64,000 nucleotides of DNA from Haliotis asinina (lineage: Eukaryota; Mollusca; Gastropoda; Lepetellida; Haliotidae): assembly GCF_037392515.1 (NCBI RefSeq), contig NC_090288.1, forward strand, positions 7,247,501-7,311,500, given 5' to 3'. The notes below the pieces were generated by a model. The model worked only from the letters and a program-made list of their open reading frames with translations. It was not told where the DNA came from and ran no database searches. Of this stretch, positions 1-64,000 are shown piece after piece. The translations under genes were made by a program, and so were the position numbers. Within the stretch, counting starts at the first letter, position 1, and every line of letters starts with the position of its first letter.

Positions 1-186
1 GTTAATCATTTACATCATTCATATATCTGTTAGCTACTGTGTCGATGCTTGTTATCTTGAATGGCTGTCTCGGACTATTGGTTATTTCACACCCGCTCCA
101 TACAACAAAGTGGTCTTAGCACTACAACTGGCACAAGAGAAAGAACTCTAAATTGTCTTATGTAGATGACTTTGCAAATATAGGCT

Positions 187-308
187 CAGAGTTCGATTCA
201 TTTACCTTCTCCCACATGGGTGCAGTGAGTGAAGCCCATTTCTGGTGTTCTCTGCAGTGATACTGCTGGGATATTGCTAAAGCATTGTAAAACCAAAGTC
301 ACACATTC
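187..308 (+). mobile_element. SINE-A fragment
   Basis: SINE-A is my label for the repeat with a tRNA-like head (TAGCCTAGTGGTTAAAGC, GGTTCGATTCCCC) and a tail GATATTGCTGGAATATTGCTA ending in CACT repeats. This copy has the B-box region, CCCATTTCTGGTGT and the tail, but a decayed head. Confidence 0.75.
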
Positions 309-434
309 TCTATTTCAAAACACTTTCCATGCCATTTTTCACTGGTAAGCCTCACTCAAGATAACTAGAATCGACAGTAGATCTATGAGAATGAGATCAG
401 CAAACTGAAGGGGCCGTTGTAATTTCTGATCTAG

Positions 435-12945
<12,511 letters not shown>

Positions 12946-13924
12946 CTTGCCATCTAATGTAATGTAACACGCAGATGGTGAAATACAAGATTCTGCTCCC
13001 TATTAGAAGTCGGAGGGCAACAGTTTCAATGATTCTGGACATGAATTTGGCAGATTAGGTGAAACTGATCAAAAGAGAAAAATGCCATCAAACCAAACAA
13101 AGCTGTTACGTATAAGATGAAGCACAATAATCAGTCTTATGGGAAACAGTTTCAGCATCTTTGTGGGCAAATGAGTTTTTGTGGAAGTTATGAAACTTGT
13201 TGCTATGACAAAGATAGCAGATTGCAGGCTTGGATTGAAGAGGACCAACATCAACAGGTGTGCAGGAAAACGGCTGGTGAGCAACCAAACGGACTGGATG
13301 CTAGACACCAGAGGTTGTACAGTTGCCCTGGTTGTCTTGACAACAGGTCCTTATGAAGGATCTCAGACATTTCTGTTGGATAAGATGTATTTTGTCCAAT
13401 TTGGGTTTTACTTGTCCATATTTTTAAGAATGCCAGTATATTCTTTACTGGGTATTTTATAGATCTTTGTACAGTGTATATAGAAAGCCTTGTAGGTTGG
13501 ATGAATGAGCTTTTACATATGTAGTAAACATATGCTGAACAGTTTCTTAGAGAGAGATGAATTTATTATGTACTATTTTTATGCTGAACTAGTCGACGGT
13601 GTGATGAGTCAGCTAAAGGATGAGGTCTGACTATTTGGTGATACAAGGCAACAGAGGAATTTATGCAATGAGTCTCAGTTAAATATACAACTAATAAAGA
13701 GTATATGCAACATTGTAATGCATGGATTGGATGTCTTGCAGAGCTGTGATTCCTAGAACAATAATGCAATACTCTGATGCAAGGTGGGGGCTCTTTGTTT
13801 TCACTCATCACAGTGTGAAATTGGTAGTGTCTGTCCTGAGTAGTTTTAGTTTTTGATCTGAAGTAATTGCGCATTGTACATCAACTTCTACATCACAGAT
13901 TGTTGTTATTCACATTTGATATGG

Positions 13925-13966
13925 AATAAATATTGTTATTGTTCCTACAATTAATGCATCAATAAA
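13925..13966 (+). terminator. Proximal poly(A) signals of MAGI
   Basis: Two AATAAA hexamers, at 13925-13930 and 13961-13966, lie about 1 kb past the MAGI stop codon. They are candidates for proximal cleavage and polyadenylation. Confidence 0.4.
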
Positions 13967-14145
13967 AAGGCCAATAATTTCAGTACTGACGGATGATTTG
14001 TTCACACGATAGTACTTAAAATATGGTCAGTGCAGAATTTGAGTTGTGCTTTACTTAATAAGAACAGCGCCTTTCCTTGTCCTGTCTCTTAAAGAAGTAA
14101 TCATGCATTTGCCATAGATTTTCTATTGTGATGATGTAGGCTTTG

Positions 14146-14361
14146 GGGTAGCCTTGTGGTTAAAGCGTTCACTTGTCACGCCAAAAACCCGGGTTTGATT
14201 CTGAACATGGGTACAATGTATGAGGCCCATTTCTGGTGTCTCCCGTCTGTAATATCTCCAGGATATTGCTACAAGCAGAGTAAAACCTCACTCACTCACT
14301 CACTCACTCACTCACTCACTCACTCACTCACTCACTCACTCACTCACTCACTCACTCACTC
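14146..14361 (+). mobile_element. SINE-A copy with expanded CACT tail
   Basis: Full head-to-tail SINE-A whose terminal CACT repeat has grown to about 77 bp (14284-14361). The tail alone gives a spurious Leu-Thr-His-Ser ORF. It lies in the MAGI 3' UTR between the poly(A) candidates. Confidence 0.9.
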
Positions 14362-15631
14362 TGTTACTGTTGTGAAGTGTAGTGAAAGCAAAGAAGCTTC
14401 CACCTTGATAAAACTTGAACTTTTAGTGTGTATCAGTCATAGCACAAGTGAAGAGTACTTTTGTCCAGATGCTGGAAGGTCCTTGGTGTTTTAACTTCTC
14501 ATTAGTCACTTTAGAGCAAAATCAGAACATTTCCCCTTTTTTAATATGAAATTTAATGTCACAATGTCACATTTTAAGATTTGATTATTATTTATCATTG
14601 TTTAAAAAAAAGTGATCAATCGACATTGTTTATGAAATCTAGTTAGTCCTTGGACTATTGGTTATAAATTTGTGTTATTTTTACCAGTGTATTTTATGCT
14701 TATTAAATTGTCTATGTGTGCTACTAACTGTATGTGCAAACTAGACATGAAATATACTTGGTATTTTCTTATTGCATCCTCACTGCTCAAAGCATGATAA
14801 TCAAAACATCTGACTGTATTTATGGTGTCTGAGATTCAAGAATATACACTTGTCCCTCTATATTTTAGATACCCAAATAGTTTGTGCTCCTTCAAATTAT
14901 TCTGATGGTTTGTTTTCAATTTTTCCCATCTATTTTTATGGCATGAAAAGTCAGTTTTAAGTACTCTCATGTAATTATTTATTACTTCTGAGTAGTTTCA
15001 GTTATTTATTATGACACAAGGGCTACTGTCTTCAAGACTTGTCCACAGGCAGTTTACATTATTGTAATAACACAACCAGTTCACCTGCAGTTGACAGAAA
15101 ATGGCTGCCATTGCTTGTTAGTTCCAGAAAGTCTAAGGTTTGTGTTTGTCGGTGGCTGGCAACATTCTCTTTGTTCATGATGCACAGGTTCATTTCTCAT
15201 TACAAACAGAACTGGTTGATAGATATTCTTTCATCCACACAGTGATGATTCTCAAAATGTGTTTCACAAAGATCACTTAATGCTAATAGAACTGCCAATA
15301 TTCATCAATATCATGTTCTCATGTGTGACAATCTTGCACCTTGAATAAAAGCTGCATTTGTAACCGTGTGTACAGCTGTCAGCCATGCTGTCCCTTCCAC
15401 AGAAAATACTTTGAAGTTATCAAAGAATCTGTTCTCCAGCAGATTGTACTAGCACCATAGGCAGCTAAGAAAGATGTTGAGGCTCATCCTTGAAGACTTA
15501 TTGGCTGAATCTCTTGTTTGAAGATATGTTTATAATCCATCAGACATCTTGTAGAATATTTGCTCATTCTTATACCTATCTCTTTCATGCATTGAACATC
15601 CCAGAGATACACTAGTAGTCATACTTAAGGT

Positions 15632-15805
15632 TGTATTAAGGGTATCCTCAACTCTTTGGAGGACTTTGCAAATCATCTTGTAGATAGAACTGACTGCTCT
15701 TGCCGACATACTTCAGAGAGCATGAGTGTATTAAGAGTATCCCTCAAGTCTTTGGAGGGCTTTTCCAATCATCTTGTAGATAGAACTGACTGTACTTGTC
15801 AACAT
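15632..15805. repeat. Two-copy local duplication, ~98-bp period
   Basis: The stretch around CTTTGGAGGACTTTGCAAATC and ATCTTGTAGATAGAACTGAC occurs twice, about 98 bp apart, with moderate divergence. It lies in the inferred distal MAGI 3' UTR. Confidence 0.75.
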
Positions 15806-15862
15806 TCACTGTAAGTACCATACTTCATGTGTATTATTACCACATGCATTTTGTATAACTGA

Positions 15863-15900
15863 AATAAACATATGCTGAAATATGTCATGTCTGTTTTGTT
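15863..15900 (+). terminator. Distal poly(A) signal of MAGI
   Basis: AATAAA at 15863-15868 is followed by a TGTCTGTTTTGTTTGT downstream element, the usual layout of a strong animal poly(A) site. It lies before the convergent CFAP100 gene. Confidence 0.45.
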
Positions 15901-17417
15901 TGTCATTGGTCCAGCATGAGCAAGTTTTTTAATCTCAGTTGTTCCAAGTCACAGATACATCCCCACAGTGTAAGGGGTCTACAACCATGCAAGGGGCTGG
16001 CATTGCAACCAGTTAGCTGCTTGGTTCACAAACAAGTTGTGACTGTGACGATGACAATGACTGGATTCCAAGTATACATAACCTTCAGTTCCTATAATGC
16101 TTTTGGTAATGGGCATAGCTACATGCCATTAATTTCTCTGTCCTCGTTGGGGCGTCATCATATGTGAGTTGCGTAGATCACTGTACACTTGACTGGATAC
16201 TGGCAAATCCTAAGGGATACTTGAACTCTCACAAATGAGTTTAGGAAAGCAGTTAAACACAACGAGTTAGATATAAGTATATATCATAATCGGTTGGAAT
16301 TTACAGGGATAGGAAAGTTCCTTGAAGATAAGGCTTTTGATGTGAAAGTTCAAAACAAACACCACATTCAACATATCTTAAAAAGCATATCTTTTTTATA
16401 TACATTCATACATACAATCACAAATATCAGTCATAATATACAACAAAACAGGTTGCTGCCATATTTCTAGTGATCTCCAATGTCTTGCAAGCACTAGGTC
16501 TGTACACAATGTTGGCAGTACTACTCTGCTTGCAGTCTCAGTATTCTTGTAAGAGTAGTCTCCCTTGAATCCAAATTCTTACTTCAAAGTACATGTATGA
16601 CTTAATTAAAGCCACTTGCTATTGTCCTGTTTATCTTACCAAAGGATATTTGAGACTTTCAAATTAGCATGTAAAAGTTTGATGAAGCGAAACAGTAATA
16701 CATAAACATTTTCAGGTAAAATCAATCAATCTTGTACAGTTATTTAAAACATTTAAGTGAAATTGGCTTGGACTACCGAGAGTCAAGAAATGTAGGATCA
16801 TGATTTGGTCATTAATACAACACTACAATACTACATGTACTGACAGAGGCTGACTCATCAATAATTAAAGCCATAATTTTACAATGTTTATAAACATATG
16901 ATCAGTACTTTGAAAAATAGTTTTCATGTTGGAAAAACAGGTTACATGGCACTGATTGAACTCAGACAAAATAATTGCAGGTTCAACATATTCCTGTAAA
17001 ATAATCAAAAGTAATACTAAATATCCTATGTTTACTTTCAGCCAGATGTACATACATTCTGTTGTAGATTATATCTTCATTGATGTACAATTGAACTCAG
17101 TGTTGTACATACTTTTTCATATAACAATGCCCTAAATATGGCATTCAAATGAAGTTACTGATACATATGAGAATGAGATACTTCATTGAGAATGACTACA
17201 AAAGAGAAGCTGAAACATGTTTGTACAATTGATAGCATGGAGAAGTTAACTTTCTGTGTTTCTCAATCATACAAATATATAAAAATTATCCACTTAAGAA
17301 CTGATTAGAGAAGTCAAAGATCAATACTTGTCTCATATAAAGCTGCTATAAATGCATGTCCTATGGTGTTTTGACAGGACAAGAGCAAGTGGTGACATCA
17401 ACATGAAGGTGTGGCAG

Positions 17418-28159
<10,742 letters not shown>

Positions 28160-28165
28160 TCTTAG

Positions 28166-28535
28166 TCTGAATGACAAATACACAACAATCAGTAGTGAAT
28201 ATTCCGTGTTAAATATCTTAAAGAGAAATCCAATACACTAAATAACAACAATTAGTCATAACCAGTCTTGACAATCTATTTGCAAATACTACAGACACAG
28301 GCTTAAGTACGTTAAAATAATACATTATTAGCTATAGAGAACCTGCACATGAATTTCTGAACGTCACCTCAAAAGCACCGTAACAAAAAAATGACGAACC
28401 CGTTATCACATAACATATGTTACATGTGTTGCAACAGACAACACCTTACTTGAAAATATCTTACTTGGATGTTTAATGAATGTGTTTTCTAAAATTCGTC
28501 TGCAGTATTGACTTCGTTCGGCCACCATTAGTAAA
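28166..28535 (-). other. CFAP100 5' UTR with probable leader intron
   Basis: The ATG exon starts at an acceptor (CATTCAG) whose first exon base is 28166. Upstream on the minus strand, GTAAGA (donor at 28464) would close a non-coding first exon that begins roughly at 28.53 kb. The TSS cannot be fixed from sequence. Confidence 0.45.
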
Positions 28536-28541
28536 TAGGTT

Positions 28542-28556
28542 GTTGTGCATAGCAAC
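28542..28556. promoter_or_regulatory. RFX X-box-like motif upstream of CFAP100
   Basis: GTTGTGCATAGCAAC fits the loose X-box pattern RYYNYY-N(1-3)-RRNRAC with a 3-nt spacer and one perfect AGCAAC half-site. It lies just beyond the inferred leader exon of CFAP100, where RFX sites of cilium genes usually sit. RFX control is inference from the motif and gene class. Confidence 0.6.
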
Positions 28557-29009
28557 CAAGGGGCATAACTCCTACTTTACTGAAAGGCGAATACCACTAG
28601 AAACTACGCACTTCAACTACCACTACTCTGTTACTGTAAAAAAAACCAAATAATGGTCATGCTGGTATCAGTTATAAAACATTTCGGTCAACATTTTTCA
28701 CTGTTTGGGGACACATCTGTCTGATTCGCCCCATGTTTCTACAAACTGCCGACGTTTCTACGAATAAGTGCATTAGCAAATCTATACAAAAAAGAAAGAA
28801 ACTTGCGGAACTTTAAATGTCTGTTTGTCAGAGGTATACTGAGTTACAAGAAAATGTTCATTTTACTTTTCTGACTTTTCAAAAGTGAGACTCCTTCCGC
28901 CCGGTGCTCATTCCAAATATTTGTCTAGGAATTGTAATTAATTTATTGCATGTTTGAAAATATTTTAATGCGATCGGTATTTGCTATCAGTTTACGAATT
29001 GAGTTAACA

Positions 29010-29165
29010 ATGCTAGGTCTAATGTCACCTCAACTAAGGGGCAAAACCTTGTGGCCGAAAATCCAGGTTCAATTCTCAACATGGATACAATGTGTGAAGC
29101 CCATTTCTGATGTCTCCCGTAATATTGTTGGAATATTGCTAAACGCGACCAATCGACACAGTAAC
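29010..29165 (+). mobile_element. SINE-A copy, head partly lost
   Basis: It retains CAGGTTCAATTCTCAACATG, ACAATGTGTGAAGCCCATTT, TGTCTCCCGTAATATTG and GGAATATTGCTAAACGCG. Located in the CFAP100-SPEC3 intergenic region. Confidence 0.75.
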
Positions 29166-29239
29166 AGTACACAAGAAGTTTTGTCCACGGTAACATGACA
29201 AGTATTGTTAGTGTGGGGAGTTCTAAGGTTTTAAAATAC

Positions 29240-29506
29240 CCGTGAATGTCCCGGGGTAGAGTAGGCCTTCAGCAACCCATGCTTGCCATAAAAGGCTACT
29301 CTGCTTGTCGTAAGAGGCGACTAACAGGATCGGGTGATCAGGCTTGCTGATGACACATGTCATCGGTTCCCTATTGTGCAGATCGATGCTCATGTTGTTG
29401 ATCACTGGATTGTCTGGTCCAGACTCGATTATTTACAGACCGTCGCCATATAGCTGGAATAGTGCTGAGTGCGGCGTAAAACTAAACTCACTCACTCACT
29501 CACTAA
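29240..29506 (+). mobile_element. SINE-B copy, full length
   Basis: Runs from CCGTGAATGTCCCGGGGTAG through GCTTGTCGTAAGAGGCGACT, TTGATCACTGGATTGTCTGG and ATATAGCTGGAATAGTGCTG to a CACTCACTCACT tail. With 46231-46503 it defines the full unit in this window. Confidence 0.9.
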
Positions 29507-31224
29507 GGTTTTAATATATTACCCAAGAAACGTAGTGGACCAGTCTTAACCAAGTCTAAACCAGTTTTAATCAACAGCAGATAAACAGGCTTACCAGGTG
29601 TGCGTATACAAATAATGTATGTATGCAAATAATTATTACTACATGTAAAAAAGTACATCAACTAAAAATTAAAATAGGGATGGAAACCCTAAATTAAATA
29701 ACCGATGAAATGGGATACCATTGCCGAGACATGGATTATGTATTTTATGATTAAATAAAGAGATGTGTGCCCCCACCCCACCCCCACCCCCACCCCCACT
29801 CCAACTCCGAACCCCACTTACCCCAACAGCCGCGTCTGCCTCTGTTGTGTGATCTCGATTAGGTCCCTGACTGAGAGTGTGGGTTCGAATCCCGGATGGA
29901 ACTAAACCCCCAAAGCAGAAATATCTGTACTATTCTGTCACGGTGTATCCACAAAGGTAACATGTCACATTTTACCACTTCTTATCTCATTGTGATTTTA
30001 TAAAGTAATTTTCACATATTTTATCAGTATGGCCCAAAAGCAAGACCATGCATGCATATATATATAGGAGCGTTAAATATGCACTGTTAACATATGAAAG
30101 ACCTGATATCCATCGGACCGTTTACATCCCTTTACCGACGTGAATACAACAATAACCCACTGACGTACTTGTATACCCAACTCACAATCGGTCCAATGAC
30201 TTACTATTAATACACACGGCAGAGATTTATTAGTCCTACGCATGGGGTGTACAAGTGGAGTAGATCCCAGTGAGGCGGGCATAGATTCGGCATACCTTCG
30301 TCTGGAGTAAAGGTAACAGTAAGAATATAGAGTACAAGTAGTTTAAGTAGCTATGTATTTCTCGTGTGGCCTTACTTACTTGTTAATTGGACGTCCATTT
30401 TCTGTGTGTGGTTCAAACGGTTGAAATTGATGTAAGTTGTATCATCGTAATTACGCTGATGATTAGCTCACGTGGATTAATGTTTACTACGTTGAGTTAA
30501 CAAACAAACAAATATCTCGGAGGAATTACTGAATTGTTCAAGGATTACCCATTTCAAGGTCACACGAGGTATTTCGACATTTGCCGAAGGAATAATTTCT
30601 CTAGTCCTTTATAAGAATTACAAAAGATCTAACATCGCCAATTGAACAGAGCCCCAAGTACAAGTAGAAGTATCTTCATTGTTTCAAATGTACTTGTTCA
30701 TTCAGAAACTCGTAGACATGTCTGTCAGTTCAACCACCTGATTCTCAGTCAGCGAATGCGATATTTGGTTTACACATTTTCTCTGTAAATAATGAGCACT
30801 TTATTGAAGGCATTGCATATATGTATTCATAACTTTCGGGCATTGGACCCGTGCCAGTTTACGCTTCTCAGCGGGTTACACAAAGTCCATGGTCTAGACC
30901 ACCAGTTATTTAACATGCTTTCTTTGTGGACGTCGCGGTGATCGAGTATGTTTGATCGCTGACTTTGTTTGCTTGCTATATAGGCGCTTGACACTGAGAG
31001 GGTGTGTAAACCCAAATGTAACATCGATGCATATATATCGATAATTTATTGAATGAGGTCTGCATGTCAGTGACCTACAAAGTGACGTTAAGTATCCAAT
31101 AGCGTCGATGCTACCAACTTACACATATACTTACATATACTTATCGTTTACCTGCCTATATATACTTTAACAACTAGGCCACCGGAAGTTGCATTCAAGT
31201 CATCGCGTAAATCCGATTTAGAAA

Positions 31225-31395
31225 TGGTCTTTAGTAACTCATGTTTGTAAGATGTGACTAACGCCATCGGGCGGTCAGCACCGTTCACGTGGTTGACACG
31301 TCATCATATCCCCGTTGCGAAGATCGATGCTCATGGTGTCAGTCATTGGATTGTCTGGTCCAGATTCGATTATTTAAACACCACCGTTTTAGAGA
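31225..31395 (+). mobile_element. SINE-B copy, 5' truncated
   Basis: GTGACTAACGCCATCGGGCG, GATCGATGCTCATGGTGTCA and GGATTGTCTGGTCCAGATTC are present; the tail is lost. It lies just upstream of the SPEC3 leader exon. Confidence 0.75.
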
Positions 31396-31667
31396 TGAAT
31401 TATTTCTTGGAATGGCGTTAAAATACGTAATAACTCGTACAATCTGCCTGTTTGAAATGAACAGCTTATTCGTTTGTTGCATTTTTTTTTTGTTTCACAG
31501 GAAGACAGTATTTGGGCATCGTTCGAGGACAGACTTGAAGACTCTAAATTCCATCCAGTGCAACAGGAAGTTAAGTATGCTACCACTGTGAAGAGGAATC
31601 ACTTCACAAACATCTCTGCTTGATCACTGGATCGTCAGATCGCCAGTGCTGCGCCAAGATTGTTACC

Positions 31668-34462
31668 ATGGGATCGGGAAGAAACCGCGGCAAGGATGAG
31701 AGGCTGGCAGTACCAGCCATGCCGATGCCTCTGGCTGTCGTCTGCTGTGTTCTGAACTTCCTCGTACCTGGCCTTGGTAGGTGGTGCTAGAATCATCAGA
31801 GTTTCATGTATCTAGCGAATGGGGGTACGGTACTATTGAAGTTCGTCTTCAAGCATGAGGGTAGTGGGGTAATCTAGTGGTTATAGTGTTCGCTCATCAC
31901 GTTCGATTCCCCACTTGGGTGTACTGAGTTCAGCCCGTTCCTGGTGTCCCCCGTCGGGATGTTACTGCAACACCGCTGAAAGCTGCGTAAAACTAAAATC
32001 ACTCACAGTCAAACATGAGATACAGTTCACAGAGCAACGCCAACAAAGGGGAACAGCGCACGATGCATGAATGGGGTTGCCAACAACACACGCTAATGGT
32101 AGACTGACTATATTAACAAAAGAAAAAAAGAAAACACACAGCTTCGTTGTTTGCGTTGTTAAGGGGTGGTGAGGTGGCTTAGTAGATAGAGCGTTCACTC
32201 GTCACGCCGTGGGTACAATCCATCCATCCATCCATCCATCAAACAGTCAATCGTTTATTTAAGTCTCATTTGTGTACATCAAAACATATTCATAAAGCAT
32301 CATAAACAATATAAACAATACAAAAGTTAAAAAAGTACACAACCAATCGCCCAGAGATTTATGAGAGACGATTACATTATATGAGATTCTTATCTGCTGT
32401 CTCCCGCCGTGATATATTACTAAAATCGACATTACTCACCTTTAACACTCACTTTTCACCCGTCGTTAGCTTCTTGCTACTTATTTGACGTGTTATTACC
32501 TACTCGTTTATTATATATCATTAGCAGAGGTGGGGTAGCCTAGTGGTTAAAGCCTTGGGCCTAGATTTTCGAAGTTCTCTTAGCGCTACGATAGTCGTAA
32601 GTGTCATACATTAACATTAACTTACGATTATCGTAGCGCTAAGAGAACTTCGAAAATCTATACCTTGGCTCGTAATGCCGATGCCCTGTGTTCGATTCCC
32701 CACATGGGTACAATGTGTGATCGAAGCCCATTTCTTCCGCCATGATTTTGCTTGAATATTACCAAAAGCAGCGTAAAAGTAAATTCACTCACGTTGATCA
32801 CTGGATAGTCTGGTCCGGACTCAATCATTTACTCAACAAACCACAAAGCCACCCAGTCTTAATTACGTCTCATACTGGATCACGAATCTTGAAGCTGGGT
32901 TTTGTTCTTCGTGTAGGTACAGTTATAGCTGGTCTTTCCTCCTTCTGTTGTGCCCGGAACGAAGACATGGACAGTTCGTCAAGATGCGGATCTTGTTGCA
33001 TCGGTTTTGGAATCGGGTTCCTGCAACTTCTGACGACAGTGACTTGTCTCATCGGCTGGGTGTGGAGCTGTGTGTGGGGCATCTTCATGATAGGCATGTC
33101 AGGTGAGCTACAGTATTTTTCGCCAAAGTTATACAGTATTTGGCATCAAAGAATGGTAGAACACAGGAAAATACCTAGGAATTAGAAACTGAAGCGTCGT
33201 CCTTTGGGTCGAAGTCGACTGAAAACCAATCGGTCCCACATTTTCTGCAGGTCCTCATGACCGACAGCTTTTTCATACTCACTAAGAGCGGTATATTTCA
33301 GAAAATACATTTCAGTAGTTTCAAGTTTTTATCTCGATCAGCTCCTACATATCCCGGTCTGAATATTCCTATTCACTCTTTCCAAACGACTTGGATGTTG
33401 ACGTGAATGTTGATTTTATCGTTAATGAAGATTAGTCAGTCACTAGAGTTAAACTAAAGTCGTTATCCAGTTTGTTAGTTGTCACATTTTTGTTTGCGGG
33501 GAATTGTAACTGAAAGCAGGCCGGGCGTACATATTCTGGTCAGCACCTACAATTATATATGGTTCTGGGTCTTTAGGGCCGACACTACAGCAAACACTCG
33601 CTGTAGTCCGTTGTTAAACCGGCTCGTCGTCGGTCTTCGCGAACGGTCTATTTTCACTCTCTTTGAAAGGATCACCACTGATTATTTCTATTTTTGCCAT
33701 TTCTATTTTTGTCATAGAAACGTAAAAGGCGACTATGCTTGTCGTAAGAGGCGACTAACGGGAGATCGGGTGGACAGGTTTGCTGACTTGGTTGACACGT
33801 GTCATCGGTTCCCAACTGTACAGATCGATGCTCATGATGTTAATCACTGGACTGTCTGGTCCAGACTCGATTATTCACAGACCGGCGCCATATAGCTGGA
33901 ATATTGAGTACAACTAATTTCAGAAATTTAGCAACTCCGTATAACTACTGGAATAGAATCACTGTTCATTATTTGATTTTCTTGCCACTTTTTAATGCGT
34001 TTTAATACCAAAAGATAGCATGATTTGTCAGTCAGGAAATGATTTCTCAGTTACGTCAGCCGAATGTGGTTGTCTTGCTGACGTGACCTCACTCGTGGAC
34101 AGCCGTTCCGAAGCAAATCTCTGGTGTTCTCATTATGTTGAAAACGTATATATATATATATATATCTTCCAGCCGAGTACTACCACAACAATCCACCAGA
34201 CGGACAAGGTCGAGGTCACATGGGAACAGTTATCGCCCCTGCGCCGACAATCGTCAGCCAACCCGCGCCCTCTGGCTACCCTCCTCCGGTGGCATTTGGA
34301 CCTCCTCCTCCACCGTATAACATCTCTGAACAGCACCCACTCCCTCAGCAGTACAACACCGTTGGACACTACCCAGCTCCTCCGAACTCTCCACCCCCAC
34401 CCTACTCATACCCCTCAGCCCCAGAACCAACGCTTCCATCAACCGTTCACCCCATACCATGA
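31668..34462 (+). CDS. stum: SPEC3/Stum-family membrane protein
   Basis: Small two-helix membrane protein of the SPEC3/Stum family. Drosophila Stum is needed for mechanotransduction in proprioceptive neurons, and sea urchin Spec3 was described as ciliogenesis-associated. Three coding exons: 31668-31776, 32917-33102, 34173-34462 (109+186+290 = 585 nt, 194 aa), both introns phase 1. The start is the first ATG after a strong acceptor at 31500 that probably opens the 5' UTR exon. PMPLAVVCCVLNFLVPGLG (residues 19-37) is the family signature and opens TM1 (about 20-48). A Cys-rich loop follows (C47 C48, C60, C63 C64). TM2 is about 70-98, with LIGWVWSCVWGIFMIGMS. The cytoplasmic tail (99-194) is rich in Pro, Tyr and Gln, with PPPY at 144-147 and 173-176, potential WW-domain ligands. 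The acceptor of exon 3 follows a TA repeat. Family identity is firm; sensory or ciliary function here is inferred. Confidence 0.93.
31858..32010 (+). mobile_element. SINE-A copy in SPEC3 intron 1
   Basis: GTGGGGTAATCTAGTGGTTA, CACGTTCGATTCCCCACTTG, TTCCTGGTGTCCCCCGTCGG and a CGTAAAACTAAAATCACTCA tail. Good match along most of the unit. Confidence 0.85.
32163..32455 (+). mobile_element. SINE-A copy split by an insertion
   Basis: The head (GAGGTGGCTTAGTAGATAG, TCACGCCGTGGGTACAAT) is separated from the tail (GTCTCCCGCCGTGATATATT, TCACTCACCTTT-like) by about 170 bp that starts with an ATCC repeat. The inserted part, read in reverse, ends in a GGAT repeat and may be the 3' end of a LINE, which I cannot name. 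Confidence 0.65.
32527..32790 (+). mobile_element. SINE-A copy carrying a foldback insertion
   Basis: The head GTGGGGTAGCCTAGTGGTTA is followed by CCTTGG, then a 99-bp palindrome, then the SINE resumes at ACCTTGGCTCGTAATGCC. The rest, including ATTCCCCACATGGGTACAAT, is normal. Confidence 0.85.
32562..32660. mobile_element. 99-bp foldback element with 41-bp arms
   Basis: The arms run TAGATTTTCGAAGTTCTCTT... inward and are reverse complements over 41 bp with one mismatch, leaving a loop of about 17 nt. TA bounds it on both sides, fitting insertion at TA. It interrupts a SINE-A copy and so is younger than that copy. A decayed relative may lie at 9935-10040. Confidence 0.85.
33718..33905 (+). 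mobile_element. SINE-B copy in SPEC3 intron 2
   Basis: GCTTGTCGTAAGAGGCGACT, CACGTGTCATCGGTTCCCAA, CACTGGACTGTCTGGTCCAG and CCATATAGCTGGAATATTG. Ends missing. Confidence 0.85.
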
Positions 34463-35229
34463 AGCAAATTCAGAGTTATGTCCCTTGTCTGTCGGGCTCT
34501 GAGGTGGTGGTTCTAATCCATATTTCGTTCTGATTATGATCCTCAAGCAGCTGGTACCAGATTCTTCGTCCATACCTTTGGTACTATCGAAATTACGTCC
34601 ATGTAGGTTCATTTTCAGGGCGTTAGTGAGGTGCCTCAATGCATCTTCAAGCCCTTCCTGGATTCTCCATTCCAGATCCATAAATCACCTCACCAGTCGA
34701 CCCTTTAAGATTCCCTCATTAAGACACTCTTCGTACGTATCACTCCACCAACTTGGACGTCTACAATGCATTGCAGTGGAGGTTTTGTGTCATTGAGCAA
34801 AATTTGACTTAAATATTCATCGACTAGTGTATGTATTTGATATCATTATTTGTGAAACCGACTTTCTGTTTGTTGTATGAAATCATCTGCAAACGTTTTC
34901 ACTCAGTGAACAGTAACCACAGGTTTGGGTGTAAAAAATACTCCTTGCCAGCAATGGCTGACGGATTTGTGACGTCGTGGTGACACTGATGAAACAGTGA
35001 TCTGCAGGCACTCTGATGCAATTTCATTGTAGCAGTATCTCACGTTAGATATCGCTAATAATTACCTATAGGATGGACCATGTATATGTATATCATATGT
35101 GCACACTTTTCCCTTTCAACCATTGTTTCTACATTTCACCGTCTGTGAAGTCATTAAATAATTTAACGTGACGTCAGTGAAGTGAGCCGTCACACTTGCT
35201 TCCCATGTTTTACTGCATTAGTGCACAGG

Positions 35230-35275
35230 AATAAACTGGAAAATACAGAAATTATTACAATTGAGCAAGTGTCTT
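35230..35275 (+). terminator. Candidate poly(A) signal of SPEC3/stum
   Basis: AATAAA at 35230-35235, about 770 bp after the stop, followed by a GTGTCTTGTG downstream element. Confidence 0.4.
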
Positions 35276-35601
35276 GTGACTTTCATAAAACTCGTGCTAA
35301 ATTATTTATTGCCCTCGCTCTCGCAATACAAAATTGAACACTCGTTTCGTGTTACATCATATGACACTCTTGCTTGTGTACTAATCTCTATATTTTACCC
35401 AAAGTATATCACCCGTCGTGTCCTTATTTGGATGATTACCTTGAACATCAAAGTTATAGTCCGTGACTGACCAGAACAAAAGATTCAAAGTCAAAACATA
35501 CACAAAATGTATAATTAGGGATGTTGTATGATCACCATTCATAACCTTCTCTTATGCACATCAGATAGAAACATCACACATGTGTCCCTTCTCACCTTGT
35601 G

Positions 35602-35766
35602 GGGGCAGTGTGGTAGCCAAGTGGTTAAAACGCCCGCTCGTCACGCCGAAAAGCCGAGTTCGATTCCCCTCATGGGTACAAAGTGTGCCGCCCATTTCTG
35701 GTGTCCCTCTTCGGCATATTGCTGGAATATTGCTAAAACGGCGTAAAACCATACTCACTCTCACTT
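35602..35766 (+). mobile_element. SINE-A copy, full length
   Basis: GTGTGGTAGCCAAGTGGTTA, GAGTTCGATTCCCCTCATGG, CCCATTTCTGGTGTCCCTCT, ATTGCTGGAATATTGCTA and a CACTCTCACT tail. One of the best-preserved copies. Confidence 0.9.
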
Positions 35767-37335
35767 TGAAATCAAGCCCACCTGTGGTAAACGTGTTTTT
35801 TTCTCACGTGAAATGTCATATTCCTATATAACCCACTGGAAACAATTGTTTACATTCATATTTTTGTTTGTTTGTTATGAAAATGTTATCGCCAACGACG
35901 GCTCTGTGCGAGATGTGGCTTTTGGGGCGAATTGCCTCCCTATATACATCACTCGAGAGAACGAAGACATGTACATGCTGTCTGAGCGAGAGTGAAACAG
36001 CGACGATCGTGGTGGTGGGGCTACCAGAAATGAGGTCTTAAACACATTGACTGATTCATTTCGCAAAGTACATTTACAAAACCATGTATTTGCTACAATC
36101 GGTTTAAAATCGGGTTCCACGATATCTCTGTATATCAGATTTAATTGATACTTGCGTTGGGAAATCCTTGACATAAGATGCCCAACTAGCGCTTACAAGA
36201 AATATTGGAGTGTCATTACTTTTTAGCCAGTAGTTGCACGTGACAGCATTATAACGACCCCCATGTCAGCATGTTGAGACCTTACGGGAGCATTCGGCAT
36301 TCATATATATTTTACCTTACATCCATGTCAGAATGAGACCAGAATGCTTAGACTGAAGGTACTGATAAAATACTTCACCTCGCCTCTTGCTGTCTATGGT
36401 GTTGCAATGACGTGAATCAAACAAGTCCTCGAACCTCATCACTGGCCGCTGAATTGAAATTCTAACCAGGATTCGTCAAAGGGTACATTTTTATTGGGTC
36501 TAATATAAGATCTTCTGTGTTGCTTTTGCAAAATATAGTAGTCTTTATTATTTTGAAAATATTCCTGTTAGTTGAAAAACAGAATTAACGTTTTTGTTCG
36601 ACAGAATCTGAATCCCAAATCATGCCCGTCCAGTTATATCTTTTAATTAATATGCAATATTTTAAGTTGCCAGGTGGCCATCAGGGCCCGCTGGCGATCG
36701 CTTGCTTTAAAATCTACAGACCCTGAATGAAATCTGCGGGCCCATTTTGTTAAACTCAAACCAATAAAAACGAATTAAATAACACTTTACACAATTTCAC
36801 ACTGTACCTACAAAATTAGTCCAGCATATAACTAGACGACTTCGCACTATACCAAGGAATACGAGTTTATTCATATGAACTACTACAAAATCAGCTTGTG
36901 AAGATTATGGCGCTGAAAAAAGTTTGCATTTTAGTAAAGACGGCTGTTGCCACTGATGAATAATGAATGTTCTCGGACGTTAAAAATGTGGGAAAGATTC
37001 TGGTTGAAGCAAATGGCAAATATTTCACCGAAGGCCATAATGGCATGCAGACATTTGAAACTACCGGCCCGATACAATAACATTGCAACCGGCGTTGGGC
37101 CTCCGGGCCGGCGATTGATGTTTTGCTGGGCTGGTCATAAACCTCAAAACTAATAATATTTTGTTGGAGTGATGATATACTGAAAAGGCATGATTAATGA
37201 GATGAAGACATAACCCAGAGGGCACAACATCCATAAGTATTGTAAGACGTTTCAAATACTTGTATTTGACAGGTGCTTGTTTAGAGTTACTCCCCCTAAT
37301 CTGAACGTGGCATCTGATTGGCTGCTTCTCAAAGC

Positions 37336-37348
37336 GTTATTTAGCAAC
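37336..37348. promoter_or_regulatory. X-box-like motif upstream of PTPDC1
   Basis: GTTATTTAGCAAC fits RYYNYY-N-RRNRAC with a 1-nt spacer and a perfect AGCAAC half-site. It lies 800 bp before the inferred start codon, next to ATGGACGACG, which may mark the first exon. Significance depends on mapping the TSS. Confidence 0.4.
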
Positions 37349-38124
37349 AACATGGACGACGAAAGAACAGGTGTTTGAATGTGACAAGTGCTCGATGCAG
37401 TACAAGTACGCATGTCCCATGATGAAAGCAGTTGTCAAGAGTTAACAGAATAAAATAACATATATGTAGCTGAATATGTTTAAGTTCGTTCCAAGGACGC
37501 TTAGAATATTTCCCCAAAGACTCCAGTGTTTATGGCATTTTCAAATATTTTCAATTTTGTTTCGCAGTGAGTGATTCGCCAGATTAGTTTTGAATAGGGG
37601 AAATACAGTTTTCTAGTTTCAGGAAAAGTTACACAGTTTATTTATCTGTCATATCTTGGTTACTTATGTATTTGTAGCTATTATCTAATGAAAATATTCT
37701 TTCAGCGAAAGCATTACCTAGTGAAATTTACCCCGGATGAACAAGACAGTAATATGATAAAATAACAGCTGCAGCTTGAAAGATTCCAAGAATTACGTTC
37801 ACTTTGAACTTGCCTAGCAAAATTTTAAAAAATTCATCTTGTACTCTTAAGGAAGAAAACCCTCAAACTTAGAAAACAAAATCCAAATATGAATCAGTTC
37901 TTTCTTTGGGGAATGCATTGCAGATCATAGCAATGGATACGCAGTGAAGTGGTACATCCAAATTGATATATTTTTGTTGGTGACTAATGCACACATGACA
38001 GTAAAATATTATGCTGTCATTATTGTTATCATTGTTATGCTTGCACAAAAAACAGCACTTCACCAGTCACAATGGTCTCAGATGCAAACAATTGATTGCT
38101 GTACATCCTTGACACATGCTACAG

Positions 38125-38151
38125 GCCGTGGGGTGAGCAACACTGGGGACG
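38125..38151 (+). other. PTPDC1 5' UTR part of first coding exon
   Basis: An acceptor-like ATGCTACAG precedes 38125. The frame used by the coding start meets TGA in this short leader, which places translation at the ATG at 38152. A non-coding exon farther upstream is likely but its donor is not resolved. Confidence 0.5.
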
Positions 38152-41100
38152 ATGGAGCCAGATCCAGATGAACAGATCCACCCAGGCCTGGAGTCCCTGG
38201 ACTGGGGCAATGATTCTAAAGGTGATGTGTCCACCATATCATGTGTTGTCACTTGTTATCACTTGTTAATCAGACTGAAAAGAAAGTTTGTGCTAAATTT
38301 GACTAAATAAATAATGAGAAGTTGGTTGTAAGTGTTTTTTAAGGTTTAGAAAGAAATTTGTTCCAATTTATATAAAACATTTTTTTACATAAATACTATG
38401 AAAATGATAATGTTATCTTATGACCAAAAGTTTCTAGTGCCTAACAGCCAGCTAGGGTTGTAGAGCCCTCTGACCCGGATAATAATTGTAGCACTTTGAG
38501 GACACACCTTTTGGGGAACCATTCAAAATTAATGGCTAGGGGGAGTGATGATGATTTTAAAGGTTGGTCACCCATTTTGTTCTGGGAAGATAGTGTGTGC
38601 AAGTTTGTGTATGTGTGTGTTATCAGAGGCGTGGTCAGAATTGCAAGCGCCCAATCCTGAGAGCCTGTGCCCAGACGAGCACTCGCAGGCACCCGCGAAA
38701 CATTCCAACAGCTGCCTTGCCTAGCAAACAAAGATGGCGGCTGTGTTTAATGGGAAAAAAACATGCAAGTCATCATCATTAGTTAGCATCCACCTGACGA
38801 AGGGGCAAGGAATGTAAACGTTGTGTAAACAATAAAGATGAAGTTGACATCCGTAACATTTTGTGTTACACATGTGTAAAGTTATTTGTCACCACTTGAC
38901 CCTTGCTGTAACCCCCAACTAGAGGACAAAAAGGCTATTCAGCTTTTCTCGGAATAACACAAGTTGGTCACAAATGGTTGAATGTAACCAAGCGCTTGCA
39001 TCCGTTCAGGACTCATGGAAGTCCTCGCAGGAGTCAATCTCGTGGTGCTCGCGGTTCTGAACACACCTAAGGTTTATGACTTGAAATACTTCCTTAGTGT
39101 CCATCTCCTTGAACTTTGTTATGAAGCCTTTACAATATCCTAATGATTGTGTATACCCATGCGAATGTTACTATTATTCTGGAATTAAGACAGAAAAGGT
39201 TCGGTGCCTTGATTGATCTTGTGTCATACTGATCTAAGTAAAATGCATCTTGTTTTGATCAGTTTGTTTTATCTGTTGTTACCATGGCTACAGGTACAAC
39301 ACCCTCTGCCAGATACAACAAGCTGTTTGAGCAGGCCAGGAAGATGGTGTCGGGTGAGAAACAATGTGTCATGTTCTGTGGAGGCAAGAAGTGCAAGTAC
39401 TGCACTTACAACCAGTGGACCAAGGAGCAGATGGACATCGATGGAATCTACTCAAACTGGCAAGTACTGTTTACTGGGTAGGACAGTGAATGTTTCGGAA
39501 ATGAGGGGGGTCAAGGATGATCAAAGATTCAGCAGTTTACATGCTAGAAATTTGTGATTGTGGTTTGAATCCAGGCTTGCACCGATTATGTTTTTACCAT
39601 GTTTACTTTGGTTGATTCTGAATCCTTGAGCCCTGACATGGGCTGAACTTAAAATATCCATCACTGGATTGTCTTGCCCCGACTTATTCTTCAGACAACC
39701 ATCATGTGAGTGGAGTAAGGGAGTGAGTTGTTTTTTGTGCCACTTTAAGCGCTATTCTAGCAATATCATGGCAGGGGAGACACCAGAAATGGGCATCACA
39801 CATTGTGTGTGGAGCAAATGCTATAACCACAAGGCAACCCCACCACACCTCATATGAGTGGATTCTTTTTCATATATTCCTCCTTTGGGTACATATAAGC
39901 ATTTAAATGTCCAACTTTAAATCCCTATGACAGTTGTAACAATATTTGAATAAATATTTACAAAAACAAAAATCCACAACTTTATCTTATGAGATCACCA
40001 ATACTGGGTCCCAATGACCCCTAGCGGCTAGAGCAGGTAACTCTAACCTATAACCTCACACCTCACTTTCACTGCTATCATTCATGCGACAAGACATGTC
40101 CTGCAACAGTTGTCTTGTGTTAAATTCCTGCGACTATGAGTGCTACAGAAATGGATACTGTATGTATTGCTATCTTTTATTTCCCGCCTTGGTTATTTAG
40201 AGATTGTTTCTGAAAGTTTTCATTCATGAGTTGTAACTTTACTCTAGTCTCCATTGGCACGCTATGTGCTTGTCAAGATGGTGGACAGGAGTGCTCACTT
40301 TATCATGTTCTGTCAAGGAGTTTCAGTGTTAGTGTTGTTGTAGTGTTCTGCTTGTATAGACAGGTTGTCTGGGGCGATCTTGTAGTTTCTTCATCACTAG
40401 ACATATTACTCAAGTTTGGCTTCAGTTGGCTCATGTAGGCATTATCTCTTTTCACAGGTAGTGTTAGCAAATATGTTCAGCACTGCTTCTGGTATCGCCT
40501 TTAAGTGTGTTTTTTATGTTATTTTGCAAATGGTTTAGGTGGGCTTTTTTCTTTTTGTTGCAAATTAAGAACTGCGTTACATGCCTGTCTTGCCTCAGGT
40601 GTCTTGTTGAGGCTGCTCATGAAGAACTTAACTGTCTGGCTTGTGCTTCCTTTACAGCTAAGACACTGAAAGCAAGGCAGGCGGATACTTTGTTCTACAC
40701 TAATTTTATTTCATTCTCTTCCCACAGAGGTTACTTGTCATATCTTTCCACGAACCTCTGTTCTAATACGGCCATATTTCACGGTTCTCATAAAATCCCC
40801 TAGCGGCAAAAAATGGCAGCAGATTTATCTCCCTTTTTTCTGTCCAATCAGAACACGTGTTACATCGACAAATGCAAGCAATGTGGAGAAACAAATATGA
40901 CATGACTGAGTTCTGTCAAGAAGAAACATTTGAGTATTGCGCTCAGGAAGATGTTCTAGTTTTCACAATGCATCCGGAAATTACCGAGATCTTGCGAACG
41001 ATCACTTTTGAAACAAGGTCGCTGATTGCACTACTAAATCTGATTGCCTCCAATCATGAATCTTCAATACTCGCACTGCGAAAGGGTCGTATTAGAACAG

Positions 41101-44100
41101 AGGTTACGTAGGAAGATGTGACAAGTAACCACTGTGGGAAGAGAATGATCAATTTGGGCAGGGGTTGATATTTGGGCACAGGACCCGCCGTCCAAACATT
41201 CCCATAAAAAGAAGGTGCCTTCTGGTGCATTGTTTTCTGCCCAATGTCTGCAGCGCCAAGGGTGTTCACCAAGCTGATGTTGATTCCAGCTCAGATAGTA
41301 GGGCAATTTCTTCTGGGATAATCTGTTGAAGTTTTCCCCTTAATACCACTTCCGATGTTTGCGGGAGGAGGTCTGGGAGACTTGTGCAGGTTTCACATTA
41401 GCATGGTTTCGCTTTATGTGTCCGACCCCTGTCCCTGGATCACACTTCCGCCCGATTGGCTGTGGTGGCCATGTGACCAGGTAAGTGAGATTTCTTACGT
41501 TGTTTATAGTCGGGAATTTCCGTGTTAGTGGGTTGTTTTGTTGAGACAGAATGCCGCTCCCGGACTCAGTCTTCGGGAGTCTGGTTTATACTTATATGTA
41601 CCCCAAGGATGAATATATGAAGAAGAATCGAACAAACCTGTATAGCTTGCAGATTCTTTGAGTATAGTCCTCCTTGGGGTAAGGCCACCCACCTCCGCAC
41701 ATTGTCTGATTTCGTTCAGCATGGAAAGTGAGGTGCGAGGTTATAGGTTAGAGTTACCTGCTCTTGACGCTAGGGGTCCGTTGGGCCCAGTAGGTCTCAT
41801 AAGACAAAGTCATGGATTTTTGTTTTAGTAAATATTTATTCAAATATTGTTATAACTGTCGTAGGGATTTAAAGTTGGACATTTAAACGCTTATATGTAC
41901 CCAAAGGAGGACTATACTCAAAGAATCTGCAACCTCTACAGGTTTGTTTGAATATCACTAAGCACAGCATACACAACACTTACAGGTGATCAGTCACATT
42001 CAGATCCCATGTGAACTCCAACCTGTCAGAACTTGAGGAGTATTAACCATTCTCTAGTTTCCACTCTGAAATATCACATCTGAAGGGAATACCTATTACT
42101 GATGGTGGATGTTTGTTCCAGGGTGACAGACAAGATACTAGCCATGGCCAGGCCCACCAACATGGCGATAAAGGAGAAGAAACTACTGGATGCATTTGAA
42201 AAGTAAGAACAGAGTGACACTGAGTTCCTCCATGATCCATGTTTCCAACGATTTTCTCCGACCAATCAAGCCAACCCTTGTTTCAGACAGGGAAAACAAC
42301 AAGAACTCCATATTTTTTATGCTGTTGTTTTCAGCTTGAGTAGTATAACATTGTACCAAGCAACTAAACACCTGCTATCTCATAGCAGAAGGAAATCCAG
42401 GCATTGATATAGATAATGAAATGACTCCAATGTCTGCTGGTGATGCATCACAAGTCAGTCTGTGCTGACATGGACTTCCATAAACATTCTTTCAAAGTTA
42501 ATGTTCATCCAATTTTGAATGTGGTTCATATGATACCGAAGCAGCTTCTTATTTTTGATTTCTTCAGTGTGGACATGTAAGTCTTGTGATCTGAGTGATT
42601 CTTGTTACATATTCCCTGTCACAACGATGCTGTCATCAACAAAGTTATGGTCAAATTTAGAAATAATATTGCAGCGGACCTGAAAGCAGAATTCTAAGAT
42701 GAAGCCCATGTTTTTCCTGTTTTACAGTGCAGGTATCAAGACAGTGATCAACCTGCAGGTGCCTGGGGAACATGCATCTTGTGGGGAAGGGCTGGACAAG
42801 AGTGGCTTCTCCTACGATCCTCAGCAACTCATGGAGAAAGGAAGTAAGTTACTTGTACAGCCCCTGGGCCAGCATTCCAGTGATCAACAACATGAACATT
42901 GATCGGCGCAACAGGGAACCGATGATGTGTCCACCAAAGTCAGCAAGCCTTACCACCCGATCCCGTTAATTGCATGCGTGGGTTACTGAAGGCCAGTATT
43001 CTGTCCGGCACCTTCACAGACCTTGTAAGAAGCAACAGATGAATAAAGCAGTATCCAGGTTTAGGCAGTGTTTTCCAAGGAGTGTTTTCCTTCTGAGCAT
43101 AATACTCTGTGAAGATGAGGGTTAAAGCTGGTCTTTAAAAACTGATGATTGTCTTAAGAGGTGACAAACAGAATTGGTTTGGCAAACTCAGTGACTTGGT
43201 CGATGATGTGATCATATTTTGTGTATATAAGTTAATGCTGTAGATATCGAGCACAGCATTGCCTGCAATTGACAGCGTGCATATTGCCAAGTACAACCTT
43301 TGACAATAAACTGACATGCCAGCATCCGTGCAATGAGCTTTTGTAATTCTAATGGTACAAAAATGAATAGAATTTTTGTTATATTGATGAATATTTTTTG
43401 TTTTTCAGTTTTCTTCTACAATTTTGGATGGTGAGTACTTTCTGAAATTCTGCAATTTTTCATGTACCTTTGCCTTACACTTTTAATGAACGCGGATAAA
43501 AAACACTCTGCCTCCCATGCTCAACACATTAAATGGGTAGGATGTTTTCTGATAACTGTTATAGACACACTGGTTGAAAAGCTTTTGGGTTTCAACAGTT
43601 GACAGTGGTAAATCACTTCAGGATTTCATTTGAGATCTACGAAATGACTGGTTTATTGTTACTAAAAAGGCGACTAACAATTTCGGGTGGTCAGACTTGT
43701 TGACTGGGTTGACACGTGGGAGCACTTCACCTATACTGGAACCATTGTTTTAGCTATTTCTGGTTATTTTATGTAGGAGTCTAACCCAAGCCCTACCCTA
43801 AAGCTCCCTTCAAGTCATGCACAGAAAATACGTTTAGTGGCACCAGTATAAATAAATCTATCCGACACGTGTCATGGTATCCAAATTACGTAGATCAGAG
43901 TTCATGATGTTGATCACTAGACTGTCTGGTCCAGATAGGATTATTTACAGACCACTGCCCTATAGCTGAAATGTTGCTAATGTTAAACAAACTACAAACA
44001 AATGTTTATTTCAGGACTGACCACGGAGTTGCTCCAATGAGCAAACTCCTGGACGCTGCTAAAGTGATGCAGTTTGCTCTGTCTGAGGGCAAGATTGCTG

Positions 44101-47100
44101 TCCACTGCCATGCTGGCCATGGTAAGTCATTTCATGTATTTGAGACCTGAGTCAGTGTCTGAAAGATAGGCACAAACATGAAAATTATTGTGAAACGATG
44201 TTGAGAAAGTAGAGCGTGTCTGAAAAGATTTATATTTCAATCACAGATAAGAGTTAGATAGACTTGAATATCCAGGAATGACCTTAAGATCAACTATTAC
44301 CATGATTTTGTTTGTGTAGGTACAACAAACCTGATGATTTGTTGTTACTATGGTTACCAACTATTTGTTAGTGCTGGGTAGAACACAACTAACAAGTTTG
44401 TTACCATGGTTACCATATGTTTTGTGTGCAGGAAGGACAGGAATGATGATTGCGTGTTACCTGGTGTTCAACAACAGAGAGCTGTCAAGCGATGCTGTCC
44501 TGTATGTTAGATCGAGGAGGTACTGTAGTCATTGTGGACAGGCTAGATCTGCTGTACAGCTTACTTGAAGACAGCCATCATTACAGCCTGCTCAGTAGTG
44601 CGCTGGAGTGTGTTCATGGGATCAGCCATTTGCCTGATCCCCTTTACTTATGGGCTGTTATGATATATTTGTAATATATTGAGTGTGGACTAAATGTTTC
44701 CAAAGTAACAAAAACTACAGGAAATTCCCAAACGTAATGCAATAATGATTGTTTTTCTTAATTTGCCTACCACTGGCACTGAGATAAAACTCCAGGTCCT
44801 CAGCATACCCACAAGCTGTGATCTGTCTCACTGTGCTGTATCAAGTCTGTCGATGCCCATTAGTAGTCGTGTTACAAAGAAGTTTGGAACAACTGGTTTG
44901 CAGTGTGGGTCTGAGTGGGGTATGAACTAAATGCTGTAACATGGTAGTTTAGTCTGCCAGTCTAAGCAAACTTAGTCTCAGTGTGTTTCGTTACACTCCA
45001 CCACTGAGTCTAACAAAACCTAGTAGACGGTCCCGTCAGGTAACCTTTGAGCTACTTATAATTGTCCAATCAAACGCAAGACGGTTAAATAGATTGAACC
45101 AATCAAACAACGGCTACTATTTAGGGATTGGAGGGACTTTCAAAATATTCAGGTTACCGACACAGATCTTTCCACAAGCAAAAATCTGTATATAACACAG
45201 TTATTTGACCAGCTGTATATACACTTTGGGGGTTCTGTTGACATGGTTACCATTAGCCAGTATTTCCGCAAGATGACATCCTTGAATATTGCCAAAAACA
45301 CTCTTTTCAGGGACTGTTTACTCACCGTTGTCATGGTTGTAACATGCGCCGTGTGCATCACCCGGAAGCACTAAATAGCATTTGGAATCATTCGGGTACG
45401 AACGTTTTATAAAAAGTTCAAAAGATATGTGCGAATGTCCACTTTCGCCATTTGGTAAGCTGTGTTCTAATTGGTCAATCTCAAAGGTTACCTGACGCGA
45501 CCTCCCATAAGGTTTTGTTAGACTCAGTATGGAGTGTAATGAAAAGATGGAGTACATAGACTGTTTAGTCTGCTAGTGCTATAAGCATGATAAGACCGTA
45601 ATTAAGTTTGATTGTGCAAGTAGCCGCTCATGTCTATCTTAATATATTGGAAGTAGAAAATATCTTGAACATAACATTAAATCCGCACATATACCCTGAT
45701 ATTATTGATATTAATCTTCTTCGATATTATCTGACAGTTGACACTCACAAGTTTGAAACAAATTGTGGAATCATCTATAGGTGTTGTATTAATGTTTAGA
45801 GTTTCACTTTCTTATCTCTCCAACAGACCCAAGGCAATACAGAATCTTTCTCAAGTTCGGACTGTTGCTGAATTTGAAGAGTACCTGAGGCCATTCAGGG
45901 TCATCTTCGCATCTAAGTAAACATTTTATCCATTTTTTTCGGTTGTGTACATGTTGTATATTGTTCATCATAGGAATATTTTCACCTGGTTTGTTTCACA
46001 ACCAGAGTCTGATGTTAAAGCACGAGAATCACCATAAGCTGATCAAGGAATTGTATTCTGAAAGGGGGTTGCAGGGGGTCAAACACCTTAAAGCCCCTAC
46101 CACTCTGGCATCGAAAAAAAGAGAAAGAATCCTCTCCCCGTCTCCCCCCTCCCTTGGAATTGCCCACCATTACCTTGGCAGAGAGATTGCTTTGGTGGAG
46201 CACTGAACATCTTATTTGTTTGGCTTGTTAATTGAGAACCCGTGAAGGTCCCGGGGTAGAATAGGCCTTCAGCAACCCATGCTTGCCATAAAAGGCAACT
46301 CAGCTTGTCGTAAGAGGCGACTAACGGGATCGGGTGGTCAGGCTCGCTGACTTGGTTGACGCATGTCATCGGTTCCCAATTGCGCAGGTCGATGCTCATG
46401 TTGTTGATCACTGGATTGTCTGGTCCAGACTCGATTATTTACAGACCGCCGCCATATAGCTGTAATATTGCTGAGTGCGGCGTAAAACTCAACTCACTCA
46501 TTCTGTTAAGACATGTTGTTGTAAAGATTTGCCTTCCTTAGGAAGAGCAGTAGCCTATGAATGGCAGTTTGAAAGTCTCAATCCTGTTTTGCCCCACAGT
46601 TTATGATGTGTCAACACCATATCTTTATCATCAGTATGTTTCACCAAAATGACCATCCTTCCCACATCAGTGACTGACTGATGTGTTACTCAAAGTAGCA
46701 TTCATAAGCCTCCACCCCCACCCCACCCACTCATGAACAAACAAACAAATTCCAGACTTATGTGTCATGAGATGGCCACCATAATAACATTAGAATCGTC
46801 TACACGTCACAGATCAGTAATCATTGTTTATCTGATCACCTTCCAGAGATCCAGATGCTCATGAGTTCTCACTGCGTCAGTTTCTGAATCGTCAGCAACA
46901 TATACTACATGGTTTTGAAGCCAAGAAACTCAAGTATATTCCCAAAGTAGGTTCAGTTTGTGTACAATAGTAAATGGCAAGTGATGTAAGCATTTTACTA
47001 TCTGTTTGGGTAAACCATGATTATACACAATGAGTGCAGCTTATTCTCATTTGATGACCTCAATGACCTTATTGATTGGCTGCATTCACAAGGCATTGTT

Positions 47101-50100
47101 ACATGATATGTCTTTGTACTAAATTTCACAAATTACATCAACAGTTTTGGATTTGTTTTTGAATGTTTGTGACAATATCAGTAAGTCTGGGGTTGTTCTG
47201 GGGAATGGACTGTATTATTGGACTGTGGGACAGATGAAATTGGTAGTGATTACATTGGAGTCAGTGAAATATGACAAAGGTGAGGTTGCCTGAATTCACT
47301 ACTACTATCTGTAATAAAGGTGAACTGCCAGGTACTGACAACTCTGATCAGTATGTAGAACTTGTTGTTTCATGGAGGCATGAAGATGATGACATTTGCA
47401 TGAATTTAGGGAACTTGAAATACTGTTGCAGAAATTGCAGAGGGTAGCAAAGGATGGTCATTAGCTGCCGACCCCGCTCTCTCCCGTAAAGCATGACCAG
47501 TTCCAAGATTTTACTGGGACCATTTGACCTCATCCCATTCTCATTCCATCCTGTTTGTCTGTTGCAGATTGTGTATGTGTGTTGTGAACGATTGCTGGAG
47601 CTTGCCTCAAGAGGTAACTCTCTACAGAAGACACGGAGTACCTTGTCCATGTCAGATCTACAGCCTGACCTACTTAAAAGAAGTGAAAACAATGTCAAAA
47701 CCAAAGACAGTGGTAGTGTATCTGGCTGTGGTGGAGACTGCGTCTCAAGCAAGAGCAACACATCAACAAGCCCTCAAGGGTCTTCTGAAGATCCATCTCT
47801 CTGGATTGTGGAGGCCTTAACTGAAGCAGACTATTCTGATATTGTACTGAAGAAAGTGGCTGATTTTGAGGTTAGTTGGTTTACTTCTGTGTCCAATGCC
47901 ACACTCAATATGAGTGGTGCATGAATAACATGATCAAGTCGTTGAATTGTGCTATTGAATGTCAAATATCATATCAGTGTTATCGCTGGCATGCAGAGAC
48001 ATGTAACTGAGACATGATTGCAGGCTTTGGAATGTTTCCATGATGTCCGTCGACCAAACTTGTTCGTCATGCTGTGTTTGACAAAGGCTTGTCTTCCAGA
48101 AAGTCAGTAATTGTCAAGTATCAAGTGGTAATAATAAAAATAATCATCCTCTGTGTGCTACAATCTCCAAACACAAAATGAATGCTGACAGTGCTTAATC
48201 AGACACTGATTCTTATTACCCTGGATAACCCAAGCTGCCTGTTAGGTGCTAGAAGGTTACAGTCACATGACTTAGCCAACCAGTTACCCATATTCTGCTG
48301 GATGAACAGGGGCAATTTTGAACAAACTCACTTGCCTAAGGTGAGACATGTATCACATGTACTTCCTTGTAGGGCAGAACTGTCCTAGAAACTCTCAGGA
48401 GTCAAAGTTGACAAAAAAGGTTCACCCATCCGAGGACTGTCCAAGCTTGACATTACTTAATTTCAGCTGATTTGTGACCCTGAGCTCTGTGGTCTGTTAC
48501 GTCAAGCAACTTTACCAGAGTGAAGTGTTATGATACAAAAAATGATCTTATTGCAATTACTACCATTAAACTCTGCTGTATGTGAATTGTGACCATGCAA
48601 GGGATGTCCCCAAAGTGGTCGGCTTCACTGTATTCTCAGTGTCCAGTGATAGAAAAGCTTCCATTTTTTTTGGAAGGAATCATTAGTAAAGGCATATCCA
48701 GACTTTCACATATGTGGTTATGTGATATTTGTCAACACAACATATTGGGATGTAATATTTCCTTAAACATTGCAGAAAGTGAAAAATAATCTGTCATTTG
48801 GTACCTCTTGGATGATGGCATGCACTCAGATAATATGATATAAAATATGGTCAGTATAGTATGGATGACATCACGTCATAATCACCATTCAAAGATTTGG
48901 ATTGCTTGATTTATATTTATATTTTAATCTTTCAAAAACATTTTGTCCAGGCGTTCAAGTTGGCACTGTTTACAATGTATTGAGAGCTGACATTTGTGTG
49001 ACCATACAGTATTTTGTTTCAACCCTTGGCATCGTGTATGGATAAGTGAAAACATTAGAATAAGTTATGTCCTTTTGATTACGTCATCTGAAAGTGGGAG
49101 ATATTTTGTTTCCTGAAGCTAGTGATGCAATATTGCTTATTTTCCATATTTTGGGGTACCAAGATAAAATGTTAGACAAAACATTGATCATAAGGCTGGA
49201 ACAATTTGCTTGAGCTTGACAGGTAATATGTAGAAATGTAAAACATGAAAACAGTTGCATTTTTACGTTTGTCTAGGTGAGGCCAACCACTTTTCGGACA
49301 CCCCTTGTAATTTAAGTGGAATAATCATCTTCATTGCATTCCGAAGCTCCATTTCACACACTGCTGTTGTCATCTTTAAGCTGATCACACATGACTTGAG
49401 CACATCCATACATACCTAGTGGTCTGTGTTACAGGAAGCACTGAACCAGACTGATGAAGCTTGGAGCATGATTGCACAGGAGCAGGATCCTGTCATCCTC
49501 AGTCTCCTCATGTGGGATTGGCTGGACCAATTGAGTGTAAGTAGCAAGTCATGGTCATCCTCTGTCTCCTCCTGTGGGAGCGGCTAGACAAACTGAGTGT
49601 AATTAGCAGGACATGCTCATCCTCTGTCTCCTCCTGTGGGAGTGGCTGGACCAACTGATTGTGAGTACCAGGACATGGTCGTCCTCTGTCTCCTCCTGTG
49701 AGAGCGGCTGGACCAAATGAGTGTAAGTAGCAGGACATGGTCATCCTCTGTCTCCTGTGAGAGCACCTGTACCAACTGGGTTTACATAGCAAGACATAGT
49801 GTCCTCAGTGTCCTCCTCTTTGAGTGACTTGACTGACTGAGTGTATGTACCAGGATATGGTCGTCCTCTGTCTCCTTATCTGGGAGTCGCTGGACCAACT
49901 GAGTGTGATTAGCAGGAAATGGTTGTCCTCTATCTGCTCCAGTGGGAGCGGCTGGACCAACCGAGTGTAAGTAGCATTACATGATCGTCATCAGCATCCT
50001 CCTTTCTTGAGCGACTGGACAAAATGAGTGTACATAGCAGGTTATGGTCGTCCTCTGTCTCCTCATGTGGGAGCAGCTGGACGAAATGAGTGAAACTTCC

Positions 50101-53100
50101 AGGACCTGTTCGTCCTTTGTCTCCTGCTATGGGAGCAGCTGGACCAACCAAGACAGTATATTGTTGTCTTCAGTCTCCTCCTATGGGAACTGCTGGACCA
50201 ACAGTGTGTAAGTACTATTACATGGTCGTCCTCTGTCTCCTCCTGTGGGAGCAGCTGGACCAACCGGGTGTACATAGGTAGATAAAGTCTTTTCTTTGTC
50301 CTCCTTTTTTTGAGCTACTGGACCAAGTGAGTGTAAGTAGCAAGATATGGTCGTCCTCTGTCTCTTCATCTGGGAGTTCCTGGTCCAACTGAGTGTAAGT
50401 GTCAGGATATAGTCGTCCTTAGTCTCTTCCTGTGGGACCTGCTGCATTGACTGAGTGAAAGTAGCAGGATATTGTCGTCTTGTCTCCTCTTGTGGGAGCG
50501 GCTTGACAAACTGTAAGTAGCATTGCATAGTCATCCTCTGTCTCCTCATGTGGGAGTGGTAGAACGAAATGAGTTTGAGTAGATGGTCATGGTTGTTCTT
50601 TGGCTCCTCCTGTGGAAGCAGCTGGACCAAATGAGTGAAACTTCCAGGACATGTTCGTCCTCTGTCTCCTGCTATGGGAGCAGCTGGACCAACCAAGTGT
50701 AAATAGCAGGATATGGTCGTCTTCAGTCTCCTCATGTGGGGGCAGCTAGACCAAATGAGTGAAACTTCCAGGACATGTTCGTCCTCTGTCTCCTGCTATG
50801 GGAGCAACTGGACCAACCGAGTGTAAATAGCAGGACATGGTCGTCCTCAGTCCCTTCCTGTGGGACCTGCTCCATGAACTGAGTGTAAGTAGCAGGATAT
50901 TGTCGTCGTCAGTCTCCTCCTGTGGGAGCAGCTGGACCAACTAAGTGTAAGTAGCAAGACATATTCGTCCTCTGTCTCCTCATGTGGGAGTGGTAGGATG
51001 AAATGAGTTTGAGTAGCAGGTCATGGTCATTCTCTGTCTCCTTCTGTTTGAGTGGCTGGACCAACTGAGTGTATGTCGCAGGATATGTTCCTCCTCTGTC
51101 TCCTCCTGTGGGAGTGGCTGGACCAACTGATTGTGAGTACCAGGACATGGTCGTCCTCTGTCTCCTCCTGTGAGAGCGGCTGGACCAAATGAGTGTAAGT
51201 AGCAGGACATGGTCATCCTCTGTCTCCTGTGAGAGCACCTGTACCAACTGGGTTTACATAGCAAGACATAGTGTCCTCAGTGTCCTCCTTTTTGAGCGAC
51301 TTGACTGACTGAGTGTATGTACCAGGATATGGTTGTCCTCTGTCTCCTTATCTGGGAGTCGCTGGACCAACTGAGTGTAATTAGCAGGAAATGGTTGTCC
51401 TCTATCTGCTCCAGTGGGAGCGGCTGGACCAACCGAGTGTAAGTAGCATTACATGATCGTCCTCAGCATCCTCCTTTCTTGAGCGACATGTAGCATGACA
51501 TGTTCAGTTACACATGCTTTCATCAAATACAAGTGTAAAGACACCTCTTCCTCATCAGTTTCCAAATGAGAAGAAAACATTCACAAACGACTACAAAGTG
51601 GACGGATGAATTGAGATATAGAACAAGGAGACCTGAGTTTTACACAGATTTGCAGTGACCATTTCTCATAGATGAATGATCTTGTACACTAGAAAAGTAT
51701 GACACCATTAATGCGCTATCACAGTGTAGAAAGTTGTCCTAGGCATTGTTCAGCCCAAATGCCAGTTATCTTTCCATGAATCACTTAAACAAAAACACTT
51801 GTGGTTTTGACACTACCAGAATTCACAACAGCTTCAATACAGACGGCACATGTCCTGAAACAACGGCAGGATTCCTCTAGGTGAACCTGCACCAAGCACC
51901 TGCCGCTTCTCCACTGCAACCTGCTGTCCTTGACCTTGATCTTCAAAACACATCATCCTTCACTTTTGCACAACTTTTTACTGCTTCTTGATGTTCTTGA
52001 CCATCATGCTCTTGATGAGTTTTTCAACGAAGCAAATGAGGTCCCTTGTGGTGTTGGGCTTCATCTTGGGCCAGTCATCCATGGACTCTGGTCCGTGTCG
52101 GGATAGGACCTCCTGGCGCACTGATTGGTGTGTGAGGTGAGACAGGAGACGTTCCAGGAGACTCTGTTGGAGGCTGCTGGAGATAGGCTGCAGCTTGATG
52201 ATCACTCGGGACAGGTACTCCAGCAGGTACTTCACCCCCTGGCCAGGAAGAATAAAGGGATGAGGATTATGTTTACTGTTTTACGCCAATAATCAAGGTA
52301 TATCATCTTTCTTGAGCGACTGGACAAAATGAGTGTACATAGCAGGTTATGGTCGTCCTCTGTCTCCTCATGTGGGAGCGACTGGACCAACTGAGTGTAA
52401 GTAGCATTACATGGTCATTCATGGGAATGTCTGGACCAAATGAGTGTAAGTACCAGGAAATAACGTTCTGAGTCCCCTCATGTGGGAGTGACTGAACCAT
52501 CTGAGTGTACGTAGGAGTAGCAGGATATTGTCATCTTCAGTCTCCTCTTGTGGAACGGCTGGGCAAACTGAGTGTAAACAGCATTGCATAGTCATCCTCT
52601 GTCAGGACATGGTTGTTTTCTGTCTCCTCCTGTGCAAGTGGTTGCACGAGCTGAGTTCGAGTAGCAGGTCATGGTTGTCCTTTGACTCCTCATGTGGGAG
52701 TGGCTGGATGAACTGAGTGAAAGTAGCATTACATGGTCATCCTGTCTCCTCCTGTGGGAGCAGCTGGACTAACGGAGTGTATGTGGCAGGACATGTTCGT
52801 CCTCTCTCTCCTGATATGGGAGCAACTGGACAAAGCGAGTGTAAATAGCAGGATATTGTCGTCTTCAGTCTCCTCTTTTGGGAGTGCAAGTAGCAGGACA
52901 TAATGTCCTGAGTCTCCTCATGTGGGAGTGACTGGACCATTTGAGTGTACGTAGCAGTACATAGTGTCCTCTTTCTCCAGTGGGAACTGCTGGACCAACT
53001 GAGTGTAAGTAACAAGACATGGTTGTCCTCAGTCACCTCACATTGCTGGACGAACTGAGTGTAAGGAGCAGGACATGGTCATTCTCTGTCTCCTCATGTG

Positions 53101-55949
53101 GGAGCAGCTGGATTAGCTGTGTGTACATAGCAGGACATCGCTTCCTCTGTCTCCTCCTGTGGGAACAGATGGACCAACTGAGTGCATGTAGTAGGACATG
53201 GTCGTCCTGAGTCTCCTCATGTGAGAGTAGCTGGACCAACTGAGTGTACGTCGCAGTACATAGTGTCCTCCTTTTTTGAGCGACTGGACCAACTGAGTGT
53301 AAGTAGCAGGACATGGTCATCCTTTGTCTCCTCCTGTGGAAGCGGCTGGAGGAACTGATTGTAAGAAACAGGATATGGTGGTTGTCCTCAGTCACCTCAT
53401 ATTGCTGGACCGACTGAGTGTAAGGTGCAGGATATGGTCATTCTCTGTCTCCTCCTGTGGGAGCAGATGGACCAACTGAGTTCATGTAGTAGGACATGGT
53501 CGTCCTCTCTCTCCTCATGTGAGAGTAGCTGGACCAGCTGAGTGTTCATAGCAGGACATTTCCGTCCTCAGTCCACTCATGTGGGAGCGGCTGGACCGAG
53601 TGTAAGTAGCAGGACATGGTTGTCCTCTGTCTTCTTATGTGGGAGCAGCTGGACCAGCTGTGTGTACGTAGCAAGACATCGCTTCCTCTGTCTCCTCCTG
53701 TGGGAACAGATGGACCAACTGAGTGCATGTAGTAGGACATGGTCGTCCTGAGTCTCCTCATGTGAGAGTAGCTGGACCAACTGAGTGTACGTCGCAGTAC
53801 ATAGTGTCCTCCTTTTTTGAGCGACTGGACCAACTGAGTGTAAGTAGCAGGACATGGTCATCCTTTGTCTCCTCCTGTGGAAGCGGCTGGAGGAACTGAT
53901 TGTAAGAAACAGGATATGGTGGTTGTCCTCAGTCACCTCATATTGCTGGACCGACTGAGTGTAAGGTGCAGGATATGGTCATTCTCTGTCTCCTCCTGTG
54001 GGAGCAGATGGACCAACTGAGTTCATGTAGTAGGACATGGTCGTCCTCTCTCTCCTCATGTGAGAGTAGCTGGACCAGCTGAGTGTTCATAGCAGGACAT
54101 TTCCGTCCTCAGTCCACTCATGTGGGAGCGGCTGGACCGAGTGTAAGTAGCAGGACATGGTTGTCCTCTGTCTTCTTATGTGGGAGCAGCTGGACCAGCT
54201 GTGTGTACGTAGCAAGACATCGTGTCCTCTGTCTCCTCATGTGGAAGTGACTGGAGCATCTGAGTGTAAGTAGGAGGATATGGTTGTCCTGTCTGCTCCT
54301 GTGGAAGTGGCTGGACCAAGTGAATGTAAGTAGCATGACATGTTCGTCCTCTGTCTCCTCATGTGGCGGGACCAGGTGAGTGTAGTGGCAAGATATGGAT
54401 GTCCTCAGTGTCCTCATGTGGATGGACCAACTGACTGAGGACAACCTGAGCGTAAGTAGCAGGATTTGGTCATGTGGGAGAATCTGGGCTAATGTAACTA
54501 GTAAGACTTGGTTTCTATTCTTTGGACAACAGAGAGCTTGAATTTTAGTGTCCTGCATGACGTGATAGCTATGTTTAGAATTAGCCCTTGCTAAACTTCT
54601 TGATGGCTTATGAAGTAGATGCTTTACACACTATTAATTCTCATGTATGCAAGTAAACTTAAATGATACAAAGTGTTTGTGTACATTCCTTGCATCCAAT
54701 TAACAATCCTATCTAAACTTTGGCCTCAACCGATGCTGTTTTTCTCCGTTGTCCTTGCTAACTTCAAGGGAGATTTGTATTTTTATTGACCCATGGTTGT
54801 ATGGAAAGAACAACTTCATTGTTACAAGTGGTAGTGTATCTTTGAAGGTCTTACACTGTTATCAAGTGAGATGAACAAACATTTCTCCGTGTGAGAAAGG
54901 AGTTGTCCATCCATATATGTTCCTTTGTCCTTCAACTTTTAAAATGCATCTCATGGAAGTCATATTAATGTTAGATAAAACAGTATGTGAGATTGCGTGT
55001 GTGACATGTTTTCAGGAGCCTGCTTTGTCAGCTCAGGATTTGCTGACCCTGCTGGGGAGCAGTGAACCCCCACTCGATGCTCTGTTCAAGGTGGAGAAGG
55101 TGAGACATCTTCCTGTTACTGTAAATTCCTAGTGTTTCTTCGGAGAAACCTGCAGTGTGGCAGGACACTCAATGTGTTTCACTAGTCACCAGCGGGACAT
55201 GGGTTGATGTACCCTCTGTGTTTGTTTATTTTCTGAAAACATGACCTCTGTGTGACAGGGCATCACGACTTTGGGCCAAAAAAAACAAAGAATTTTTTTT
55301 TTTAATTTTGTCCATTAATTTCAGTGTTTGGTGTTTTCTCATTCTTTGTGGTTTGGTCAGTCAACTGTTGGCTGTGTGGAGTTGCACATGCTCATGCCAG
55401 GACCCCCTGAATTAGGGCTGCACGTCCAGGTTTCCCTGATTGTGATGTTGTGTGCAAACCAAACGACTGGCAGTTCTCAATGCACAGCTCTTCTGTACAT
55501 TTAGATGATTGTTATACTGCAAGCAAAACCAAAGTCAGTCTTATACTCACATTCAGATCAGATTGGATGATAGGTATGGTAGCAAATTGATGATATGTCT
55601 GTTGCAGACTTAAATTACAGATGATGTACCTTGATTATTGGCGTAAAACAGTAAACATAATCCTCATCCCTTTATTCTTCCTGGCCAGGGGGTGAAGTAC
55701 CTGCTGGAGTACCTGTCCCGAGTGATCATCAAGCTGCAGCCTATCTCCAGCAGCCTCCAACAGAGTCTCCTGGAACGTCTCCTGTCTCACCTCACACACC
55801 AATCAGTGCGCCAGGAGGTCCTATCCCGACACGGACCAGAGTCCATGGATGACTGGCCCAAGATGAAGCCCAACACCACAAGGGACCTCATTTGCTTCGT
55901 TGAAAAACTCATCAAGAGCATGATGGTCAAGAACATCAAGAAGCAGTGA
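38152..55949 (+). CDS. PTPDC1: PTPDC1-type protein tyrosine / dual-specificity phosphatase
   Basis: Cysteine-based phosphatase; human PTPDC1 is linked to cilium length, substrate unknown to me. Thirteen coding exons: 38152-38221, 39294-39459, 42122-42202, 42728-42843, 43409-43430, 44015-44121, 44432-44519, 45827-45916, 46847-46946, 47568-47870, 49435-49536, 55016-55099, 55689-55949 (1590 nt, 529 aa, phases consistent). The N-terminal part has QCVMFCGGKKCKY. The catalytic domain has GIKTVINLQVPGEHASCG, the acid loop FGWTDHGV (Asp154) and the P-loop HCHAGHGR (Cys183, Arg189), so active-site residues are intact. A conserved helical C-terminus ends NIKKQ. The start is the first in-frame ATG after a TGA in the same exon. 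The product is about 230-280 residues shorter than human, mainly in the disordered linker (exon 10). Oddities: intron 2 is GC-AG; exon 5 has 22 nt; intron 11 is filled with copies of exon 11's end and an inverted copy of exon 13. I cannot exclude an extra exon within 47871-49434. Confidence 0.94.
39715..39850 (-). mobile_element. SINE-A copy, reverse orientation
   Basis: GAGTGAGTTG tail complement, GCAATATCATGGCAGGGGAG, ACACCAGAAATGGGCATCAC and a head ending CAAGGCAACCCCACC. In PTPDC1 intron 2, beside a short SINE-B scrap at about 39.66 kb. Confidence 0.8.
39878..41952. mobile_element. Fossil DIRS-like remnant in PTPDC1 intron 2
   Basis: Broken, non-coding fossil of a DIRS-like tyrosine-recombinase retroelement. 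The left end (about 39878-40100) and the right end (about 41640-41952) are inverted terminal repeats with CTCCTTTGGGTACATATAAG and its counterpart. Inside are a short ORF1-like Cys/His stretch (about 40500-40740) and a scrap of the reverse transcriptase region (about 41250-41300). Most of the coding interior is gone. A MITE is inserted in it. Same family as the element at 57.0-62.4 kb. Confidence 0.75.
40711..41149. mobile_element. 439-bp MITE inserted in the DIRS remnant
   Basis: The left end TCATTCTCTTCCCACAGAGG and right end GGGAAGAGAATGA are inverted; homology continues through GGTTACTTGTCA and AACCTCTGTTCTAATACG for about 60 bp. The interior has no transposase-like ORF. Confidence 0.8.
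42855..43015 (-). mobile_element. SINE-B copy, reverse orientation
   Basis: CAGTGATCAACAACATGAAC, GGGAACCGATGATGTGTCC and CACCCGATCCCGTTAATTGC are complements of the SINE-B core. It begins about 15 bp after the donor of PTPDC1 exon 4. Confidence 0.8.
43409..43430 (+). other. 22-nt micro-exon of PTPDC1
   Basis: TTTTTCAG precedes it and GTGAGT follows it. It encodes IFFYNFGW together with flanking codon parts, immediately before the catalytic acid loop WTDHG. Skipping would remove part of the catalytic core and shift the frame. Confidence 0.88.
43655..43985 (+). mobile_element. SINE-B copy carrying an inserted MITE
   Basis: GGCGACTAACAATTTCGGG and GGTTGACACGTG are followed by a 145-bp insertion, after which GACACGTGTCATGG resumes the SINE, continuing to GATCACTAGACTGTCTGG. 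In PTPDC1 intron 5. Confidence 0.85.
43719..43863. mobile_element. 145-bp MITE with 8-bp target duplication
   Basis: The insertion lies in a SINE-B copy and is flanked by GACACGTG at 43711-43718 and 43864-43871, while intact SINE-B has this 8-mer once. The ends start GGA and share TATACTGG in inverted orientation. An 8-bp duplication fits a hAT-like non-autonomous element. Confidence 0.75.
44950..45572. mobile_element. ~0.6-kb TIR element in PTPDC1 intron 7
   Basis: Inverted ends share TTACACTCCA, CTGAGTCTAACAAAACCT and GTCAGGTAACCTTTGAG (left about 44990-45050, right about 45482-45542), with looser outer homology around GTTTAGTCTGC. No transposase ORF. Non-autonomous DNA element of uncertain superfamily. 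Confidence 0.8.
46231..46503 (+). mobile_element. SINE-B copy, full length
   Basis: ACCCGTGAAGGTCCCGGGGT, GTCGTAAGAGGCGACTAACG, GGGATCGGGTGGTCAGGCTC, GTTGATCACTGGATTGTCTG, TATAGCTGTAATATTGCTGA and a CACTCATTC tail. In PTPDC1 intron 8. Confidence 0.9.
49486..51503 (+). repeat. 62-bp minisatellite made from PTPDC1 exon 11, left half
   Basis: Starts in the coding exon: its last 51 nt (codons DPVILSLLMWDWLDQLS) plus 11 nt of intron (GTAAGTAGCAA) are the first unit. Later units read DMVILCLLLWERLDQLS-like, then GTAAGTAGCAG, then the next unit. Spacing is 62 bp (for example TCTGTCTCC at 49561, 49623, 49685 and 49747), with some shortened units. About 32 units here. Many keep GTAAGT; others have GTAATT or GTGAGT. 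A block at about 49600-49990 recurs at about 51072-51480. Confidence 0.93.
51504..52308 (-). pseudogene. Inverted copy of PTPDC1 terminal exon 13 and flanks
   Basis: Reverse-strand copy of 55619-56434: intron end, acceptor (TTCCTGGCCAG), the whole coding part of exon 13 (stop at 51980-51978) and about 0.5 kb of 3' UTR. The encoded 86 residues from MKYLLEYL to NIKKQ are identical to the original; the stop is TAA instead of TGA, and few other differences are visible. It is antisense to the gene and so cannot join the PTPDC1 mRNA. It sits in the middle of the 62-bp array. No poly(A) tail, and it contains intron sequence, so it is not a processed pseudogene. A collapsed or mis-joined assembly is an alternative. 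Confidence 0.93.
52309..54500 (+). repeat. 62-bp minisatellite from PTPDC1 exon 11, right half
   Basis: The same units continue in the same orientation after the inverted exon copy, about 34 of them, more diverged towards 54.5 kb. A higher-order period of 541 bp is visible: ACATCG at about 53135, 53676 and 54217, with near-identical blocks between. Confidence 0.92.
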
Positions 55950-56434
55950 AAAAAGTTGTGCAAAAGTGAAGGATGATGTGTTTTGAAGATCAAAGTCAAG
56001 GACAGCAGGTTGCAGTGGAGAAGCGGCAGGTGCTTGGTGCAGGTTCACCTAGAGGAATCCTGCCGTTGTTTCAGGACATGTGCCGTCTGTATTGAAGCTG
56101 TTGTGAATTCTGGTAGTGTCAAAACCACAAGTGTTTTTGTTTAAGTGATTCATGGAAAGATAACAAGCATAACTGGCATTTGGGCTGAACAATGCCTAGG
56201 ACAACTTTCTACACTGTGATAGCGCATTAATGGTGTCATACTTTTCTAGTGTACAAGATCATTCATCTATGAGAAATGGTCACTGCAAATCTGTGTAAAA
56301 CTCAGGTCTCTGTGTTCTATATCTCAATTCATCCGTCCACTTTGTAGTCGTTTGTGAATGTTTTCTTCTCATTTGGAAACTGATGAGGAAGAGGTGTCTT
56401 TACACTTGTATTTGATGAAAGCATGTGTAACTGA
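55619..56434 (+). repeat. Right arm of the inverted duplication (terminal exon)
   Basis: The original of the inverted copy at 51504-52308. Arms of about 0.8 kb are separated by 3.3 kb containing the right half of the array and exon 12. Confidence 0.93.
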
Positions 56435-57024
56435 AGACTCATGTTCTTCTATAACAATGATTGAAATTGTTTATTATGTGAAAGTCTGGCTAACATTTAA
56501 TTACACAGTAAACATGTTTTCATACTCCCTGGTCTTAGGACCCCAATTCGTTAACAGTCATACACTCTGCTACATTAGTTGAAAACCTGAGTCAAGTAAG
56601 ATTCTGTTTGATCAAGGCAGCTAAAGATAGTTAACAGAATAACTGTAAAATACTGAAAGTGGTGCCAAGCCTATAACAGACTGATTATTTATTTATTGCA
56701 GTGTCATTTAGTGTTGTACCTGTGCATCAGTAAGCATTAGATTCTCTGACAGATCCACCAATCAAGTAATGACATTTTGTCCATTTCACAGACTAAAATG
56801 GTAACATGAAAACAAAATGATATATAGACAGAATGACTGATGGGCATGTATGACCATTTTTATATTCCAGGGTGATGCTACGTGCTTCTGTGTGCATAAT
56901 CACTCTCTTTAGCCATAAATAATGAACTGTCCCTTACCACCTAAGTAATCAGATATTATTTATTTGGTATCAAATCTAACTGTGGCAATGACACCACAAC
57001 TTTCTACACAAAGCCTTTATTCTT
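55950..57024 (+). other. PTPDC1 3' UTR and downstream spacer
   Basis: About 0.5 kb after the stop is shared with the inverted copy, so the duplication took most or all of a compact 3' UTR. No canonical AATAAA is evident. The rest up to the DIRS-like element shows no gene. Confidence 0.5.
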
Positions 57025-57745
57025 TTTCAGAGGAAGTCCTCTTTGGGGTACATATATTTTGTCTTGTGAGACCACCCTAGGACCCTAACAGTCAAGAGCA
57101 GGTAACTCTTGCAGTCTACCTCGTATGTCACTTTTCATACTGTTGTTGAGGACAGTCGTCCATTCACAGCTCTCTACAGGAAAGCGAAGCTTACGAAAGT
57201 GAAATAGAAAATGAGTGAGAAAGCACCCAATTCTGTGTGTATGGTTCCTTTTTAATGCATGGGCGTATCAGGAATTTATAAGTCACTCCTTTTCATTCAT
57301 GAAATGTACCTTTGAGTGGTGCCCGTTGCTTGCAGCCATGTAGCCGGTAAGATGACGGTCGGCACGTTCCTCGTGGTTATTTTTTCCAGCCTTGTAAGAC
57401 TATAGGCTTGGATAAAGTGAACTATGGGATTATAATTTAACATTCTTACTTTTTATCTCATTATATATTAAAAATGAGGTGTTGTAACTATTTCTTGTCC
57501 CCAAAGTGGCTTGCAAGATGGTGGACAGGAATTTTTTTCCTGCCAAAACTTTGCCATGTGCTCATGGTTTTTTAAGTTTTTGTGGCAGTCTTTTTAAACA
57601 TATTGTTCAGTTAGACTCTAGTTTCATATGGTTTACTAAGTATTTATGTATTTTTTCAACCCTTGTGGGTTGTTGTGTGTTGGCACTTAGCTTTCACTTT
57701 TCTACGTACGTAGCATTAGTTAGTTAGCTTGGCGCCCATGCGTTT

Positions 57746-58956
57746 TTGTTTCATAATTTGTTACATTTGAGGTGTCTTGTGGAATGCCATCATGACGACC
57801 AAACATGCAATTTTTGTGCTGGCTTCACCCCACAGACCAGAAAATCCCATCGTGCAGATTTTCTTTTTAACTCAAACCTGGTTAAGGGGGACATCTGGGC
57901 ACAGGTTGCTAGGGACCCCTCCCCTTCTCCTATTTCTGTTCCCCTTGCATCACCCTCTGTTTCGCAAGCACCGTTAATGTAAATAGACACAATTAACGCC
58001 TTGTTTTAACAGCAAATGTCATCAGTCCAAACGATGATTGATTCGGCGCTGTCTGGCTTCCGCAAGGAGGTGGATGCCCGGTCAACATCGGGAGGACATG
58101 TTGGTTCGCTTAAGGGAGGCCGCGGCCCAGACTTAGGTCTGGAGAATGCTCCAGGGCAGTCGTCCAGTGGCTCGGCCACATTGACGGCCTTGCCCAGGCC
58201 AGTGGGCAGGCAGCTTGGCTCTGTGCTATCCCTGGGCTTTCGGGAAATCCTCCATTGGGGGCTCTTCTCAGGTGCCCAGGTGACCTACTTTGGGCTCCGG
58301 CAGGGGCGAGTCAAGCGTCTTGGCCCTCCTCAGTCCCTCAGTTCCTTCGTGCTCGGCTTCGGTTGCGCCCTCGGCAAGATCACTGTACGGTGAGAGTTCC
58401 CTGTCCAAGCAGAGTGACGAGGTGGACATGGAGGAGGAGGGGATCAGGGAGGAGTGTAAGACGGAGGTCCCGTCCTCATTTGGCTTGTCGCTGAGGCAGG
58501 TGCGTGCCTCAGGTTGCTATTCCTGTCGCCGAGCCTGACCCCGAGCCTGACCCCTTTGAGTTTCGGCTCCCTGGGGAGGCGTTTGCGCCTACTAAGGTCG
58601 CTGAGGCTCGTTTACGCATGCTTCCGTCACTGGTCAGGGAGATTGTGAATCCTCTCCTGTCTGGGACCCGTTCGCGCTTCGATCTCTTTGAGATCAGCCG
58701 TCGGTACCAGCTGGACGACAATTCGCTTTTTGAGTCGCCAGTGGTGGACGAGTGCGTTTATGCCTCGGTCACTGTGGTGGGGTCCTCCTCCTCTTCCTTT
58801 GCTTCGGCCAGGCAGGGCCGGCGACTGCCTCCCTTCTTCACAGCCGCTCCAGCGCTGAGGTCCGCCTATCGTTCCTCCGAAGAAATGTGTAGGTGTGCGG
58901 CCCAGCAGCTGAGAGTTGCAGTGCATTCAGCATACCTGCCTTGCACAGTCAGCTGA
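57746..58956 (+). pseudogene. ORF1 (gag-like) remnant of the DIRS-like element
   Basis: An N-terminal Cys/His cluster (LRCLVECHHDDQTCNFCAGF) is followed by a Pro/Ser/acidic region and a stretch with LPSLVREIVNPLLSG. The position upstream of the reverse transcriptase fits ORF1. The same Cys/His cluster is present in the intron 2 remnant. Broken. Confidence 0.65.
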
Positions 58957-59532
58957 TGGACCAGGGGAGCACTGTCGACGACTCTCTGTTGGCAGTGTTG
59001 GGCAGGCAGCTCACTGACGTTCATTCTCATCTGGCATGAGACAGCATTAGGTGTTGTGCCAGCCAGATGATGGGTGCCATCATGGGTCTGCACCAGCTAT
59101 GGTTGTCCATAGCCCGGTATTCACCCACTACTCAACAAGCACTCCTGACATTGCCCTACACATTGGGGTTCTCCCTCTTCCCTAGGGCTTTGCAGGTTGT
59201 GCGGGAGGCCGCGGCGGCCCGATAGCACCTTCAAGGACTCTAAGCCCTTGTTGGATCAACCATCCACGTCTCGACAATGTCCTGTTACTCTTGCTTTGGC
59301 TTACCCTTCGGTGCCGGTGAAGGAAGGTGCTAAGTGGGCTGCCCTGCTTCTGCACGAAAGAAGCAAGGGCAAAGGTCCAGCGTTGCTGCAGCAACAGTAG
59401 CCTTTTTTGGGCAAAAGGAAGCATGCCCCGGCTTCCCGTTAAACATTTGCCTAGAGCCCTTGGTGTCCCTCGCACAAGCAGGCAGAGAACTGCCGACTGT
59501 GGGGGTACATAGCTTGCCGCCTACAGGAACCT

Positions 59533-60080
59533 ATGGCAGAAGGCAGTCACTATTCCTTCTGGAATGGCAGGCAGCCACTTCAAAGGGATGGCCATATGCC
59601 ACAGTGGAAGCGAGACCCTCCACACTTCTCAGGGATTCGGCACACGCATGTGCCATTCTCCCGGGAAAAAGCAGAGGTCCTCCATGCCGAGGTCCAGTCG
59701 TTACTGGACAAGGCTGCCATCGAGGTGGTTCCGGAAGGTCAACAAGAAGACGGGTTTTATTCCACATACTTCCTTGTGACCAAGAAGGACGGAGGGTTCA
59801 GACCTATCTTGAATCTCAAGGGTCTGAACAAGCTCATAGAGGTTCCATCCTTTAGGATGGGGACACTGCGGTCAGTGATCTCTTCTGTGGAGACAGGGGA
59901 TTGGCTCACGTCAATCGATCTCAAGGACGCTTACCTCCATGTTCCGATACACTCTGAGTTCAAGAAATACCTTCGGTTTTCGTTCGACGGGAAGTGTTAT
60001 CAGTTTCGGGTTCTACCCTTTGGTATCTCCACAGCACCGAGGGTGTTCACCAAACATATGTTGATTCCGGCTCAGCTAGC
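59533..60080 (+). pseudogene. Reverse transcriptase remnant (DIRS type)
   Basis: Recognised by STYFLVTKKDGGFRPILNLK, WLTSIDLKDAYLHVPIHSEF and YQFRVLPFGISTAPRVFTK, which are typical of DIRS/Ty3-like reverse transcriptases. The element is broken. Confidence 0.9.
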
Positions 60081-60084
60081 CAGG

Positions 60085-60640
60085 TCACAGTGTCTCCGTC
60101 CCTCCTTCAGGAGGCGTGGCAGTTTCTGCTGTGGTGCGACCAGTTCGACATTCGGGTACTCCCCGTTTATCTCCCGGGCATAGACAATGTCCGCGCGGAT
60201 GCGCTATCGAGACGTATACAAGCCCCACACGAGTGGGTGCTGCATCGGGGATATTCGGGATTATGTCCCAGGTAGATCTGTTTGCCTCTGGGGCGACGAA
60301 TCAGATTCCTGTGTTTTGCTCAAGGATACCGGATCCGAGAGTGATAGCCAACGACGCCTTTCTGCTCGATTGGACAGACAGTGCTGTGGGCGTTCCCACC
60401 AGTTCCTCTGATCTCACGAGTCCTCTCGCAGCTGACCGCACAACCGGCTTGGCTACTTGTGCTTCTGGCACCGCTTTGGTCGGCTCAAATCTGGTTTCCG
60501 GTAATTCTCAGGTTTCTGGCTCAGCCTCCTGTTCTATTACCCATTCGACCGGACTTACTATCCCAGAACGGAGCGCCACACCCCAATCCCAGGATTCAGT
60601 GGGTGGCTGGGCCGCTGTCCGGAATCGCCTCCATGTGAGA
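60085..60640 (+). pseudogene. RNase H-type region remnant of the DIRS-like element
   Basis: LPVYLPGIDNVRADALSR is the conserved C-terminal RNase H motif; a region with FPPVPLISRVLSQL and LVLLAPLWSAQIWFP follows, as in other DIRS/Ty3-like polyproteins. Broken. Confidence 0.75.
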
Positions 60641-60656
60641 GGAATTCCTGCATCAG

Positions 60657-61540
60657 TTGCAGACAATTCTGGCTTCGCGGAGGGATTCGACAAACGTTCA
60701 ATATGAGGATAGATGGGCCTGTTATGCGCGCTGGTGTGTCGACAGGGGGATTCTCGATCCCTTTTCTGCAGATCTAGTATCTGTGTTGGAGTTTTTACAA
60801 TCAAAACTGGAAGCCGGTCTGGCCGCTTCTACAGTTAGAGGTTACTCCATGGCAATCTCTGCCTTCCACATTCCTGTCAATGGTGCATTATTGGGGCAGC
60901 GCTTCCTTGCAGGCGTGGACAGAATCCGTCCGTGTGTCCAGCGGATTAGTCCCCCGTGGGACTTGCCAGTCGTTCTTGACTGGCTGTCCGGTCCTCTTTT
61001 TCACAATCTGTCGGCTCTGTCCCTCCAGCTGTTGACATGGAAGACTGCTTTTCTTGTGGCGGTAACTTCTGGCAGGCGGGTAGGCAACATACATGCTATG
61101 TCCGCCAACCCTGAATTAATGGTGTTTCACAAAGACAGAGTGAGCATTCGATTGCCAGATACTTACCGTCCTAAGTGAGATAGCACCTTTCACGTCACGG
61201 CGCCTATTGAGCTTCCTGCTTTCACGCAGCCTTCGCCGCCCGGTACCTCTCTTCGACGTGCTCACGTCTTAGATGTCCATAAGACCCTTAAGGCTTATAT
61301 CAAATGAACAAAAGACATTAGGAAGAATGATCAATTGTTCTGCTGTTATGGTAGTGGCAAGGCTGGCCTTCCGGCAAACAAGCAGACCATATCTAGGTGG
61401 CTTGTCTCTGCCATTTGTATGGGATACACCTCAAAAGGTCGTACGCCTCCTAAGGCATATGCGTCTGCCTTGCCCATTGAGATCTGCTCTGCGTCTATTT
61501 GGAGCCGACCGAGCACATTCATCCGTCATTACCAATTAGA
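60657..61540 (+). pseudogene. Tyrosine recombinase remnant of the DIRS-like element
   Basis: SAM-like N-terminal part (SVLEFLQSKLEAGLAASTVR, YSMAISAFHIPV), then LTWKTAFLVAVTSGRRVGNI with the first catalytic Arg context (T-S-G-R-R). This domain replaces an integrase and separates DIRS elements from LTR types. Broken. Confidence 0.85.
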
Positions 61541-61588
61541 CTGTCAAGCGAGCGTGCTCGGTTTGGCCAGTCGGTTCTCACCAGTGGG

Positions 61589-61627
61589 CAGGGCACGAGT
61601 GCCCTAGCCGATTGAGCTACCCTTGCA
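61589..61627 (-). other. tRNA-like A-box fragment inside the DIRS-like element
   Basis: The minus strand reads GGGTAGCTCAATCGGCTAGG then GCACTCGTGCCC, matching the 5' half of a tRNA (A-box TAGCTCAATCGG). No 3' half or B-box follows, so it is not a tRNA gene; a truncated SINE scrap is likely. Confidence 0.4.
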
Positions 61628-62370
61628 TTTGACGAACGATCATTTGACATTGTAGCTGCAACAAGTAGACTGGTGGTGGTGTCTTACTGTATACTTTCCA
61701 TCTTTTATCCCGGTAGTGGGCTCTATTATGGTGGTGGTATTTTTTGCTTTACTGGTCTAGACTGTCTGAGTCCTTCCCTAGCACCCTGGCTAGTGTATGA
61801 GAATGGACCTTGATATATCGGTCGCCTGTCTCGGCTCCTGTTTTTTTGAGAAAAAAAAAGGGGGGGGACGGGACAATTTTTTAGGCACCCTACGACTTTC
61901 TCGTAGAATGGTAGGGTTAGACCATGTAATAGCCTGGCCCTGGTCCGCACCCCCGCCGCAAGGCACAGAAGGTCACGTGACCAGGTAAGTTTGAGTCCTT
62001 GTTACTTTCAATTCGTAATAAAGGTTATCATCTTATGTCAGGTTTATGAGCAGACAGAATGCCTCTACAGGTTTGTTCGATACTTGTCCTCCTTGGTGTA
62101 CGGCCACCCACCTTCCCACATTCTGTCTGTATTGCTTACAGAACGGAAGTGTTTTGCTTTAGGCTATAGGCTGAAGAGTTACCTGCTCTTGGCTGTCACG
62201 GGGCCAGGGGCCCTGTAGGGGTGGTCTCACAAGACAAAAACGATGTTTTTTGTTTTGTATATATTTTATTGAAAAAATATAGTTACAACTGTCGCAAGAA
62301 CATTTAAATGCTTATAAGTACCCCAAGGAGGACTCTATTCAAAGAATCTGCAACCTCTACAGGTTTGTTC

Positions 62371-63595
62371 GAATTTTTACAGTCTTGGTTAGAGAACAGT
62401 TTAGCCTCATCCACTATCCTAGGCTATTCCACAGCTATTTCAGCATTTTATATTCCTGTCGACGGTGCTTTCTTGGGGCAGCACTTTCTAGTAGGTGTGG
62501 ATAGGATTAGTCCACCATGGACATGTCAGTTGTTCTTGACTGACTGTCCGGTCCTCTTTTTCACAAGCTATCGTCTCTTTCTCTCCAGGTGTTAACTTGG
62601 AAGGCTGCCTTTCTTGTGGTGGTAATGTCTGACAGGCGGATAGGCAACATTCATGCAATATCAGTGGATCCTGCTCTGACTGTCTTTCACGAAGACAGGG
62701 TCAGTGTTAGACGGACGGATTCTTACCATACTAAAATCGCAGGCACTGTTTATGTTACAGCACCTATCGACCTACCTACGCTCATGCAACCTCCCCTGTC
62801 TGGTACCTCTCTTCGACGAGCTCACAACTTAGATATCCGCTGATATCCGGAAAGATAAAGAGTTGTTATGCTGTTATGGAGGAGGGAGAGCTGGTCTGCC
62901 GGCATACAAGCAAACCATTTCTTGGTGGCTTATCTCTGCCATTGCTATTTGGAGCCGGCCGAGTATGTTCATTCGACACTACCAGTTGGACAAACACTCG
63001 TGGGAGTGTGCTCAGTTTGGCCAAACAGTCCTCACCGGTGGGCCGTGCTGTGCAACCCCCCAGCCCCCTCCTGATCAGCGGTCTCGGTGATTGGGCAAGT
63101 GTATTTCTCTCTCTCGCAGCTTCGGCAGTGTTTGAGAATGCGTGATGGGTACATGTTAGCAGACAGAATGCCTCTCCCGACTCATATAGCGTAATACAGA
63201 CTCCCAACGAATGTATGTACCCCAAGGAGGACTTCTTCTGAAAAAGAATTATACAAATGTGTCTTGATTTCTTTGAAGAATGTCCTCCTTGGGGTATGGC
63301 CACCCACCTCCTCACATTCTGTCTGACTAGTTCAGCATGAAAAGTGAGGCATGAGGTAGATAGCGAGAGTTACCTGCTCTTGGCTGTTGGGGGCCCAGGA
63401 AGGGACCCTGTATGGGCCCTGTATGGGTGGTCTCACAAGAGAAAAACAAGGGTTTTTTTGTGAAATATTTATTGAAATGTTGTTACAACTGTCATGGGCA
63501 TTTAAAATGGACATTTTGATGCTATATATGTACCCCAAGGAGGACTTTCTTCAAAGAATTCATAACCTCTACAGGTTTGTATAAATGTTTAATCA
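62371..63595 (+). mobile_element. Second fossil DIRS-like fragment, joined tail to coding
   Basis: Directly after the terminal repeat of the first element comes a related tyrosine recombinase region (about 62371-63100, with FLQSWLENSLASSTILGYST and TWKAAFLVVVMSDRRIGNI) and its own terminal repeat (about 63150-63595, with TACCCCAAGGAGGACTT twice). It is a broken fragment from a separate copy of the family. Confidence 0.8.
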
Positions 63596-64000
63596 TTCAA
63601 AATGGTCATCGCATTTGTCTGTTTTTGGCTATACTGTTGATTCATTATTGTTATCATGATATTGTGCCATCTTGTCAGATAACAATGCCAATATACTCAT
63701 AGTTCCACAGATATCGCCACCTTGCTAGGAACATATAAAACTTACCTTTGCAGATGTTTCTTGGATGAGATCAGTGATATCAGTAAGGTCACAATGGTTT
63801 TAATTCACAGATATTATTATGTGTTTGTTAATGTGACAAGATTTTTAAAGAGGTGTGGTTGTATGGAAACCTTATCACAAGCTTTCAGAATGTTTTAAGA
63901 AATTATTTTGAGATGGTTCAAGTTAAATCAGGTCTTAGCAGATACTGTGATACTGTTTTCATGGTCCAAATACCTCTCTCCATCCATACTCCCTTAAAGC
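63596..64000. other. Unassigned right edge
   Basis: AT-rich sequence after the DIRS-like fragment; no exon, RNA gene or known repeat recognised. Confidence 0.6.

Follow-up and report, generated by a model that had tools for sequence, protein, structure and literature searches.

In the window analysed here, a stretch of 64,000 nt from Haliotis asinina, one intron of a phosphatase-family gene carries dozens of copies of a repeat that joins the end of the preceding exon to that exon's own splice donor. Such a locus raises a simple question: do these copies take part in splicing, offering the gene additional donors and additional protein segments, or are they a repeat that has spread within an intron? 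The answer favoured here, with considerable confidence, is that the array is an old minisatellite of the intron, which began when a segment spanning the exon-intron boundary was duplicated in tandem, and which has since decayed and is probably near-inert in splicing.

The parent exon and the 62-bp array

The repeat has its parent in exon 11 (49435-49536, + strand), an exon of 34 codons that, by sequence and translation, is in phase 0 at both ends. Exon 11 is translated as EALNQTDEAWSMIAQEQDPVILSLLMWDWLDQLS and is followed directly on its 3' side by GTAAGTAGCA. Its last 51 nt (49486-49536) form the exonic part of the parent unit, and the intron 11 donor, GTAAGTAGCAA (49537-49547, +), forms the intronic part. 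Downstream of the array lie exon 12 (55016-55099, +; 28 codons, phase 0) and the terminal exon 13 (55689-55949, +), which contains the stop codon and is the parent of an inverted copy discussed below. The phase-0 junction between exons 11 and 12 proposed in the initial annotation is borne out by sequence and translation. The same annotation named the gene PTPDC1, and a tyrosine-phosphatase domain is indeed present upstream of the array, where the joined phosphatase domain passes the Pfam cut-off for DSPc; the PTPDC1 name, which goes back to the human sequence, is putative. When single pieces are submitted to Pfam, one phosphatase exon matches no family, another matches DSPc (E = 0.045), and the terminal exon alone gives a match below the cut-off (E = 0.084). 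Apart from exons 11-13, the exons and splice sites of the gene were located by eye, and every donor and acceptor score given here was obtained with human splice matrices. Donors were inferred for the gene (n = 10); donor 45916 failed the GT check and has no score.

The array unit is 62 bp long, with 51 bases from the exon end and the first 11 bases of the intron, and so, like other exon-intron-boundary repeats, it joins the end of an exon to the donor of the same gene. Units recur to about 54504. Cyclic alignment yields 70 copies after the exon tail, arranged head to tail with a period (62) inside the ~10-100 bp range of minisatellites. Sixty-six of these are scorable, having at least 45 aligned bases, and 54 are distinct; counts for the window array leave out the four truncated copies of the 70, and identities between copies and the unit tree use the 54 distinct rows. 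The copies are on average 85.3% identical to the unit consensus, and TRF reports a period of 62 at 49492-51475 and 52882-54366, among other rows. A chance origin of the array is excluded: allowing ≤3 mismatches, a 24-base core taken from the unit matches at 28 sites in the window, one of them in exon 11 itself, versus a mean of 0.00 in 100 shuffles. The same core has 0 matches in viral contigs.

The derivation of the array from the end of exon 11 (51 nt) and 11 intron bases, as first proposed, is therefore upheld, with 70 copies by cyclic alignment. The accompanying statement that the array fills intron 11 is not correct, as an 819-bp insert at 51488-52306 splits it and the last ~500 bp before exon 12 are free of units. 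The left half (49548-51487, +) was delimited by TRF and cyclic alignment. The right half (52309-54504, +) contains a 541-bp block twice, at 53150-53690 and 53691-54231, and the two are only 2 mismatches apart, which suggests recent growth of the array. A special RNA structure of the array was rejected on a folding test of the first 994 nt of intron 11, whose predicted fold is no more stable than those of shuffled sequences (z = +0.83; 15/20 shuffles at least as stable). Elsewhere in the window, an unconnected tandem array with a 64-bp unit occupies 6840-7183 (5.4 copies, 98% matches), and fragments that by eye resemble a retroelement reverse transcriptase and a tyrosine recombinase are found at 58000-63200.

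A duplicate gene and an inverted terminal exon

A search of the species' own genome with an exon-array query returned at least two places, this locus and a further one on the opposite strand at a distance of about 273 kb; when a different query, drawn from the array interior, was used, the matches listed fell at the same two places. At the further locus lies a colinear duplicate of the gene (C9, about 7019900-7029500), with an array at the same intron. Over the 164 bases around exon 11 the two genes are identical at 150 positions, and exons 11-13 of the duplicate are open, with a dN of 0.042 and a dS of 0.096 against the window gene over 148 codons. Intron 11 of the duplicate holds 38 copies after its exon tail, mostly units of 54 and 56 bases, and TRF assigns this array a higher period of 110 bases. 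Thirty-seven copies were scored, so that counts for the duplicate array leave out one of the 38, and identities and the tree use 13 distinct rows. GTAAGT is present in 34/37 copies, 24 of the 37 are in frame and open, and in conservation the donor window stands 11th among 62. In 13 of the 37 units the exon-like part is 43 nt long, which breaks the reading frame. The second donor of the duplicate would add 54 nt in frame (+18 residues), VSSRMWSSSVSSCASCWS, and is the one of 34 later donors so placed. Given the number of donors kept and this one donor reachable in frame, alternative donor use is more plausible in the duplicate than in the window gene. Another array, with a 52-bp unit (11 copies, 95% matches), lies 3' of the duplicate gene, at 28758-29329 of the reverse-complemented duplicate stretch.

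The insert in the window array consists largely of an inverted copy (51503-52308, - strand) of 55619-56435, identified by alignment, by an exact coding match and by genome search. The two are identical at 802/817 positions (98.2%), with 4 mismatches and 11 gap columns in two gaps. The copy runs from the last part of intron 12 through the terminal exon's coding sequence into the 3' flank; the coding part is identical over 258 nt, and the stop codon is altered by a 2-base gap. A 14-bp array sequence, CTTTCTTGAGCGAC, flanks the insert on the left (51474-51487, +) and again on the right (52307-52320, +). The left junction also carries filler (51488-51502, +), where 16 bases from 51490 are an exact match to the array at 54330, and an uninterrupted counterpart of the insertion site is found in the same array at 49928-50092. 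At least three matches were listed when the terminal exon was searched against the genome: exon 13, the inverted copy and the exon of the duplicate gene. Because the copy includes intron sequence, an origin from spliced RNA is unlikely, and we infer that the insert arose by template switching during repair or replication.

In a pre-mRNA the inverted copy could pair with exon 13, leaving exon 12 in a loop. The copy also contains an AATAAA (52251-52256, +), the sole motif of the AATAAA or ATTAAA type that intron 11 has in sense orientation, and an acceptor scoring 4.0 ends just 5' of it, at 52246. The copy might be the active part of the locus, with either a near-perfect 806-nt pairing with exon 13 or the combination of AATAAA 52251 and acceptor 52246 altering the use of exons 12 and 13. 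Such a role would draw on the closeness of the inverted repeat, 98.2% between arms 51503-52308 and 55619-56435 with exon 12 between them, and on the uniqueness of the AATAAA within the intron. However, the copy looks young, none is present in the duplicate gene among the genome matches listed, and it may be a passing neutral variant; an active role is judged quite unlikely. An assembly artefact, either in the array or in the inverted copy, is by a clear measure harder still to credit. Assemblies often go wrong at tandem arrays and inverted copies, but the second gene has an array with a different unit pattern, and the inverted copy is marked by mismatches of its own, by two gaps, and by the 14-bp flanking repeat and filler.

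Constraint and splicing potential of the copies

The initial annotation described a full donor in every period. By aligned columns, GTAAGT is present in 21/66 copies of the window array, one of which holds an internal insertion, so that the hexamer is uninterrupted in only 20/66; GT is kept in 50/66. When six-column windows are ranked by conservation, the donor hexamer comes 49th of 62 (42nd of 62 if the rows are limited to distinct ones), and its frequency, 21/66 (0.32), matches the product of its six column identities (0.30). Selection for the donor in the window array was rejected on this low rank. The 17-codon exon-like part that had been described stands for a portion of the copies: it is 51 nt long in 38/66, in frame and open in 34/66, and in frame, open and followed by GT in 28/66. 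Open frames number 40, 23 and 50 among the 66 copies in frames 0, 1 and 2, respectively, so the coding frame is not favoured. Over the 66 copies, the ratio of nonsynonymous to synonymous changes relative to expectation is 0.81 in frame 0, 0.82 in frame 1 and 1.86 in frame 2; counting every distinct change a single time gives 0.82, 1.04 and 1.38, respectively. Since the first set of ratios is alike in frames 0 and 1, coding selection on the exon-like part was also rejected. On distinct rows, codon position 2 is somewhat more conserved (0.914) than the other two (0.813 and 0.825), a spread with a permutation P of 0.05, and third positions show no clear excess of change (permutation P = 0.15 for their being the least conserved). 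A gene on the minus strand was considered as well. ORFs there run up to 204 aa, and the 204-aa ORF (50184-50795, -) has no Pfam match; the unit consensus is free of stops in all three minus frames, so long minus-strand ORFs arise mechanically, and this candidate was rejected. The window copies look mostly old, with some recent block duplications, and decayed, with no sign of selection.

Splicing at the internal sites would face further obstacles. It had been suggested that later donors could add in-frame cassettes of 17 residues, but in the window array 0/20 later GTAAGT donors can be reached in frame without a stop; read-through of the first donor meets a TAG at 49585-49587. The companion suggestion of AG-bounded skipping between units meets poor acceptors. 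The unit-end AGs (n = 50) have a median acceptor score of -5.0 and mostly lack a pyrimidine tract; 5/50 score as high as the lowest of the gene's ten inferred acceptors, and 1/50 reaches the intron's own at 55015. The 11-base interval, GTAAGTAGCAG, is too short for an intron. Most simply, the unit-end AG would be that of the exon's own GAGCAG. New introns gained from a boundary duplication need both a usable new donor and a usable new acceptor, and beyond the mostly poor unit-end AGs the scan finds three predicted microexons of 24 nt and one predicted candidate exon of 18 nt (50315-50332). The 24-nt candidates, which are predictions only, come from a weight-matrix scan and are all on the + strand in phase 0: WERLDQPS at 49943-49966 and again at 51415-51438, and WELLDQLS at 52981-53004. 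They correspond to rows (3/70) in which the T of unit position 26 has become A, which yields CTCCAG after a pyrimidine-rich stretch and a better-scoring acceptor inside the unit than the AG at its end. Splicing probably relies on the first donor nearly every time, with the array at most a weak competitor, and the array is probably near-inert in splicing.

Three readings nevertheless assign the copies a function. The array could be a working splicing device, in which later donors or AG skipping add 17-residue cassettes, or in which binding of U1 tunes the use of exon 11. Donor-like sites at least as strong as that of exon 11 are three times denser in the array than in window 1-49400 (6.24 versus 2.02 per kb), GTAAGT is intact in 20/66 window and 34/37 duplicate copies, and the second donor of the duplicate would add its 54 nt in frame. 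Set against this are the counts of later donors reachable in frame and stop-free (0/20 in the window, 1/34 in the duplicate), the weakness of the unit-end AGs described above, a donor that is not preferentially kept in the window, the absence of coding constraint, and the 43-nt exon-like part that breaks the frame in 13/37 duplicate units; a working device is quite improbable. The array might instead breed in-frame microexons of 24 nt, with the leucine-rich CTCTGTCTCCTCCTG serving as a pyrimidine tract and the T to A change at position 26 creating a CAG. The three candidates are all open, in phase and followed by the same donor as exon 11, and their acceptors score 5.62, 5.62 and 3.83, where the gene's ten inferred acceptors have a median of 3.75. 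In-frame candidate exons occur at 0.8 per kb in 49537-54520 and at 0.1 per kb in the part of the window before 49000, and the strong in-frame subset, 3 versus a mean of 0.25, exceeds all 100 column permutations. However, two of the three candidates are copies of each other by block duplication. In the insertion-free array, all candidate pairs together number 15, fewer than the 21.2 that 100 column permutations give on average (87% of them reach 15), and in-frame pairs number 4 versus 2.27 (21% reach 4). The scores derive from a human matrix, and very short exons are poorly recognised without enhancers. On balance, a breeding ground for microexons is highly improbable. The broadest of these proposals, that both arrays are splicing nurseries in which microexons from leucine codons, the donors in nearly every unit of the sister gene, among them the +18-residue one, and the inverted copy would give rise to protein or transcript variants of the phosphatase-family gene, is very hard to sustain.

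Origin of the arrays and comparison with known systems

The decayed-minisatellite reading accounts for the form of the unit. The two ends of the parent unit are alike at 7/9 bases (exon AGGAGCAGG versus intron start AGTAGCAAG, 62 bases apart), and this likeness would have let repair or slippage duplicate the 62-base segment; with a seed of this kind, the AG at the unit end is simply exon sequence. The intronic copy, free to vary, may then have been amplified by unequal exchange. Seeding and amplification are placed, in this proposal, in an ancestor of both duplicate genes, after which each array would have expanded and homogenised separately; template switching would later have set the inverted copy of the terminal exon into the window array. 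Several observations bear on this order. The CCT found in both exon tails at unit positions 4-6 is kept in 0/107 copies with letters there (69 in the window, 38 in the duplicate). Distinct window copies are 75.5% alike mutually and 77.6% like the copies of the duplicate, whereas the exon tails are 95% alike and exons 11-13 of the two genes stand at a dS of only 0.096, which argues that the diversity of the array is older than the gene duplication. This suggests that the array predates the duplication, provided that intron copies do not evolve much faster than synonymous sites and that there was no exchange between the genes. In a unit tree of 62 columns, which is poorly resolved and not cleanly rooted on the exon tails, the units of the duplicate do not form a separate clade and the array copies cluster apart from the exon tails (support 0.73).

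Some results sit less easily with an old, decayed minisatellite. The 34/37 GTAAGT donors and the rank of 11 of 62 in the duplicate could mean selection rather than recent homogenisation, and in the window the conservation of second codon positions (0.914, P = 0.05), the retention of GT in 50/66 copies, the threefold density of strong donor-like sites (6.24 versus 2.02 per kb) and the raised frame 2 ratio of 1.86 also tell against this reading.

Dozens of donors in a row constitute a natural test of how the splicing machinery chooses a donor, and the gene pair sharpens this test, as 20/66 donors are intact in one array and 34/37 in the other behind exon tails that are 95% alike. If the first donor alone is used in both genes, then position or exon definition outweighs donor sequence; if later donors are used, then the sister gene shows boundary repeats feeding new protein segments. 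The locus also holds a minisatellite at an exon boundary whose history seems to reach back beyond the duplication of its gene.

The initial annotation knew of no described case of such a repeat. As to anatomy, that belief fails, since the human CBS gene carries a 31-bp VNTR with a unit made of exon end and donor. This VNTR, at exon 13-intron 13, is written c.1444_1467+7(16_21) and is present in 16-21 copies (PMC2630376, PMC1395315). By its notation its unit joins the last 24 exon bases to 7 intron bases, an anatomy like that of the window array; the 31-bp unit is of invariable length, the copies are fewer, and the VNTR is polymorphic in people. The window array differs in its 70 decayed copies, in the second array of the duplicate gene and in the inverted exon copy. 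Alternative splicing at the CBS VNTR was reportedly described by Lievers in 2001. The title of that work, as it stands in the reference list of PMC2630376, links the VNTR to enzyme activity. A second CBS variant, 844ins68, duplicates an intron-exon junction, and one of the two splice-site copies is strongly favoured (PMC2630376). Tandem duplication across an exon-intron boundary can reuse splice signals to generate new introns, as reported for potato RdRp and for human repeats in segmental duplications (PMC4974935, PMC2812944); those reports are of new introns, and the candidate splice sites inside the window array are predictions. Another intronic minisatellite differs in copy number between individuals (PMC6905558); its unit is 27 bp long and is not known to derive from an exon end. 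The abalone locus is unusual in its copy number, in having arrays in both members of a duplicate gene pair whose donors have decayed to such different degrees, and in the inverted terminal exon lodged within one array.
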